Source of the DNA: Catellatospora citrea
GTDB lineage: Bacteria; Actinomycetota; Actinomycetes; Mycobacteriales; Micromonosporaceae
Direction of reading: 5' to 3'
Length of the DNA: 64,000 bases
Assembly (NCBI RefSeq): GCF_003610235.1
Contig: NZ_RAPR01000001.1
Span: forward strand, 5,208,001 to 5,272,000
The translations under genes were made by a program, and so were the position numbers. Positions 1-64,000 of this stretch are shown piece by piece; position 1 is the first letter of the stretch; every line of letters begins with the position of its first letter. The notes below the pieces were generated by a model that saw only the letters and a program-made list of their open reading frames with translations, made no database searches and was not told where the DNA came from.

Positions 1-1598
1 TTGGTGCGATAGGTGACCAGCTTGTACGACCCCGCGGCGGTGCCGTCGGCGGTCGTCGGCGTCCACGCATTGGTGTGCGACAGCTCCTCCATCGCGGTGC
101 ACACACCCCGGTAGAGGTACTTGTTGCTGGCCAGGGTGGGGGCGCTGCCGTCGGTGGTGCACAGCGGCAGTGAGTACGTGTCGGTGATGTCGTGGGCCGC
201 GGAGGTGGCGCTCCACGCGTAGTCCTGGCCGCGACCGAGGAGCACGTACAGGTTGAGCCCGGCGAACGCCGCGCCGCGGGCGCTGATGCCGGGGCCCTGC
301 AACTCCTGCACCATGAGCAGCTGCGGGGAGAAGTAGCCGGTCTGCGGTCCGAACACGGCGATCGGGTGACCGGTCGCCGAGTGCGCGGCGGAGATCACCG
401 CGGCGTTGGACATGCCCTTGCCCTGGTGGCCGATGGTCAGGCTGCCCAGGGCCGCGGCGATGTCGGACTGCGCGGTGACGGCGCTGTTGGCCGAGCCGGT
501 GGGGTTGGCGACGACGGGTTCGGCCACGGTCGAGCCCGCGTCGGGCAGCACGACCCCGGCGGCGTTGTCGTCGGCCGCGCCGTACGGGAAGCTCGTGCCG
601 TCGTGGATGGTCAACACGGTCTCGGGGTCGTTGCGGCTGCGGAACGCGTTCCATACCGCGTCGCCCTCGACCGCGCCGTAGCGGGCCCGCGCGGCCACGC
701 GGACCAGCGCGGACTCCATCTCGCCGCCGCCACCGCCGCCGAACAGGCCGCCGACCACGCCCGCGATGGCGATCAGGTCGGTCATCGTGAACGCCACCGG
801 GCCGCCCGCGTTGGTGATCGCGTCGAGGTGGCCGGTGAGCACGTACTCACCGGGGCAGTTGCGGTCGGCCATGCACCTGGCGATGTAGGCGTTGACGCCC
901 GCGATGTAGTTCTGCACGTCGGTGTAGAGCTGCGCGCCCCGCGTGCCGAGGTTCTGCAGCGCGTTGACCTGTGCCTGGAGGTCGGCTTCGGTGTACGGCG
1001 CGTTGCGCCACACACTCTGCTCCAGCGAGCGGTTGCCCGCCGCGCCGCCCGCGAACGGGGTGAGCGTGCCGCGCCCGACGTGGCGCAGCAGGTCCATGGT
1101 GAACAGGCGGTCCTCGGCGCCGGCGTAACCGGCCCCGAACATGGTCCCGGCCCGGGTGGTGCCGGTGACGTGCGGCGTGCCGGTGGCCTTGTCGCGCACC
1201 ACGGTCACGTCGGAGCGCGGCGCGTAGCTACGTTCGACCTGGCCGGCGGGCACGCCGAACGAGGCGTCGTTGAAGTACGCCGGGATCTGCTCGTCGGTGA
1301 GCCCGGCGTAGTTGTAGACCAGGTTGGCGTACCGGTCGAGCTGGTCGGCCGAGTGCGCGGGCCGGGTGCCGAACACCTGGTGGCCGAGGATGTCGACGAG
1401 GGTGGCGTTGCCGTTCTGCCCGGGCGGCAGGATGTCGGCGCACTCGGCGAGGCAGTAGTCGTTCGGGGCGAGCACGGCCGCGGCGGCGGGCGCCGCGTTC
1501 GGCACGACCACCGCGAAGGCACCGGCGGTGAGCAGCGCGAACGTGGCGGCGAGGGGGCGTCTTACCCGGAGCTGGGGCAGGGTGGCGCGTCGGGACAT
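1..1598 (-). CDS. Secreted penicillin acylase family Ntn-hydrolase (C-terminus beyond the left edge)
   Basis: Reading leftwards from the ATG at 1596-1598 the frame stays open to base 1, so 532 residues are visible and the C-terminus is missing. The start MSRRATLPQ is followed by a hydrophobic stretch ending around APAAAA, which is a Sec-type signal peptide. A GAAGGGA ribosome site lies about 8 nt upstream. Near residue 397 the motif KGMSNAAVISAA followed by GHPIAVFGPQTGYFSPQ matches the processing site of penicillin acylases, in which the Ser becomes the N-terminal nucleophile of the beta chain after self-cleavage; here Ser397 follows Met rather than the usual Gly. The family hydrolyses amide bonds of beta-lactams, acyl-homoserine lactones or lipopeptides; the substrate here cannot be told. 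Family assignment is firm, function is not. Confidence 0.85.
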   Translation of the reverse strand, partial: MSRRATLPQLRVRRPLAATFALLTAGAFAVVVPNAAPAAAAVLAPNDYCLAECADILPPGQNGNATLVDILGHQVFGTRPAHSADQLDRYANLVYNYAGLTDEQIPAYFNDASFGVPAGQVERSYAPRSDVTVVRDKATGTPHVTGTTRAGTMFGAGYAGAEDRLFTMDLLRHVGRGTLTPFAGGAAGNRSLEQSVWRNAPYTEADLQAQVNALQNLGTRGAQLYTDVQNYIAGVNAYIARCMADRNCPGEYVLTGHLDAITNAGGPVAFTMTDLIAIAGVVGGLFGGGGGGEMESALVRVAARARYGAVEGDAVWNAFRSRNDPETVLTIHDGTSFPYGAADDNAAGVVLPDAGSTVAEPVVANPTGSANSAVTAQSDIAAALGSLTIGHQGKGMSNAAVISAAHSATGHPIAVFGPQTGYFSPQLLMVQELQGPGISARGAAFAGLNLYVLLGRGQDYAWSATSAAHDITDTYSLPLCTTDGSAPTLASNKYLYRGVCTAMEELSHTNAWTPTTADGTAAGSYKLVTYRT

Positions 1599-1758
1599 GG
1601 GGTGGATCCCTTCGGCAGGACGGGACGGGGGCCGCTGATCCGCATCGGACAGCAGGCCCACGCGCAGCCTGACGCGACGTGACCGCCGCCGACGCACTTA
1701 CGTGAAGCAATTTCGTGTACCGGATGGTAACGAAGTATTCATCATGATGAAAGAGATG

Positions 1759-1786
1759 CGCACGATCGTGCGGCCTGCCGGCAGGC
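1759..1786. repeat. Two adjacent perfect 14-bp palindromes
   Basis: CGCACGATCGTGCG (1759-1772) is followed directly by GCCTGCCGGCAGGC (1773-1786), with further GGTGCGGTGCC repeats to about 1820. The cluster lies between two genes on the minus strand. It may terminate the glycerophosphotransferase transcript or act as an operator for the acylase gene. The rest of 1599-1830 holds an AT-richer stretch at 1700-1755 that could be the acylase promoter. Confidence 0.5.
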
Positions 1787-1830
1787 GGCGGCACGGCACC
1801 GGTGCGGTGCCGGTGCGGTGTCGGCGGAGG

Positions 1831-3075
1831 TCAGGACAGTGCGGGCAGGGCCGGCCGGTCGGCGCGACCGGCCTGGTACGGGCCGTCGACCTGCTCGCCG
1901 AGCAGCACCCGGCGCACCACGCGCTCGCTGGCCCGGCCGTCCTCCAGGGCGCAGAAGCGCTCCCGGAACGCCGCCCGCCGCTGCCGTGCCCGCTCGTCGT
2001 CGACCGCGCCGGAGGCGAACAGGCCGATCAGCTCGTCCTGGCTGGCGGCCACGACCCCTGGGTGCGCCTCGAAGATGTCGAAGTAGACGCCGCGGGAGGC
2101 GCGGTACTCCGCCCAGTCCGCGGCGAAGACCACGATCGGCCGGTCCAGCACCGCGTAGTCGAACATGGTCGACGAGTAGTCCGTGATCAGCACGTCCGCG
2201 GCGAGGTAGAGGTCCTCCACCCGGGGGTGCCCGGTCACGTCGACGATCTGTGCCGAGCCGCCCGGCGCGGCGGGCTTGCCCTCGTAGAAGTAGTGCGCGC
2301 GCACCAGGATCACGGCGTCGGGCCCGAGCGAGTCGGCCAGCGCGGCGACGTCGAGGAGGCCGGTGAGGTCGGTGGCGTTGCGGCCGCGGTGCGTCGGGGT
2401 GTACAGCACGACCCGCTTGCCGGGCTCGATGCCGAGCTGGGCACGGACCTTCGCGCCCTGGTCGGGCGCGGCGTTGACCAGGATGTCGTTGCGCGGGTAG
2501 CCGTACTCCAGCGACTCGTAACGCCCGGGGTAGGCGGTGCTCCAGGACTGCGCGGACTGGGGGTTGGCCGCGATGCTGTAGTCCCAGCGCTCGACGAGCT
2601 TGCGCAGCTCCTCGGCGCCGTTGCCGCGGCGGCGGCTGCTGACGGCCGCGAGCCCGTCCATGCCCATCAGCTTCAGCGGGGTGCCGTGGTGGGTCTGCAC
2701 CACGACCGATCCCGGGCGCTTGACCACGTAGTCGGGGAAGTTGGTGTTGCCGATGAAGTACTTGGCGCGGGCGATGGTCCAGAAGTAGGCCGGTGACTCC
2801 TCGACCACGTAGTCGACGCCCGCCGGGATGTTCTTCACCCGGTCGGCCTTGACGATCCAGACGCCGCGGATGTGCGGAGCCAGCTCGCGGGCCTTCTCGT
2901 AGATCGCGGCCGGGTTGCAGCTGTAGCCCGCGCTCCAGTAGGAGGAGTAGACGGCGAGCCGCTCGTCGACGGGCAGGCGCAGCTGAGCGCGGTACATCGC
3001 GTACTTCAGCGCGCGGGTCGGCTGGCGGACCACGCGGCGGGCCTGGGTCTTGATCGACCGCATCTGGCGCAGCAT
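1831..3075 (-). CDS. CDP-glycerol:poly(glycerophosphate) glycerophosphotransferase family protein
   Basis: A 414-residue protein of the TagB/TagF family, which transfers glycerol phosphate (or related polyol phosphate) from a CDP-activated donor to wall teichoic acid or a glycopolymer at the inner face of the membrane. Family signatures appear in order: HHGTPLK near residue 130, EYGYPRND near 200, YTPTHRG near 235, and the nucleotide-binding ITDYSSTMFDYAVLDRP near 300. The basic N-terminus (SIKTQARRVVRQP) suits a peripheral membrane protein. AGGGGAG lies about 9 nt before the ATG at 3075. No other teichoic acid genes are adjacent, so the polymer made is unknown. It is shorter than full TagF polymerases and could be a primase-type enzyme. 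Confidence 0.88.
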   Translation of the reverse strand: MLRQMRSIKTQARRVVRQPTRALKYAMYRAQLRLPVDERLAVYSSYWSAGYSCNPAAIYEKARELAPHIRGVWIVKADRVKNIPAGVDYVVEESPAYFWTIARAKYFIGNTNFPDYVVKRPGSVVVQTHHGTPLKLMGMDGLAAVSSRRRGNGAEELRKLVERWDYSIAANPQSAQSWSTAYPGRYESLEYGYPRNDILVNAAPDQGAKVRAQLGIEPGKRVVLYTPTHRGRNATDLTGLLDVAALADSLGPDAVILVRAHYFYEGKPAAPGGSAQIVDVTGHPRVEDLYLAADVLITDYSSTMFDYAVLDRPIVVFAADWAEYRASRGVYFDIFEAHPGVVAASQDELIGLFASGAVDDERARQRRAAFRERFCALEDGRASERVVRRVLLGEQVDGPYQAGRADRPALPALS

Positions 3076-3363
3076 CGGCGCGGCTCCCCTCGCGTGCGTT
3101 CCCCCGTGGCGACGGGTCTGCCCGGCCCGTTCACTCCGTCACCCGGGCCGCCGACGGCCTGCGAACAGAGTGGGCCAGAAGATAACAGGACGTCCCGGGT
3201 CAAGTAAACAGCAGCAGAACGGGCAGCGACCCGCTCGCGCGGAGCCGGACCTGCGGCGCGTGATGTGACCGGCGGGTAGCGACTGGCTGAGCGATCGTTC
3301 AGGCAATCGGGCTACGCTGTGCTCGAAATCCTGTGATCCAGGTATCAGACCCCGGGAGGAAAC

Positions 3364-5037
3364 GTGGACGCGGACGAGATCGCCGCCGGTCGCGAGCGTT
3401 GGCAGCAGCGGTACGACAAGGCGCACAAGCGCCACGCGGACTTCACCACGCTCAGCGGGGTCGAGGTCGAGCCGCTCTACGGCCCGGCCGAGGGTGTCGC
3501 GTACCCGGGCTTCGAGCGCATCGGCTGGCCCGGTGAGTTCCCGTTCACCCGCGGCCTGTACCCGACCGGCTACCGGGGCCGCACCTGGACCATCCGCCAG
3601 TTCGCCGGCTTCGGCAACGCGGTGCAGACCAACGAGCGCTACAAGCTCATCCTCGGCGCGGGCGGCGGCGGCCTGTCGGTCGCCTTCGACATGCCCACGC
3701 TGATGGGCCGCGACTCCGACGACGGCCGCTCGCTGGGCGAGGTCGGCCACTGCGGCGTGGCCATCGACTCGGCCGCGGACATGGACGTGCTGTTCGGCGG
3801 CATCGACCTGCAGAAGGTCACCACCTCGATGACCATCTCCGGGCCCGCGGTGCCGGTGTTCTGCATGTACCTGGTCGCCGCCGAGCGCCAGGGCGCCGAC
3901 CTGAGCAAGCTCGACGGCACCCTGCAGACCGACATCTTCAAGGAGTACATCGCGCAGAAGGAGTGGCTGTTCGACCCCGAGCCGCACCTGCGCCTCATCG
4001 GCGACCTGATGGAGTACTGCGCGCACAACATCCCGAAGTACAAGCCGCTGTCGGTGTCGGGCTACCACATCCGCGAGGCGGGCGCGACGGCCGCGCAGGA
4101 GCTGGCGTACACGCTGGCCGACGGCTTCGGCTACGTCGAGCTGGGCCTGTCCCGCGGCCTGGACGTCAACGTCTTCGCCCCCGGCCTGAGTTTCTTCTTC
4201 GACGCGCACGTCGACTTCTTCGAGGAGATCGCGAAGTTCCGCGCCGCCCGGCGCATCTGGGCCCGCTGGATGCGCGACGTGTACGGCGCGACCAGCGACA
4301 AGGCCCAGTGGCTGCGCTTCCACACGCAGACCGCCGGTGTCTCGCTGACCGCCCAGCAGCCGGTCAACAACGTGGTGCGCACCGCGGTCGAGGCGCTGTC
4401 GGCGATCCTCGGCGGCACCAACTCGCTGCACACGAACGCCCTGGACGAGACCCTCGCCCTGCCCACCGACGAGTCCGCCGAGATCGCCCTGCGCACTCAG
4501 CAGGTGCTGATGGAGGAGACCGGCGTCGTCAACGTGGCCGACCCGCTGGGCGGCTCCTGGTACGTCGAGGCGCTCACCGACAAGATCGAGGCCGAGGCCG
4601 AGGCGATCTTCCAGCGCATCAAGGACCGCGGCACCGACGGCACCATCACCAGCGGCATCCTGCGCGGCATCGAGGACGGCTGGTTCACCTCCGAGATCGC
4701 CGACTCGGCCTACATCTACCAGCGCGCCCTGGAGGACGGCCACAAGCGCATCGTCGGCGTCAACTGCCACACGGGCACCATCGCCAAGGACCTGGAGATC
4801 ATGCGCGTCTCCCACGAGGTCGAGCGCGAGCAGGTCAAGCTCCTCCAGGCCCGCCGCACCGACCGTGACCAGGCCGCCGTGGACGCCGCCCTCAAGAAGA
4901 TGGTCGACGTCTCCCGCACCGACGCCAACATGGTCCCCGCCATGCTCGACGCCTGCCGCGCCGAAGCCACCCTCGGCGAGATCTGCGACGCCCTGCGCGC
5001 CGAATGGGGCGTCTACCGCGAGCCCGCGCGCTTCTGA
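3364..5037 (+). CDS. icmA: Isobutyryl-CoA mutase large subunit (coenzyme B12-dependent acyl-CoA mutase)
   Basis: A 557-residue TIM-barrel substrate-binding subunit of an adenosylcobalamin-dependent mutase, with no C-terminal B12-binding domain, as in IcmA (566 aa in Streptomyces). The family's specificity positions are readable: the residue that is Tyr89 in methylmalonyl-CoA mutase is Phe80 here (TIRQFAGFG), and the one that is Arg207 is Gln198 ([10 protein letters not shown]). Phe80/Gln198 is the known isobutyryl-CoA mutase pair, so interconversion of isobutyryl-CoA and n-butyryl-CoA is the likely reaction. The catalytic His is at 235 ([10 protein letters not shown]). Start is GTG with GGGAGGA 4 nt upstream. 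The small B12-binding partner IcmB is not in the window. Without the residue check it would be annotated methylmalonyl-CoA mutase. Confidence 0.88.
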
Positions 5038-5051
5038 CCGCACCAAGGCGA

Positions 5052-5120
5052 CGATCTTGCGGGAACTGTGGGTACGACACGCGCGTATCCGACAAAAAGG
5101 CAACAGTTCCCGCAAGATCG
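5052..5120. repeat. Intergenic inverted repeat, family A copy 1
   Basis: The arm CGATCTTGCGGGAACTGT (5052-5069) recurs as a perfect reverse complement at 5103-5120. The spacer begins GGGTACGACACGC. Copy 2 at 15341-15435 shares both arm sequence and the spacer start. It sits right after the icmA stop and could act as a transcription terminator. Confidence 0.8.
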
Positions 5121-5187
5121 CCGTGATCTATGGGCGGGTGGGGACCTTTGCGGGGGGATTGTTACGGGCGTGGGAGACTGGGTAACC

Positions 5188-6129
5188 ATGAGCGATCTCC
5201 GACCCGGACAGTCGATCTTCACGCGTGGCGCGGTGGATCTCGGCGCGCTGGCCGCGCGCACTCAGCAGGCGCCCGCCGCGAGCCCGGCCGCGCCCGCGAC
5301 TACCCCGGCCGGTCCCGGTAACGGCGGTAACGGCGGCTTCCCCGGTGCGCCGGCGGGGGGTGGTCACGTGGTGGACGTGACCGAGGCCAACGTGCAGGAC
5401 GAGGTCCTGCAGAAGTCGATGTCCACGCCCGTCGTGGTGGCGTTCCTGGCCCCCGGTTACCCCGAGGTCGACCAGCTGGCCGACGCCCTGGCGCAGTTCA
5501 ACGCCGCCGACGGCGGCAGCTGGGTGCTCGCCCGGGTGAACGCGCAGGCCGATCCGCGGCTGGCCGCCATGTTCCGGGTGCAGAGCGTGCCCACCGTGTA
5601 CGCCGTGGTCGGCGGGCAGCCGATCGACGCGTTCGCCGGGCCCGTGCCGCCCGCGCAGCTGCGCCAGTGGCTGGACGCCGTGCTGCGGGCCGGCGGGGTC
5701 GACGTGGCCGTGCCCGAGGACCCGCGCCTGGAAGAGGCCGACGAGGCCCTGATCATGGGCAACCTCGACGAGGCCGAGAAGGCATACCGCAAGATCCTTT
5801 CGGATTCGCCGAAGGACGCCGCGGCCGAGGCGGGCCTGGCCCAGGTGGTGCTGGCCAAGCGGGTCGCGGGCGTGGACCCGCAGGCCGCGGTGGCCGCCGC
5901 CGACGCCGCACCCGACGACCTGGCCGCGCAGCTGAAAGCGGCCGACGTCGAGGTGCTGGCCGGTCAGGCAGAGCAGGCGTATCAGCGGCTGGTCAATCTG
6001 GTGCGCCGCGTCTACGGTGACGATCGGGAGACGGTGCGCCAGCACCTCGTGTCGCTGTTCGCCGTCGCCGGCCCGGACGACCCCGCGGTGGCGGCCGCGC
6101 GGCGTGCCCTGGCCAGCGCTTTGTTCTAG
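5188..6129 (+). CDS. Thioredoxin-domain/TPR co-chaperone-like protein (CnoX/YbbN type)
   Basis: A 313-residue protein with a flexible Pro/Ala/Gly N-terminus (to about 55), a thioredoxin-fold domain (about 60-165; VVVAFLAPGYPEVDQ then VQSVPTVYAVVGG) and a C-terminal TPR region (about 185-313; LEEADEALIMGNLDEAEKAYRKIL). The layout matches YbbN/CnoX, a chaperone-holdase that protects proteins and hands them to GroEL or DnaK. The CXXC site is absent: the position of WCGPC reads GYPEV, so redox catalysis is not expected. I chose ATG 5188 (MSDLRPGQ) because an upstream in-frame GTG at 5068 lies inside the inverted repeat at 5052-5120. Confidence 0.82.
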   Translation: MSDLRPGQSIFTRGAVDLGALAARTQQAPAASPAAPATTPAGPGNGGNGGFPGAPAGGGHVVDVTEANVQDEVLQKSMSTPVVVAFLAPGYPEVDQLADALAQFNAADGGSWVLARVNAQADPRLAAMFRVQSVPTVYAVVGGQPIDAFAGPVPPAQLRQWLDAVLRAGGVDVAVPEDPRLEEADEALIMGNLDEAEKAYRKILSDSPKDAAAEAGLAQVVLAKRVAGVDPQAAVAAADAAPDDLAAQLKAADVEVLAGQAEQAYQRLVNLVRRVYGDDRETVRQHLVSLFAVAGPDDPAVAAARRALASALF

Positions 6130-6219
6130 AACCGCTAGTGGCCCGTCCCGGACGGCCCGCCTGGTCGGCGGGTCGCCGGGAACTCCCCACCAGCGTGCAT
6201 GAGGCCAGGGGGGAGAGGT

Positions 6220-7200
6220 ATGCGCCGCATCGCGGTTCTCGACGCGCCGTCGAACCTGGGCCTGCGCCCGCCCACCGAGACCTCCGTGCCCGGCTGCGCC
6301 AAGGCGCCGGGCGCGCTGCGTGACAAGAACCTGCTGACCCGGCTCGACGCGCGCGACGCCGGCTGCCTCACCCCGCCCCGCTACGACCCCGGCGACTGGC
6401 GTCCCGGCGACGGGGTGGCGCACGCGCTGCAGATCCACTCGTACAGCGTGCGACTGGCGGAGCGGATCGGCGCGATCGTCGACGGCGGGGAGTTCCCGCT
6501 GGTGCTGGGCGGTGACTGCTCGATCCTGCTGGGCTCGGCGCTGGCCATGCGGCGGCTCGGCGAGGAGGTCGGCGGCCGCATCGGGCTGGTCTTCGTCGAC
6601 GGGCACTCCGACTTCCGGCATCCCGGCAACGCGCCGTACGTAGGCGCGGCGGCGGGCGAAGACCTCGCGCTGGTCACCGGCCGGGGCCAGACCGAGCTGG
6701 CCGGGATCGAGGGCCGCCGCCCCTACTTCCGCGACAGCGACGTGGTCGTGCTCGGCATCCGTGAGCACGACGAGTATCGACTCGACCTGCAGGCGGCCGG
6801 TTTCGCCACCCGCCCGGCCACCGCGGTGCGCGCCGAGGGCGCCCGGCGCACCGCCCAGTGGGCCCGCGAGCGCCTGGCCGACTGTGCCGGCTACTGGGTG
6901 CACATCGACGTCGACGTGCTCGACCCCGCCGTGATGCCCGCCGTCGACGCCCCCGAACCCGGCGGGATCGCCCTCACCGAACTCGAACTCCTGCTCACCG
7001 GCCTGGTCAACACCCCCGACTGCCTCGGCATGGAGCTGACCGTCTTCGACCCCGACCACGACCCCGACGGCCGCCACGCCGCCGAACTCGTCGCCACCCT
7101 GGTCACCGGCCTGGCACCCCTGCGCCCCTCCAAGCGCCCCACCCGCGCCCCCCGGGTGCCCACCCCCCGCACCCCCTCCGAGAAGCGCACCGCCGCCTGA
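6220..7200 (+). CDS. Arginase/agmatinase/formiminoglutamase family ureohydrolase
   Basis: A 326-residue Mn-dependent ureohydrolase. Metal-binding motifs are intact: GGDCS near residue 95, FVDGHSDF near 128 and HIDVDVLDP near 228. The family cleaves arginine, agmatine, guanidinobutyrate or formimino-glutamate. The specificity loop is not diagnostic by eye, so the substrate is open. The last 25 residues are Pro/Arg/Lys rich and probably disordered. Start ATG 6220 has GGGGGAGAGG just upstream, which is better than the ATG seven codons earlier. No arginine or polyamine genes flank it. Confidence 0.85.
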   Translation: MRRIAVLDAPSNLGLRPPTETSVPGCAKAPGALRDKNLLTRLDARDAGCLTPPRYDPGDWRPGDGVAHALQIHSYSVRLAERIGAIVDGGEFPLVLGGDCSILLGSALAMRRLGEEVGGRIGLVFVDGHSDFRHPGNAPYVGAAAGEDLALVTGRGQTELAGIEGRRPYFRDSDVVVLGIREHDEYRLDLQAAGFATRPATAVRAEGARRTAQWARERLADCAGYWVHIDVDVLDPAVMPAVDAPEPGGIALTELELLLTGLVNTPDCLGMELTVFDPDHDPDGRHAAELVATLVTGLAPLRPSKRPTRAPRVPTPRTPSEKRTAA

Positions 7201-7298
7201 CGGTTCTTTCACAGCGCCAGCGTGGCGGGTGGTGGTGTGGGCTACCCGGGGCGGAGGTGCGCGCGGCGGGAACGGCCCCGGCGGTTAATGTGGCCCCC

Positions 7299-7655
7299 AT
7301 GCCCGCTGTGCTCTCCACCGCGACGACCGTCGTCGCCCTGCTGCTGGCCGCCCTCGCCCTGCTGGCGGCGGCGCGCGACCGAGCCCCGGACCGGGTGCAG
7401 CTGATCGGCACCGTCGTGGTCAGCATCGCCGCGGTGGTGCTGGTGGGCGCGGCGGTGGCGAGCTGGATCGGTGGTCACTCGCCGCGGGAGACCACGACCT
7501 TCCTCGGGTACGCCCTGACGATGGTCCTCCTGCCCGCGGGCGCCTGGATCGTCGGCAAGATGGAGCCCACCCGCTTCGGCAGCGTGATCATCGGGGTGGC
7601 CGCGCTCATCGTGCCCGTGCTCGTGCTGCGCATCGGGCAGGTGTTCGGTGCCTAA
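7299..7655 (+). CDS. Small integral membrane protein, unknown function
   Basis: A 118-residue protein with about four hydrophobic helices (residues 5-25, 35-57, 67-85, 92-112) and almost no charged residues apart from short loops. I recognise no family. The ATG is preceded by TAATGT at 7286-7291 with exactly 7 nt between, the layout of a leaderless promoter, and no Shine-Dalgarno sequence is present. It overlaps the next membrane-protein gene by 8 nt, so the two are probably one transcript. The next gene also encodes a four-helix protein, suggesting the pair works together. Confidence 0.7.
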   Translation: MPAVLSTATTVVALLLAALALLAAARDRAPDRVQLIGTVVVSIAAVVLVGAAVASWIGGHSPRETTTFLGYALTMVLLPAGAWIVGKMEPTRFGSVIIGVAALIVPVLVLRIGQVFGA

Positions 7656-8049
7656 GCCGGTCAACACCGGCCTCGGCCGGGTCCTCGTCTTCGTGTACGG
7701 CCTGTTCGCCGTCGCCGCCACCTGCCGCGCGAGCGTGCAGATCATCATGAAGTTCGGCGAGGCCCCGGTCTCCTACCTGCTCAGCGCGCTGGCCGCGGTG
7801 CTGTACATCGTGGCCACCGTGGGCCTGGTGCGCGGCGACGCGGGTGGCCGCCGCCTGGCGCAGGCCTGCTTCACCGTCGAACTGGTCGGCGTGCTCGCCG
7901 TCGGCACGCTCAGCGTGCTCGCCCCGCAGGACTTCCCGGACGCCACCGTCTGGTCCGGCTTCGGCGAGGGCTACGGCTACCTGCCGCTCGTGCTGCCCGT
8001 GCTCGGCCTGATCTGGCTGCGCCGCAAGGCTCCCGTCACCGCGTCCTGA
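7648..8049 (+). CDS. Small integral membrane protein, unknown function
   Basis: A 133-residue protein with four predicted membrane helices (about 10-28, 42-62, 70-92, 107-125) ending in the cytoplasmic tail RRKAPVTAS. It starts at GTG 7648 inside the end of the upstream gene, an overlap typical of translational coupling. I do not recognise a family. A strong dyad at 8090-8162 ends the unit and separates it from the convergent penicillin-binding protein gene. Confidence 0.7.
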   Translation: MPKPVNTGLGRVLVFVYGLFAVAATCRASVQIIMKFGEAPVSYLLSALAAVLYIVATVGLVRGDAGGRRLAQACFTVELVGVLAVGTLSVLAPQDFPDATVWSGFGEGYGYLPLVLPVLGLIWLRRKAPVTAS

Positions 8050-8089
8050 GGACCGGGCAACCCCGCACCCGCCGGCCCGTGCTCAAGGC

Positions 8090-8162
8090 CCCGAAGATCG
8101 CTGTCTCGTGTCAGATGCTCTGGTCAGACCACAGCTCTTGACACCAGACAGCGATCTTCGGG
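8090..8162. terminator. Bidirectional hairpin between convergent genes
   Basis: Arms of 24 nt (8090-8113 and 8139-8162), beginning CCCGAAGATCGCTGTCT, match at 23 of 24 positions, with a 25-nt loop. The hairpin lies between the ends of two convergent genes. The arm contains GATCGC, reminiscent of but not identical to family A. No T-tract follows, so if it is a terminator it depends on stem strength alone. Confidence 0.7.
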
Positions 8163-8184
8163 CGCGGCGCGGCGGGGGCGGCGG

Positions 8185-10113
8185 TTAGCGGAGGTTGCGG
8201 AGGAAGGCGGCGGTTACGGGGACGGCGGTTTCGCTGGGCTTGATGCCGTCCTCGATGAAGACGGCGAAGGCCAGGTCGCCCTGCCAGCCGATGAACCAGG
8301 CGTGGGTGTGCGCGGGGTTGTCGTCGTACTCGGCGGTGCCGGTCTTGCCGAAGACGGCGCCGCCGGGGGCGTCCTTGAGGGCGGTGGCGGTGCCGACGGT
8401 GACGACCTCGCGCATCATGGCGCGCAGCGGCTCGACGGTGGTCGGCTTGAGGGCCGGGCCGTCGGCGGCGGGCTTGGCGGGGACCGGGTCGAGCAGCAGG
8501 ACCGGCTGCTTCCACTGGCCGCGGGCGATCGCGGCGGCGACGCCGGCCATGGCGACCGGGCTGACGATGGTCTGGCCCTGGCCGAAGGTGGCCGCGGCCA
8601 GCTCGGTGGCGCTGCCGCCGGCGGAGACCCGGCCGGTGAACGCGGGCACGCCCAGGTCCCAGGTCTGGCCCAGGCCCAGCGCGGTGCCGGCGTTGAGCAG
8701 GCCGTCGGGGCCCAGCTGCGGGGCCAGCGAGGCGAACGCGGTGTTGCAGGACTTGGCGAAGTCCGTGTGGAACGGGACGTTGCCCAGTTCCAGGAAGTTC
8801 GAGTTCTTGAACTGGCGGCCCTCGACGGTGAGGAACTTCGGGCACGGCACGATCTGGTTCGCGGTCACCTTGCCGGCGTCGAGCAGGCCGTACGCGGACA
8901 CGGCCTTGAAGGTCGAGCCCGGCGGGACCTGCGCGGTGAAGGCGAGGTTGTCCGCGCCGCTGTTGGCCACCGCGACGAGCCGGCCGTCGCTGATCCGGAT
9001 CGCCACCATCGCGCTGCGCTGCTTGACCGTGGCGAGCGCCTTCTCGGCCGCGATCTGGGCCTTCTGGTCGATGGCGAGCTGGAGCTTCTCGCCGTCCTTC
9101 TTGTCGACCTTGTAGAGCGGAGTGTCCTGGACGGTGCCGTCGGAGGCCTTGCGGCTGGACACCACGCTCAGGCCGGCGGTGCCGCGCAGGCGGTCGTCGT
9201 AGGTGCGCTGGATGCCGCCGAGACCGGCCTGGTCGCCCACCTGGTAGGCCCCGGGCTTGCTGTCCATGATCTCCTTGGTCACCGGCCCGACCGTGCCGAG
9301 CAGTGCCCGCGCGAAGGTGCGGGTCGGCGAGAGCAGCCACTCCTCCTCGCGGAACTGCACTCCCCGGTCCATCAGCGCGCGCAGGCGGTCCCGGATCGGC
9401 TCGTAGATCTCCCGGCGCAGGGTCACGATCTCGACCAGCGCGTCGGGCTTGGCCTCCTTCACCCGGCCGGGCAGCTTGGCCAGGTCGTCCGTGCTGACGT
9501 CGTACGCGCCCGACGTGAAGATCGTGGTCAGCTCCTTGACCAGCGCGTCGATGTCCTTGACCTTCTGCGGCTCGATGCCGATGACGACGACCGGTCGCGG
9601 TCGGACGAGCTCCGCGCCGGTGCCGTCGAAGACGCCGGCCCGGGCCGGGGCCAGCCGCCGTACGGCCAGCTCGTCGCCCTTGGTCAGCTTCTCGTGCACG
9701 ATCGCCGGCTCCCAGACGACCTGCCAGCTGTCCTTGGCCTTGGTCATCCGGACCGTGGTCGTGTACTCCCAGACGGTCTTGTCGGGCAGCGGCTGGGCGA
9801 CCTTGACCTGGGTGGTCGCCAGGTTCTGGCTCACCACCGGGGCCTGCTTGGTCAGCGTCGGGGGCGTGTCCCGGAAGACGCCCTCCAGCGCCCGCAGCTC
9901 GGTCTTGACGGTGTCGGCGGCGACACCCTGGCCGGTCGGGCTGACGAACGTGACCTTGTCGTAGGTCCCCGTGCGCCAACCGGCCAGGAACGCGTCGAGC
10001 ATGGGCTCGGGGCCGTCGTCCTTCGAGCAGGCGGCAAGTGCGGGGACCAGCAGCGACATCGCCACCAGAGAGAGGACAATCTTGGGACGGCGTACCTTCG
10101 AGCGCAGAGCCAT
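8185..10113 (-). CDS. Lipoprotein class B penicillin-binding protein (PBP2a-like D,D-transpeptidase)
   Basis: A 642-residue transpeptidase that cross-links peptidoglycan outside the membrane. After a basic start, the hydrophobic stretch ends in the lipobox PALAAC (Cys29). An NTF2-like MecA_N domain follows (about 35-150), then a dimerisation domain and the transpeptidase domain. Catalytic motifs are intact: STFK at 400-403, SCN at 455-457 and KTG at 590-592. The domain order matches MecA/PBP3-like enzymes, some of which bind beta-lactams weakly; affinity cannot be judged here. I chose ATG 10113, since the in-frame GTG at 10167 only adds a poor leader. It is transcribed away from glutamate dehydrogenase. 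Confidence 0.9.
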   Translation of the reverse strand: MALRSKVRRPKIVLSLVAMSLLVPALAACSKDDGPEPMLDAFLAGWRTGTYDKVTFVSPTGQGVAADTVKTELRALEGVFRDTPPTLTKQAPVVSQNLATTQVKVAQPLPDKTVWEYTTTVRMTKAKDSWQVVWEPAIVHEKLTKGDELAVRRLAPARAGVFDGTGAELVRPRPVVVIGIEPQKVKDIDALVKELTTIFTSGAYDVSTDDLAKLPGRVKEAKPDALVEIVTLRREIYEPIRDRLRALMDRGVQFREEEWLLSPTRTFARALLGTVGPVTKEIMDSKPGAYQVGDQAGLGGIQRTYDDRLRGTAGLSVVSSRKASDGTVQDTPLYKVDKKDGEKLQLAIDQKAQIAAEKALATVKQRSAMVAIRISDGRLVAVANSGADNLAFTAQVPPGSTFKAVSAYGLLDAGKVTANQIVPCPKFLTVEGRQFKNSNFLELGNVPFHTDFAKSCNTAFASLAPQLGPDGLLNAGTALGLGQTWDLGVPAFTGRVSAGGSATELAAATFGQGQTIVSPVAMAGVAAAIARGQWKQPVLLLDPVPAKPAADGPALKPTTVEPLRAMMREVVTVGTATALKDAPGGAVFGKTGTAEYDDNPAHTHAWFIGWQGDLAFAVFIEDGIKPSETAVPVTAAFLRNLR

Positions 10114-10316
10114 GCGGGCATTCTGCCGCAACGGCAGCGCCGGTGTGGCACCAGCGCTGTCCGGCACCGGACTCGAACGGTGCCCATGTGGGCGGCCCCC
10201 GAACGAGTGCCTGGCCGGGGGTGCTGACTAGGCTGGGGTCGACGACGGGACGGCCCCTGCAACGGCCCGTCCCACCAACGACCCACAGCGCGGTGGGCGA
10301 AGGGGAGTGGCTTTTC

Positions 10317-13300
10317 ATGGAGTCTGGCGGCGCAATCGTCGGCGGCAGCGCTTCCGCCGATGTCGAAGCCGGTGCGAGCGGCGACACCATCCGGAACGAG
10401 GGTGTGCCGCAAGCGCACCCGGACGACCTGGACGACAGCGATCTCGACGAGCCGCTGCCCAACGGCGAGCGCCTGATCGCGGCCGCGGTCGCGCTGGCGG
10501 CCGGTGGCAGCCCCGACACCCCGAGCCTGGCCGACGACCGGCTGGCCGAGGCGCAGCTCGTGCAGCGGTACTGGCGGTTCGCCCCGGACGAGGAACTCGT
10601 CGACCTGACCCCGGCCCGCCTGGTCGAGGCCGCCCGCGCGCACCGGGAGCTGGCCGCGTCGCGGCTGCCCGGCGAGCTGAAGCTGCGCCTGTCGCTGACC
10701 CAGGAACCGCGCCACACCGTCGTGGAGGTCGTCACCGACGACATGCCGTTCCTGGTCGACTCGGTCACCGCGGCGCTGTCCGCGCGCAAGGACGTGCAAC
10801 TGCTGGTGCACCCGGTGATGGTGGTGCGCCGCGACGAGCAGGGCAACCTGCTGGAGGTCTGCGCCGAGGTCGAGCCGGACGACGCCATCCCCGGCGACCT
10901 GGTCGAGAGCTGGATGCGGATCGAGGTCGGCGCCATCCGCGACGAGGCGGAGCTGGCACACCTGCGGGCCGACCTGGAGCGGGTGCTCGGCGACGTGCGC
11001 CGGGCGGTCGAGGACTGGCCGCGGATGCGGGCCCAGGCGCTCGCGCTGGCCGACGAGATCTCCGGGGCCGAGCTGCCGGTGCCCGACCGCGACATCACCG
11101 ACTCGGTCGAGTTGCTGCGCTGGCTCGCCGACCACCACTTCACCTTCCTCGGCTACCGCGAGTACGAGCTGGTCCACGTGCCCGGCGCGGCCGGCAGCGA
11201 GACCGACCTGATGCGCGCCGTGCCCGGCACCGGCCTGGGCATCCTGCGCGACGACTCGTCGTCCACCGCCCGCACGCTGGAGTCGATGACGCCGGAGGCG
11301 CAGCACAAGGCGCTGGAGAAGCGCCTGCTGGTGATCACCAAGGCGAACTCGCGGGCCACCGTGCACCGCTCGGCCTACCTCGACTACATCGGCTTCAAGA
11401 TGTTCGACGCCGAGGGCAACGTCGCCGGCGAGCGCCGCTTCCTGGGCCTGTTCTCCTCGGCGGCGTACCGCACCAGCGTGCGGGACCTGCCGGTGATCCG
11501 CCGCAAGGTGGACAACGTGCTGGACCGCTCCGGCCTGTCCGCGCGCAGCCACTCCGGCAAGGACCTGCTGGAGATCCTGGAGACCTACCCGCGCGACGAG
11601 CTGTTCCAGATCAGCACCGACGACCTGTACCAGGCCGTGACCGGCGTGCTGCGCATGGCGGGTCGCCGCCAGCTGCGGCTGTTCCTGCGCCGCGACGGCT
11701 ACGGCCGGTTCATCTCCTGCCTGATCTACCTGCCGCGGGACCGGTTCACCACCGCGCACCGGCTGGCCATGCAGGACATCCTGCTGCGCGAGCTGAACGG
11801 CGTCGGCGTCGACTACACCACCCGGGTCAGCGAGTCCAACCTGGCCCGCATCCACTTCATCGTGCGCACCGACCCGAACGACCCGCCCGGCGAGGTGGAC
11901 GTCGACGCGCTCGCCGAGATGCTGGGCGACGCCACCCGCAACTGGGACGACGACTTCCGGCTGGTGCTGGAGCGCAAGGTCGGCGACGAGCAGGCCCGGC
12001 TGCTGGCCGCGCGATACACCGACGCGCTGCCGGAGACCTACAAGGACGGGCACCTGCCCTACGAGGGCGCGCAGGACCTGGCCAAGCTGGAGCTGCTGGA
12101 CGAGCCCGGCCAGCTGGAGATGCACCTGTTCCGGCGGCGCTTCACGGCCGGCTCGGGCAGCATCGTCGAGCCCACCACGCCCGGCAACGACGTGCGGTTC
12201 AAGGTCTACCGGCACGGCGAGCCGATGCTGCTGTCGGCGGTGCTGCCGGTGCTGCACTCGCTGGGCGTGCGGGTCACCGACGAGCGGCCGTACGAGGTGC
12301 GCCGCGACGACGCGACCGTGTTCGTGTACGACTTCGGCCTGCAGCTGCCCGCGGGCGCGCGGGACCTGGCCGAGGTGCGCGCGCACGTGGAGAACGCCTT
12401 CGCCGCCGCGTGGCGGGGTGAGGCCGAGGTCGACGGCTTCAACGAGCTGGTGCTGCGGGCGGGCCTGACCTGGCGCCAGGTCGTGGTGCTGCGGGCGTAC
12501 GCCAAGTACCTGCGCCAGGCCGGCACGGTCTTCGCGCAGGAGTCGATGGAGGCGACGTTCACGGCATACCCGCAGATCGCGGCGATGCTGGTGGCGCTGT
12601 TCGAGACCCGGTTCAACCCGAAGCTGCAGCTGAGCGACGCCGAGCGCAGCAGCCAGGCCAAGGAGCTGATCTCGGCGATCGGCCGCCAGCTGGAGTCCGT
12701 GTCGAGCCTCGACCAGGACCGGATCCTGCGCAACTACCTGACGCTGATGCAGGCCACGCTGCGTACGTCCTTCTTCCAGAAGGCGGCCGACGGCCGGCCG
12801 AAGTCCTACATCGCGTTCAAGCTGGACCCGCAGGCGATCCCGGACCTGCCCGCGCCGCGGCCCAAGTTCGAGATCTTCGTGTACTCGCCCCGGTTCGAGG
12901 GCGTGCACCTGCGCTTCGGTGCGGTGGCCCGGGGCGGGCTGCGCTGGTCGGACCGCCGCGACGACTTCCGGACCGAGGTGCTGGGCCTGGTCAAGGCGCA
13001 GATGGTCAAGAACGCCGTCATCGTGCCGGTCGGGGCCAAGGGCGGGTTCGTGCTCAAGCAGGCCCCCGCCGCCGGTGACCGTGACGCGCTGCAGGCCGAG
13101 GGTGTGGCCTGCTACAAGCGGTTCATCTCGGCGCTGCTCGACATCACCGACAACCTCGACGCGGGCAAGATCGTGCCGCCGGCCGACGTGGTCCGCCACG
13201 ACGGCGACGACCCGTACCTGGTCGTGGCCGCGGACAAGGGCACGGCGACGTTCTCCGACATCGCCAACGAGATCTCCGCGTCGTACGGGTTCTGGCTGGG

Positions 13301-15338
13301 CGACGCGTTCGCCTCGGGCGGCTCGGCAGGCTACGACCACAAGGGCATGGGCATCACCGCCCGGGGTGCCTGGGAGTCGGTCAAGCGCCATTTCCGCGAC
13401 CTGGGCCAGGACACCCAGACCGAGGACTTCACCGTCGTCGGCGTGGGCGACATGTCCGGCGACGTGTTCGGCAACGGGATGCTGCTGTCCGAGCACATCC
13501 GGCTGGTGGCCGCGTTCGACCACCGGCACATCTTCCTCGACCCGAACCCGGACGCGGCGGTCTCGTTCGCCGAGCGGGCCCGGATGTTCGCCCTGCCCCG
13601 CAGCTCGTGGGCCGACTACGACCCCACGCTGATCTCCGAGGGCGGCGGCGTGCACCCGCGTACCGCCAAGTCGATCCCGGTCACGCCGCAGGTTCGGGCC
13701 GCGCTCGGGCTGGCGGACACGGTGACCGCGATGAGCCCCGCCGAGCTGATGAAGGCCATCCTGCTCGCCCCGGTCGACCTGCTGTGGAACGGCGGTATCG
13801 GCACCTACGTCAAGGCGACCACGGAGTCGCACGCCGAGGTCGGTGACAAGGCCAACGACGCGATCCGGGTCAACGGCGGGCATCTGCGCGCCCGGGTGGT
13901 CGGCGAGGGCGGCAACCTCGGCCTGACCCAGGCCGGACGCATCGAGTACGCCCGCAGGGGCGCGCAGGGCGCGGGCGGCCGGATCTTCACCGACTTCATC
14001 GACAACACGGCCGGGGTCGACTGCTCCGACCACGAGGTCAACATCAAGATCCTGCTGGGCGCGGACCCCGACCTCACCCTCGAAGCCCGCAACCAACTGC
14101 TGGCCAGCATGACCGACGAGGTCGCCGCACTGGTGCTGCGCGACAACTACGGCCAGGCCACGGCGCTGGGCAACGCCCGCGCGCAGACCCTGTCCCTGCT
14201 CCCGGTGCACCGCCGGCTCATCACCGAGCTGGAGCGCTCCGGCCGCCTGGACCGGGCCCTGGAGGGCCTGCCCACCGACGAGGAGCTGCTGTCTCGCGCG
14301 GAGAACGGCGAGGGCCTGTCCACGCCCGAGTTCGCCGTGCTCATGGCGTACGTGAAGATCGCGCTGGAGGAGGAGATCGTCCACTCCGACCTGCCCGACG
14401 ACGCGTGGACCGCGCAGACCATGGCCGACTACTTCCCGACGCCGCTGCACGGCATGAGCCGGCAGATGGCCGAGCACCGGCTGCGCCGCGAGATCGTCAC
14501 CACGGTGCTGGTCAACGAGACCGTCAACCGGGGCGGCATCACGTTCGTGCACCGTACGGTCGAGGAGACGGGCGCGTCCGCCGCGGACGTGCTGCGGGCC
14601 TTCGAGATCGTGTGGGAGGTCTTCGACCTGCCCGCGCTGTGGGCGGCCGTGGAGGCGACCGACAACCGGGTGCCGACGGCCGCGCAGACCGCGGTCTACC
14701 TGAAGGCCCGCCGGCTCATGGACCGGGCGGTGCGCTGGCTCATCCAGAACCGGCGCTCGCCGCTCGACGTGCCCGGCGAGATCGCCCGGCTCAAGCCCGG
14801 CGTGTCCGCGCTGGCTCCGCGTATGAAGGAGATGTTCCTGGGCGCGGAGCGCGAGGGCATCGCCGAGCACGAGGCGGAGCTGGTCGGCCTGGGTGCGCCG
14901 CAGGACCTGGCCGAGTGGGGCGCCCGCACGCTGTACAGCTTCGCCCTGCTGGACGTGGTGGAGGTCGCCGCGGCGACCGGCCGTGACCTCGACGAGGTGG
15001 CCGGCGTCTACTTCGTGCTGTCCGAGCGCTTCCGCGTAGACGAGCTGCTCACCAAGATCTCGATGCTGCCCCGCGACGACCGCTGGCAGACCCTGGCCCG
15101 CATGGCCCTGCGCTACGACCTCTACGCGGCCCTGGCGGCCCTGACCGGCGAGGTCCTCGCGGCCGCCCCGTCCGGCACCCCCCAGGAGCGCGTGGCCCAC
15201 TGGGAGCAGCGCAACGCCGCCACGATCGCCCAGGCCCGCAAGTCCATAGCCGAACTGGAGGGCATCAAGGCCGACCTGGCCCCCCTCTCCGTCCTCCTCC
15301 GCCAAATCCGCACCCTCGTCCGCACCGCCGCCGCCTAA
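10317..15338 (+). CDS. gdh: NAD-specific glutamate dehydrogenase, large (about 180 kDa) type
   Basis: A 1673-residue protein that oxidises glutamate to 2-oxoglutarate and ammonia with NAD. Length and order match the large GDHs of Streptomyces (about 1650 aa): an ACT-like regulatory N-terminus (TDDMPFLVDSVTAAL near residue 140), then the catalytic core with RFGAVARGGLRWSDRRDDFR near 865, the Lys-containing VPVGAKGGFVLKQAP near 905, and YDHKGMGITARGAWESVKRHF near 1005. The C-terminal third is helical. GGGGAG precedes the ATG, and TAGGCT at 10229-10234 is a likely -10. Inverted repeat copy A2 follows directly. Confidence 0.95.
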   Translation: MESGGAIVGGSASADVEAGASGDTIRNEGVPQAHPDDLDDSDLDEPLPNGERLIAAAVALAAGGSPDTPSLADDRLAEAQLVQRYWRFAPDEELVDLTPARLVEAARAHRELAASRLPGELKLRLSLTQEPRHTVVEVVTDDMPFLVDSVTAALSARKDVQLLVHPVMVVRRDEQGNLLEVCAEVEPDDAIPGDLVESWMRIEVGAIRDEAELAHLRADLERVLGDVRRAVEDWPRMRAQALALADEISGAELPVPDRDITDSVELLRWLADHHFTFLGYREYELVHVPGAAGSETDLMRAVPGTGLGILRDDSSSTARTLESMTPEAQHKALEKRLLVITKANSRATVHRSAYLDYIGFKMFDAEGNVAGERRFLGLFSSAAYRTSVRDLPVIRRKVDNVLDRSGLSARSHSGKDLLEILETYPRDELFQISTDDLYQAVTGVLRMAGRRQLRLFLRRDGYGRFISCLIYLPRDRFTTAHRLAMQDILLRELNGVGVDYTTRVSESNLARIHFIVRTDPNDPPGEVDVDALAEMLGDATRNWDDDFRLVLERKVGDEQARLLAARYTDALPETYKDGHLPYEGAQDLAKLELLDEPGQLEMHLFRRRFTAGSGSIVEPTTPGNDVRFKVYRHGEPMLLSAVLPVLHSLGVRVTDERPYEVRRDDATVFVYDFGLQLPAGARDLAEVRAHVENAFAAAWRGEAEVDGFNELVLRAGLTWRQVVVLRAYAKYLRQAGTVFAQESMEATFTAYPQIAAMLVALFETRFNPKLQLSDAERSSQAKELISAIGRQLESVSSLDQDRILRNYLTLMQATLRTSFFQKAADGRPKSYIAFKLDPQAIPDLPAPRPKFEIFVYSPRFEGVHLRFGAVARGGLRWSDRRDDFRTEVLGLVKAQMVKNAVIVPVGAKGGFVLKQAPAAGDRDALQAEGVACYKRFISALLDITDNLDAGKIVPPADVVRHDGDDPYLVVAADKGTATFSDIANEISASYGFWLGDAFASGGSAGYDHKGMGITARGAWESVKRHFRDLGQDTQTEDFTVVGVGDMSGDVFGNGMLLSEHIRLVAAFDHRHIFLDPNPDAAVSFAERARMFALPRSSWADYDPTLISEGGGVHPRTAKSIPVTPQVRAALGLADTVTAMSPAELMKAILLAPVDLLWNGGIGTYVKATTESHAEVGDKANDAIRVNGGHLRARVVGEGGNLGLTQAGRIEYARRGAQGAGGRIFTDFIDNTAGVDCSDHEVNIKILLGADPDLTLEARNQLLASMTDEVAALVLRDNYGQATALGNARAQTLSLLPVHRRLITELERSGRLDRALEGLPTDEELLSRAENGEGLSTPEFAVLMAYVKIALEEEIVHSDLPDDAWTAQTMADYFPTPLHGMSRQMAEHRLRREIVTTVLVNETVNRGGITFVHRTVEETGASAADVLRAFEIVWEVFDLPALWAAVEATDNRVPTAAQTAVYLKARRLMDRAVRWLIQNRRSPLDVPGEIARLKPGVSALAPRMKEMFLGAEREGIAEHEAELVGLGAPQDLAEWGARTLYSFALLDVVEVAAATGRDLDEVAGVYFVLSERFRVDELLTKISMLPRDDRWQTLARMALRYDLYAALAALTGEVLAAAPSGTPQERVAHWEQRNAATIAQARKSIAELEGIKADLAPLSVLLRQIRTLVRTAAA

Positions 15339-15340
15339 CA

Positions 15341-15435
15341 CCCAAGATCGCGACGATCTTGCGTGGACTGTGGGGATGACACGCCCTGATCGGGCATATC
15401 CTCAACAGTTCGCGCAAGATCGTCGCGATCTTGGG
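15341..15435. repeat. Intergenic inverted repeat, family A copy 2
   Basis: Arms of 31 nt (15341-15371 and 15405-15435) starting CCCAAGATCGCGACGATCTT match at 29 of 31 positions. The inner part of the arm (GATCTTGCG...GAACTGT) and the spacer start (GGGGATGACACGC) are shared with copy 1 at 5052-5120. It lies between convergent genes and may terminate both. Confidence 0.82.
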
Positions 15436-15442
15436 GATGGGG

Positions 15443-16009
15443 TCAGGCGAAGAAGGTCTTGGCGCGGGTTAGGGCTGGGGTGTCGGTGGTGATGTCGCCG
15501 GGGCGGTTGCCGTAGCCCAGGAGGGCGCCGCCCCAGGTCATGTTCAGGTACTCGGCGGACAGGCGCAGGGTGCCGACGAGCGGGTCGGCGGTGGTCTGGT
15601 CGGTGTCGCTGAGCACGCTGACCGTCCACAGTGTCTTGCCGCGCATCCGGGCCTTGAAGTCGGCACCGGGCACGCGGAGCCAGCCCGCCCAGTGGTCGAG
15701 GTAGAGCTTGGCGGAGGCGGAGACGCTGTACCAGTACAGCGGCGAGACGATGACCAGGTTGTCGGTGGTCAGGGTGGCGTCGAGCAGGATCTTCTCGGCG
15801 CCCACGGGCTGGGGGTAGACGCCGTCGCCGGCGTGCCGGACGTCGTCGAACGGGGCCAGCGGCAGCTCGCGCAGGTCGAGCCAGGTCTGGGTGGCGTGCG
15901 CGGGCAGTTCGGCGGCGGCCGCGCGGGCCAGCGCCTCGGTGTTGCCGCCCTCCCGCGCCCCGGCGAGCAGGAAGAGGTAGGTGCTGGGGTGGTCGTGGTC
16001 GTGCGGCAC
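15443..16009 (-). CDS. NAD(P)H-dependent FMN reductase / flavodoxin-like quinone reductase
   Basis: A 188-residue flavodoxin-fold protein. FLLAGAREGGNTEALARAAA (about 10-30) is the FMN phosphate loop and IVSPLYWYSVSASAKLYLDHW (about 85-105) the second flavin-contacting segment of the NADPH-dependent FMN reductase / NAD(P)H-quinone reductase family. It would reduce FMN, quinones or similar acceptors in the cytoplasm. I placed the start at GTG 16009 because CAGGAGAA lies 8 nt upstream; in-frame ATGs further upstream lie in the dyad at 16033-16067. That dyad suggests control by a dedicated repressor, not found nearby. Confidence 0.82.
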   Translation of the reverse strand: MPHDHDHPSTYLFLLAGAREGGNTEALARAAAAELPAHATQTWLDLRELPLAPFDDVRHAGDGVYPQPVGAEKILLDATLTTDNLVIVSPLYWYSVSASAKLYLDHWAGWLRVPGADFKARMRGKTLWTVSVLSDTDQTTADPLVGTLRLSAEYLNMTWGGALLGYGNRPGDITTDTPALTRAKTFFA

Positions 16010-16032
16010 GGCCGGTTCTCCTGTCGGAAATG

Positions 16033-16067
16033 ATTCATGCCCACGCATTAGATGCGTGAGCATGAAT
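16033..16067. promoter_or_regulatory. Nested 35-bp dyad upstream of the FMN reductase
   Basis: The outer arms ATTCATGC (16033-16040) and GCATGAAT (16060-16067) enclose CACGCAT-TAG-ATGCGTG (16042-16058). Fifteen of sixteen positions per arm pair. It sits 24 nt upstream of the reductase start codon and contains a TAATGC hexamer on the minus strand that could be the -10. A repressor operator (MarR, HxlR or TetR type) is the simplest reading. Confidence 0.65.
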
Positions 16068-16117
16068 ACTGCCATCGGGCCGGACCGGCGGTCCAGTCCG
16101 GGTCGGAGTGACGCCGG

Positions 16118-17566
16118 TTACGAGGCGAGGCCCAGGATCTCGGCGGCGGCGCGGCCGTTGGCGTGGCTCGCGCCGTACGTGGTGACGAAGGCCTTCACGC
16201 CGCTCGGCCGCCACCCGGCGGGCCAGCCCATCTCCACCACGGCCAGCGGGTGCACCGCGGCCAGCTGCTCGGCCAGGGACCGGGCGGCGGGGTTGCGGTG
16301 GGTGTGCCGGCCGACGAGCACGATGGGACGCCCGGCGGCGGCGTCGATGAGCGCGCCGGCGCTGGTCTCGTCGGCGGCCACGGCCAGCTGCGGGGTGCCG
16401 TCGAGGTGCGGGGACAGGCCCCACGGCACCGCGCCCTCGGCGATGGTGTGCCCGGCCCGCAGCTGCACCACGAACGGCTGCTCGAAGCCGGTCAGGCTGC
16501 CCTCGACGCTCACCGCGCGCCGCGCCGCGTCGTAGCCCAGCCGCGGGCTGAGCTCGATCTCCTCGATCCCGTGCGTCCAGGCGGCCAGCGCCTGGTTGCG
16601 CGCGACGGCCTGCTCGACCCGGGCGACGGGCAGCGTGCCGTCGGCGATCGCGCCCGCGATGGCGGCGGCGACGTGCTCGGTGATCTCCAGGTCGATGTCC
16701 GCGCCCAGGCACAGCAGGTCCGCACCCGCTGCCAGGGCCCGTACCGCCGCCGGGCCGATGCCGCCCGCCGCGCGGGCCGCGCCCTGCATCTCCAGCGCGT
16801 CGGTGACCACGCAACCGGTGAAGCCGTACTCCTTGCGCAGCACGTCCACGAGCAGCGTCTCGCTGAACGTGGCCGGGTCGTCGCCCGTGATCGCGGGCAC
16901 CCGGATGTGCGCCGTCATGATCGCTTTGGTGCCCGCCGCGATGACGGCCGCGAACGGGGGCAGCTCGCGGTCGCGCAGGAGCTGCGGGGTCACGTCGACG
17001 GTCGGCAGTTCGAGGTGGGAGTCGGCGACGGTCGCGCCGTGCCCGGGGAAGTGCTTGGCGCAGGCGGCCACACCCGCCTGCTGGAGGCCGACCACGGCCG
17101 CTGCGGCGTGCGCGGCGACCCGGACCGGGTCCGCGCCGAACGAGCGGGTGCCGATGACCGGGTTGTCCGTCGCGGTGTTGACGTCGACGGTCGGCGCGAG
17201 GTTCAGGTTGATGCCGACGTCGGCCAGCTCCCGGCCGATGGAGTGGTAGACGCGGCGGGTCAGGTCCAGGTCGCCGATCGCGCCCAGCGCCGCGTTGCCC
17301 GGGTACGGGCTGCCGGTGCGGTGGGCGAGCCGGGTGACGTCGCCGCCCTCCTCGTCGATGGCGATCAAGGTGTCGCGGCGCGCGGCCCGCAGTTGCGCGG
17401 TGAGCCCGGCGAGCTGCACCGGTTCGGCCACGTTGAACCCGAACAGCGTGTAGCCGGCCAGGCCTTCGCCGAGCAGGCGGGTGGCCCAGTCGGGGGCGGT
17501 GTGGCCCGGGAACGCGGCGAGCATGGTGCGCAGTGCCAGCCGGCGCAGACCTGGATCAGTGGTCAC
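16118..17566 (-). CDS. Glycoside hydrolase family 3 protein, beta-N-acetylglucosaminidase-like (NagZ type)
   Basis: A 482-residue GH3 enzyme without a signal peptide, so probably cytoplasmic. The NagZ-type signature KHFPGHGATVADSHLELP carries the His/Asp pair used as acid-base, and the nucleophile is Asp256 in VVTDALEMQG. IDEEGGDVTRL and the N-terminal TIM barrel fit. A C-terminal domain (about 340-482) is present as in actinobacterial members. Likely substrates are N-acetylglucosaminides from cell-wall turnover or chitin. Start GTG 17566 has GCGGAGGA just upstream; longer frames add only an Arg-rich leader. The gene diverges from a ROK regulator, the family that often controls aminosugar genes, which supports the role. 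Confidence 0.85.
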   Translation of the reverse strand: MTTDPGLRRLALRTMLAAFPGHTAPDWATRLLGEGLAGYTLFGFNVAEPVQLAGLTAQLRAARRDTLIAIDEEGGDVTRLAHRTGSPYPGNAALGAIGDLDLTRRVYHSIGRELADVGINLNLAPTVDVNTATDNPVIGTRSFGADPVRVAAHAAAAVVGLQQAGVAACAKHFPGHGATVADSHLELPTVDVTPQLLRDRELPPFAAVIAAGTKAIMTAHIRVPAITGDDPATFSETLLVDVLRKEYGFTGCVVTDALEMQGAARAAGGIGPAAVRALAAGADLLCLGADIDLEITEHVAAAIAGAIADGTLPVARVEQAVARNQALAAWTHGIEEIELSPRLGYDAARRAVSVEGSLTGFEQPFVVQLRAGHTIAEGAVPWGLSPHLDGTPQLAVAADETSAGALIDAAAGRPIVLVGRHTHRNPAARSLAEQLAAVHPLAVVEMGWPAGWRPSGVKAFVTTYGASHANGRAAAEILGLAS

Positions 17567-17653
17567 GGTGTCCTCCGCTTCGACCCGACTTCGGTGGTGG
17601 GCCCTTCGGCCAGTGTGTCGGGTCTTGCCATCCATAGTGGTTTTGTGCGTGTA

Positions 17654-17688
17654 GGCCGTAGGCTACGGCCGTACCGGTTAAGGTAACC
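17654..17688. promoter_or_regulatory. Palindromes in the GH3/ROK divergent promoter region
   Basis: GGCCGTAG-G-CTACGGCC (17654-17670) is a perfect 17-bp palindrome, followed by GGTTA-AGG-TAACC (17676-17688). An AT-rich stretch (17689-17720) lies beside them. Their position between divergent genes makes them candidate operators for the ROK protein encoded next door. Confidence 0.6.
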
Positions 17689-17770
17689 CAATCTAATAAG
17701 AAACTTTACTAAAAGCCAGCGCGCGCCGATACCCGGTGTTGCTGCATGCCGAACTCTAGGATGACGCACC

Positions 17771-18961
17771 ATGGCCGCAGTTTCCCAACCCGGCACCCCT
17801 CGACTGCTCCGCGCGCTGAACGACCGCGCCGCGCTCGAGCTGCTGCTGGCCCGGGGCCCGCTCACCCGTTCCCAGCTCGGCGAGCTGACCGGACTCTCCA
17901 AGGTCACCGCCTCCCAGCTGGTCGAGCGGCTGGAGGAGCGCGGCCTGGTGCGCCGGGTCGGCGAGCAGGCGGGCGGGCGCGGGCCCAACGCGCAGCTCTA
18001 CAACGTCGCCCCGAACAGCGCCTACGTGGTGGGCGTCGAGGTGGGCGACGAGCACGTGGTGGCCGCCTGCGCCGACATCACCGGCGCGGTGGTGGGCCGG
18101 GTGGAGGTCTCCACCAAGCCTGACGCGAACGGCGGCGGCGAGGACCCGGTCCGGCTGGTGCACAACGCCGTCGTCCAGGCGGCCGAGCAGGCCGGCGCCC
18201 AACTCGGCGACGTGCGCCGCATCGTGCTGGGCACGCCCGGTCTGGTCGACCCGAACACCGGCGACATCGTCTTCGCCTTCAACCTGCCCCGCTGGCAGCG
18301 CGGCCTCGCCGCGGCGCTGCGCGACGACCTGCACACCACGATCGTGTTCGAGAACGACGTGAACCTGGCCGCCGTCGCCGAGGCCCACGCGGGCGCGGCC
18401 CGCGAGGTCGGCGACTTCCTGCTGGTCTGGATCGGCCAGGGCACCGGTCTGGCCGTCATGCTGGGCGGCCGGCTGCACCGGGGCACCTCCGGCGCGGCGG
18501 GCGAGATCGGCTACCTGCCGGTGCCCGGCGCGGAGATCCCGCGCGAGGTCAGCCGGCGCGGCAAGGGCGCATTCCAGCAGGTGGCCGGGGCGGACGCGGT
18601 CCGCCAGGTGGCTCGCGAACACGGCTTCCGGGCGGGCACCGCGGCCGAGGCGGTCAAGGCCGCCATCGCCGCCGGCACCAAGGGCGGCCCGGTGCTCGAC
18701 GAGGTCGCCCGGCGGCTGGCGCTGGGCGTGGCCGCGTCCTGCATCGTGCTCGACCCGCCGCTGGTCGTGCTGGCCGGCGAGGTCGGCGCGGCGGGCGGCA
18801 CGCCGCTGGCCGAGCGCGTGCAGCACGAGGTCGCCGCGATCAGCCCGGTGGCCCCGCGGGTCGTGGTGACCGGCGTCGCCGACGAACCCGTGCTCCAGGG
18901 TGCGTTGCTCACCGCCCTCGACGCGGTCCGCGACGAGGTCTTCGGGTCCACCGTCGACTGA
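17771..18961 (+). CDS. ROK family transcriptional regulator
   Basis: A 396-residue protein with an N-terminal winged helix (RSQLGELTGLSKVTASQLVERLEERGLV, about 35-65) and a ROK sugar-kinase-like domain: GTPGLVDPNTGDI near 160, ENDVNLAAVAEAHAGAA near 197 and GTGLAVMLGGRLHRGTSG near 225. The usual Cys-rich zinc motif (CXCGXXGCXE) is not seen; the region reads PVPGAEIPREVSRRGKG, as in zinc-free members. It probably senses a sugar such as N-acetylglucosamine and represses the divergent GH3 gene and itself. TAGGAT (17757-17762) lies 8 nt before the ATG with no ribosome site, so it is probably leaderless. Confidence 0.88.
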   Translation: MAAVSQPGTPRLLRALNDRAALELLLARGPLTRSQLGELTGLSKVTASQLVERLEERGLVRRVGEQAGGRGPNAQLYNVAPNSAYVVGVEVGDEHVVAACADITGAVVGRVEVSTKPDANGGGEDPVRLVHNAVVQAAEQAGAQLGDVRRIVLGTPGLVDPNTGDIVFAFNLPRWQRGLAAALRDDLHTTIVFENDVNLAAVAEAHAGAAREVGDFLLVWIGQGTGLAVMLGGRLHRGTSGAAGEIGYLPVPGAEIPREVSRRGKGAFQQVAGADAVRQVAREHGFRAGTAAEAVKAAIAAGTKGGPVLDEVARRLALGVAASCIVLDPPLVVLAGEVGAAGGTPLAERVQHEVAAISPVAPRVVVTGVADEPVLQGALLTALDAVRDEVFGSTVD

Positions 18962-18978
18962 GCCTCCGATCATGTGCG

Positions 18979-19011
18979 GCGAAGGGGATGAGTTCGACTC
19001 ATCCCCTTCGC
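18979..19011. terminator. Perfect 15-bp hairpin between convergent genes
   Basis: GCGAAGGGGATGAGT (18979-18993) pairs with 18997-19011 around a TCG loop. It lies between the ROK gene and the convergent ABC permease gene, so it can terminate both. Confidence 0.85.
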
Positions 19012-19024
19012 TCCGTCGGAGGGG

Positions 19025-19999
19025 TCAGATCAGGTCGCGGCGGCGGAAGTTCGCGAACGCGGCGGCGAGCAGGGCGGCCGTGAGACCCGCCAGGACCATG
19101 CCGCCACTGAGCCGTGTGATCACCAGGTCGCCCGAGCCGTCCAGGCCGGACCAGTACTTCAGGTCGCCGTTGACGAAGGCGGACAGGTAGCTGGACAGGA
19201 AGTACGGGTCGTACGGCAGCATGCCGCCGATCTCGAAGACGATGCGCCCGCCCGCCTCCCAGACCAGGAAGTAGCCGACCGCGATGCCCAGCGCGGCCGC
19301 CGTGTGCCGGGCTAGCGTGGCCAGCGCGAAGGCGCACGCCGCGGAGGCCGTCGCGAGGGCTATGCCGCGCCCGCACAGCCCGGCGAGCTCGGCCCAGAAG
19401 GCCGCGTCGACGTCGCCGGTCCAGCCCGAGGCGTACGCGATCAGATAGAACACACCCACGTAGAGCACCGTGAACAGGGTGGAGAACAGCGCGACGCTGC
19501 CGGTCAGCGCGGCGAGCTTGGCGCCGAGGACCGGGGCGCGCTGCGGTCGCCACAGCAGCAGGTTGGTGATGCCGCCGCTGCTCATCTCGGCCCCGATGAA
19601 CGACGCCGCGATCACGAAGGCGAAGAAGCTGAGATACACCGCCAGGAAGACGGTCAGGCCCCGGATCTCCTGCTCGAACACGAAGGCGTCCTCGAGGTAG
19701 TGCCAGGCCCGGACGTCGGCCGGACTGCCCGCGGCGTCGCAGCCCTCGGTGAACGTGTCCTCCGCGGCCTCCCTGTCCTGGCGGAACGCCGCCTCGCAGG
19801 TGGCCTTGAACTCGATCAGGCTCGCGCGCCGTTCCGCAGCGGACCGTTCCGCGGATGCCCAGGCCTGGCTGCCGGGGCGCGCCGAGCTGGCCAGCGTGGT
19901 CGCGGCGGTGACCCCGAAGACGGCGAGCAGGCCGATCACCAAGACATGGGTGAACCGCCGCGCCAGCAGCCGACTCACCTCAGCACGCACCAGATTCAT
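19025..19999 (-). CDS. ABC-2 type transporter permease
   Basis: A 324-residue membrane protein with about six helices: one near residues 15-38, then a large extracytoplasmic loop (about 40-110) with two Cys, and five more between 110 and 315. The segment FIGAEMSSGGITNLLLWRPQR is the amphipathic coupling-helix region typical of ABC-2 permeases. With the ATPase encoded upstream it would form an exporter; the substrate is unknown (lipids, peptides or antibiotics are usual). The ATG overlaps the stop codon of the third minigene (ATGA), so its translation is likely coupled to the upstream array. Confidence 0.85.
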   Translation of the reverse strand: MNLVRAEVSRLLARRFTHVLVIGLLAVFGVTAATTLASSARPGSQAWASAERSAAERRASLIEFKATCEAAFRQDREAAEDTFTEGCDAAGSPADVRAWHYLEDAFVFEQEIRGLTVFLAVYLSFFAFVIAASFIGAEMSSGGITNLLLWRPQRAPVLGAKLAALTGSVALFSTLFTVLYVGVFYLIAYASGWTGDVDAAFWAELAGLCGRGIALATASAACAFALATLARHTAAALGIAVGYFLVWEAGGRIVFEIGGMLPYDPYFLSSYLSAFVNGDLKYWSGLDGSGDLVITRLSGGMVLAGLTAALLAAAFANFRRRDLI

Positions 20000-20067
20000 G
20001 CCTTCTCCTCGCTTCGCTCGTCGGCGGCATTACCGAGCCTGTCGATTCGCTCGCGGAGCTCGCTCAT
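19996..20067 (-). CDS. Minigene 3: 23-residue peptide, tandem copy, coupled to the permease
   Basis: ATG 20067 opens a 23-codon frame, MSELRERIDRLG followed by NAADERSEEKA, whose TGA overlaps the permease ATG by the ATGA tetranucleotide. GAGGAG stands 5-6 nt before the next start. The DNA is identical to minigene 2. The peptide is highly charged and could form one amphipathic helix. Whether it is functional or merely re-initiation spacing is unknown. Confidence 0.5.
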   Translation of the reverse strand: MSELRERIDRLGNAADERSEEKA

Positions 20068-20135
20068 GCCTTCTCCTCGCTTCGCTCGTCGGCGGCATTA
20101 CCGAGCCTGTCGATTCGCTCGCGGAGCTCGCTCAT
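20064..20135 (-). CDS. Minigene 2: 23-residue peptide, tandem copy
   Basis: ATG 20135 opens the same 23-codon frame as minigene 3, with identical DNA. Its start overlaps the stop of minigene 1 and its stop overlaps the start of minigene 3, both as ATGA. The upstream ribosome site is GAGGAG. Only its preservation as an open frame in an unbroken ATGA chain supports it as coding. Confidence 0.5.
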   Translation of the reverse strand: MSELRERIDRLGNAADERSEEKA

Positions 20136-20203
20136 GCCTTCTCCTCGCTTCGCTCGTCGGCGGCATTACCGAACCTGCTGATTCGCTCGCGGAGCTCGCT
20201 CAT
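20132..20203 (-). CDS. Minigene 1: 23-residue peptide, tandem copy, coupled to the ATPase
   Basis: ATG 20203 overlaps the ATPase stop (ATGA) and has GGGGAGGAG just upstream. The peptide MSELRERISRFG then NAADERSEEKA differs from copies 2 and 3 at two residues (Asp to Ser, Leu to Phe). All three base changes alter the protein while leaving length and stop intact. Confidence 0.5.
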   Translation of the reverse strand: MSELRERISRFGNAADERSEEKA

Positions 20204-21207
20204 GCTTGCTCCTCCCCGCGCGTGTCGAGGTCGATGATGTTGTCCGCGGGTGGGCGGCGGCGCGTCGGCACCGCGACCTGCGGAGGGGCGTCGGGGACGG
20301 GCCGGGTGCCAGTGAGGTCCAGGAAGACGCTCTCCAGGTCGGGCGTGAGCGGGGTGAGTTCGGTCAGCCAGAGACCGGCCCGGCCGAGCGCCTCGCTGAT
20401 CGCGGCCGGGCCGCTGACGCCGCCGACGAACAGGGCGCCGTCGGCCGTGCGCACCGTCGCGCCCGCCGCCAGCAGCAGCTGCGCGGCCTGCTCGGTGTCG
20501 GCGACCCGGACCAGGTGCTCGCCGGTGTCGTGCCCGGCCAGCACCACCGAGACGGGGCCGTGGGTGACCCGCCGGCCGCGGTCGATGATGGTGACCGAGT
20601 CGCATACCTGCTCGATCTCGGACAGCAGGTGGCTGGATAGCAGCACGGTGACGCCCTGTGCGGCGAGGTCGCTCATCAGGGTGCGCATGGCGTGGATGCC
20701 GGAGGGGTCCAGCCCGTTCGCGGGCTCGTCCAGGATCAGCAGTTCCGGCTGCTTGAGCAGGGCGGACGCGACGGCGAGCCGCTGGCGCATGCCGAGCGAG
20801 TACACCCTGACCGGCTCGTCGGCGCGGTCGCGCAGCCCGACCGTGGTCAGCGCCTCGTCCACCCGGCCGCGGGGCAGCCCGCCTGCGGTGGCCAGCAGCT
20901 GGAGGGTCTTGCGCCCGCTGAACGGGGTGAAGAAGGCCGGGCTCTCCACGATCGCGCCGACCCGGTGGGCCACCTCGCCGAACCGGGCGCTGGGCGTGTC
21001 CAGGATCCGCATCTCGCCCTCGTCGGGCCGCAGCAGGCCGAGCAGCGTACGCAGCGTGGTGGTCTTGCCCGAGCCGTTGGGCCCGAGGAACCCGTGGACC
21101 TGGCCCTTCTCGACGTACATGTCGAATCCGTCGAGCGCGGTCTTCTCATCGCGCCACAGGCTGTGGAACGTCTTGCACAGCCCGCTGATCTCGATCACGG
21201 CGGTCAC
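20200..21207 (-). CDS. ABC transporter ATP-binding protein (ABC-2 exporter)
   Basis: A 335-residue ATPase. Walker A is GPNGSGKTTT (about 43-52), the signature YSLGMRQRLAVASALL near 140, Walker B LLILDEPANGLDPSG near 160 and the switch His in SSHLLSEIEQV near 195. The C-terminal 110 residues form the accessory region seen in CcmA/DrrA-type exporters, ending in a Pro/Arg-rich tail. GTG 21207 has GGGGGAGG upstream. The stop overlaps minigene 1 by ATGA, so ATPase, three minigenes and permease form one coupled chain. The region 21208-21345 to its right is a divergent promoter region. Confidence 0.9.
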   Translation of the reverse strand: MTAVIEISGLCKTFHSLWRDEKTALDGFDMYVEKGQVHGFLGPNGSGKTTTLRTLLGLLRPDEGEMRILDTPSARFGEVAHRVGAIVESPAFFTPFSGRKTLQLLATAGGLPRGRVDEALTTVGLRDRADEPVRVYSLGMRQRLAVASALLKQPELLILDEPANGLDPSGIHAMRTLMSDLAAQGVTVLLSSHLLSEIEQVCDSVTIIDRGRRVTHGPVSVVLAGHDTGEHLVRVADTEQAAQLLLAAGATVRTADGALFVGGVSGPAAISEALGRAGLWLTELTPLTPDLESVFLDLTGTRPVPDAPPQVAVPTRRRPPADNIIDLDTRGEEQA

Positions 21208-21345
21208 AGCGCCTCCCCCATCGGTCCGTGTGCCGCCACACCGTATGCGATCCGGTGGCGTTCATGGGGGCCCGATGACTGCCGAACTGTGATCTGGCTG
21301 GCAGGTCTGCACCCCGGCGGGGGCGGCCGTGATTGGATATCGGCT

Positions 21346-22194
21346 GTGTCAGGACTGCACCGCGTCGCCCAGAACGTCCACGAGGTCAACCAGGCCGTCG
21401 CCCCGGACGACCCCGATCTCGTCGTCGCCGCCGAAGGCGTCGACGTCGTGCGCGAGGGCAAGCATCTGCTGCGGGACATCTCGTGGCGGGTCGAGCTGGA
21501 CGAGCGCTGGGTGGTGCTCGGCCCCAACGGGGCGGGCAAGACCACGCTGCTGCACCTGGCCGCCGGCCGCGCGCACCCGACCAAGGGCGCGGTGTACGTG
21601 CTCGGCGAGCGCATCGGCCGCGTCGACATGCACGAGCTGCGCACCCGGATCGGGCTGTCCACGGCGGCGCTGGCCGAGCGGGTGCCCCCGGGCGAGCTGG
21701 TCCGCGACGTGGTGGTCACCGCGTCCTGGTCGGTGGTGGGCCGCTTCAACGAGTCCTACGACCCGATGGACGAGGCCCGAGCCGCCGAGCTGCTCGACGA
21801 GTGGGGCATGGCCGGGCTGGCCCAGCGCCAGTACGGCACGCTCTCCGAGGGCGAGCGCAAGCGCACTCAGATCGCCCGCGCCCTGATGACCGACCCCGAG
21901 CTGCTGCTGCTGGACGAGCCCGCGGCCGGGCTGGACCTGGGCGGCCGGGAGGACCTGGTGGCGCGGCTGTCCGAGCTGGCCGCCGACCCGGACGCGCCCG
22001 CGCTGGTGCTGGTGACGCACCACGTGGAGGAGATCCCGCCGAGCTTCACGCACGCGCTGCTGCTGCGTGAGGGCGGCATCGTCGCGGCCGGGCCGATCCC
22101 GGAGACGATCACGTCGGACAACCTGTCCGCGACGTTCGGCCTGGCGCTGGAGGTCACCTCGGTCGAGGGCCGCTTCACCGCCCGCGCCCGCTGA
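21346..22194 (+). CDS. Stand-alone ABC transporter ATP-binding protein
   Basis: A 282-residue single-domain ATPase with Walker A GPNGAGKTTLLH (about 62-73), signature GTLSEGERKRTQIARALM (about 164-181), Walker B LLLLDEPAAGLDLGG and switch His in VTHHVEEIPP. The EGERKR form of the signature and the WRVELDERWVVLGPNG start resemble the YlmA/ModF-like group. No permease gene is adjacent; it may serve a transporter elsewhere or have a non-transport role. The GTG start follows TTGGAT by 7 nt, so it may be leaderless. Upstream starts in frame would run into the divergent gene. Confidence 0.82.
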   Translation: MSGLHRVAQNVHEVNQAVAPDDPDLVVAAEGVDVVREGKHLLRDISWRVELDERWVVLGPNGAGKTTLLHLAAGRAHPTKGAVYVLGERIGRVDMHELRTRIGLSTAALAERVPPGELVRDVVVTASWSVVGRFNESYDPMDEARAAELLDEWGMAGLAQRQYGTLSEGERKRTQIARALMTDPELLLLDEPAAGLDLGGREDLVARLSELAADPDAPALVLVTHHVEEIPPSFTHALLLREGGIVAAGPIPETITSDNLSATFGLALEVTSVEGRFTARAR

Positions 22195-22226
22195 GCCTTC
22201 CGCCGGGTGCACATCGACTCCGGCGA

Positions 22227-22264
22227 GTCGCGTTTCGGGACGCTGGAGTGCTCCGAAACGCGAC
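22227..22264. terminator. 12-bp hairpin after the lone ABC ATPase gene
   Basis: GTCGCGTTTCGG (22227-22238) pairs perfectly with 22253-22264 across a 14-nt loop, 32 nt after the stop codon. It could terminate the ATPase transcript. No U-tract follows. Confidence 0.65.
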
Positions 22265-22381
22265 ACGTGCCGGCCGAGTACCGGCGGGACGCGCCGCGTC
22301 GGCACGCAGCGGCCGCGTCACGTGCCGGACAGCTGGGTGGAACCGGCACCGGGCTTGCCACGACCGGTCACGATGGTAGGT

Positions 22382-22759
22382 ATGCGCACGCTCCTGAACA
22401 TCCTGTGGTTCATCTTCGGTAGCGGCTTCCTGCTGGCCATCGCCTACGGGCTGGCCGGCATCATCTGCTTCGTCCTGATCGTGACCATCCCGTTCGGCGT
22501 GGCCTCGTTCCGACTCGCCCGGTATGCGCTGTGGCCGTTCGGATACACCATCGTGGAGAAGCCCAGCGCCGGGCTGGCCTCCACGTTGGCGAACATCGTA
22601 TGGCTCGTCGTCGCCGGCTGGTGGCTGGCGCTGGTGCACATCGTCACCGGCATCGCACAGTGCATCACGCTCATCGGCATCCCGTTCGGCATCGCCAATT
22701 TCAAGCTGGTGCCCGCCGCGCTGTGGCCGCTCGGCCGGGAGATCGTCGAACGCCCCTGA
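22382..22759 (+). CDS. YccF domain inner-membrane protein
   Basis: A 125-residue membrane protein built of two similar halves: TIPFGVASFRLARYALWPFG near residue 38 and GIPFGIANFKLVPAALWPLG near 100, each following a hydrophobic helix pair. This internal duplication is the YccF (DUF307) signature. YccF proteins are widespread inner-membrane proteins of unknown role. An in-frame ATG three codons upstream (22373) is an alternative start; neither has a clear ribosome site. It converges on a DUF6232-type gene across a hairpin. Confidence 0.88.
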   Translation: MRTLLNILWFIFGSGFLLAIAYGLAGIICFVLIVTIPFGVASFRLARYALWPFGYTIVEKPSAGLASTLANIVWLVVAGWWLALVHIVTGIAQCITLIGIPFGIANFKLVPAALWPLGREIVERP

Positions 22760-22769
22760 CCGACGTGTC

Positions 22770-22802
22770 GCGGCCTGCCCCTCGATCCGGCGGGCAGGCC
22801 GC
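22770..22802. terminator. 11-bp GC hairpin between convergent genes
   Basis: GCGGCCTGCCC (22770-22780) pairs with GGGCAGGCCGC (22792-22802). It sits 11 nt after the YccF stop and 7 nt before the stop of the opposing gene, so it can serve both. Confidence 0.8.
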
Positions 22803-22808
22803 GCGGTG

Positions 22809-23285
22809 TCACCGGTCCTGTTCCAGGGCGCGCTGGATGGAGCGGTAGATGCGGCCGAAGCGGGACTCGTCGGCCACGCGCAGCAGGAGCAGCTCGCGGC
22901 CGCGCCACACCGCCCAGATCTCGTGCATGGAGATGCCCTGGTCGTAGCTGTGGTCGAGGCGGTGCAGCGTCCATTCCAGCGCGGGGCCGGCCAGGCCGAC
23001 CAGCAGCACCACGACGGCCAGCGGCACCAGCACCCGGCCCGCCGCGCCGGGGTCGCCGACGGTGGCGGCGACCAGGTAGATGAGCCCGAGCAGGGCCAGC
23101 ACCGCGCCGACCACGACACCCGCGTTGAGGGCGCCGCGTCCGGCCAGCCGGCGCATGGACCGCGGATCTGCGGTGATCTCGCGGTGCCAGACGTACTCCA
23201 GATCCTCGAGCCGGAAGACGCGGTCGTGGATGTGGATCGCGGTCGAGGTGACTTCGACCGCGGGATCGCGGTAATAGACGATCAT
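22809..23285 (-). CDS. DUF6232-like membrane protein
   Basis: A 158-residue protein with an N-terminal soluble part (MIVYYRDPAVEVTSTAIHI, then LEDLEYVWHREI), two adjacent membrane helices (about 55-72 and 85-102) and a C-terminal soluble part (GISMHEIWAVWRGRELLLLRV). The pattern of a short beta-rich head and two helices resembles actinobacterial DUF6232 proteins, which have no known function. The first 20 codons include repeated Val-Thr/Ile-His strands. Family call is from memory of the pattern and moderately sure. Confidence 0.7.
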   Translation of the reverse strand: MIVYYRDPAVEVTSTAIHIHDRVFRLEDLEYVWHREITADPRSMRRLAGRGALNAGVVVGAVLALLGLIYLVAATVGDPGAAGRVLVPLAVVVLLVGLAGPALEWTLHRLDHSYDQGISMHEIWAVWRGRELLLLRVADESRFGRIYRSIQRALEQDR

Positions 23286-23365
23286 CGCAGCCTCCGGCCC
23301 TCACCGTAGGCGATGCACGCAAACCGCCTAAGCTCGTCCTATCGGCACTCGATGAGGAGGCAGCG

Positions 23366-24139
23366 GTGGGCGAGTTCGTGAACGTGGAAGTCGACGCAGG
23401 CATCGGCACCATCCGGTTGGAACGCCCACCGATGAACGCGCTCAACGTCGCTGTGCAGGAGGAGCTGCGGGCCGCCGCGCAGGCCGTGACGGCTGACAGC
23501 CGCATCGCCGCCGTCGTCGTCTACGGCGGACCCAAGGTCTTCGCGGCCGGCGCCGACATCAAGGAGATGGCGGACATGTCGTACGTGGACATGTCGGCCC
23601 GCGCCGGTGCGCTGAGCAGCGCCTTCGACGCCGTCGCGCGCATCCCGAAGCCGGTCGTCGCGGCGATCACCGGCTACGCCCTCGGCGGCGGCTGCGAGCT
23701 CGCGCTCGCGTGTGACTGGCGGGTCGTGGCCGAGGACGCCAAGCTCGGCCAGCCCGAGATCAAGCTGGGCATCATCCCCGGCGCGGGCGGCACCCAGCGG
23801 CTGGCCCGCCTGATCGGCCCGGCCAAGGCCAAGGACATCATCTTCTCCGGCCGTATGGTCGACGCCGAGGAGGCGCTGGAGATCGGGCTCGCCGACCGGG
23901 TGTGCGCCGCGGACATGGTCTACGACCAGGCCAAGGCCCTGGTCGCCGGTTACGTGAACGGTCCCGCGCAGGCGCTGAAGGCGGCCAAGTTGGCCATCGA
24001 CGGCGGCCTGGACCGCGACCTCGCGGCCGGTCTGGCCTGGGAGTCCCACCTGTTCGCGGCGCTGTTCGCCACCGAGGACCGGCGCGAGGGCATGACCGCG
24101 TTCGTGGAGCGCCGCCAGCCGAAGTTCATCGGCCGCTGA
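23366..24139 (+). CDS. Enoyl-CoA hydratase/isomerase family protein
   Basis: A 257-residue crotonase-fold protein, expected to hydrate enoyl-CoAs in beta-oxidation or a related CoA pathway. The oxyanion-hole segments are AAGADIKEM (about 60-68) and ALGGGCELALACDW (about 104-117). The first catalytic Glu is in GQPEIKLGIIPGAGGTQRL. The second Glu of classical hydratases (AMEMVL in mitochondrial crotonase) aligns with Asp in AKDIIFSG, so activity may differ. GAGGAGG precedes GTG 23366. The ThDP enzyme gene follows 158 nt later, and the etf genes lie 14 kb away. Confidence is high for family, modest for reaction. Confidence 0.88.
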   Translation: MGEFVNVEVDAGIGTIRLERPPMNALNVAVQEELRAAAQAVTADSRIAAVVVYGGPKVFAAGADIKEMADMSYVDMSARAGALSSAFDAVARIPKPVVAAITGYALGGGCELALACDWRVVAEDAKLGQPEIKLGIIPGAGGTQRLARLIGPAKAKDIIFSGRMVDAEEALEIGLADRVCAADMVYDQAKALVAGYVNGPAQALKAAKLAIDGGLDRDLAAGLAWESHLFAALFATEDRREGMTAFVERRQPKFIGR

Positions 24140-24297
24140 GGCTGTCCCGACCGGGTTCCCTGCCCGGTGCCTGTCCCATACCGGCGTGCCGCCGGGTCAC
24201 CCGCGGCGCGCCGGGCACCCCGCCCGACGAGTTTGTGAGTCCTCTTCATATTTTCTCGCGTGCTGGATAGGCTCCCGGCACACGAAGGGACACGGTC

Positions 24298-25929
24298 ATG
24301 GCTGAGACCTCTGACAGTGCAGTTTCCGGCCACGGTGGGCAGCTCGCGCTGGCCGCGTTGCAGGCCGCGGGCGTACGCGAGATGTTCACCCTCTCCGGCG
24401 GGCACGTCTTCCCGCTGTACGACGCGGCCCATCAGACCGGCTTCCCGCTCTACGACGTGCGGCACGAGCAGACCGCCGTGTTCGCCGCCGAGGCGGTCGC
24501 CAAGCTGCAGCGCCGTCCCGGCGTCGCGGTGCTCACCGCCGGTCCCGGTGTCACCAACGGTGTCTCCGGCCTGACCAGCGCCTTCTTCAACGCCGCGCCG
24601 GTGCTGGTGCTCGGCGGCCGGGCCCCGCAGTTCCGCTGGGGCTCCGGGTCGCTGCAGGAGATCGACCACCTGCCGATCGTCGCGCCGGTCACCAAGCACG
24701 CCGCGACCGTCACGTCCACCGACGACATCACGTCGGCCGTGACCACCGCGCTGGAGCACGCGCTCGCCCCGCACCGCGGGCCGTCCTTCCTGGACCTGCC
24801 GCTGGAGGTCGTCTTCAGCACCGGCGACGGCAAGGCGGTCGCACCGCAGGTCGAGGTGCTGGAGCCGGACCCGGACCTGGTCGAGCAGGCCGCCCGCCTC
24901 GTCGCCGGGGCGCAGCGCCCGGTGATCATCGCGGGCTCCGACGTGTACGGCGGGGACGCGACCGAGGCGCTGCGGGCCGCTGCCGAGGCGCTGACCGTGC
25001 CGGTCTTCGCCAACGGCATGGGCCGCGGCTCGCTGCCGCCGAGCCACCCGCTCGCCTTCGCCAAGTCCCGCCGCAAGGCCCTGGACGGGGCGGACGTGGT
25101 CGTCGTGGTGGGCACCCCGCTGGACTTCCGGCTCGGCTTCGGCGACTTCGGCGCGGCCCGGGTCGTGCACGTCGTCGACGCGCCGAGCCAGCGCGCCGGG
25201 CACGTCTCCGTCGCCGTCTCGCCCGCGGGCGACCTGCGCACGATCCTGTCCGGGCTGGCCGCGTACGCCGGAGAGCGGGTCGATCACACCGACTGGGTGG
25301 CCACGCTGCGCGCCGCCGAGCAGGCCCAGGCTGCCAAGCACGAGCTGGAGATGCAGGCCGACACCGAGCTGATCAAGCCGGCCCGGGTCTACGGCGAGCT
25401 GCGCAAGGTGCTGGCCGCGGACGCGGTCACCATCGGCGACGGCGGCGACTTCGTGTCGTACGCCGGGCGTTACCTGGAGCCCTCGGTGCCGGGCAGCTGG
25501 CTGGACCCAGGGCCGTACGGCTGCCTCGGCACCGGCATGGGCTACGCGATGGGGGCCCGGGTGACCTACCCCGACCGCCAGATCTGCGTGCTGATGGGCG
25601 ACGGCGCGGCCGGCTTCTCGCTGATGGACGTCGAGTCCCTGGTGCGCCAGCAGCTGCCGGTGGTCATGGTCGTCGGCAACAACGGCATCTGGGGCCTGGA
25701 GAAGCACCCGATGCGCGCCATGTACGGCTACGACGTCGCCGCCGACCTGCAACCCGGTCTGCGCTACGACGACGTCGTCAAGGCCCTGGGCGGCGGCGGC
25801 GAAACCGTGGCCAAGGCCGCCGACCTCCCCGCCGCGCTGTCCCGCGCCTTCTCCGCCGGCGTCCCCTACCTCGTCAACGTCATCACCGACCCCGACGACG
25901 CCTACCCGCGCTCCGCCAACCTCGCCTAG
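24298..25929 (+). CDS. Thiamine-diphosphate enzyme, acetolactate synthase / 2-hydroxyacyl-CoA lyase-like
   Basis: A 543-residue ThDP enzyme with the three domains of the acetohydroxyacid synthase family. The cofactor-activating Glu57 is in VRHEQTAVFA. The ThDP/Mg motif runs from GDG (434-436) to NN (461-462). The central domain reads VIIAGSDVYGGDATEAL. It lacks neighbours of valine/leucine synthesis and no small subunit gene follows, so a role as acetolactate synthase is uncertain. The group also includes 2-hydroxyacyl-CoA and oxalyl-CoA lyases. The upstream crotonase and the icmA gene in the window make an acyl-CoA lyase conceivable. GAAGGGA precedes the ATG, with TAGGCT near 24270. Confidence 0.78.
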   Translation: MAETSDSAVSGHGGQLALAALQAAGVREMFTLSGGHVFPLYDAAHQTGFPLYDVRHEQTAVFAAEAVAKLQRRPGVAVLTAGPGVTNGVSGLTSAFFNAAPVLVLGGRAPQFRWGSGSLQEIDHLPIVAPVTKHAATVTSTDDITSAVTTALEHALAPHRGPSFLDLPLEVVFSTGDGKAVAPQVEVLEPDPDLVEQAARLVAGAQRPVIIAGSDVYGGDATEALRAAAEALTVPVFANGMGRGSLPPSHPLAFAKSRRKALDGADVVVVVGTPLDFRLGFGDFGAARVVHVVDAPSQRAGHVSVAVSPAGDLRTILSGLAAYAGERVDHTDWVATLRAAEQAQAAKHELEMQADTELIKPARVYGELRKVLAADAVTIGDGGDFVSYAGRYLEPSVPGSWLDPGPYGCLGTGMGYAMGARVTYPDRQICVLMGDGAAGFSLMDVESLVRQQLPVVMVVGNNGIWGLEKHPMRAMYGYDVAADLQPGLRYDDVVKALGGGGETVAKAADLPAALSRAFSAGVPYLVNVITDPDDAYPRSANLA

Positions 25930-25936
25930 CCCAAAG

Positions 25937-25980
25937 GAAGGGCACCTTCCCATCGCCATGCGTGGTGGAAGGTGCCCTTC
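25937..25980. terminator. GAAGGGCACCTTC hairpin, copy 1
   Basis: GAAGGGCACCTTCC (25937-25950) pairs with 25967-25980 and is followed by TTAACGCC. A near-identical element, with the same AAAGGAAGGGCACCTTC start and TAACGCC end, follows gatB at 55480-55525. Confidence 0.82.
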
Positions 25981-26148
25981 TTAACGCCTTTCGACGAAGT
26001 TCGCTGGTGAGGGCCGGCGGGTTGCGGGGTGCCGTGGGCCCGGGACGGCAGCCGATTGTTCACTAAGCGTAGCTAACCAATCACTTTGCGTATCTCTGCT
26101 GCGTTGATGAAGAGGGCTTTGACCCGCATCAACCAGACAGGGGACACC

Positions 26149-28299
26149 GTGTCACGTAGACATCTTCTTTCCGCCGGCGCAGTGCTGGCCATGACCAGCG
26201 CATTCGCGATCGGCGCCACGCCGGGTTCGGCATCGGCTGCTCCCGGCCCGTCGGGCCGACTCAAGGCGACCTCGTCCGCCAAGGCCGCACCCGGGCAAGG
26301 CTCCGGCACCGCCACGCGTGCCGAGGTTCCGCTGCCCGTCGACCTGCGCATCACCAAGGAGGCCACGCCGGATCCCGTGTACGCCGGGCAGGAACTGACC
26401 TACACGATCTTCGTCACCAACGAGGGCCTGACCACGGCGACCGGCGTGACGGTGACCGACACGCTGCCGGCGGGCGTGCAGCTGCTGTCCTCGACACCGG
26501 CGTGCACCGGCACGACCGTTCTCACCTGTCCCGTGGGGCCGATGGGGGTCCTGCTGCCGGGGCAGACCGTCCCGCTGGTGATCCAGGTCGGCCTTCCGGC
26601 CGACTTCCAGCCCAGGTCCATCACCAACGAGGCCACCGTGGCGGCGGCCGAACGCGACATCGATCCGGGCGACAACACCGCCACCGCGATCACCGTGGTC
26701 AAGCGGCTGGCCGATCTGGCCGTGACCAAGGTGTGCAAGCCCGACGTGCCCGCCCCGGCAGGCACCCAGGGCTTCTGCGACATCTACGTCGACAACCTCG
26801 GCCCGTCCGAGGCGGTCGCGGTCGAGTTGACGGACGTGCTCACCTCGGCGGCACCGTTCCAGCTGGTGGGCGTGCGGCTGCTCGCGCCCGACACCTGCCT
26901 GCCGACGAGCTCGGGCCCGGTCACCAGGCTCGTGATCGAGTGTGACCTGGGCACGATCCCGGCCGGCGACCGGAAGGTCGTCCGGGTCACCGTGTCCGCC
27001 GACGACGTCTCCCAGGTCAACGACGTGGCCACGGTGCAGAGCCTGACCAAGGACCCGGACGGCTCCAACAACAAGGCGACCGGCCGGCTCGACTTCGTCG
27101 GCTCCGCCGACCTGAGCCTGGACAAGACCGGTCCGGCCCGGGTCCTGGCCGGCACCCAGCTGACGTACGAGATCAAGGTGACGAACGGCGGCCCGTCCAC
27201 CGCGAACGACGTGAGCGTGCGCGACACGCTGCCCGCCGGGGTGAGCTTCGTTTCGGCGACGTCCACGTCGGGGACCTGCACCAACGGCCAGCCGACCGCC
27301 CGTGATCTGGTGTGCGGCCTGGGTGATCTGCCCAAGGGCGGGACCGCGACGGTCACCGTCGTCGGACTGGTGGCGTCGGACGTGGTGCCCGGCACGCGCC
27401 TGTTCAACGAGGCAGTGGTGTCCAGCGCGACCGCCGACAAGGACAACAACGACGTGCGTGACAGCGTCCCCACCGACGTCACCGCGTCGGCAGACCTGTC
27501 GGTGACGAAGACGGACTCGCCGGCGTCGGTGCTCGCGGGCAACAAGCTGACCTACACCCTGACCGCCGCGAACGCCGGGCCCTCGGACGCGCAGGTGACC
27601 GTCCTGACCGACACCCTGCCGGCGGGCACCTCCTACGTGAGCGGCGTCGACGGCAACGACGCCACGGTCTGCACCTTCGTGCAGCCGAACCAGGTGATCT
27701 GTGCGCTGGGTGTGCTCCAGCCCGGCCAGACCAAGAAGGTCTACCTGACGGTGCTGGTGGCGCCGTCGGTCGCCACGGGAACCACGCTCACGAACACGGT
27801 GAAGATCTCCTCGGCCACGCCCGATCCGACTCCGGGCAACGACACCGCCACGGAGACGACGCAGGTGACGACGTCGGCGGAGCTGTGGATCGACAAGACG
27901 GGCACGGTGACGTCGAAGGACAAGCGGACGGCGACCTTCATCCTGACCGTGCACAACGACAAGGGCTGCGAGACCGACACGGTGTCGACGCCGCAGCCGA
28001 ACTGCGGCGAGGGCGGCCCGTCGGACGCGCAGAACCTCGTGGTGGTGGACCAGCTGCCGCTGAAGTCCAAGGAGGTCGAGGTCGAGTACGTGTCGCCGCA
28101 GTGCTCCTACGCCAAGGAGACCCACACGGTGACCTGCACCGCGACGACCCTGCCGGCCGGCGCGAAGGCCGCGTTCGAGATCCGGGTGAAGTTCAAGGAC
28201 GACTGCAAGATCGAGAACACCGCGACGGTGAAGAGCTCGACGCCGGACCCCGTTCTCACCAACAACACGAACACGATCAAACTGGCCGTGAAGAAGTAG
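26149..28299 (+). CDS. Secreted multi-domain DUF11 (Ig-like) repeat surface protein
   Basis: A 716-residue exported protein. The GTG start gives a twin-arginine-like signal (SRRHLLSAGAVLAM, cleavage near SASA), with GGGGA just upstream; ATG 26107 would lengthen it by 14 residues. Five tandem domains of about 115-125 residues follow, each with a strand like LTYTIFVTNEG and the hallmark VTDTLPAGV, ending in NEATV...DNTATA. These are DUF11/CARDB-like beta-sandwich modules of cell-surface and S-layer-type proteins. The last domain is degenerate and Cys-containing. There is no LPXTG anchor or C-terminal helix, so it is either released or held non-covalently. It converges on the beta-helix membrane protein. 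Confidence 0.88.
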   Translation: MSRRHLLSAGAVLAMTSAFAIGATPGSASAAPGPSGRLKATSSAKAAPGQGSGTATRAEVPLPVDLRITKEATPDPVYAGQELTYTIFVTNEGLTTATGVTVTDTLPAGVQLLSSTPACTGTTVLTCPVGPMGVLLPGQTVPLVIQVGLPADFQPRSITNEATVAAAERDIDPGDNTATAITVVKRLADLAVTKVCKPDVPAPAGTQGFCDIYVDNLGPSEAVAVELTDVLTSAAPFQLVGVRLLAPDTCLPTSSGPVTRLVIECDLGTIPAGDRKVVRVTVSADDVSQVNDVATVQSLTKDPDGSNNKATGRLDFVGSADLSLDKTGPARVLAGTQLTYEIKVTNGGPSTANDVSVRDTLPAGVSFVSATSTSGTCTNGQPTARDLVCGLGDLPKGGTATVTVVGLVASDVVPGTRLFNEAVVSSATADKDNNDVRDSVPTDVTASADLSVTKTDSPASVLAGNKLTYTLTAANAGPSDAQVTVLTDTLPAGTSYVSGVDGNDATVCTFVQPNQVICALGVLQPGQTKKVYLTVLVAPSVATGTTLTNTVKISSATPDPTPGNDTATETTQVTTSAELWIDKTGTVTSKDKRTATFILTVHNDKGCETDTVSTPQPNCGEGGPSDAQNLVVVDQLPLKSKEVEVEYVSPQCSYAKETHTVTCTATTLPAGAKAAFEIRVKFKDDCKIENTATVKSSTPDPVLTNNTNTIKLAVKK

Positions 28300-28309
28300 T
28301 GCAAAAGTC

Positions 28310-28357
28310 GATCTAGATGAGTTGTGGTCGTTCAGGCGACCACAACTCATCTAGATC
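28310..28357. terminator. Perfect 21-bp hairpin between convergent surface-protein genes
   Basis: The 21-nt arm starting GATCTAGATGAGTTG (28310-28330) is repeated as an exact reverse complement at 28337-28357 with a 6-nt loop. It lies 10 nt after the DUF11 gene and 18 nt before the stop of the beta-helix gene. The arm is AT-richer than the surroundings. Confidence 0.85.
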
Positions 28358-28375
28358 CGTTGAGGCGGCCGCCGA

Positions 28376-30436
28376 TCAGGCGGTGACAGGTTCGGGCCGG
28401 GGCTCCGGGGCGGTGGGCGCCGCCGCGGGAGCGCGTACGGCGACCAGGACCGCGCCGAGCGCCCACGGGATCCAGACGACCTCGGTCAGCACCCGCAGCA
28501 GGGCGGGGGAGACCGGCAGGTACGGGATCATGATGAGTCCGTGGTCGACCGCGCCGAGCAGCGCGAAGACGGCGACGATCAGGGTGGCCGCCCCCAATCC
28601 GCGGGCATGCGTGCCGCGCAGGGCCAGGCCCAGCAGGGCGAAGCCCGCGCCGTACAGGGCGAGGCCGATCGGGTGCAGCACGCTGCCCGTCTCGATGGTG
28701 CCGAAGACGCCGACGCTCAGGCCGCCGACCGCCAGCAGCAGTCCGAGCAGCGCCCGCTTCGAGGCGCGCAGCCGGCGGTAGTACAGCCCGATCGCCAGCA
28801 ACCCGAGCAGGACCGCGCCGCCGAGGGCCCACTTGACCTCGATGCGCGCCAGGCCCGACGCGGCGTACTCGCCGTACCAGTCGCAGTCCGAGGGCAGGTG
28901 CTGCCGGCCGCCGTCGTAGCCGGCGCAGGCGTACATCTTCAGGGTGCCGGCGGGCTCGCCGAGGTAGCGGTGCGAGCCGATGGCGGGCAGGTCGTCGTCG
29001 CCGCAGCCGGGCACGGTACGGATGTTCGTGTCGGACATGTCCGTCCAGCAGCTGCCGACACCCTGCCCGTCCCACCAGAAGTTCAGCCCGTTGGGCTTGG
29101 CCTCGCCCTGCTCGCTGACCCCCATGACATTGTCGAGGTAGCGGTTGTGGTGCGAGGTGTCGAACTGCTGCGCGAACCCGGTGTCGTTGCGTACGAAGCC
29201 CGGCACGAAGCTGGTCACGAACCCGGAGTACCTGTTGCCGTAGATGTGGTTGCCGCGCCAGATGTTGTAGTTGCCGCCCGGGTTGACCACGCCCGCGCCG
29301 ACCGGCAGGCCGACCGCCGGGCACACCACACCCTGCTCGTATCCGCGCTGCTCGAAGGGCTTCTTGCAGGTGCCGTCGACGATGTGCCGGTAGTAGTCGG
29401 TGTTGTTGTTCGCGATGACGTTGTTCTCGAACTTCGAGTGGTTCTGCGGCATGCCCGGGTGGTCGGGGAAGGCGCTGTCGGTGGCGATGCCCGCGGTGTT
29501 CTCGGTGAACACGCTGTCGTGCACCCAGACCGAGTCGCCGGCGGTGCCGGAGTAGCCCAGCGTGTTGTGATGGCCGTAGCAGCGCTGGATCTCGACGGCG
29601 TAGCGCGGGACGTCGTGGCCCCGGTCCTTGTTGATGTTCGAGGCGGCGCCGGGGTAGAAGGCGGAGTCGCCGTTGCCGTAGCCCTCGCAGTCGGTGTACA
29701 GGCCGTGGTCGACGGCGAAGGTGAGGAAGGCGTACTCGTCGTTCCAGCGGCCCATGGTCCGGTCGACCACGAAGCCGTCGGTCTCCATGATGTAGAAGGC
29801 GTTGAACTGCGCCCGCTGCGCGGACATGTTGCGGAAGTACACGCCGTCGGCGTTGTCGGCCCGGATCGCGTTGAGCTTCTTGTACTGCGCGTCGACCAGC
29901 ACGTCGGCCGGGTTCGCGCCGGTGCCCTCGAGCTGGAGGTTCTTCTTTCCCAGGATGGCCACGAGGTTGGCCAGGTGCGGGCAGGCGAGCTGCTGGTCCC
30001 AGGTGAGCACCGGGTAGCCGTAGATCCGGCCGCGCACCGCGCCGTTCTCCATGGCCGCGCACTGGGGGCTGGCCGGGGCGATGCTCGGCTCCTCCAGGTA
30101 TACGCCCGGCAAGATCTTGATGTTGGTGCCGGGCAGGTGGGCGGCGTCCACGGCCTGCTGGATGTGGCGGTACCCGTCTTGCTGGCACTGCGTCCACAGC
30201 TGCTCGTTCGCGGCCTTGAGGTCGGCCGGGAAGGCGGCGATGCGGGTGGCGAAGTCGGCCGGGTCGGTCTTGCAGACCAGCAGCGTGGGCCCGGTGGTGC
30301 GGTAGACCGGGACGCTGCCGGTGCCGTCCAGCTCGCGGGTGGGCCGCTCCTCGTGGGCGGAGGCCGCGGCGGCCGGGCCGAGTGTCGCCATCGCCACCAC
30401 GGCGACGATGCCGAGCAGACGTGTGTATGCCTTCAT
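28376..30436 (-). CDS. Secreted parallel beta-helix protein with C-terminal membrane domain
   Basis: A 686-residue protein with a signal peptide (MKAYTRLLGIVAVVAM, cleavage near ASAHEE), an extracellular right-handed beta-helix of about 470 residues, and about five C-terminal membrane helices (from residue 525). Helix rungs show as repeated Asn-rich strands: FENNVIANNNTDYY, NYNIWRGNHIYGNRYSGF, NRYLDNVMGVS. Beta-helix folds of this kind bind or cleave polysaccharides (pectate lyase and similar), but no catalytic triad can be assigned. The tail RPEPVTA is cytoplasmic or external depending on helix count. TAGGCT lies 8 nt before ATG 30436, a leaderless layout. It is divergent from the glycoside operon and shares an 18-bp element with it. 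Confidence 0.82.
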   Translation of the reverse strand: MKAYTRLLGIVAVVAMATLGPAAAASAHEERPTRELDGTGSVPVYRTTGPTLLVCKTDPADFATRIAAFPADLKAANEQLWTQCQQDGYRHIQQAVDAAHLPGTNIKILPGVYLEEPSIAPASPQCAAMENGAVRGRIYGYPVLTWDQQLACPHLANLVAILGKKNLQLEGTGANPADVLVDAQYKKLNAIRADNADGVYFRNMSAQRAQFNAFYIMETDGFVVDRTMGRWNDEYAFLTFAVDHGLYTDCEGYGNGDSAFYPGAASNINKDRGHDVPRYAVEIQRCYGHHNTLGYSGTAGDSVWVHDSVFTENTAGIATDSAFPDHPGMPQNHSKFENNVIANNNTDYYRHIVDGTCKKPFEQRGYEQGVVCPAVGLPVGAGVVNPGGNYNIWRGNHIYGNRYSGFVTSFVPGFVRNDTGFAQQFDTSHHNRYLDNVMGVSEQGEAKPNGLNFWWDGQGVGSCWTDMSDTNIRTVPGCGDDDLPAIGSHRYLGEPAGTLKMYACAGYDGGRQHLPSDCDWYGEYAASGLARIEVKWALGGAVLLGLLAIGLYYRRLRASKRALLGLLLAVGGLSVGVFGTIETGSVLHPIGLALYGAGFALLGLALRGTHARGLGAATLIVAVFALLGAVDHGLIMIPYLPVSPALLRVLTEVVWIPWALGAVLVAVRAPAAAPTAPEPRPEPVTA

Positions 30437-30444
30437 GGCGGCGG

Positions 30445-30549
30445 AGCCTAGAGAAGGTTTCATGTTCACGCCAGACCCGGCGGCGTGACACGCTGCGTTC
30501 ATCTGTCCGGGTGGCGAGCCTGGTGCAAACATGAAAAGTTCTCTAAACT
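30445..30549. promoter_or_regulatory. Divergent promoters with a shared 18-bp operator-like element
   Basis: AACATGAAA-NN-TTCTCTA occurs at 30528-30545 on the plus strand (NN = AG) and at 30449-30466 on the minus strand (NN = CC). Each overlaps the -10 of its own gene: TAAACT at 30544-30549 for the MFS gene and TAGGCT at 30445-30450 (minus) for the beta-helix gene. Each has a GAA-N3-TTC dyad at its core. A common regulator acting on both genes is the simplest reading. Confidence 0.75.
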
Positions 30550-30589
30550 CCGCGCGACGGGAATCACACCTGGCCTTGAGGGACCCCCC

Positions 30590-31879
30590 ATGACCGAACC
30601 GGCCACGCTCGCTACGGCTGACCCCGCAACGCCCCCGCCCGCTCCGTTCGCCGAGCCGGAACGGCCGATCACCGGCCGCTGGATCAGCCTGTTCGCGCTG
30701 GCCTGGCTGGGCATCTGGATGGCGCAGCTGACCCCGGTGCAGCTGCTGCTGCCGATCCAGGTCGAAGCGCAGCTCAAGGCTGCGGACTGGGTCGACAACG
30801 TGGTCGCCTTCGGTGTCGTGTCCGGCATCGCCGGCGCGTTCGCACTGATCGCGTACCCGCTGACCGGCGCGCTCTCGGACCGCACGGTGTCCCGGTTCGG
30901 CCGCCGGCGGCCCTGGATCGCCTTCGGCACGCTGCTGTTCGCCGCCTCGCTGGTGGTGCTCGGCCTGCAGGACGACATCGTCGGCATCGGCGTGTGGTGG
31001 ACGCTGACCCTGGTCGGCTTCTGCGTGCTCACCGCGGCGCTCACCGCCACCATCTCCGACCAGGTCCCGGTGGGCCAGCGCGGGTACGTCTCCGGCTGGA
31101 TCTCCGCGCCGCAGGCGATCGGCACCATCCTCGGCATCGTGCTGGTCACCGCGCTGGCGCTGAGCCAGGTCATCGGCTACTCCCTGATGGCCGGGCTGCT
31201 CGTGCTGCTGGTGCTGCCGTTCCTGCTCGGCGCGCCCGACCAGGTGCTGCCGCGCGCGGCCCGGTCGCCGTTCAGCTTGCGCGACCTGGCCGCGGGCTTC
31301 TGGATCAGCCCGCGCCGCTTCCCCGACTTCGGCTGGACGCTGCTCAGCCGCATCCTGGTCAACGTCGGCAACGCGCTGGGCACCACCTTGCTGCTCTACT
31401 TCCTGATGTACCACGTCAAGGTCGAGAAGGCCGAGGACGCGCTGCTCGTCCTCACGCTGATCTACATGTTCTTCGTGGTGCTGGCCGCGCTGTTCCTCGG
31501 CCGGCTGTCCGACCGCATCGGACGGCGCAAGGTCTTCGTTCTCGTCTCGTCGGGGTTGCAGGGCGTCGCGGCGCTGCTGCTGGCGTTCTTCCCGAACCTG
31601 ACCGTGGCCACCGTCGGCGCGGGCCTGCTGGGCCTGGGCTACGGCTGCTTCCTGTCGGTGGACCAGGCACTGGCCACCCAGGTGCTGCCGGACCCGGCGG
31701 CGCGCGGCAAGGACCTCGGCATCATGAACATCGCCACCGCGGTGCCGCAGGCGGTGGCCCCGCTGCTCGGCGCGTTCGTCGTCGCGGAGCTGGGCGGCTT
31801 CGGCCCGCTGTATGTGGCGTCCGGTGTGATCTCGGTGCTCGGCGCGCTCGCCGTGCTGCCGGTGAAGGGAGTGCGCTGA
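30590..31879 (+). CDS. MFS / sugar-cation symporter-type transporter
   Basis: A 429-residue protein with 12 predicted helices, first gene of a four-gene operon. Loop 2-3 carries GALSDRTVSRFGRRRPWIAFG and its second-half repeat FLGRLSDRIGRRKVFVL, the classic MFS A-motif pair; the RRRPWI form is typical of the sucrose/glycoside symporters (SLC45/GPH-like). Downstream genes encode a beta-glucosidase and an aldonolactone oxidase-like enzyme, so import of a glycoside or sugar acid is likely. GAGGGA precedes ATG 30590. Its TGA overlaps the next ATG (TGATG), so translation is coupled. Confidence 0.88.
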   Translation: MTEPATLATADPATPPPAPFAEPERPITGRWISLFALAWLGIWMAQLTPVQLLLPIQVEAQLKAADWVDNVVAFGVVSGIAGAFALIAYPLTGALSDRTVSRFGRRRPWIAFGTLLFAASLVVLGLQDDIVGIGVWWTLTLVGFCVLTAALTATISDQVPVGQRGYVSGWISAPQAIGTILGIVLVTALALSQVIGYSLMAGLLVLLVLPFLLGAPDQVLPRAARSPFSLRDLAAGFWISPRRFPDFGWTLLSRILVNVGNALGTTLLLYFLMYHVKVEKAEDALLVLTLIYMFFVVLAALFLGRLSDRIGRRKVFVLVSSGLQGVAALLLAFFPNLTVATVGAGLLGLGYGCFLSVDQALATQVLPDPAARGKDLGIMNIATAVPQAVAPLLGAFVVAELGGFGPLYVASGVISVLGALAVLPVKGVR

Positions 31880-33120
31880 TGACTCTGGCGCTGCAGGTGT
31901 CGCCGCCGACCACGGCCCGGCCGTGGGAGGACGTCGACGCGTACTGGTCGGCCATGAACACGGCGACCGCGGCGCTGGATCCGGTGTTCGGCGCGGTGAA
32001 CCTGGCCGCGCTGTCGTACAACGCGCACGACCTGGCCCGCCGCGCGAACGGTGTGCCGATCCGCATCGCCAGCAAGTCGGTGCGCTGCCGCGGGGTGCTC
32101 GACGCGGTGCTGGCGCTGCCCGGTTACCACGGCGTGCTGGCGTACACCCTGGCCGAGGCGCTGTGGCTGGCCGAGACGATCGACGACGTGGTCGTCGGTT
32201 ACCCCAGCGCCGACCGGGCGGCCATCGCGCGGCTGGCCGCCTCGCCCGAGCTGGCCCGCCGGGTCACCATCATGGTCGACTCCGTGGACCACCTGGACCT
32301 GGTGGACGCCGTCGTCGCGCCGAATGCGCGGGCGGAGATCCGGGTCGCCGTCGAGCTGGACTCGTCGTTCAAGTCGCGGCTGCTCGGCCACATCGGGGTC
32401 TGGCGCTCGCCGGTGCACGGGCCCGAGCAGGCCCGCGCGCTGGCCGAGGCGATCGTCGCCCGGCGCGGCTTCCGGCTGGTCGGCATGATGGGGTACGAAG
32501 CCCAGGTCGCCGGCCTGGGCAACGCCCCGAAGGGCAGCCCGGTGCGGGGCGCGCTGGTGCGCGCGTTGCAGCGCTCGTCCATGGCCGAGCTGCTGGAACG
32601 GCGCGGCGCGGCCGTCGCGGCGGTGTCCGCGCTGGCCCCGCTGGAGTTCGTCAACGGCGGCGGCACCGGCAGCCTGGAGGTCACCGGCGCGGACGCCTCG
32701 GTGACCGAGGTGGCGGCCGGTTCGGGGCTGTTCGGGCCGCACCTGTTCGACAATTACGCCCACTTCACCCCCGCGCCTGCGGCCGCGTTCGCGCTGCCGG
32801 TGGTGCGCCGCCCCGCCCCGGACCGGGTCACCCTGCTCGGCGGCGGCTGGATCGCGTCCGGCCCGCCGGGCGTGGACCGGCTCCCGCAGATCGTCTGGCC
32901 GGCCGGGCTGAAGATGGTGCCCCGCGAGATGGCCGGCGAGGTGCAGACCCCGGTGACGGGGGAGCCCGCGACCCGGCTGCGTCTGGGCGACCGCGTCTGG
33001 CTGCGGCACACCAAGGCGGGCGAGCTGTCCGAGCACGTCAACGAGCTTCACCTGATCGACGGAAACGCGGTGGCCGGGGCCCTGCCCACGTACCGTGGCG
33101 AAGGAAAGGCATTCCTGTGA
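31879..33120 (+). CDS. D-threonine aldolase / alanine racemase N-terminal domain PLP enzyme
   Basis: A 413-residue fold-type III PLP enzyme annotated in relatives as amino acid deaminase/aldolase. The PLP lysine is in IRIASKSVRC (about residue 60). The barrel continues with RAEIRVAVELDSSF and LEFVNGGGTGSLEVTG, which binds the phosphate. A C-terminal beta domain carries LRHTKAGELSEHVNELHL, where His/Asp metal ligands of D-threonine aldolases lie. Substrate is unknown; cleavage or dehydration of a D-3-hydroxyamino acid is the family reaction. It is coupled on both sides: TGATG with the transporter and GTGA with the flavoprotein gene. Confidence 0.82.
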   Translation: MTLALQVSPPTTARPWEDVDAYWSAMNTATAALDPVFGAVNLAALSYNAHDLARRANGVPIRIASKSVRCRGVLDAVLALPGYHGVLAYTLAEALWLAETIDDVVVGYPSADRAAIARLAASPELARRVTIMVDSVDHLDLVDAVVAPNARAEIRVAVELDSSFKSRLLGHIGVWRSPVHGPEQARALAEAIVARRGFRLVGMMGYEAQVAGLGNAPKGSPVRGALVRALQRSSMAELLERRGAAVAAVSALAPLEFVNGGGTGSLEVTGADASVTEVAAGSGLFGPHLFDNYAHFTPAPAAAFALPVVRRPAPDRVTLLGGGWIASGPPGVDRLPQIVWPAGLKMVPREMAGEVQTPVTGEPATRLRLGDRVWLRHTKAGELSEHVNELHLIDGNAVAGALPTYRGEGKAFL

Positions 33121-34427
33121 GCAGCAGCACCGTGTGGCGGAACTGGAGCCGGATCGAGAGCGTGACTCCGGCGCGGGTGGCGTATCCGAGCAGCCCCGAC
33201 GAGGTGGTGCAGGCGATCGCCGCCGCGCGCGCCGATGGGCTGCGGGTCAAGCCGATCGGCGCGGGCCACAGCTTCACCGGCATCGCCGTCGCCCCGGGCG
33301 TGCAGCTCGACCTGCGCAACCTGCAGGGCGTGCTGGCCGTCGACGAGCAGCGCCACCGGGTGAAGCTCGCCGCGGGCACGCACCTCTACCGCCTGCCCGA
33401 GCTGCTGAAGCCGTACGGCCTGGCGCTGCAGAACATGGGCGACATCGACGCGCAGACCATCGCGGGCGCGACCTCGACCGGCACGCACGGAACCGGGCAC
33501 GCGTTCGGCGGCCTGGCCACGCAGATCGTCGCGCTGACCCTGGCCACCGCCGACGGTCGGGTGCTGGAGATCTCCGAGAACAGCAACCCGGAACTGCTCG
33601 ACGCGGCCCGCCTGGGGCTGGGCGCGCTCGGGGTGCTGCTCGACATCACCGTGCAGTGCGTGCCCGCGTTCCAGCTCCAGGCGATCGAGAAGCCGGAGCC
33701 GCTGGCCGAGGTGCTGGCGCAGTGGGAGCAGCGGGCGCTGGGCGCGGACCACTTCGAGTTCTACTGGTTCCCGCACACGCAGACCGCGCTCACCAAGACC
33801 AACACCCGGCTGCCGATGGACGCCCCGCGCAAGCCGCTGGGCGGCTTCCAGCGCTGGATGGACGACGACTTCATGTCGAACACCGTCTTCAATTGGGTGT
33901 GCCACGTCGGCAAGGCCGCGCCCGCGCTGACCCCGCCGATCAACCGGCTGGCCCAGCGGCTCACCAACAACCGGGAGTTCACCGACGTGTCGACGTCGGT
34001 CTTCACCACCAAGCGCGAGGTGCGCTTCCGGGAGATGGAGTACGCCCTGCCGCGCGAGGAGGTGCCCGACGTGCTGCGCGCGCTGGACCGCCTGATCACG
34101 CAGAACGGCTGGCGCATCTCGTTCCCGGTCGAGGTGCGGGTCGCCGCGCCGGACGACATCTGGCTGTCCACCGCGCACGGGCGCGAGAGCGGGTACGTGG
34201 CGATCCACCGGTTCTTCAAGGAGGACCCGCACACCTACTTCCGCCTCGCCGAGCAGATCTTCCGCGCGCACGGCGGCCGTCCGCACTGGGGCAAGATGCA
34301 CTACCAGGATGCGAGCACGCTCGCGCCGACGTACCCCCGGTTCGGCGACTTCCTCGCGGTGCGCGACAAGCTCGACCCCGAGCGCGTCTTCGCCAACGAC
34401 TACCTGGACCGGGTGCTGGGCGCGTGA
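33117..34427 (+). CDS. FAD-linked aldonolactone/alditol oxidase-like protein (gulonolactone dehydrogenase type)
   Basis: A 436-residue VAO-family flavoprotein. PIGAGHSFTGIA (about 47-58) contains the His that links covalently to FAD in this family. GATSTGTHGTGHAFGGLATQ (about 119-138) is the FAD pyrophosphate loop. The C-terminal RPHWGKMHYQDA carries the HWGK/HWAK motif of the aldonolactone oxidoreductase group that includes D-arabinono-1,4-lactone oxidase, Rv1771 L-gulonolactone dehydrogenase and alditol oxidase. In this operon it probably oxidises a sugar lactone or polyol released by the glucosidase. GTG 33117 overlaps the previous stop; AAGGAAAGG is the ribosome site. Confidence 0.87.
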   Translation: MSSSTVWRNWSRIESVTPARVAYPSSPDEVVQAIAAARADGLRVKPIGAGHSFTGIAVAPGVQLDLRNLQGVLAVDEQRHRVKLAAGTHLYRLPELLKPYGLALQNMGDIDAQTIAGATSTGTHGTGHAFGGLATQIVALTLATADGRVLEISENSNPELLDAARLGLGALGVLLDITVQCVPAFQLQAIEKPEPLAEVLAQWEQRALGADHFEFYWFPHTQTALTKTNTRLPMDAPRKPLGGFQRWMDDDFMSNTVFNWVCHVGKAAPALTPPINRLAQRLTNNREFTDVSTSVFTTKREVRFREMEYALPREEVPDVLRALDRLITQNGWRISFPVEVRVAAPDDIWLSTAHGRESGYVAIHRFFKEDPHTYFRLAEQIFRAHGGRPHWGKMHYQDASTLAPTYPRFGDFLAVRDKLDPERVFANDYLDRVLGA

Positions 34428-35812
34428 TGGACCCGGCGATCCCCAGGGACTTCCAGCTCGGTGTGGCCACGGCGGCGTACCAGATCGAGGGCGCCGTCAC
34501 CGAGGGCGGGCGCGGGGTGTCGGTGTGGGACACCTTCTGCGCCCAGCCCGGCCGGGTGCTCGGCGGCGACACCGGGGCGGTCGCCTGCGACCACTACCAC
34601 CGCTACGAGCAGGACCTCGACCTGGTACGCGAGCTCGGCGCCGACGCGTACCGCTTCTCCATCGCGTGGCCGCGCATCCAGCCGGACGGCACCGGACCGG
34701 CCAACCCGGACGGTCTGGCGTTCTACGACCGGCTCGTCGACGCGATGCTGGCCCGCGGCATCGAGCCGGTGGCCACCCTGTTCCACTGGGACACCCCGCA
34801 GGCCCTGGAGGACGCGGGCGGCTGGCTGTCGCGCGACACCGCCGAGCGCTTCGGCGAGTACGCCGCCCTGGTGGGCGCGCGCCTCGGCGACCGGGTCGGC
34901 AAGTGGATCACCATCAACGAGCCGCACTCGGTGACCCTGGCCGGCTACGCCACCGGCGCGCACGCCCCGGGCCACGCGCTGCTGTTCGACGCGCTGCCCG
35001 CGGCACATCACCAACTGCTCGGCCACGGCCTGGCGGTGCAGGCACTGCGCGCCGCCGGGGTGGCCGGGCAGATCGGCATCACCAACGTGCACACGCCCGT
35101 GGCGCCCGCCTCGGACCGCCCCGAGGACCAGCTCGCCGCCGCCCTCTACGACCTCATCGCCAACCGGTTCTTCGAGGACCCGGTGCTGCTCGGCCGGTAT
35201 CCGCAGGCCCCGGAGCCGTTCACGGAACTGTTCGCGGCGTTCGCCGAGGTGCCCGCCGCGGACCTCGCCGTGATCAGCTCGCCGCTGGACTTCTACGGCG
35301 TCAACTACTACTACCCGAGCCGGGTCGGCATGGCGGACCCGGACGCGGCCACCGACCACACGCCCGAGGGCGACTTCGCGCGGGTCGGCGAGCTGCCGTT
35401 CGCCTTCGCGGAGATCGAGGGCGTGCCGCGGACCGGCTTCGGCTGGCCGGTCAGCCCGGCCGGGCTCGGCGACACCCTCGACGAACTGTCCGAACGCTAC
35501 GGTGACCGGCTGCCGCCGGTGTACATCACCGAGGGCGGGGCCAGCTTCCCCGACGAGGTCGCCCCGGACGGCTCGGTGCCCGACCCGCAACGGGTGGACT
35601 ACCTGCGCGAGCACCTGGCCGTGGCGCTGCGCAAGCGGGCGGACGGGATCGACCTGCGCGGCTACTTCGTGTGGAGCCTGCTCGACAACTTCGAGTGGGC
35701 CGCCGGATACAGCCAGCGCTTCGGGTTGGTGCACGTCGACTACCCGACGCAGCGGCGTACGCCCAAGGAGTCCTTCCACTGGCTCGCGCGGCGGCTGCGC
35801 GAGCGCGGCTAG
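34427..35812 (+). CDS. Glycoside hydrolase family 1 beta-glucosidase
   Basis: A 461-residue GH1 enzyme without signal peptide, acting on imported beta-glycosides. The acid-base Glu165 is in ITINEPHSV and the nucleophile Glu369 in VYITEGGASF. The usual TENG motif reads TEGG, a neighbour substitution that may tune the active site. N-terminal FQLGVATAAYQIEGAV and C-terminal WSLLDNFEWAAGYSQRFGL are standard GH1 landmarks. The ATG overlaps the upstream stop (TGATG). Its TAG overlaps the stop of the convergent gene (CTAG). As last gene of the operon it ties the cluster to glycoside use. Confidence 0.93.
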   Translation: MDPAIPRDFQLGVATAAYQIEGAVTEGGRGVSVWDTFCAQPGRVLGGDTGAVACDHYHRYEQDLDLVRELGADAYRFSIAWPRIQPDGTGPANPDGLAFYDRLVDAMLARGIEPVATLFHWDTPQALEDAGGWLSRDTAERFGEYAALVGARLGDRVGKWITINEPHSVTLAGYATGAHAPGHALLFDALPAAHHQLLGHGLAVQALRAAGVAGQIGITNVHTPVAPASDRPEDQLAAALYDLIANRFFEDPVLLGRYPQAPEPFTELFAAFAEVPAADLAVISSPLDFYGVNYYYPSRVGMADPDAATDHTPEGDFARVGELPFAFAEIEGVPRTGFGWPVSPAGLGDTLDELSERYGDRLPPVYITEGGASFPDEVAPDGSVPDPQRVDYLREHLAVALRKRADGIDLRGYFVWSLLDNFEWAAGYSQRFGLVHVDYPTQRRTPKESFHWLARRLRERG

Positions 35813-36207
35813 TCGTCGGTCTTGTCCTGCTTGCGCAGCTCCTCTTCGCGGCGGCGCAGGTCCATCTCCCACTTGCTGAGCAGCTCGCGGTCGGCGGCCG
35901 CGGTCTCCCGCTGCTCCTTGGCGAGCCGGCGCAGGAACTCCGGGTCGTCGTCGGGGGCCAGCTGACGCGGGCGCTGGTGCTCCGGGAAGCCGCTGCCCTG
36001 CCGCCACACCTTGGGGTCGGGCGTGCGCTCGCGGCCCACCACGAACCAGGCGATGGCCCCGATCGGCGAGAACAGCAGGATGATCACCACCCAGCCCCAG
36101 CGCGGCAGCGCGTTGAGGCGGTGCTCCTCCGCGGAAAGGCAGCTGATCAGCGCAGCCACGGTCAGCACGAGCTCGGCGAGGAAGATGAACATCCACAGGC
36201 GTCCCAC
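35809..36207 (-). CDS. PLD-nuclease N-terminal domain membrane protein
   Basis: A 132-residue protein with two membrane helices (about 5-22 and 36-55), PRWGWVVIILLFSPIGAIAWFVVGR being the PLDc_N signature, followed by a charged tail rich in Glu/Arg/Lys (about 85-132) that should form a coiled coil. PLDc_N is found in bacteriocin immunity-like and other small membrane proteins with no fixed role. The GTG start follows TACGCT by exactly 7 nt, so it is probably leaderless. Its stop overlaps that of the convergent glucosidase by CTAG, leaving no room for a separate terminator. Confidence 0.8.
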   Translation of the reverse strand: MGRLWMFIFLAELVLTVAALISCLSAEEHRLNALPRWGWVVIILLFSPIGAIAWFVVGRERTPDPKVWRQGSGFPEHQRPRQLAPDDDPEFLRRLAKEQRETAAADRELLSKWEMDLRRREEELRKQDKTDD

Positions 36208-36224
36208 GGCGTAGAGCGTAGACC

Positions 36225-36533
36225 TCACCAGAGGATGAGGAGTACCCCCAGGACGCCCATCAGGACACAGGAGACGGTGACCGCGGCCATCGTCCGGGCG
36301 ACCCCGGCCGGATGCTGCCGTTCCATGGCCCGGATCCGGCGCTGCGCGACCAGCAGCAAGGCCAGCCAGGACAGCATCGTCAGGGCGAGGGCCAGCGCCC
36401 CGGCGTCGTCCAGCCCGCGGCTGAACGCGAGCCGGAACAGCAGCAGCGCGCACACCGTGCCCGACAGCACGGTGCGCCGCCAGGCCAGCCGGGTCCGCTC
36501 CGGCTGCGCGCCGTGGTCCGGGGTGGTGTTCAC
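36225..36533 (-). CDS. DUF202-type small membrane protein
   Basis: A 102-residue protein with three helices (about 22-40, 46-63, 80-101). The start PERTRLAWRRTVLSGTV is the TxLAWxRT motif of DUF202 proteins. It follows another DUF202 protein gene (36562-36954) by 28 nt; DUF202 genes often come in such pairs. Start is GTG 36533; no ribosome site is obvious. Function is unknown. Confidence 0.8.
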   Translation of the reverse strand: MNTTPDHGAQPERTRLAWRRTVLSGTVCALLLFRLAFSRGLDDAGALALALTMLSWLALLLVAQRRIRAMERQHPAGVARTMAAVTVSCVLMGVLGVLLILW

Positions 36534-36561
36534 GGCCGCGTGCCACGACCGAAAAGCCCGC

Positions 36562-36954
36562 TCACCGGCTGCGGTACCAGTCGACGAAGACCTCGCCCAG
36601 CAGGGCCAGCGAGCCCAGCGCGACCACGATCGCGAGCACCGCGGGGAACCGCGACGGCGGCAGCGGCCGGCCGTTGCGCATGGCGATCTCGCAGCGGATC
36701 CAGTGGTCGACGGCGCGCAGCGCGCAGCCCACGCCGAGCAGGATCAGCGCCACGCCGAGGATCTTCGTCATGTGCGGCACGGCCATCGGCGGCAGGAACT
36801 GGGCCACCACCAGCCCGCCGCCGATCATGGCGAGGCCGGTGCGGATCCAGGCGAGGAAGGTGCGTTCGTTGGCCAGCGAGAAGCGGTAGTCGGGAGTTTG
36901 CCCTGTTTCATGAACTTCGCGCGGATCAAACCAGTTGCGCACTCTAGCCAGCAC
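36562..36954 (-). CDS. YidH/DUF202 family membrane protein
   Basis: A 130-residue protein with three helices. DYRFSLANERTFLAWIRTGLAMIGGG is the YidH signature and aligns with the start of its smaller partner downstream. The extra N-terminal residues VRNWFDPREVHETG are typical of YidH. I placed the start at GTG 36954; GTG 36942 is an alternative. GATACT lies 6 nt before GTG 36954 and overlaps the -10 of the divergent acetyltransferase gene. The inner-membrane role of YidH is not known. Confidence 0.82.
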   Translation of the reverse strand: MLARVRNWFDPREVHETGQTPDYRFSLANERTFLAWIRTGLAMIGGGLVVAQFLPPMAVPHMTKILGVALILLGVGCALRAVDHWIRCEIAMRNGRPLPPSRFPAVLAIVVALGSLALLGEVFVDWYRSR

Positions 36955-36972
36955 CTTCCTAGTATCAAGGCG
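36955..36972. promoter_or_regulatory. 18-bp divergent promoter with overlapping -10 elements
   Basis: Only 18 bp separate two divergent start codons. TAGTAT (36960-36965) reads right, 7 nt before ATG 36973. GATACT (36966-36961 on the minus strand) reads left, 6 nt before GTG 36954. The two hexamers share five base pairs, so both leaderless transcripts would melt the same DNA. Confidence 0.65.
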
Positions 36973-37770
36973 ATGACTTCTGAACTTGATGCCGACGCCC
37001 TGCGCAGGGCGTACGACGAGCAGCTGCGTACCGAGATCCCCGACCCCCTGCCCGCGGGCATGGTCGTCGAATGGGACGGCCCGGTGGTCCGGATGAGCGG
37101 GCTCGACCGCGGCGGATTCGTCACCTACCGTGACGTCTCCCACCTGAGCGGCCCCGAACTCGACGCCCTCATCGCCCGCCAGCGCGACCACTTCGCCGCC
37201 CGCGGCGAGGAGGTCGAGTGGAAGCTGCGCGGCCACGACCTGCCCGCCGACCTGCCGGACCGGCTGGTGGCGGCCGGGTTCGCACCCGACGAACTGGAGA
37301 CGGTGATCATCGGACTGGCCGCACCGCTGGCGCAGACCCCGGTGCTGCCCGCCGGCGTGACGCTGCGCGAGGTGACCGCGCGCGTCGACCTGGAGCGGAT
37401 CGCGGCCATGGAGGAGGCGGTCTGGCACGACGACCGCAGCCACCTGGTGTACGGCCTGGCCAAGGAGCTGGACGCCGACCCGCAGGGGCTGACCATCGTG
37501 GTCGCCGAGGCCGGGGACGAGGTGGTCAGCGCCGGCTGGATCCGATACGAGAAGGGCACCGACTTCGCCGGCCTGTGGGGCGGCTCGACCCTGGAGCAGT
37601 GGCGCGGCAAGGGCATCTACAAGGCCCTGGTGGCGCACCGCGCGATCCGGGCCGTGGCACGCGGCTTCACCTACCTGCAGGTGGACGCCTCCGCCGACAG
37701 CCGCCCCATCCTCGAGCGCCTAGGCATGATCGCAGTAACCACCACCACCCCGTACATCTGGCGCCCCTGA
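36973..37770 (+). CDS. GNAT family N-acetyltransferase
   Basis: A 265-residue protein. The C-terminal half (about 120-265) is a GNAT domain: LTIVVAEAGDEVVSAGWIRYE is strand 4 and GGSTLEQWRGKGIYKALVAHRAIRA the acetyl-CoA pyrophosphate loop (QWRGKGI), ending with YLQVDASADSRPILERLGM. The N-terminal 115 residues are family-specific and include a second, degenerate half. The acceptor is unknown; antibiotics, amines or protein termini are common. It is probably leaderless from TAGTAT and is followed by family B repeat copy 1. Confidence 0.85.
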   Translation: MTSELDADALRRAYDEQLRTEIPDPLPAGMVVEWDGPVVRMSGLDRGGFVTYRDVSHLSGPELDALIARQRDHFAARGEEVEWKLRGHDLPADLPDRLVAAGFAPDELETVIIGLAAPLAQTPVLPAGVTLREVTARVDLERIAAMEEAVWHDDRSHLVYGLAKELDADPQGLTIVVAEAGDEVVSAGWIRYEKGTDFAGLWGGSTLEQWRGKGIYKALVAHRAIRAVARGFTYLQVDASADSRPILERLGMIAVTTTTPYIWRP

Positions 37771-37781
37771 CCCTCTTGCGC

Positions 37782-37842
37782 GTTGATCATGAACTTATGG
37801 CACGGCTCGGCGGTGAGTCGTGGCCATAGGTTCATGATCAAC
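37782..37842. repeat. Intergenic inverted repeat, family B copy 1
   Basis: A 61-bp element running from GTTGATCATGAACTTATGGC to GGTTCATGATCAAC, self-complementary over about 22 nt per arm with one bulge. Copies 2 and 3 lie at 41361-41420 and 41451-41510. Its right end supplies the TGA stop of the small convergent gene at 37838-38014. Confidence 0.85.
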
Positions 37843-38014
37843 TAATGGGTGGGTGCCAGAGGTCGCGGATCGTGTCGCGGACGCAGTCGTCGCGTAGGCG
37901 GCCACAGGTGCACAGGTGTTCGTCGGGCTCGGGTTGCCGGTGGTGTTCCGCCTCGGGCGGGAGGCCCGCTTCAGTCGTGGGGCGGCCCGGCAGGGGTGCG
38001 GTTTGCGTGGTCAT
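37838..38014 (-). CDS. Small Cys-containing protein, unknown
   Basis: A 58-residue frame with a strong ribosome site (AGGAGGTG, 7 nt upstream of ATG 38014). Residues 34-45 read HLCTCGRLRDDC, a CXCG-X5-C cluster that could bind metal, followed by VRDTIRDLWHPP. The N-terminal 30 residues are Pro/Glu-rich. I do not recognise the family. The last two codons and stop lie in family B repeat copy 1, so the original C-terminus may have been replaced by repeat insertion. Confidence 0.65.
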   Translation of the reverse strand: MTTQTAPLPGRPTTEAGLPPEAEHHRQPEPDEHLCTCGRLRDDCVRDTIRDLWHPPIS

Positions 38015-38327
38015 GTCATGACACCTCCTGCTAGGCGTGACTCTACGCGGCGGGCGCCATGACGGGGTGACCTCTGTCACTATTGGCGGGCGTCCTGGTG
38101 GGTAGACGAGCGGGGGCCATAAATTACTCGTCAGTAACCTGCTTCGCGAATGGCTCGTCCTGGCGATCCGCCTGAAACGGCGGGTCGCCGAGGACTCCCC
38201 ACTCGCGCCGGGCCGGCAAAAGTGGCAACGTCCACAGCCGGTCTAGCTTGACCCGTGACGTGTCAGGAGACAGGCTCGCGGCGAGGGCATGAACGTCCGT
38301 TCAACTCAGGAGGGTCGTCAGAGCGCG
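38015..38327. promoter_or_regulatory. Intergenic region upstream of etfB with TTACT-N4-AGTAA dyad
   Basis: This 313-bp gap holds the promoter of the small leftward gene, then the dyad TTACTCGTCAGTAA (38124-38137), then TAGCTT near 38243 as a possible -10 for etfB, and the AGGAGGG ribosome site at about 38311. The dyad resembles operators of TetR-type fatty-acid regulators; the regulator is not in the window. I see no further gene. Confidence 0.6.
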
Positions 38328-39107
38328 ATGAAGATCGTCGTACTTGTCAAGCAGGTGCCGGACTCCGGCGCCGAGCGCAACCTGCGCGCGGACGACAACA
38401 CCGTCGACCGTGCCTCGGCCAACAACGTCATCAACGAGATGGACGAGTACGCCATCGAGGAGGCGCTGCGGCTGCAGGAGGCGCACGGCGGTGAGGTGAC
38501 CGTGCTGACCATGGGTCCGGACCGGGCCACCGAGTCGATCCGCAAGGCGCTGTCCATGGGCCCCGACGCGGCCGTGCACGTCCTCGACGACGCCCTCGCC
38601 GGCACCGACGCGCTGGGCACCAGCAAGGTGCTCGCCGCCGCGATCAGCGAGCTGGCTCCCGACCTGGTCATCTCCGGCGCCGAGTCGACCGACGCCCGCG
38701 GCCAGGTCATGCCGCACATGCTGGCCGAGCGGCTCGGCTTCGCGGCGCTGACCGGCGCGCGCAAGCTCACCGTCGAGGGCTCGCAGCTGACCGTCGAGCG
38801 CCAGACCGAGGAGGGGTACGAGGTCGTCACGGCCGCCACCCCCGCGATCGTCAGCGTGTGGGACACCATCAACGAGCCGCGCTACCCGTCCTTCAAGGGC
38901 ATCATGGCCGCCAAGAAGAAGCCGGTGGCGACCAAGTCGCTGGCCGACCTCGGCGTCGCCGCGGACCAGGTGGGCTGGGCGGGCGCCGCCACCACCGTGC
39001 TGTCGCACAGCAAGCGCCCGGCGCGCAGCGCCGGCCAGAAGGTCGCCGACTCCGGTGAGGGCGGCGTCGCGCTGGTCGAGTTCCTGTCGTCCGAGAAGTT
39101 CGTCTGA
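38328..39107 (+). CDS. etfB: Electron transfer flavoprotein beta subunit
   Basis: A 259-residue subunit of the soluble flavoprotein that takes electrons from acyl-CoA dehydrogenases to the respiratory chain. It starts MKIVVLVKQVPDSGAERNL and has the AMP-site and signature segments VISGAESTDARGQVMPHMLAERLG and the ETF-beta hallmark TPAIVSVWDTINEPRYPSFKGIMAAKKKP (shown in part near 195-220). ATG 38328 has AGGAGGG about 11 nt upstream; an earlier in-frame ATG has a poorer context. etfA follows after 14 nt. The order etfB-etfA-desulfurase-mnmA is conserved in actinobacteria. Confidence 0.96.
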   Translation: MKIVVLVKQVPDSGAERNLRADDNTVDRASANNVINEMDEYAIEEALRLQEAHGGEVTVLTMGPDRATESIRKALSMGPDAAVHVLDDALAGTDALGTSKVLAAAISELAPDLVISGAESTDARGQVMPHMLAERLGFAALTGARKLTVEGSQLTVERQTEEGYEVVTAATPAIVSVWDTINEPRYPSFKGIMAAKKKPVATKSLADLGVAADQVGWAGAATTVLSHSKRPARSAGQKVADSGEGGVALVEFLSSEKFV

Positions 39108-39121
39108 GAGGCTTGCCGACA

Positions 39122-40078
39122 ATGGCTGAGGTTCTGGTAGTCGTCGAGTCCTCCGGCGGCACGGTCAAGAAGGTCACGCTGGAGATGCTGACCCTGGCGC
39201 GCTCGCTCGGCGAGCCCGCCGCGGTGGTGCTGGGCGCGCCCGGCACGGCCGCCCCGCTCGTCGACAAGCTCGGCGAGTACGGCGCGACGAAGGTCTACGC
39301 GGCCGAGAGCGCCGAGATCGACGAGCACCTGGTCGCGCCCAAGGCGACCGCGCTCGCGCAGCTGGTCAAGGCCGTCTCCCCGGCGGCCGTGCTGATCGGC
39401 TCCACCCAGGAGGGCAAGGAGATCGCGGGCCGGCTCGCGGTCAAGCTGGACAACGGCGTGCTCACCGACGTGGTCGAGCTGGCCGCCGACGGCACCGCCA
39501 CCCAGGTCGCCTTCGCGGGTTCCACCATCGTGAAGTCCAAGGTCACCAAGGGCCTGCCGCTGGTCACCGTACGGCCGAACTCGCTCACGCCCAGCCCCGC
39601 CGCGGCCTCGCCGTCGGTGGAGCAGGTCGAGGTCGCGCTCGCCGACACCGACAAGCTGGCCGTGGTCACCAAGCGCGTCGCCGAGGCCAAGGGCGCCCGC
39701 CCGGAGCTGACCGAGGCGTCGATCGTCGTCTCCGGCGGCCGCGGTGTCGCGTCGGCGGAGAACTTCAAGATCATTGAGGAGCTGGCCGACCTGCTCGGCG
39801 CGGCCGTCGGCGCGTCGCGCGCCGCCACCGACTCCGGCTTCTACCCGCACGCCTTCCAGGTCGGGCAGACCGGCAAGACGGTGTCGCCGCAGCTCTACAT
39901 CGCGGTGGGCATCTCGGGCGCGATCCAGCACCGGGCCGGCATGCAGACCTCGAAGACCATCGTCGCGGTCAACAAGGACACCGAGGCGCCGATCTTCGAG
40001 CTGGCCGACTTCGGTGTCGTGGGCGACCTCAACCAGGTCGTTCCGCAGGCCTCCGAGGAGATCCGCAAGCGTCGTTAG
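39122..40078 (+). CDS. etfA: Electron transfer flavoprotein alpha subunit
   Basis: A 318-residue FAD-binding subunit that pairs with EtfB. The N-terminal domain starts [17 protein letters not shown]. The C-terminal FAD domain carries [42 protein letters not shown] and [18 protein letters not shown], with the conserved Arg/Thr/His contacts. TTG 39113 is an alternative start three codons earlier, but ATG 39122 with GAGAGG upstream is preferred. The gene is followed by a clear terminator, so etfBA form a two-gene operon. Acyl-CoA enzymes in the window (crotonase) could supply electrons through their dehydrogenase partners. Confidence 0.96.
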
Positions 40079-40090
40079 GCGTACGCGTTC

Positions 40091-40127
40091 GTGAGGGCCC
40101 GGCGGGAACCCCCTGCCGGGCCCTCAC
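40091..40127 (+). terminator. 13-bp GC hairpin after etfA
   Basis: GTGAGGGCCCGGC (40091-40103) pairs perfectly with GCCGGGCCCTCAC (40115-40127), starting 13 nt after the etfA stop. Confidence 0.85.
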
Positions 40128-40181
40128 TCGTGTACACCTGGGGCGCGGGTAAGCACCCTTACGGCTAGGCTTGGCGGCGAG

Positions 40182-41345
40182 ATGGCCTACCTTGATCATG
40201 CGGCGACCACGCCGATGCTGCCCGAGGCGCTGGACGCCTATGTCGCGACCGCCCGTGAGGTCGGCAACGCCTCGTCGTTGCACGGCGCGGGCCGTGCTGC
40301 CCGCCGCCGGGTGGAGGAGTCGCGCGAGCGCATCGCCGCGGTGCTGGGCGCACGTCCGTCCGAAGTGATCTTCACGGGTGGTGGCACCGAGAGCGACAAC
40401 CTCGCCATCAAGGGCATGTACTGGGCCCGGCGACCGGAGGGCCGTACGAAGGTGCTGGCCGGGGCGGTCGAGCACCACGCGGTGCTGGACGCGGTGCACT
40501 GGCTGGGCGAGCACGAGGGCGCCGAGGTGGTCTCGCTGCCGGTCGACCAGGAGGGCCGGGTGCGGCCGGAGGCGCTGGCCGAGGCCCTGGACGACACGGT
40601 GGCACTGGTCACCGTCATGTGGGCCAACAACGAGGTCGGCACGGTCCAGCCGATCGCCGAGCTGGCGGCGCTGGCCGCGGCGCGCGGGGTCCCGCTGCAC
40701 ACCGACGCCGTCCAGGCCGTCGGCCAGGTGCCGGTGGACTACGCCGCCAGCGGCGTCGCCGCGCTCACCGTCACCGGGCACAAGCTGGGCGGCCCGCTCG
40801 GCGTCGGCGCGCTGGTGCTGGGCCGCGACGTGGCCTGCACCCCGCTGCTGCACGGCGGCGGCCAGGAGCGCGACGTGCGCTCCGGCACGCTGGACGTGCC
40901 CGGGATCGTCTCCTTCGCGGTGGCTGTCGAGCACGCCGTCAAGCACCAGGAGCAGCACGCGCAACGGCTCGCGGCGCTACGCGACGAGCTGATCGAGCGG
41001 GTGCGCGGGGTGATCCCCGACGCCGTCCTCAACGGCGCGCCGACCGATCAGCCCGGCGCCCGCCTGCCCGGCAACGCGCACTTCGGCTTCCCCGGTTGCG
41101 AGGGCGACGCCCTCCTGCTGCTGCTCGACGCCCAGGGCATCGCCGTCTCCACCGGCTCGGCCTGCTCCGCCGGCGTGGCCCAGCCCTCCCACGTCCTGCT
41201 CCAGATGGGCGCCGACCCCCTGTCCGCCCGTTCCTCCCTGCGCTTCACCCTCGGCCACACCACCACCCGCGCCGACCTCGACGCCCTCATCGCGGCCCTC
41301 CCCGCCGCCGTCGACCGCGCCCGCCGCGCCGGCATGTCCCGCTGA
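40182..41345 (+). CDS. Cysteine desulfurase (NifS/IscS-like)
   Basis: A 387-residue PLP enzyme that takes sulfur from cysteine as a protein persulfide. [15 protein letters not shown] opens the fold, the PLP lysine is Lys201 (TGHKLGGP) and the persulfide Cys328 lies in [14 protein letters not shown]. The position before mnmA implies delivery of sulfur for tRNA 2-thiouridine, as with the iscS-trmU pair of mycobacteria; iron-sulfur cluster assembly is also possible. TAGGCT ends 10 nt before the ATG without a ribosome site, so the leader is very short or absent. Two family B repeats separate it from mnmA. Confidence 0.93.
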
Positions 41346-41360
41346 CAGCCCCCCGACCGC

Positions 41361-41420
41361 GTTGATCATGAACTTATGGCACGGCTCGACGGCGTGTCGT
41401 GTCCACAACCTCATGATCAC
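41361..41420. repeat. Intergenic inverted repeat, family B copy 2
   Basis: A 60-bp element from GTTGATCATGAACTTATGGC to ACCTCATGATCAC, same orientation as copy 1. The first 27 bases are identical to copy 1, the right half has drifted. It begins 16 nt after the desulfurase stop. Confidence 0.85.
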
Positions 41421-41450
41421 CGAGGGGTGTGGGTGCGCCGGATCCTAGAA

Positions 41451-41510
41451 GTGATCATGAAATTGTGGCGATGACTCGCCGGTGACCCGTGCCATAAGTT
41501 CATGATCAAC
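41451..41510. repeat. Intergenic inverted repeat, family B copy 3 (inverted orientation)
   Basis: A 60-bp element that matches copy 2 when reverse-complemented (GTTGATCATGAACTTATGGC from 41510 leftwards). Copies 2 and 3 thus face each other with 30 bp between, ending 21 nt before the mnmA -10. Confidence 0.85.
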
Positions 41511-41544
41511 GGGGAAGGGTGGGGCGGCGGGTAGGCTGTCGGGC

Positions 41545-42624
41545 GTGCGAGTGCTGGCGGCGATGTCGGGTGGAGTGGATTCGGCGGTGGCGGCTGCTCG
41601 GGCCGTGGCGGCCGGGCACGATGTCACCGGGGTGCATCTGGCGCTGTCGAAAAACGCGGCGACGCACCGGACCGGGGCGCGGGGGTGCTGCACCAAGGAG
41701 GACGCGCACGACGCGCGGCGGGCGGCGGACGTGCTCGGGATCCCCTTCTACGTGTGGGACATGGCCGAGCGCTTCCATGAGGACGTGATCGAGGACTTCG
41801 TCGCCGAGTACGCGGCGGGGCGCACCCCGAACCCCTGCCTGCGCTGCAACGAGAAGATCAAGTTTGCGGCGGTGCTGGACCGGGCGCTGGCGCTGGGCTT
41901 CGACGCCGTGGTCACCGGCCACCACGCGCGCCTGGGCGCCGACGGCCTGCTGCGCCGCAGCGTCGACCTCGCCAAGGACCAGTCGTACGTGCTCGCGGTG
42001 CTGAACCGCGACCAGCTCGGCCACTCGATGTTCCCGCTGGGCGACTCGACCAAGGAGCAGGTGCGCGCCGAGGCGCACGCCCGTGGCCTGGCCGTCGCCG
42101 ACAAGCCCGACTCGCACGACATCTGCTTCATCGCCGACGGCGACACCCAGGGCTTCCTGCGCAAGCACCTGGGCAGCGAGCCGGGCGACATCGTCGACGC
42201 GGGCACCGGTGAGGTGCTGGGCAAGCACGACGGCGCGTTCGCGTACACGGTGGGCCAGCGCAAGGGCTTGGCGCTGGGCCGGCCCGCGCCGGACGGCCGC
42301 CCGCGCTACGTCCTGTCGATCACGCCGGTCACCAACACGGTCACCGTCGGCCCGGCCGAGGCGCTGGAGGTCTCGCAGGTCGACGGCGCGCGCACGGTCT
42401 GGATCGCGGGCGAGCCGCCGGTCGGCCCGATCGAGTGCGAGGTGCAGCTGCGGGCGCACGGCCGTCCCGCGCCCGCCGTCGTCGAGCTGGCCGGGTCAGC
42501 GCTGAGCGCGCGCCTGCGCCGCCCCGAGCGCGGCATCGCCGCGGGCCAGGCCGTCGTCGCCTACCGGCCGGACCCGGCCGGTGACATCGTGCTGGGCAGC
42601 GCCACCATCACCACCGCGTCATGA
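41545..42624 (+). CDS. mnmA: tRNA-specific 2-thiouridylase MnmA
   Basis: A 359-residue ATP pyrophosphatase that thiolates the wobble uridine of tRNA(Glu/Gln/Lys). The PP-loop [13 protein letters not shown] is at 6-18. The catalytic Cys pair is Cys98 ([12 protein letters not shown]) and Cys194 (HDICFIADG). [11 protein letters not shown] near 235 is another signature, followed by the beta-barrel tRNA-binding domain. Sulfur probably comes from the desulfurase encoded upstream. TAGGCT (41532-41537) lies exactly 7 nt before GTG 41545 and no ribosome site is present, so the mRNA is probably leaderless. Confidence 0.96.
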
Positions 42625-42793
42625 CCGCGCGCGGTCCCGGCCGCGTCCTGCCGACCCGTCGGCACGGTGTCCGTCGCGCCGCCATCACCGCAGATCACCA
42701 CGTCCGGGCGACGTGCGTGCCGTTCACTCCGCCGTCTGCGCGCCGCGCAGCGGCCGCACCGGGTCGTCCCCGCCAGCAGAACGAGGCCACACC

Positions 42794-43834
42794 ATGAGCA
42801 CGCCGGACGAGAACGGCACCATCCCCGCCGAGCCGCTGTGGCCCGCCGGGTCGGCGACGGGCATCGGCTCGCTGCCGGGCACGGACATCGCCGAGGCGGT
42901 CAAGTTCACCCTCGGCGAGCTGCCGGACCTGCCCTACCTGCCGGAACTGCCGGGGCGCGGCCCCGGCGCGGACATGATCGGCCGCAGCGCCGGGCTGCTG
43001 GTCGAGCTGCCGGTGGAGATCTACGCGGGCCGGTGGCGGGTCGCCGCGAGCCCGGGCCGGGAGCTCCGCCGGGCGTACGACCTGCGCGAGCGCGACCTCG
43101 ACCAGCTCACCGAGCAGGCTGAGGGCTTCACCGGGACGCTGAAGGTGCAGTCGGCCGGGCCGTGGACGCTGGCCGCCAACATCGAGCTGGCCCTGGGCGA
43201 GGCGCTGGTTTCCGACCACGGTGCCACCCGTGACCTGGCCGAATCGCTCGCCGAAGGACTCAGGACGCACGTCGCCGACGTGCGGCGGCGGGTGCCGGGC
43301 GCGCAGGTGCTGCTCCAGCTCGACGAGCCGTCGCTGCCCGCGGTGCTGGCCGGGCGGGTGCGCACCGCCAGCACCCTGCACACCTATCGCTCGGTGGCCC
43401 CGTCGACCGTCCGGGACACGCTCACCTCGGTGATCGAGGCGGCCGGCGTGCCGGTGATCGTGCACTGCTGCGCACCCGACGCGCCCCTGTCGCTGCTGCG
43501 TGATGCCGGGGCGTCCGCGCTCGCACTGGACCTGGAGCTGGTCGGCACCGGCGCGGAGAAGCTCGACGCGATCGGTGAGCTGATCGACGCCGGGGTGGGC
43601 CTGTTCGCGGGCGTGGCACGCACGACGCCCCCGGCGAGTGGGCGGCAGCCCGACGCCGGGGCGCTGGCCGACCGCGTCAAGCGGCTGTGGCGGGACCTCG
43701 GCTTCCCCTACGAGCTGCTGGCACAGCGGGTGGTGATGACGCCGTCGTGCGGGCTGGCGGGAGCGACGCCCGCGTACGCCCAGGCCGTGCTGAAGGCCTG
43801 CCGCGAAGCGGGCAAGCGCCTGGTGGAGCAGTAG
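42794..43834 (+). CDS. MetE-like cobalamin-independent methionine synthase domain protein
   Basis: A 346-residue stand-alone version of the MetE catalytic barrel, less than half of full MetE (about 750 aa). Zinc ligands are recognisable: His224 and Cys226 in VIVHCCAPDAP, and Cys319 in MTPSCGLAGATP. GSATGIGSLPGTDIAEAVK opens the barrel. Its counterpart in mycobacteria (between trmU and ligA) is conserved but uncharacterised. It could be a core methionine synthase using a different methyl donor or act on another thiol. ATG 42794 is in the intergenic region 169 nt after mnmA; no riboswitch is apparent. Confidence 0.85.
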   Translation: MSTPDENGTIPAEPLWPAGSATGIGSLPGTDIAEAVKFTLGELPDLPYLPELPGRGPGADMIGRSAGLLVELPVEIYAGRWRVAASPGRELRRAYDLRERDLDQLTEQAEGFTGTLKVQSAGPWTLAANIELALGEALVSDHGATRDLAESLAEGLRTHVADVRRRVPGAQVLLQLDEPSLPAVLAGRVRTASTLHTYRSVAPSTVRDTLTSVIEAAGVPVIVHCCAPDAPLSLLRDAGASALALDLELVGTGAEKLDAIGELIDAGVGLFAGVARTTPPASGRQPDAGALADRVKRLWRDLGFPYELLAQRVVMTPSCGLAGATPAYAQAVLKACREAGKRLVEQ

Positions 43835-43852
43835 GACCGCCGCTGATCGGGC

Positions 43853-44524
43853 TCAGGCCGTGGCGGCTGCCGGGGTCCGGTAGCGCAGGATCTCGAAGGC
43901 GCGGGCGAGTGCGCCGGTGTCGCCGTCGGCGGTGAGCGCGCCGGACGCGACGGCCTCGGCGGGGCCGATCTCGCCACGGGTCAGCGCGTCGAAGGTGGCC
44001 AGGTCGCAGGTCACCACGAGGTCGGCGGGGACCGGACCAGGCCCGGACCGGGCGTGCACGCCGGCGTCGTCGGCGGTGATGTGGAAGACCTCGTCGCCGA
44101 CGTGGAACCGGTAGGTCCCGTGCCCGCGACCGGCGTCGGCCGGGCACCGTTCGGCGAGGTAGAGCGCGATCAGCTCGGCGCGGGCGGTGCCGGGGTCGAT
44201 CTCGTCGTCGACCGGCAGTTCGTTGCCCCAGGTGGCGAGCTCGATCAGCAGCGGGCGCAGGCGCTCGCCGTACGCGGTCAGCTCGTAGGCGCGCACGTCC
44301 GAGGCGGCCGGCAGGGCGCGCCGGATCACGACCCCGCTGCGTTCCAGCAGCTGGAGGCGTTCGGCCAGGCGGTTGGTGCCCATCGCGGGCAGCAGGGTCA
44401 GGAGTTCCTTGAACCGCCTCGGCCCGAGCAGCAGCTCGCGCACGATGAGAAGGGTCCATCTCTCACCGAGCACGTCGAGCGAGCGCGCGATCGGGCACAG
44501 CTGGCCGTACAAACGCTTGGGCAT
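43853..44524 (-). CDS. HxlR-type transcriptional regulator with C-terminal SCP2-like domain
   Basis: A 223-residue protein with an HxlR winged helix (about 8-100: CPIARSLDVLGERWTLLIVRELLLGPRRFKEL, shown in its recognisable parts CPIARSL, GERWTLLI, GPRRFKEL) and an SCP2/sterol-carrier-like C-terminal domain (about 115-223; FHVGDEVFHITADDAG). The conserved Cys10 near the N-terminus is the redox or electrophile sensor in some HxlR proteins. It diverges from an SDR gene and probably represses it. TATCCT lies 6 nt before ATG 44524, a leaderless layout. It converges on the MetE-like gene. Confidence 0.85.
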   Translation of the reverse strand: MPKRLYGQLCPIARSLDVLGERWTLLIVRELLLGPRRFKELLTLLPAMGTNRLAERLQLLERSGVVIRRALPAASDVRAYELTAYGERLRPLLIELATWGNELPVDDEIDPGTARAELIALYLAERCPADAGRGHGTYRFHVGDEVFHITADDAGVHARSGPGPVPADLVVTCDLATFDALTRGEIGPAEAVASGALTADGDTGALARAFEILRYRTPAAATA

Positions 44525-44554
44525 GGCTCAAGGATACCTTTCGCATGGCGGCAG

Positions 44555-44599
44555 CTATATGATTCGTATCTCAAGGCGATCGCTATACTTTTCATATAG
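44555..44599. promoter_or_regulatory. Operator-like dyads between HxlR regulator and SDR gene
   Basis: CTATACTTTTCATATAG (44583-44599) is a pseudo-palindrome overlapping TATACT (44585-44590), the likely -10 of the SDR gene. A second half-site CTATATG starts at 44555. HxlR proteins bind such AT-rich dyads, so this is a likely binding site of the adjacent regulator. Confidence 0.65.
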
Positions 44600-44635
44600 T
44601 GTCGCTGGTGAAACCCGTTCCACCAGGAGGCAAGC

Positions 44636-45334
44636 ATGAAGATCAACGGTTCTGTGGCACTCGTGACCGGTGCCAACCGCGGCCTCGGCAAGGCGTTCAC
44701 CGAGGAGCTGCTGGCTCGCGGCGCGTCGAAGGTGTACGCGACGGCGCGCGTCGCCGCGTCGATCACCGACCCGCGGGTCGTCCCGCTCCAGCTCGACGTC
44801 ACCGACCCCGCTTCGGTGGCCGCCGCCGCGAAGCAGGCCGGCGACGTGCAACTGCTGATCAACAACGCCGGCATCGCGACCGGGGCGGGCATCCTGGACG
44901 GCGACGAGGCGCTGCGACGGGAGATGGAGACCAACTACTTCGGCACGGTACGGGTGGCCCACGAGTTCGCGCCGATCCTGGCCGCCAACGGCGGCGGCGC
45001 GATCGTCAACGTGCTCTCCGCGCTGTCCTGGTTCTCGCTGCCCACCACCGCGGGTTACTCGGCGTCGAAGTCCGCCGCCTGGGCGGCCACCAACGCCCTG
45101 CGCCTGGCGCTGCACGACCAGGGCACCCTGGTGACCGGGGTGCACATCGGCTACATCGACACCGACATGGCCGCGCACGTCGACGGTCCGAAGGTCGCCC
45201 CCCAGCACGTGGTGGCGCAGGTCCTCGACGGCGTGGAGGAGGGGCTGCCCGAGGTGCTCGCCGACGACGTCAGCCGCCAGGTCAAGTCCGGCCTCTCCGG
45301 CGACCTGCGCAACCTGTACCCGGCCATCGCCTGA
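44636..45334 (+). CDS. Short-chain dehydrogenase/reductase
   Basis: A 232-residue classical-type SDR. The cofactor loop TGANRGLGKAF is at 11-21, with Arg at position 42 suggesting NADP; NNAGIATGAG is at 76-85. The catalytic Ser is in VLSALSW, and YSASK gives Tyr/Lys. Substrate is unknown, probably a carbonyl or quinone-like compound sensed through the divergent HxlR protein. CCAGGAGG precedes the ATG. A 10-bp hairpin follows the gene. Regulator and SDR interrupt the otherwise conserved mnmA-ligA block, so they are likely a late insertion. Confidence 0.88.
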   Translation: MKINGSVALVTGANRGLGKAFTEELLARGASKVYATARVAASITDPRVVPLQLDVTDPASVAAAAKQAGDVQLLINNAGIATGAGILDGDEALRREMETNYFGTVRVAHEFAPILAANGGGAIVNVLSALSWFSLPTTAGYSASKSAAWAATNALRLALHDQGTLVTGVHIGYIDTDMAAHVDGPKVAPQHVVAQVLDGVEEGLPEVLADDVSRQVKSGLSGDLRNLYPAIA

Positions 45335-45347
45335 GCCGCGGGGCCTC

Positions 45348-45371
45348 GGGCGGCCGCTCCGGCGGCCGCCC
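45348..45371 (+). terminator. 10-bp hairpin after the SDR gene
   Basis: GGGCGGCCGC (45348-45357) pairs perfectly with 45362-45371 around a 4-nt loop, 14 nt after the stop codon. Confidence 0.7.
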
Positions 45372-45413
45372 GGCCCGCCCGGCGGGTGGCGTCCGGGTGG
45401 CAGGATGCCCCGG

Positions 45414-46409
45414 GTGACGGTCATGGACGCGGCCAGCGGGTCGCTCTTCGGGTTGGCGTACGGCGACGCGCTGGGCAAGCCGACCGAGTTCCGCAAGTAC
45501 GCCGAGATAACGGCGCAGCACGGGCCGGGCGGGCCGCGGGAGTTGCCCGAACCCGCGCTGGTCACGGACGACACGCAGATGGCGCTCGCGGTCGCCTGGG
45601 CGCTGCGCGACGCCGCCCGGCCGACGCCGGCGGTGCTCGAACCGCTGCTGCGCGAGCGCTTCCTGGCCTGGGCGAAGAGCCCGGACAACAACCGCGCCCC
45701 CGGCATGACCTGCCTGAACGCCTGCGCGAACCTGTCGCGGGGGCAGCGCTGGCAGGAGGCGACGGTGGCCGGGTCGAAGGGCTGCGGGGCCAACATGCGG
45801 GTCACCCCGGTCGGCCTGGTCGCCGGCTACGACCTGGACACCCTGGCCGGGGTGGCGCAGCTGCAGGCGGGGCTGACCCACGGGCACCCGACCGGGCTGG
45901 CCGCCGCCGAGCTGACCGCGCTCGCGGTGCGCCTGCTGCGCGACGGCCTCGACCTGGCCGAGGTGCCTGCCTCGCTGCGCGACCGCTGCGCGGATCAGCG
46001 CACCGTCTACCGCGAGGACTGGCTCGGCGACCTGTGGCAGCGACCGGGCGTGCCGGCCCCGGAGGAGTTCGTCGCGCGGGGCTGGGACGAGTGCGCGGAC
46101 GCACTGGACCTGCTGCTGGCGGCGCTGGCCCGGCCGGACTCCGGCGGTGACGTCTGCCTGGAGACCGGGGAGGGCTGGATCGCGGAGCAGGCGCTGGCCA
46201 CGGCACTGCTGGCGGCGCTGCGCCACGCCGACGACCCGGTCGCCGCGCTCGGCCGGGCGGCGGCCACCAACGGCGACTCCGACTCGATCGCCTGCCTGGC
46301 GGGCGCGTTCCACGGTGCCGCCGCAGGGATGACGGCCTGGCCGGCCGACTGGGCCGCGCGCATCGAGTACGCCGACCAGCTCACGACGCTCGGCGCGGCC
46401 TGGGACTGA
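45414..46409 (+). CDS. ADP-ribosylglycohydrolase family protein
   Basis: A 331-residue all-helical protein of the DraG/ARH family, which removes ADP-ribose from proteins or small molecules using two Mg ions. Metal-binding motifs are present: LVTDDTQMALAVAW near residue 50, and NGDSDSIACLAGAFHGA near 285. GLAYGDALGKPTEF opens the domain. I chose GTG 45414 because CAGGAT stands 7 nt upstream, a leaderless layout; ATG 45405 three codons earlier lies inside that spacer. The target is unknown; no ADP-ribosyltransferase or nitrogenase gene is near. Confidence 0.86.
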   Translation: MTVMDAASGSLFGLAYGDALGKPTEFRKYAEITAQHGPGGPRELPEPALVTDDTQMALAVAWALRDAARPTPAVLEPLLRERFLAWAKSPDNNRAPGMTCLNACANLSRGQRWQEATVAGSKGCGANMRVTPVGLVAGYDLDTLAGVAQLQAGLTHGHPTGLAAAELTALAVRLLRDGLDLAEVPASLRDRCADQRTVYREDWLGDLWQRPGVPAPEEFVARGWDECADALDLLLAALARPDSGGDVCLETGEGWIAEQALATALLAALRHADDPVAALGRAAATNGDSDSIACLAGAFHGAAAGMTAWPADWAARIEYADQLTTLGAAWD

Positions 46410-46448
46410 CCTTCGCTGCCACCGCGTCCGGCGGCGCGGTGGCGTCAT

Positions 46449-48655
<2,207 letters not shown>

Positions 48656-48961
48656 ACCGGATCCGGCGTCGGCGCCGATGCGCTGGTCGTGCCGGCCCGC
48701 AATCCCGCCCGCGCGGTGATCGGCTGTCTCGCCGTGGTGTCCGCGCAGCGCGGCCGCCACGGCGAGGTAGTGGCGGATGGAGATATACGCAAGGTCGCAT
48801 AGGTCTTACGTGGAGTAACGGAGGAAAGGGTCAAACAATCACATCTTCGTCACACGCGAACGCGCAGAGTGGTCTGGGGCGTTTTCGGGCTTAGAGTGAA
48901 GTGACCAGCCGCGATCGGCGGGCGGCGCCGTCTCGCGTCAATCGGCCTCGGGAAGGTGTCC
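48656..48961. terminator. Intergenic region ligA to diguanylate cyclase gene, with nested hairpin at 48728-48766
   Basis: CTCGCCGTGG (48728-48737) pairs with CCACGGCGAG (48757-48766), and inside it CCGCGC-A-GCGCGG (48741-48753) forms a second stem; this can terminate ligA. Downstream, a 13-codon frame starts at ATG 48778, and GGAGGAAAGGG near 48820 is a ribosome-site-like sequence with no start codon after it. TTAGAGT near 48892 is a possible -10. I see no recognised riboswitch. Confidence 0.6.
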
Positions 48962-51007
48962 ATGGCGGCCACACCCCAAGCACTGCAGGCACATCGCAAT
49001 CGTGTGCCCGCGGAGCGGCGGCGGAATTTCGGTGTGTACGTCATCGCCATCACCGTGGCAGCGGCTGCCATCACTCTGCGTGATTTCGCCCAGCTGCCGA
49101 GTGTCCTGGAACATGCCCCCGTCGGTTTCTGGGTGCTGGCCGGGCTCGCCGTCGCGGGCGACGCCCTGCCGGTGACACTGCCCGGCCGATGGAACACGTC
49201 GGCGATCTATCCGTCGATCTGCTTCACGTTCGCCATAATGATCGACTCCGGTCTCGCGGCCGCCGTAGTGGTGCAGGGCTTGGCGGTGGCGGTCGCCTCG
49301 CTGCGGCTGCGGCACGCGCTGTGGCGGGCCGTGTTCAACCTCGGCCAGTACACGCTGGCCTTCGGGTTCGCGTACGCGGTGCTGCACCTGCTCAGCGGCG
49401 ACGCCCCGGCCGGACTGCCCGCGCTGGCCGCCTCGGCCGCCGCGTGGTTCGCGGTGAAATACCTGACCACGGCCACAGCGATCTGGCTGCGCGACGGCGG
49501 CTCGCTGCTGCCGATCATCATGGGCCCGCTGGCCAACGAGGCGCTGAGCACCGGCGCGCTGCTCATGCTGGGCCCGGTCATCGCCGCGCAGACCGAGGTC
49601 GCGCCGGAGCTGGTGCTGGCGCTGATACTGCCGCTGCTGGCGGTGCGGCGGCTGTCCATCATCACCGCCGAGCAGAACCACCTGGCCAACATCGACACCC
49701 TCACCGGCCTGGCCAACCGCAAGGCGCTGATCGGCGAGGTGTCCGCCGCGGTCGCCGGCCACGCCCAGCGCGCCGTGCAGGGCGACCCGCGCAGCCGCTT
49801 CGGCCTGCTGCTGCTCGACCTGGACCGGTTCAAGCACGTCAACGACTCGCTGGGGCACGAGGTGGGGGACCGGCTGCTGATCGCGGTCGGCGACCGGCTG
49901 GACCGGCTGGTGCGCTCCGGCGACCTGGTCGCCCGACTGGGCGGGGACGAGTTCGCCGTCGTGGCGAAGCGCCTCGACAGCCCCGACCAGGCACGAGAGC
50001 TGGCCGAGCAGATCGAGCAGGCGCTGACCGCCCCGGTCGTGCTGGACGGGCTGCCGCTCGACGTCGGCGGCTCGATCGGCATCGCCATCTACCCCGACCA
50101 CGGCACCAACTTCGCCACCCTGCTGCGCCACGCCGACGTCGCCATGTACACGGCCAAGCACGACGGCGACGGCGTCGCCGTCTACGACCCCGACGCCGAC
50201 CAGAACTCCCCGCAGCGGCTGAGCCTGCTCGCCGACCTGCGCACCATGCTCGGCCAGCCGGACCGGGGCGGGCTGCGGCTGTTCTACCAGCCCCAGGTCG
50301 AGATCACGACCGGTGAGGTGGTCGGCGTGGAGGCGCTGCTGCGCTGGCAGCACCCGACCCGCGGCCCGGTCAGCCCGGACGAGCTGATCCGGGTGGCCGA
50401 GCCCAGCTCGGTGATGCGGCTGCTGACGCGGTGGGTGGTCGAGGAGGCGGTGATCCAGCTCGCCAAGTGGTCCGCGTCGGGCATGCAGGTGCGGATGGCC
50501 GTCAACGTCAGCGTGCGCGACCTGCACACCGGCGCGATCGTCGAGCAGATCGAGGAGCTGCTGCAGCGGTACGGCGTCCCGCCGTACCGGCTGCAGTTGG
50601 AGATCACCGAGAGCGCGCTGATGGCCGACCCGCACCGGGTGCTGGCCACGCTGACCCGGCTGCAGCTGCTCGGGGTCGGCATCGCGCTGGACGACTTCGG
50701 CACCGGATACTCGTCGCTGCAGCACCTGCGCCGGCTGCCGCTGTCCGAGGTGAAGATCGACCGCTCGTTCGTGATGGCCATGGCCGACGACCCGGACGAC
50801 CTGGTGATCGTACGGTCGATCATCGAACTGGCCGGGGCGCTCGGGCTGCGCGTGGTCGCCGAGGGCGTCGAGGACGAGCGGGCCTGGCGGCTGCTCCAGT
50901 CCGCCGGGTGCGAGGTGGCCCAGGGGTGGTTCTACGCCCGCCCGCTGCCGCCCGACGAACTGGCCGACTGGCTGTCGCGCACCACCCTGCCCGCCCGCAG
51001 CGCCTGA
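48962..51007 (+). CDS. Membrane-bound GGDEF-EAL cyclic di-GMP protein
   Basis: A 681-residue protein with an N-terminal membrane sensor domain of about seven helices (20-235), a GGDEF domain (about 240-405) and an EAL domain (about 415-675). The GGDEF motif is intact (327-331), as are the EAL landmarks EAL (457-459), DDFGTGYSSL, KIDRSF and EGVED. It could both make and break cyclic di-GMP; the net activity cannot be read. A similar gene lies beside ligA in Streptomyces coelicolor. ATG 48962 has GGGAAGG 5 nt upstream; the GTG two codons earlier is less likely. Confidence 0.93.
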   Translation: MAATPQALQAHRNRVPAERRRNFGVYVIAITVAAAAITLRDFAQLPSVLEHAPVGFWVLAGLAVAGDALPVTLPGRWNTSAIYPSICFTFAIMIDSGLAAAVVVQGLAVAVASLRLRHALWRAVFNLGQYTLAFGFAYAVLHLLSGDAPAGLPALAASAAAWFAVKYLTTATAIWLRDGGSLLPIIMGPLANEALSTGALLMLGPVIAAQTEVAPELVLALILPLLAVRRLSIITAEQNHLANIDTLTGLANRKALIGEVSAAVAGHAQRAVQGDPRSRFGLLLLDLDRFKHVNDSLGHEVGDRLLIAVGDRLDRLVRSGDLVARLGGDEFAVVAKRLDSPDQARELAEQIEQALTAPVVLDGLPLDVGGSIGIAIYPDHGTNFATLLRHADVAMYTAKHDGDGVAVYDPDADQNSPQRLSLLADLRTMLGQPDRGGLRLFYQPQVEITTGEVVGVEALLRWQHPTRGPVSPDELIRVAEPSSVMRLLTRWVVEEAVIQLAKWSASGMQVRMAVNVSVRDLHTGAIVEQIEELLQRYGVPPYRLQLEITESALMADPHRVLATLTRLQLLGVGIALDDFGTGYSSLQHLRRLPLSEVKIDRSFVMAMADDPDDLVIVRSIIELAGALGLRVVAEGVEDERAWRLLQSAGCEVAQGWFYARPLPPDELADWLSRTTLPARSA

Positions 51008-51126
51008 ACCCCGGGGCCAGGGGCGCTGCGAACCGCACCTGCGGTGACAAATAGACTCGCTACGGGCGCGGAGCGTGTGCCACCCTTCGCGCTGTCCGAG
51101 TTCGCCGCTACGTGTAGGGGGCAGTC

Positions 51127-51426
51127 ATGGCCGCCATCTCCCGCGAAGAGGTCGCGCATCTCGCGCGCCTGTCGCGGCTCGCCGTCACCGAACAGGAGCT
51201 GGACCGCTTCGCCGGCCAGCTGGATGTGATCCTGCAGTCGGTGGCGCGGGTCGGTGAGGTCGCCGCGGATGACATCCCGCCCACGTCGCACTCGGTGCCG
51301 CTGGTCAACGTGCTGCGCGAGGACGTCGTCGTGCCCGGCCTGACCCGTGACGAGGCGCTGTCGGGCGCGCCGGACACCGCCGAGGACCGGTTCCGCGTCC
51401 CCCAGATCCTTGCGGATGAGGAGTGA
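51127..51426 (+). CDS. gatC: Asp-tRNA(Asn)/Glu-tRNA(Gln) amidotransferase subunit C
   Basis: A 99-residue GatC, the clamp subunit that stabilises GatA-GatB. The signature [21 protein letters not shown] (in part) opens the protein and [21 protein letters not shown] lies mid-way. It ends [10 protein letters not shown], normal for the family. TAGGGGG precedes the ATG. The stop overlaps the GTG that begins the extended gatA frame, so gatC and gatA are coupled. Confidence 0.95.
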
Positions 51427-51431
51427 CCCCG

Positions 51432-52907
51432 ATGAGTGATCTGATCAAGTTGACCGCGGCCGAGCTGGGCGCGAAGATCGCCGCCGGCGACGTCTCCGCG
51501 GAGGAGGTCACCCGCGCGCACCTGGACCGCATCGCCGAGGTCGACGGCCGGGTGCACGCCTTCCTGCACGTCGACGACACGGGCGCGGTCGAGGCCGCGC
51601 GGGCCGTCGACGCCAAGCGCGCCGCGGGGGACAAGCTCGGCCCGCTCGCCGGCGTGCCGATCGCGATCAAGGACGTCATCGCGACCAAGGGCATCCCCAC
51701 CACCGCCGCCTCGAAGATCCTCGAGGGCTGGCGGCCGCCGTACGACGCGACGGTGATGACCCGCATCCGCGACGCGGGCATGGTCATGCTCGGCAAGACG
51801 AACATGGACGAGTTCGCGATGGGCTCCTCCACGGAGTACTCGGCCTACGGCCCGACGTACAACCCGTGGGACCTGACCCGCATCCCGGGCGGCTCCGGCG
51901 GCGGCTCGGCGGCGGCGGTCGCCGGGTACGAGGCCCCGCTCGCGATCGGCACCGACACCGGCGGCTCGATCCGCCAGCCCGGCGCGGTCACCGGCACCGT
52001 CGGCGCGAAGCCGACCTACGGCGGCACCTCGCGCTACGGCCTGATCGCGTTCTCCTCGTCGCTGGACACGCCCGGCCCGGTCGCGCGCACCGTGCTGGAC
52101 ACCGCGCTGCTGCACCAGGTGATCGCCGGGCACGACCCGCGCGACTCCACCTCGATCCCGCTGCCCGTGCCCGACGTCGTGGCCGCGGCCCGGCAGGGCG
52201 CGACCGGCGACCTCACCGGTGTGCGGGTCGGCCTGGTCAAGGAGTTCTCCGGCGAGGGCGCGGAGCCCGGCGTGATGGCCGTCTTCCGCGACACCGTGGA
52301 GGCGCTGACCAAGCTGGGCGCCGAGGTCGTCGAGATCTCCTGCCCGCACTTCCAGTACGCGCTGCCCGCGTACTACCTGATCGCGCCGAGCGAGTGCTCG
52401 TCGAACCTGGCCCGGTTCGACTCGGTGCGCTTCGGCCTGCGGGTCGGCGACGACGGCCGCAACTCGCTGGAAGAGGTCATGTCGCTGACCCGCGAGGCGG
52501 GCTTCGGCGACGAGGTCAAGCGCCGCATCATCATCGGCACGTACGCGCTGTCGTCGGGTTACTACGACGCCTACTACGGCCAGGCGCAGAAGGTGCGCAC
52601 GCTGATCACGCGCGACTTCACGTCCGCGTTCGAGAAGGTCGACGTGCTGGTCTCGCCGACGACCCCGTTCACCGCGTTCGAGCTGGGCGCGCGCACCGCC
52701 GACCCGTACCAGATGTACCTGGCGGACCTGTACACGATCCCGACGAACCTGTACGGCGGCCCGGCCATCTCGGTGCCGGTCGGCCTGTCCGAGGGGCTGC
52801 CGGTGGGTCTGCAGATCATGGCGCCGACCATGGCCGACGACCGGATGTACCGGATCGCCGCCGCGGTCGAGTCGACGGTGGGCACCTTCACCCCGCCCGC
52901 GCTCTGA
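51432..52907 (+). CDS. gatA: Asp-tRNA(Asn)/Glu-tRNA(Gln) amidotransferase subunit A
   Basis: A 491-residue amidase that frees ammonia from glutamine or asparagine for transfer to misacylated tRNA on GatB. The Ser-cisSer-Lys triad is Lys80 (IAIKDVI), Ser155 (GGSGGGS) and Ser179 (TGGSIRQP), matching GatA numbering. I prefer ATG 51432 (MSDLIKL) with AGGAG 8 nt upstream; GTG 51423, which overlaps the gatC stop, would add three residues. A strong terminator follows, and an aquaporin-like gene on the other strand separates it from gatB, unlike the compact gatCAB of many bacteria. Confidence 0.96.
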
Positions 52908-52920
52908 CGGTCAACGCGAT

Positions 52921-52958
52921 ACGGCGTCCCCCTCCCCGCCCGGGGAGGGGGACGCCGT
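52921..52958. terminator. 18-bp GC hairpin between gatA and the convergent aquaporin-like gene
   Basis: ACGGCGTCCCCCTCCCCG (52921-52938) pairs perfectly with 52941-52958. It lies 14 nt after the gatA stop and can terminate both convergent genes. Confidence 0.88.
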
Positions 52959-52991
52959 CGTCTCAGCGCCTGAGGAGCGGATGAGCCGGGG

Positions 52992-53657
52992 TCAGGAGGC
53001 GGCCCCCTTCAAGCGGGGGTAGAGCAGGCCCGCGAGGACAGCGCCGATCGCGCCGGAGACGGCGAACACCCAGATGTCGGACCAGTCGCTGGCCCCGCCG
53101 GCGACGGTCAGCGCGAGTTCCGGCCCGAAGGTGCGGGCGAAGTTGAGCGACGCGCTGGTCACCGCCGCGATCGCGAGGGTGCCACCGGCGTACGCCAGGC
53201 CGAGGCTGATGCCCGAGCGCTCGCCGTCGCCGACCGCGAACATGACGCAGGCGATGACGAACACGGCCAGCGCCTCGGCGACGATCGCCGCGATCAGGCC
53301 CTTGCCGGAGCTGGCGGCCTCGGACAGGCGGTTCGCGCCGAGCCCGGCGGCCACCCCGTTCTCGCCGTAGCACAGCCACATGAGCAGGCCGCCGACGAAA
53401 CCGCCGACCAGCTGGGCGGCGATGATCAGAGCGCCGCCGACCCAGTCCACGCTGCCGCGGACCGCGGCGGCGAGGGTGAGCCAGGGGTTGAAGTGGCCGC
53501 CGAAGATCCACGCGGCGGCGGCCGCGGCGATCATCAGGCCGACCGCGCCCGCCAGCAGCGGGCCACCGCCGACGATCAGCGCGCCGACACCGAAGAAGAC
53601 CAGTACTGCGGTGCCGAGCGCCTCGGCGGTGAGGCGGGACAGCGTTGCGGAACCCAT
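52992..53657 (-). CDS. Aquaporin/MIP family channel with atypical NPA motifs
   Basis: A 221-residue channel protein with six helices and two half-helix motifs, for passive flow of water or small neutral solutes. The first NPA box reads GGHFNPWLTLA (NPW) and the second ASLNFARTFGP (NFA), the latter keeping the following Arg. Changes at these positions usually alter selectivity. Two adjacent ATGs (53660 and 53657) follow GGGAGG; I use the second, which has better spacing. The much longer upstream frame is not credible. It interrupts the gatA-gatB order. Confidence 0.82.
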   Translation of the reverse strand: MGSATLSRLTAEALGTAVLVFFGVGALIVGGGPLLAGAVGLMIAAAAAAWIFGGHFNPWLTLAAAVRGSVDWVGGALIIAAQLVGGFVGGLLMWLCYGENGVAAGLGANRLSEAASSGKGLIAAIVAEALAVFVIACVMFAVGDGERSGISLGLAYAGGTLAIAAVTSASLNFARTFGPELALTVAGGASDWSDIWVFAVSGAIGAVLAGLLYPRLKGAAS

Positions 53658-53977
53658 CATGCACCTCCCTGTGCATCGATGAGGGGAAGAAACGTGACGC
53701 GGAAACCGGCTGGCCGGATAGGGGTGACCGGCAGGTGCGCGACCCGTTCTCAGGGTGCATTCAGGATCGGGGCGGCGGTGATCAGCGCACAGCGACGAAT
53801 GAATGAATGAGGGCTCACCTGATCGGCTCATGTTGTGACCTACGCCACTACTCTTGTCATGATCGATGTGTGGAGGGGCGGATAACCCGGTGTGAGCGGG
53901 GCCGGGCGGGCTACTAGGCTGGTGGTTGTTTTGTCCGGCGGCGTCTCGCACGCCCACGCCAAGCCTGGAGCGAGCAG
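53658..53977. promoter_or_regulatory. Divergent region between aquaporin-like gene and gatB
   Basis: This 320-bp gap holds the ribosome site and promoter of the leftward channel gene, a short GAATGAATGAATGA repeat (53797-53810), and TAGGCT (53915-53920) as the likely gatB -10 with a leader of about 50 nt. I see no gene in it. Confidence 0.55.
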
Positions 53978-55474
53978 ATGAGCACCAACGTGCTGCCCAC
54001 CTACGACGACGTCGTCTCCCGCTACGAGCCGGTCATCGGCCTGGAGACCCACGTCGAGCTGGGCACGGTCACCAAGATGTTCTGCGGCTGCCCGACCGAC
54101 TTCGGCGCCGAGCCGAACACCCAGGTGTGCCCCGTCTGCCTGGGCCTGCCCGGCAGCCTCCCGGTCGCCAACCGCGCCGCGATCGAGGCGACCATCCGCA
54201 TCGGGCTCGCGCTGAACTGCTCCATCGCCACCTGGTGCCGGTTCGCCCGGAAGAACTACTTCTACCCGGACATGCCGAAGAACTTCCAGATCAGCCAGTA
54301 CGACGAGCCGCTGTGCACCGACGGCTACCTCGACGTCGAGGTCGACGGCGAGACCGTGCGCATCGGCATCGAGCGGGTGCACCTGGAGGAGGACACCGGC
54401 AAGACGCTGCACGTCGGCGGTGCGACCGGGCGCATCCACGGCGCGACCGAGTCCCTGGTCGACTACAACCGGGCCGGCATCCCGCTCGTCGAGATCGTCA
54501 CCAAGCCGGTGCCCGGCCTCGGCGCCAAGGCCCCCGAGATCGCCAAGGCGTACGTCGCCGAGCTGCGTGACGTCATCCGCACCCTGGGCGTCTCCGACGT
54601 GCGCATGGAGCAGGGCTCGATGCGCTGCGACGTGAACACCTCGCTGAACCTGCCCGGTGCGGAGTGGGGCACCCGGACCGAGACCAAGAACGTCAACTCG
54701 CTGCGCAGCGTCGAGCGGTCGGTGCGCACGGAGATGCTGCGCCAGGCCATGGTTCTCGACGGCGGCGGCACCATCACGCAGGAGACCCGGCACTTCCACG
54801 AGGACACCGGCGACACCACGTCGGGCCGGTCCAAGGAGACCGCGACCGACTACCGCTACTTCCCCGAGCCCGACCTGGTGCCGCTGGCGCCCGAGCCGGC
54901 GTGGGTGGAGCAGCTCAAGGCCGCGCTGCCGGAGCTGCCGCGCGAGCACCGCGCCCGGCTGAAGACCGAGTGGAACCTGTCCGACCTGGACATGCAGTCC
55001 ATCCTCAACGCGGGCGCGGTCTCGCTGATCGAGCGCACCGTCGCCGCGGGCGCGTCGCCGGAGGCGGCCCGCAAGTGGTGGCTGGGCGAGCTGTCGCGGC
55101 GCGCCAACGCCGAGGGCGTCGAGCTGGAGGCCGTGGGCGCCACGCCCGAGCAGGTCGCAAAGCTGCAGGTGCTGGTCGCGTCGGGCAAGTTGACCGACAA
55201 GCTGGCCCGCCAGGTGCTGGAGGGCGTGCTGGCCGGTGAGGGCGACCCGGAGCAGATCATGGCCGCCCGTGGTCTGGAGGTCGTCTCCGACACCGGCGCG
55301 CTGACCGCCGCCATCGACGAGGCCATCGCCGCCAACCCCGACGTCGCTGAGAAGATCCGCGGCGGCAACCAGGCCGCCGCCGGCGTCCTCATCGGCGCGG
55401 TCATGAAGACCACCAAGGGCCAGGCCGACGCCAAGACCGTCCGCGAACTGGTCCTCGCCCGCCTCTCCAACTGA
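53978..55474 (+). CDS. gatB: Asp-tRNA(Asn)/Glu-tRNA(Gln) amidotransferase subunit B
   Basis: A 498-residue GatB, which binds the misacylated tRNA, activates it with ATP and adds ammonia from GatA. The cradle domain starts [20 protein letters not shown] with the zinc Cys residues CGC...CPVC, and continues with [20 protein letters not shown] and [16 protein letters not shown]. The C-terminal YqeY-like tail domain (about 350-498) binds tRNA. GGAG lies 9 nt before ATG 53978. The gene is followed by the GAAGGGCACCTTC hairpin. Together with gatCA it provides Gln-tRNA(Gln), needed because most actinobacteria lack GlnRS. Confidence 0.97.
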
Positions 55475-55479
55475 CGAAA

Positions 55480-55525
55480 GGAAGGGCACCTTCACAACGC
55501 TATGCGTTGTAGAAGGTGCCCTTCC
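55480..55525. terminator. GAAGGGCACCTTC hairpin, copy 2
   Basis: GGAAGGGCACCTTC-ACAACGC (55480-55500) pairs with 55504-55525 apart from one bulge, leaving a 3-nt loop. The start AAAGGAAGGGCACCTTC and the end CTTCCTAACGCC match copy 1 at 25937-25980. Confidence 0.85.
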
Positions 55526-55553
55526 TAACGCCCGTGCCGCTCTGAGCTGCGGC

Positions 55554-57128
55554 TCAGCGGCTCGGGGTGGGCTGCGGCGACGTGCCCGGGGCCGCAGACT
55601 GGCCGGGTGGGGTGTCGTCGACGACGTGGCGGGACAGGGCCACCTCGGCCAGGCCGGTGCCGCCGACGGTGATGTCGTCGTACGCCATCAGCGCCCGGTT
55701 GTCGTCGAAGTAGAGCACCGACATGGTCAGCGGCGTCGGCGTCTCGCCCTCCAGCCCGCGCAGCCCCGCTCCGCCGGTCGAACCCTGCACCATGAGCATG
55801 GTCGTGTCGTCGCCGAGCCGGCTCACCTCGCGGTGGTGCCGGTGCCCGGCCAGCACCACCGGGGCGTATCCGGCCAGCGGCCCCGCCGACAGCGGGTCGT
55901 GCACCAGCGCCAGGTCGACGACCCGCTCGCGCTGCTTGGCGATGGTGTCCGCGAGCTGGTCGCCGACGTCGAGGACCCGCTCCACGGTCTGCTTGGACTC
56001 GCCCGATCCGGCCGGCTCCGCCGCCTTGTCCGGGGTGAAGCGCGGGTCGCCGATCCCGGCGATGCTCAGCCCGGCCACCCGCACCACCTTGTTGTCCAGC
56101 ACGATCGCGTTGGGCTGGGCGGCGACCGCGGCCTGCGTCACGGCCGAGTCGTGGTTGCCGCGCACGAAGACGTACGGCACCTTCAGCAGCGAGATCGACG
56201 CCACGAACGCCTTCTCGGGCTCGCTGCCCCAGTCGGTGATGTCGCCGGTGTCGACCACGACGTCGATGTGGAAGCTGTCCACCACGGTGCGGATCACGCC
56301 CCACGCCGCCGGGTTCAGGTGCAGGTCGGAGACGTGCAGCACGCGCAGCGTGTTGTCCTCGGGGGAGTACACCGGCAGGTTCTGCACCGTGGCGTAGAGG
56401 CTGCCGACGTTCTGCACCAGCTTCTGCAGCTGCGCCGCGTACTCGTCGTACCGGTCGGCGATGCGCTGCGCGTTGCCGAGCACCGACGGCGCGTTGGCCA
56501 GCAGACCCTCGTACCGCGGTTCGCGCAGCGCGCCCGGGTTGAACGTGCCGAACGCCGACCCGAACGCGCCCAGCATGATCGTCAGCGCGAGCCCGCCCGC
56601 CCAGGCGACCCGGCGCATCCGCCGGTACACGAGCGCGGCCAGCAGCATCGCGCCGAGCACCGCGACCGCGGTGGCCCGCAGCACCAGCCGGGTGACCCCG
56701 GCGCGCACGTCGTCGACGGCGGTGCGGCTGGCCGTGGTGATGCCCGCGGGATCGGTGATCAGCGCCTCGGTGCGGGTGCGGTCGAGGGCGTCCAGCCGGA
56801 CCATCAACCGCGCGGGCCCGTCGTGGCTGTCCAGCTGCAGTGAACCGAGCGGCGGCAGGACGACCTCGGTGTCGCCGTACAGCGACGGGGTGAGCGCCAT
56901 CGTCGAGCGGAACGGGCCCACGTCCACGCTGGTGGGGGCGGCCAGGTAGAGACCGAGCGCGAGCCCGGTCAGCGACACGACCAGCAGGCCGAACGCCGAG
57001 CCGAGCCGTCGCCACGGCACCCGGCCGTACGCGGCTGTCAGCATGGCGCGCCCGCGCGGTCGTCCGCCGCCCGACCCGTCCCCCGTGTCGCGTCCCAGCG
57101 GCCGTGCCCACCTCGGCAACCGAGTCAT
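55554..57128 (-). CDS. Membrane-anchored metallophosphoesterase
   Basis: A 524-residue protein with an N-terminal helix (about 42-65), a helix pair (about 150-195) and a C-terminal calcineurin-like phosphoesterase domain (about 260-500). Metal-binding blocks are complete: HVSDLHLN, VDTGDITDWG, VRGNHDS, and VVLAGHRHHRE. The domain probably lies outside the membrane. Substrates of this family range from lipids to nucleotides; none can be named here. The last 20 residues are Pro/Ser rich. ATG 57128 has no ribosome site; CATGAT lies 6 nt upstream. Confidence 0.86.
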   Translation of the reverse strand: MTRLPRWARPLGRDTGDGSGGGRPRGRAMLTAAYGRVPWRRLGSAFGLLVVSLTGLALGLYLAAPTSVDVGPFRSTMALTPSLYGDTEVVLPPLGSLQLDSHDGPARLMVRLDALDRTRTEALITDPAGITTASRTAVDDVRAGVTRLVLRATAVAVLGAMLLAALVYRRMRRVAWAGGLALTIMLGAFGSAFGTFNPGALREPRYEGLLANAPSVLGNAQRIADRYDEYAAQLQKLVQNVGSLYATVQNLPVYSPEDNTLRVLHVSDLHLNPAAWGVIRTVVDSFHIDVVVDTGDITDWGSEPEKAFVASISLLKVPYVFVRGNHDSAVTQAAVAAQPNAIVLDNKVVRVAGLSIAGIGDPRFTPDKAAEPAGSGESKQTVERVLDVGDQLADTIAKQRERVVDLALVHDPLSAGPLAGYAPVVLAGHRHHREVSRLGDDTTMLMVQGSTGGAGLRGLEGETPTPLTMSVLYFDDNRALMAYDDITVGGTGLAEVALSRHVVDDTPPGQSAAPGTSPQPTPSR

Positions 57129-57149
57129 CGCCCCATCATGCCCCGGCTG

Positions 57150-58292
57150 TCACGCGGGAGCGAGCGTGACAGCCAGAATTCGATCATCGGCCGCGATCGG
57201 TTCACCGCGGCCGTCGTGGTTGCTGGTGAGCACCCACACCGAGCCGTCCGGTGCGGTGTGCGCGTCGCGCAGGCGGCCGTACTCGCCGACCAGCGCCGGC
57301 ACCGGGGCGGCCCGCAGCGTGCCGTCGGCCTGCACCGGCGCCAGCCACAGGCGCTGGCCGCGCAGGCAGGCGGCGACCAGGACGTCCCCGGCGATCGCCG
57401 CGCCCGAGCACGACGCCTCGGCGGTCGTCCAGGCCACCAACGGGTCGACGTACTTCCCCTGGCCGGCCGCGCCCTCGACCTTGGGCCAGCCGTAGTTCTT
57501 GCCCGGCTCGATCCGGTTGATCTCGTCCCAGGTGTTCTGGCCGAACTCGGTCGCCCACAGGTGGCCGCCGGAGTCCCAGGCGATGCCCTGCACGTTGCGG
57601 TGGCCGTAGGACCAGACCAGCGTCCCGAACGGGTTGCCCGGCGCGGGTTTGCCGTCCGGCGTCATCCGCAGGATCTTCCCGCCCAGGCTCTTCAGGTCCT
57701 GCGAGTTCCCGACGGTCGCGGCGTCGCCGGTGGTGGCGTAGAGGAAGCCGTCCGGCCCGAAGGCCAGCCGACCGCCGTTGTGGACGCCCGAGATCGGGAT
57801 GCCGGTGACGATCGGCTCCGGCCGCCCGCCGAGCTTCCAGCGCGCGACGCGGTTGTCCTTGCTCGAGGTGTAGTAGAGGAACACCGTCTTGTCCTGCGCG
57901 TACTGCGGCGACACGGCGATGCCGAGCAGGCCGCCCTCGCTGTTGCCGTCCGCTTCGCGGATCATGCCGACCTCGGTGACGGTGAGCCTGCCGTCGGACG
58001 AGCCGGGACCGACCTGCACGATCCGCCCGGAGTCGCGCTCGGTCACCAGCGCTCCGCCGTCGGGTAGGAACGCCACGCCCCACGGCACGCGCAAGCCGGT
58101 GGCGAGGGTCTTCACCTCGGCGGTTCGCGGGCTGAAGGTCGCCGTCGCCGACGACGGGGCGGCCGACGTCGGGGCCGCCGGCAGCGTCGGCGCCTGGGAG
58201 GCGATCGTGTCCGGCTCCTCGCTGCACCCGGCCGTGAAAGTGAAGGCGGTCAATGCCGCGATGATCCCGTTCCGTGCCCGGCGCAACGACAT
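57150..58292 (-). CDS. PQQ-dependent sugar dehydrogenase-like lipoprotein
   Basis: A 380-residue beta-propeller of the soluble aldose sugar dehydrogenase (Asd/GdhB) family. The lipobox FTFTAGC places Cys21 as the lipid-anchored residue. Propeller landmarks are [58 protein letters not shown] with the catalytic His, and [11 protein letters not shown] with the PQQ-contacting region. It would oxidise sugars outside the membrane if PQQ is available. TAGGCT lies exactly 7 nt before ATG 58292, so it is probably leaderless. It starts 22 nt after the phosphoesterase gene in the other direction of reading and may share its transcript. Confidence 0.88.
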
Positions 58293-58395
58293 GCGGTCGA
58301 GCCTAACCCGTTGTGCTGTGCTCAACTACTGCCTCGTTTCTCTCAACCCCCGCCCGCCCGATGGCGTCGGGAAGGGCGACGGAAGGAGGAGCCGT

Positions 58396-58902
58396 ATGGC
58401 GGAGGAAGGGTTCCGCGAGTTCGTGCAGCTTCGCTACGGCGAGCTGCTGCGTACCGCCTACCTGCTCACCGGCTCGACCCACGCGGCCGAGGATCTGGTG
58501 CAGGCGGCGTTGCTGAAGGCGTACCGGCGCTGGGACCTGGTGGACGAGCCCATGGCGTACCTGCGTCGGGCCCTGGTCAACCAGCGCACCAGCGTGTGGC
58601 GCCGGATCGGGTCCCGCGAGCTGCTCACCGGCGTGCTGCCGGACCGGGGCCGGGCCGACGGGAGCGCCGCGCACGCGGACCGCGACGAGCTGCTGGCGGC
58701 GCTGGCCAAGCTGCCGGTGCGCATGCGCGCCGTGCTGGTGCTCCGGTACTGGGAGGACATGTCCGAAGCGGACACCGCCGCGCTGATGGGCTGCTCGGTG
58801 GGTTCGGTGAAGTCCCAGGCCAGCCGCGGGCTGGCCAGGTTGCGGGAGGTGCTGCGCCCGGAGCCCCGGCGTGCGGCCGACGTGGCGGGAGTGATCGCGT
58901 GA
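58396..58902 (+). CDS. SigE-family ECF RNA polymerase sigma factor
   Basis: A 168-residue ECF sigma factor with region 2 (FREFVQLRYGELLRTAYLLTG and AEDLVQAALLKAYRRW, seen at about 5-50) and region 4 (LPVRMRAVLVLRYWEDMSEADTAALMGCSVGSVKSQASR, at about 110-148, quoted here only as VLRYWEDMSE and CSVGSVKSQ). GGAGGAG precedes ATG 58396. Its stop overlaps the start of the next gene (GTGA), a membrane protein that may be its regulator. This SigE-type group is very common in Micromonosporaceae and usually has such a coupled partner. The target promoters are unknown. Confidence 0.9.
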   Translation: MAEEGFREFVQLRYGELLRTAYLLTGSTHAAEDLVQAALLKAYRRWDLVDEPMAYLRRALVNQRTSVWRRIGSRELLTGVLPDRGRADGSAAHADRDELLAALAKLPVRMRAVLVLRYWEDMSEADTAALMGCSVGSVKSQASRGLARLREVLRPEPRRAADVAGVIA

Positions 58903-60314
58903 GCGAGCGCGAGCTGATCGAAGGGCTGGCCCGGCTGGCCGAGCCGGTGGTGCCCGGCGATGATCCGTACGGCCGCCTGATGCGCCGGCACCGCCGGTCC
59001 CGCCGGACGAAGGCCGGGGGTTGGGCCACGGGGGCGGTGCTGGCGGTGGTCGCGGCGCTGCTCGGGCCGATCGGCATCCAGGGCGCGTCGACGCCGGTGC
59101 ACGGCGGCCCGTCGACGCCGGCGGACGTCACGCCGGGCGGGCCGGTCACCCCGTGGGTGGCCCGGCTGCTGTCCGCACCGACCCGCGGCAGCCTGGCCGG
59201 CGACACCGCGTTCCTGACCGAGCTGGCCGAACGCCTGGACGCGAGGTTTCCCGAGCAGGTGGCCGGCGGGCGGGTGAAGCTGCTCTTCGCGGGCGAGGCG
59301 GGCGGCGGCACGGTGGTGCTCGCGGCCCGGCACAGCGCCACCCACCAGGTCGGCATCGCCATCTTCGACAAGCCCGGCGCCACCGCTGCCGAACTGGCCC
59401 TAGCCAACACCGAACAGCGCCAGGAAGGCTCGGTGTCCGTCTCCACCGGGGGCATCGGGCCGCTGCTGACGGAGACGGTCACCGGGGTGGACGGGCTCTG
59501 GGCGGGTTATCTGACGGTCGGTGTCGTGCCGCAGGGATGCGGGATCGAACTGGCCGACGGGCGTGCCGCCACGTTGTCCTGGCGGCCCAGCCCGACGGAC
59601 GGCTACTTCGTGCTGCGGAGCAGGTATCAGCTGTTGCGGCTCACCTGTGACGGGGTGGTGCGCTACCAGGGCGACGCCGACCGGGGTATGGCCCAGGGCT
59701 TCGGCCGGGCGCGGCCGTCGGCGGCGGAGATCGAGCAGGGCCTGGTCGGAGCCCGGGGCGAGCTGGACCGCGAGTGGGCCGGTGAACTGCTGCGCCACGA
59801 TGGGATCAGGGACTCGGCAGACCTGCCGCGCATCCTCTACCAGGGCCGTCTGCCGGGTGCACCGGAGGACGTGCAACGGGTCGCCGTCCTGATCCAGGGG
59901 CGGCCGGACGGCAGCTGGATGGTGAACCAGGTGCGCCGCAGCGGCATGAGTCACGGCGTCGACACCTCGGTCGACCTGAGTGCGGCGGACAGGGTGCTCG
60001 CCCTCGAGTCGGGCTGGCTAGCCGACGAGCAGATGGACCGTGTGCGGCCCAGTGCGACCCCGCCGGCGTCCCCGGTGCCGTTTCTGGTGCTGGCACCGCG
60101 CGGCGCGGTCACCGTGCAGGCGCTGGACGACGACGGCACGGTGGTGGCCTGGGCCGGCCTGACTGACGGGGTGGGGACGCTGCAGCTCACCCGGCCCGCC
60201 CGGCTGCGGGCGCTGGACGCCGCCGGAGCGCAGGTCGGCACCGGCGTCACGACCCTGCCGGAGCGGAAGCCGATGCACCTGCTGAGGGTCGAACCGATCG
60301 ACGACTGGTCCTGA
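58899..60314 (+). CDS. Single-pass membrane protein coupled to the sigma factor (possible regulator)
   Basis: A 471-residue protein with a cytoplasmic N-terminus (1-38, basic: RRHRRSRRTKAGG), one membrane helix (about 40-60) and a large extracytoplasmic part that I do not recognise. GTG 58899 overlaps the sigma factor stop, so the two are translationally coupled. No zinc-binding HXXXCXXC anti-sigma motif is present. The layout is nevertheless that of membrane-tethered sensors that hold ECF sigma factors. Two Cys in the external part (near 215 and 245) could form a disulfide. A strong hairpin ends the operon. Confidence 0.7.
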   Translation: MSERELIEGLARLAEPVVPGDDPYGRLMRRHRRSRRTKAGGWATGAVLAVVAALLGPIGIQGASTPVHGGPSTPADVTPGGPVTPWVARLLSAPTRGSLAGDTAFLTELAERLDARFPEQVAGGRVKLLFAGEAGGGTVVLAARHSATHQVGIAIFDKPGATAAELALANTEQRQEGSVSVSTGGIGPLLTETVTGVDGLWAGYLTVGVVPQGCGIELADGRAATLSWRPSPTDGYFVLRSRYQLLRLTCDGVVRYQGDADRGMAQGFGRARPSAAEIEQGLVGARGELDREWAGELLRHDGIRDSADLPRILYQGRLPGAPEDVQRVAVLIQGRPDGSWMVNQVRRSGMSHGVDTSVDLSAADRVLALESGWLADEQMDRVRPSATPPASPVPFLVLAPRGAVTVQALDDDGTVVAWAGLTDGVGTLQLTRPARLRALDAAGAQVGTGVTTLPERKPMHLLRVEPIDDWS

Positions 60315-60320
60315 TCCGCG

Positions 60321-60369
60321 GGGCGTCGCGTGGCGAGCAGGACAGCACCAGGCCCGCCACGCGACGCCC
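60321..60369 (+). terminator. Perfect 15-bp hairpin after the sigma factor operon
   Basis: GGGCGTCGCGTGGCG (60321-60335) pairs exactly with 60355-60369 across a 19-nt loop, 6 nt after the stop. Confidence 0.8.
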
Positions 60370-60477
60370 GGTCCAGCGACGGCCGGTCCAGCGCGGACCG
60401 GTCCCGCGTCGGACCGGACACGGGCGCGATCGGTCCCGTGCCAACGCTTGGCCGGTCCTGTGCCCTGCGGCCGGTCC
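60369..60477. repeat. Cluster of CGGTCC motifs upstream of a 2-hydroxyacid dehydrogenase gene
   Basis: CGGTCC occurs at 60369, 60384, 60399, 60431, 60453 and 60472, and its reverse complement GGACCG at 60395 and 60411. The first three are exactly 15 bp apart. The -10 of the next gene (TAGCGT, 60505-60510) lies just downstream, so an array of regulator sites is possible. Confidence 0.6.
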
Positions 60478-60516
60478 CGCGTGCACGGCGGGCAGGACGG
60501 TCGATAGCGTGGGGCC

Positions 60517-61440
60517 GTGCGGATGTGGATCGCCCATGAGGCCGGACGTGAACTGATGGGCCCGCTGCCGGCGGGCGTCGAGGTGGCGGTGCTGCCCCGC
60601 CCGGACGCGCCGCTGCCGGGCGACCCGGCCGAGGTCGAGTTCTGGGTGCCACCGTTCCTGAGCAGCGGCGACGTGGTCGGCCTGGCCGCCCGGATGAGCA
60701 ACCTGAAGGTCGTGCAACTGATCACCGCCGGGGCCGACGCCTGGGTCGGCCGGCTGCGCGAGGGCGTGACGCTGTGCGACGCGCGCGGCGTGCACGACTC
60801 GCACACCGCCGAGTGGGTGGTCACCGCGATCCTGGCCTCGCTGCGCCGTTTCGACCACTTCGCGCGGGCGCAGGCGGCGCACCGCTGGGCGTACGCCGAG
60901 GTCACGCCGACCGACGAGCTGGGCGGCAAGCGGGTGCTGATCGTGGGCGCGGGCTCCATCGGCGCGGCCGTCGCGGCGCGGCTCGCCCCGTTCGAGGTGG
61001 AGCTGGCGTACGTGGCCCGCACCGCCCGGGACGGCGTGCACGGCGTCGGCGAGCTGCCCCGGCTGCTGCCGCAGGCGGACGTGGTGGTGCTGCTGGTGCC
61101 GCTGACCCCGCAGACCCGGGGCCTGGTCGACGCGTCGTTCCTGTCCGCGATGGCCGACGGGGCGCTGCTGGTCAACGCCGCCCGGGGGCCGGTCGCCGAC
61201 ACCGCGGCGCTGACCAAGGAGCTGGCGTCGGGCCGGATCAGCGCGGCGCTGGACGTCACCGACCCCGAGCCGCTGCCCGCCGGGCACCCGCTGTGGGACA
61301 TGCCGAACGTCCTGATCACGCCGCATGTGGCCGGTTCGGTGCGGGGCCTGCTGCCGCGGGCGTACCGCATGGTGGGTCGGCAGTTGCACCGGTATGCCGA
61401 CGGTGTTCCCCTCGACAACCAGGTCCGCGACGGCTACTGA
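60517..61440 (+). CDS. D-isomer-specific 2-hydroxyacid dehydrogenase
   Basis: A 307-residue NAD(P)-dependent dehydrogenase that interconverts 2-oxoacids and D-2-hydroxyacids. The Rossmann loop is VLIVGAGSIGAAVAARL (about 140-156). The catalytic trio is Arg in NAARGPVADT, Glu in DPEPLPAGHP and His in ITPHVAGS. It is close to glyoxylate/hydroxypyruvate reductases, but the substrate is unproven. GTG 60517 follows TAGCGT by 6 nt with no ribosome site; an ATG two codons in is also possible. Confidence 0.9.
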   Translation: MRMWIAHEAGRELMGPLPAGVEVAVLPRPDAPLPGDPAEVEFWVPPFLSSGDVVGLAARMSNLKVVQLITAGADAWVGRLREGVTLCDARGVHDSHTAEWVVTAILASLRRFDHFARAQAAHRWAYAEVTPTDELGGKRVLIVGAGSIGAAVAARLAPFEVELAYVARTARDGVHGVGELPRLLPQADVVVLLVPLTPQTRGLVDASFLSAMADGALLVNAARGPVADTAALTKELASGRISAALDVTDPEPLPAGHPLWDMPNVLITPHVAGSVRGLLPRAYRMVGRQLHRYADGVPLDNQVRDGY

Positions 61441-61464
61441 CCGCGTCGCCGGCGGCGTGCGCCG

Positions 61465-61821
61465 TCAGGCCGTGGTGAGGGCCTGGCCGGCGGCCTTGAC
61501 CAGGGCGGGGAGGTCGGCCGGGCGCACCGCCGTGAGCGGGAGCGCGGTGCCGTCGGTGAGCACCGCGAGGACCCGCTTCGGGCCGTCCGCGCGCAGCTCG
61601 GCGACCTGCGGCCACAGCACGACCCGGTTGCCCAGCAGTGCGCGCACGCGCATGCCGCGCTCGTTGGCGTCGGTGCCGGCCCGCCAGGCCCAGACCATGA
61701 TCACGACGGGCACGGCCGGCACCAGCCACCAGAACCCGCCCTGTGCGGCGAGCGGCACCCCGCCGAGCGCGGTGAGCAGAGCGGCGACGCTGATGGAGGC
61801 GGGGAGGCGGAAGCGGGTCAC
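61465..61821 (-). CDS. PH-domain-like membrane protein
   Basis: A 118-residue protein with two membrane helices (about 8-26 and 30-47) and a C-terminal domain whose strands RGMRVRALLGNRVVLWPQVAEL (in part) and VLAVLTDGTALPLTAV fit the bacterial PH domain (PF10756-type) found in small actinobacterial membrane proteins. No function is known. GTG 61821 lacks a ribosome site; AACAAT lies 6 nt upstream. It is 169 bp from the divergent BNR-type gene and convergent with the dehydrogenase. Confidence 0.72.
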   Translation of the reverse strand: MTRFRLPASISVAALLTALGGVPLAAQGGFWWLVPAVPVVIMVWAWRAGTDANERGMRVRALLGNRVVLWPQVAELRADGPKRVLAVLTDGTALPLTAVRPADLPALVKAAGQALTTA

Positions 61822-61990
61822 GCCACGATTGTTCCACGTAGTGTGTTGTGTCGGACGTCACGGGCATACTGACCGACGAGGCCCGCGCGCTCGTGGTGCG
61901 CCGCAGCGGCCGTTGCGGCCGCCGTCGCAGGCAGACCTGGGGACGCGATACCTGAAGACGCGGTGAGACTGAGAAGAAGTGAGGTCGACG

Positions 61991-63076
61991 ATGACCGTTC
62001 TGCTACTCATAGGCACGGCGAAGGGGCTGTTCCTTGCCCGCCGGGACCGGGTCGGGGACGCCTGGCAGCTGTCCGTGCCGCAGTTCCCGATGACGGGGGT
62101 GTACGCGGTCGGCGTCGACACCCGCCGCGCCACGCCCCGCCTGCTGGCGGCGGTCGACAGCTCGCACTTCGGCCCGAGCGTGGCGACCAGCGACGACCTG
62201 GGCGTCTGCTGGCGCGAGCCGGACCACGCCCCACTGGCGTTCCCGCAGGACACCGACACGGCGCTGAGCCGGGTGTGGGCGCTGCAGCCGGGCTCGGCCG
62301 CCGAGCCGGACGTGGTCTGGGCCGGCACCCAGCCGTCCGCGCTGTTCCGCTCGACCAACGGCGGCCTGACGTTCGAGCTGGTCCGCAGCCTCTGGGAGCA
62401 CCCGCACCGCACCGAATGGGGCGAGGGCTTCGGCGGCCAGGCCATCCACACGATCCTGCCGCACCCGACCGACCCGCAGCGGGTGCTGGTCGCCATGTCC
62501 ACCGGCGGCGTTTACCGGACCACCGACGGCGGCGAGACCTGGCACCCGTCCAACAGCGGCATCCGGGTGACGTTCATGCCCGACCCGTTCCCGGAGTTCG
62601 GCCAGTGCGTGCACAAGGTGGCCCGCGACGGCGAGGACCCCGAGCGGCTCTACCTGCAGAACCACCACGGGGTGTATCGCTCCGACGACGACGGCCAGAC
62701 CTGGTCCTCGATCGCGGACAGCCTGCCCAGCGACTTCGGCTTCGCCATGGTGGCGCACCCGCGCCGGGGCGGCACCGCCTGGAACTTCCCGATCACCGCC
62801 GACGCGCTGCGCTTCCCGGTCGACGCGAAGTGCCGCGTCTTCCGCACCACCGACGCGGGCAAGACCTGGACCCCGCAGGCGTACGGGCTGCCCACCGCCC
62901 CCTTCTATCCCTCCGTGCTGCGTGACGCCATGTGCGCGGACAACAACGACCCGGTCGGCGTCTACTTCGGCAGCCGCACCGGCGAGGTGTTCGCCAGCGC
63001 CGACGAGGGTGACAGCTGGGCGCTGGTCGCGGCGCACCTGCCCGACGTGCTGAGCGTGCGGGCGGTCCGGATCTGA
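61991..63076 (+). CDS. WD40/YVTN/BNR-like repeat protein (sialidase-fold, cytoplasmic)
   Basis: A 361-residue beta-propeller without signal peptide. BNR/Asp-box repeats are clear: STNGGLTFELV, TTDGGETWHPS, SDDDGQTWSSI, TTDAGKTWTPQ and SADEGDSWALV. Such proteins are annotated as exo-sialidase or glycosyl hydrolase, but catalytic residues of sialidases are not evident. In many actinobacteria this gene is followed by a small MoaD/ThiS-type gene, as here, where that domain is fused to a thioesterase. The stop overlaps the next start (TGATG), implying that the two proteins act together. ATG 61991 has GTGAGG upstream. Confidence 0.82.
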   Translation: MTVLLLIGTAKGLFLARRDRVGDAWQLSVPQFPMTGVYAVGVDTRRATPRLLAAVDSSHFGPSVATSDDLGVCWREPDHAPLAFPQDTDTALSRVWALQPGSAAEPDVVWAGTQPSALFRSTNGGLTFELVRSLWEHPHRTEWGEGFGGQAIHTILPHPTDPQRVLVAMSTGGVYRTTDGGETWHPSNSGIRVTFMPDPFPEFGQCVHKVARDGEDPERLYLQNHHGVYRSDDDGQTWSSIADSLPSDFGFAMVAHPRRGGTAWNFPITADALRFPVDAKCRVFRTTDAGKTWTPQAYGLPTAPFYPSVLRDAMCADNNDPVGVYFGSRTGEVFASADEGDSWALVAAHLPDVLSVRAVRI

Positions 63077-63762
63077 TGGTCACGGTGCTGGTGCCGGGCG
63101 CGCTGCGGACCGAGGTCGGCGGCGCGTCCAAACTCGAGGTGCAGGCGGACGGCACGCTGCGCGCGGTGCTGGACGAGGTCGACCAGCGCTGGCCCCGGCT
63201 GGGCCGGCGCATCCGGGACGAGCGGGGCGAGCTGCGCCGCTACGTCAACGTGTACGTGGACGGGGAGGACTGCCGGGTGCTGTCGGGCCAGGAGACGCCG
63301 GTCGCCGGCGGCGGCGAGGTGCAGGTGCTGCCCAGCGTCGCGGGCGGCAGCGTGGAGCAGGAGGCTCCGGTCTTCGACGGGGACCGCGTCCTCGCCGACA
63401 ACTTCGCCCCGTGGGTGCGGGAGCTGGGCCTGAGCGTGCAGGAGAGCGGCCCCGACTGGGCCACCCTGCGGCTGCCCTGGTCGGACCGGCTGGCCCGGGA
63501 GGGCGGAGCGATGAGCGGGCAGGCACTGATGGCGGCCGCGGACACGGCGACGGTGATCGCGGTCAGCGCGGCGCGGGGCGGGTTCGTGCCGATGACGACC
63601 GTGCAGCTGTCGACCACGTTCCAGCGGCCGGTGCTCGGCAGCGACGTGCTGGTCACGGCCCGGCTGACGAAGCTCGGGCGCACGATGGCCTTCGCCGACA
63701 TCACGATGACCGCCAAGGGCGCGCTCGTCGCCCACGCGACCACGGTGTACGCCCTCCTCTGA
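63076..63762 (+). CDS. MoaD/ThiS-like ubiquitin-fold domain fused to hotdog thioesterase (PaaI type)
   Basis: A 228-residue two-domain protein. Residues 1-91 are a sulfur-carrier beta-grasp domain (MVTVLVPGALRTEVGG, RRYVNVYVDGEDCRVLSG, VQVLPSVAGG) whose Gly90-Gly91 is where MoaD and ThiS normally end. Here it reads straight through into a PaaI-like hotdog domain (about 100-228; GGAMSGQALMAAADTATVIA, FVPMTTVQLSTTFQRPVLGSD, ADITMTAKGALVAHATTVY). PaaI-type enzymes cleave acyl-CoA thioesters. An internal GTG at codon 93 is preceded by no clear ribosome site. The gene is coupled to the BNR protein. Either the carrier no longer needs a free GG end or the protein is cleaved there. Confidence 0.82.
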   Translation: MVTVLVPGALRTEVGGASKLEVQADGTLRAVLDEVDQRWPRLGRRIRDERGELRRYVNVYVDGEDCRVLSGQETPVAGGGEVQVLPSVAGGSVEQEAPVFDGDRVLADNFAPWVRELGLSVQESGPDWATLRLPWSDRLAREGGAMSGQALMAAADTATVIAVSAARGGFVPMTTVQLSTTFQRPVLGSDVLVTARLTKLGRTMAFADITMTAKGALVAHATTVYALL

Positions 63763-63770
63763 CCCGGCAC

Positions 63771-63804
63771 CGTCCCGCGCCGCGCCGCGCCGCGGCGCGG
63801 GACG
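63771..63804. terminator. 14-bp GC hairpin between convergent genes
   Basis: CGTCCCGCGCCGCG (63771-63784) pairs with CGCGGCGCGGGACG (63791-63804). It lies 9 nt after the fusion gene and 3 nt before the stop of the opposing gene. Confidence 0.8.
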
Positions 63805-63806
63805 GG

Positions 63807-64000
63807 TCAGGTGAGGTCGGACCAGAAGGGGATCTGCTTCGGCGTGGTGGGGCCGAGGGGCTGGTCGCCGGGTGGGAGGTCGAACTCGTGGTGCAGGTAG
63901 GCGGGGAGGGTGTCGCCGTAGACGATGACGTCGGTCTGCACGACGGAGAAGACCGGCAGGTCGGTCTCGGGCAGGGCGGGGGCGTAGCGGTGGCCGTACA
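63807..64000 (-). CDS. C-terminal fragment of a SMI1/KNR4 (SUKH)-like protein
   Basis: The frame is open from base 64000 to the TGA at 63807-63809, giving the last 63 residues. LPVFSVVQTDVIVYGDTLPAYLHHEF is here read as pieces VFSVVQTDVIVYGDTL and AYLHHEFDLP, a pattern typical of the C-terminus of SMI1/KNR4 family proteins, which serve as immunity proteins or have unknown roles. The N-terminus is beyond the right edge, so the call is tentative. Confidence 0.55.
   Translation of the reverse strand, partial: YGHRYAPALPETDLPVFSVVQTDVIVYGDTLPAYLHHEFDLPPGDQPLGPTTPKQIPFWSDLT

Follow-up and report, generated by a model that had tools for sequence, protein, structure and literature searches.

An ABC exporter of Catellatospora citrea raises the question of what three tandem repeats, each holding a short open reading frame (mini-ORF), are doing between the gene for its ATPase and the gene for its permease, and of whether they belong to this exporter at all. 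An earlier note on the 64,000-nucleotide stretch of DNA analysed here (the window) had read them as a chain of coupled minigenes that could tune the ratio of the two subunits or encode a small helical partner of the exporter. The note placed the chain correctly and left out its strand; all of the features lie on the minus strand and are listed here in order of transcription.

20200..21207, minus strand: ABC transporter ATPase (open reading frame; Pfam PF00005, E 3e-27)
20132..20203, minus strand: unit and mini-ORF 1, transcribed first, MSELRERISRFGNAADERSEEKA, with ATGA at either end (read from the sequence)
20141..20146, minus strand: GAGGAG, ribosome-site-like, at the end of unit 1 and preceding the unit 2 start (from the sequence; conserved in the family)
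20064..20135, minus strand: unit and mini-ORF 2, MSELRERIDRLGNAADERSEEKA (read from the sequence)
20073..20078, minus strand: GAGGAG at the end of unit 2, preceding the unit 3 start (from the sequence)
19996..20067, minus strand: unit and mini-ORF 3, a copy of unit 2, its TGA overlapping the permease ATG (read from the sequence)
20005..20010, minus strand: GAGGAG at the end of unit 3, preceding the permease start (from the sequence)
19025..19999, minus strand: ABC-2 type permease (open reading frame; Pfam PF12679, E 4.3e-11), its ATG within the last ATGA

The chain reads as described: four ATGA overlaps (20203-20200, 20135-20132, 20067-20064 and 19999-19996) link the ATPase stop, three 68-bp units and the permease start, and each mini-ORF is 72 nt long, or 23 codons plus TGA. 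The ATPase TGA itself overlaps the ATG of mini-ORF 1. A repeat finder run on the sequence reported a period of 68 at 19996-20214, with 3.2 copies and a 96% match, and the 3' end of the ATPase gene carries GGGGAGGAG ahead of the mini-ORF 1 start. In transcription order it is indeed units 2 and 3 that are identical, and unit 1 (MSELRERISRFGNAADERSEEKA) that differs from them. Every unit does contain a GAGGAG, but this motif precedes the next start codon and not, as had been supposed, the start of the unit's own mini-ORF. The expectation that copy number might vary was borne out at the species level. Across 11 Catellatospora genomes the orthologs of the ATPase and permease genes are joined either by a -4 overlap or via units: the site is empty (GTGA) in five, holds just a unit-like tail on the ATPase in two, a short unit of 26 bp in C. 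paridis and a single 71-bp unit in each of C. sichuanensis and C. coxensis, and reaches three 68-bp units in C. citrea.

Distribution of the units and their place at gene junctions

Units of this kind form a dispersed family in Catellatospora and are not private to the window exporter; the idea of a device particular to one exporter gives way to a repeat lying between many gene pairs. The conserved 3' core of the unit matches at 90 places in the C. citrea genome with at most three mismatches (35 forward, 55 reverse), and the reversed pattern matches at none, so the repeat is not a product of chance. The 5' pattern matches at 76 places against 22 for its control. The search across Micromonosporaceae that the earlier note had proposed finds the core, with at most two mismatches, in 76 of 200 genomes; at this threshold the 11 Catellatospora genomes hold between 1 and 117 places each, with 87 in C. 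citrea. In a species-level genome collection, which may leave out the C. citrea genome itself, the exact core lies in 78 stretches, every one titled Catellatospora. A class-level sample gave matches in seven of 394 genomes, namely C. citrea, two Micromonosporaceae with two places each and four other genomes with one place each, and the reversed pattern gave one place; among these samples, 25 genomes of one genus, probably Mycobacterium, contain no match to the core. A plasmid or phage carrier of the units was considered and set aside, the three-unit array having no match among plasmids or phages.

Both halves of the unit are recognisable in 61 units derived from the 90 core places (core place C1 8509918 was left out of the set), and these form 51 arrays: 42 single, eight double and one triple. 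In a position test covering coding frames in the sense direction, the array 3' end coincides with the start codon of a coding downstream frame in 44 of the 51 (0 and 3 at one or two bases off), so that the flanks, about which the earlier note had asked, are mostly gene starts; in the remaining seven the 3' end lacks a coding frame. At the other side, an upstream coding frame has its stop codon exactly at the array 5' end in 32 arrays (controls 1 and 0), six more reach an upstream gene via a further in-frame mini-ORF and 13 have no upstream gene, direct or chained. The direct arrangement of gene, unit and gene is found in 29. Units are co-oriented with the downstream gene, and the ends of the mini-ORFs overlap the flanking ORFs by ATGA or GTGA. 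A coding-like antisense frame lies downstream of 13 of the 51 arrays. When 44 unit flanks were set against 137 ordinary overlaps, the flanks had only a bias toward GC before and G after, and a target longer than ATGA was accordingly dropped.

In our view the unit is probably a mobile element, small and dispersed, kept through the translational coupling it regenerates; it resembles the mycobacterial MIRUs and, by description, probably forms a separate family. Such an element, mostly 68-74 bp long, would insert directly 3' of an ATGA or GTGA overlap between co-directional genes and in the sense direction. Each copy would then form a mini-ORF starting on the target overlap and ending in a new ATGA, and would supply a GAGGAG ribosome site 5 nt ahead of the new start, while a length of 2 mod 3 would keep the gene chain joined by -4 nt overlaps. 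Ribosomes finishing the upstream gene could re-initiate first at the mini-ORF and, after it, at the gene that follows. The element would survive insertion because it regenerates the coupled frame and a start codon with its ribosome site, and its effect on expression would be close to neutral. Selection would mostly remove copies that had lost the frame or gained a stop, leaving the middle of the peptide nearly free, and tandem duplication could then build arrays such as the triple in the window.

Proposed hairpins and the choice of target

Covariation across the family led us to propose two hairpins per unit, whose base pairs would include the start and stop codons. At the window site the proposed 5' hairpin (unit positions 1-23) starts with the upstream ATGA and has tandem G.A pairs and a TCC triloop; the proposed 3' hairpin ends with the next ATGA and has a GAA triloop, and six of its seven outer pairs form.

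20181..20203, minus strand: proposed 5' hairpin of unit 1 (family covariation)
20132..20168, minus strand: proposed 3' hairpin of unit 1 (family covariation)
20113..20135, minus strand: proposed 5' hairpin of unit 2 (family covariation)
20064..20100, minus strand: proposed 3' hairpin of unit 2 (family covariation)
20045..20067, minus strand: proposed 5' hairpin of unit 3 (family covariation)
19996..20032, minus strand: proposed 3' hairpin of unit 3 (family covariation)

For the 3' stem, the last bases of the unit match a 5' arm 23 nt away: in 239 distinct sequences, 73% of the pairings across seven positions are Watson-Crick, against 15-44% at other offsets. The 1226 pairs observed compare with 1155 +- 6 when the 3' arms are redealt (maximum 1175 in 1000 deals), and the compensated stem types include TCACGCC/GGCGTGA, TCAGGCC/GGCCTGA, TCATCGT/ACGATGA, TCACGCT/AGCGTGA and TCACGCG/CGCGTGA. 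Counting against this stem, only 3 of 21 sequences ending in GGCGTGA have the fully matching TCACGCC arm. The 5' hairpin would pair R1 with Y23, T2 with A22, positions 5-6 with 18-19 and 9-10 with 14-15, with tandem G.A steps between them and a free triloop. Its arms 1-6 form 471 Watson-Crick pairs in 154 sequences, chance matches included, against 409 +- 8 expected (maximum 441) and at most 284 in slid versions. Other genera swap the G.A steps for Watson-Crick pairs, as in ATGACC/GGTCAT (L091) and GTGACC/GGTCAC (L110), and the same replacement occurs at loci L106 and L108 as GTGACCGG/CCGGTCAC. Position 23 also covaries with the base that opens the left overlap: among C. citrea first-in-array units (45 tabulated of 46) the combinations A-T, A-C, G-T and G-C number 30, 3, 2 and 10 (Fisher 5e-6), and among 51 other units 43, 2, 0 and 6 (Fisher 1.6e-6). 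Kinship among the copies inflates all of these covariation tests.

Exceptional thermodynamic folding was rejected as a property of the unit: in nearest-neighbour models seven sequences gave z scores from -0.14 to +0.78 and a further run gave -1.01, none of them showing unusual stability, and 134 units gave a mean z of +0.72 as DNA and -0.18 as RNA, with no extra stability. Standard energy models may underestimate the stability of GNA loops and tandem G.A pairs, so the folding energies neither prove nor exclude the hairpins. Excerpts of PMC4686876 describe GNA loops such as GCGAAGC as very stable DNA mini-hairpins, d(GCGNAGC), studied as fragments in vitro. The unit core GCGNAGC, with its free N, matches this motif and is known here from sequence alone; unlike in the mini-hairpins, the N of the unit doubles as a silent codon position, and the energy models show no extra stability.

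The hairpins may serve mobility, may keep the following start codon masked until translation of the unit, or both. The next AUG sits in the 3' stem at the RNA level. These observations allow a fuller version of the mobile-element reading, which we hold tentatively and regard as rather doubtful: a single-strand DNA element that is non-autonomous. Its 5' hairpin would take in the target DTGA, with position 23 (T/C) pairing with the first overlap base (A/G) and so helping to choose ATGA or GTGA; its 3' hairpin would contain the start codon that follows, and the hairpins would double as switches. If so, base pairing would guide a mobile element to stop/start overlaps, and the next gene would depend on translation of the mini-ORF.

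Reading frame, empty sites and divergence

The covarying hairpins, together with nucleotide-level constraint in the unit ends, would also suit a plain REP-like repeat that is tolerated at junctions, with an incidental ORF and unselected coupling. The reading frame argues against this. A chain of -4 overlaps requires a unit length, measured overlap to overlap, of 2 mod 3, and the 61 C. citrea units measure 71 (29 units), 68 (21), 74 (6), 77 (1) and, once each, 66, 69, 70 and 72. Lengths of 2 mod 3 are found in 57 of the 61, a set that includes broken or mis-registered ends (the first units of L014 and L087, and L063, L071 and L082), in 54 of the 56 with TGA at both ends and in 85 of 86 units at other Catellatospora loci. 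With C. citrea units lacking a TGA at either end dropped, 139 of 142 units (56 own, 86 others) are in frame. Conservation covers 24 nt at the 5' end of the unit and 30 nt at its 3' end; the intervening 18-27 nt vary. This variable middle has no in-frame stop in any of the 139 in-frame units, whereas shuffled middles gave 21.7 +- 4.2 (never fewer than 10 across 500 shuffles) and the two alternative frames contain 18 and 35; two in-frame units have an internal stop nearer the 5' end. The copies are related by descent, for which reason the shuffle controls overstate significance and the length and stop figures are descriptive and not exact probabilities. Eroded mini-ORFs in G109 (C. methionotrophica; L211, L221 and L229) retain the frame and the 3' ATGA and little else. 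Lengths of 2 mod 3 and a stop-free middle would be unexpected without translation, and we consider the REP-like account unlikely. The pattern agrees with the coupling idea of the earlier note, in that the frame of the mini-ORF chain appears, from the lengths and the absence of stops, to be under selection.

We compared 16 sites, picked from the 29 flanked left and right by coding frames, with their counterparts in C. paridis (G087) and C. methionotrophica, reading the junctions by eye. At 12 of the 16, at least one of the two congeners has a bare ATGA or GTGA overlap and no unit. Site L026, for instance, reads ...gaggagaacgcATGAGCAC in C. paridis and ...gaggagaacgcATGA[unit ending ATGA]GCAC in C. 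citrea. Site L029 has GTGA in C. methionotrophica and, in C. citrea, GTGA to the left and ATGA to the right of the unit, as if the element had entered 3' of the target overlap carrying its own ATGA. Two sites fit a simple insertion less well: at L025 the filled site is 3 nt shorter and GTGA has become ATGA, and at L090 both empty relatives have GTGA and C. citrea has ATGA on both sides. At the other four sites the relatives hold a unit, an eroded unit or other sequence; L010 had no match in C. methionotrophica, and the comparison at L037 left out the C. paridis match. Empty sites may in principle be losses instead. A spread of units between unit-like gene ends by homologous exchange or gene conversion, with arrays arising by slippage and no transposition, would draw on upstream flanks that can resemble the unit 3' end (the RSEE-A tail at the window site in several species, and L026) and on the GC-ATGA-G flank bias, which resembles a unit-unit junction. 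Several empty sites (L019, L031 and L037 among them) have no evident unit-like sequence, however, and the insertion there is exact; we think this explanation quite improbable.

A regulatory relay that tunes subunit ratios at particular operons and is retained at each site for that function would fit the differences in copy number at the window site and a frame under selection. The presence of a unit is often not conserved among congeners, as the empty orthologs at those 12 sites indicate, and such a relay is very unlikely.

Divergence was measured over 19 ortholog pairs of equal length and in frame. For the middle, pN/pS is 0.96 (pS 0.22), for the 5' part 0.57 (pS 0.12) and for the 3' part 0.36 (pS 0.10, pN 0.04); the start of the downstream gene has a pS of 0.23, with indels uncorrected. 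Silent positions in the unit ends are mostly nearly fixed, the CGN site excepted, and amino acids change freely at positions 11-13 and -8/-9. The frame is kept, the peptide of the middle is free and the ends are constrained at silent sites too, which favours coupling over a function of the peptide. We give very little credence to a conserved, functional helical peptide of 23 residues, such as the exporter partner once suggested: the recurring ends DERSEEKA and MSERSERI, the kept frame and the pN/pS below 1 in the ends would accord with it, but the middle drifts, most silent positions in the ends are nearly fixed, residues change at the positions just named and many different pairs of genes flank the unit.

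Relation to known elements and meaning

The nearest likeness of the mobile element favoured here is to the MIRUs of mycobacteria. Excerpts of PMC12548453 describe MIRUs as mobile in appearance, inserted at start codons and carrying an ORF coupled at -4 nt; those of PMC4213456 place three identical 77-bp MIRUs in the senX3-regX3 gap of M. tuberculosis H37Rv and a 53-bp form in CDC1551, and in those of PMC9392950 copy number at this locus varies between BCG strains. As to range, the text seen of PMC4213456 confines MIRUs to M. leprae and the M. tuberculosis complex, whereas that of PMC12548453 gives many mycobacteria. Both 77 and 53 are 2 mod 3, as are the lengths of Catellatospora units. As far as these excerpts go, both kinds of element are short, dispersed and mobile-looking, with an overlap-linked ORF and tandem copies of variable number (at the species level here). 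Unlike MIRUs, the units sit in another clade, and their core is absent from the 25 genomes of probable Mycobacterium. Each unit has two proposed hairpins with covarying pairs; the units are set beside MIRUs by description, not by sequence. We therefore do not call the element a MIRU: it appears to work like one and, likened by description only, probably forms a separate family. In a 4.4-Mb genome of probable Mycobacterium, no MIRU was found at 13 response-regulator-type loci, where exact 25-mer repeats (40-109 nt spacing) occur at one, L258, of 55 bp and not ATGA-linked.

REP and REPIN elements are short, dispersed and hairpin-forming, vary in copy number and, in the case of REP elements, lie in non-coding intergenic DNA. 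The unit is like them in having, by covariation, a palindromic hairpin in both halves, to which folding energies lend no support, and unlike REP/REPIN-RAYT systems in that it bridges stop/start overlaps and is open in frame. A Y1 domain (PF01797) is found in six of the 11 Catellatospora genomes, the C. citrea copy having an internal stop, and is absent from G100 in spite of its 63 core places, in drafts that may miss genes. A Y1/RAYT transposase was rejected as the mover, its presence not tracking copy number among the 11 genomes, and membership in the REP/REPIN-RAYT class fails on this count and on location at coding junctions. IS200/IS605 elements insert on the 3' side of a tetranucleotide, which then remains at the left end and pairs with internal bases. 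The likeness is in logic only, in the left-end tetranucleotide and a pairing internal base; the GTGA on the left and ATGA on the right at L029 follow this target pattern and L025 and L090 fit it less simply, and in contrast to IS200/IS605 the unit has no transposase and no Y1 was found in the congener with 63 core places. By description, the enterobacterial RU elements are also similar as small mobile repeats that carry ORFs: excerpts of PMC2759123 present them as MITE-like intergenic repeats of 103-168 bp reported to contain ORFs.

Among the matches listed from the open-licence literature, as far as their excerpts go, there was no report of a MIRU-like family of coupled mini-ORFs in Micromonosporaceae. 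What we describe looks like behaviour of a known kind in an apparently new family and clade. The unexpected feature is the covariation between a base of the target and a base inside the element. Because the first target base covaries in this way, the family bears on what moves MIRUs and how they find start codons. Its dozens of natural insertions, with empty counterparts at most of the sites compared, amount to a ready-made experiment on how much coupling tolerates, and suggest that selection preserves the frame and the ribosome site and is largely indifferent to the middle of the peptide.

Variant and frame-broken elements in Catellatospora

Five variant elements of the C. citrea genome (L047, L072, L075, L033 and L069) keep the 5' end of the unit and differ at their 3' ends, and in some of them, including the following two, the start codon is enclosed by long stems.

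L047, C. citrea variant element, stem around the start codon: CATGCCGGAAC..GTTCCGGCATG
L072, C. citrea variant element, stem around the start codon: CATGCGACGAAC..GTTCGTCGCATG

A 69-bp unit with a broken frame is common to two species, C. citrea (L013, C1:1672401) and C. sichuanensis (L184); no coding frame starts at the 3' ATGA of the C. citrea copy. At L223, the C. methionotrophica ortholog of site L034, the frame from the upstream overlap runs uninterrupted into the downstream gene, forming an N-terminal extension of that gene rather than terminating ahead of it.

Repeats and leaders in other genera

Three unit relatives from other Micromonosporaceae genera (L106, L108 and L109) are 89 bp long, again 2 mod 3, with the stop/start overlap inside a 5' hairpin.

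L106 and L108, 5' hairpin with the overlap: GTGACCGG..CCGGTCAC
L109, 5' hairpin with the overlap: ATGACCGG

In seven genomes of genus g4 (L112, L114-L118 and L120) a 159-codon frame is preceded by a unit-like 3' end; the leader at these loci is conserved but without unit likeness. A genome of genus g45, taken to be Mycobacterium, carries a 55-bp direct repeat between two genes (L258), adjoining a response-regulator-type gene and without ATGA linkage.

The ATPase C-terminus at the ABC ATPase/permease junction

In Catellatospora species with units or remnants at this junction (window site, L199-L204), the ATPase ends in (G/S)EE-A, as if unit sequence had been absorbed into the protein.
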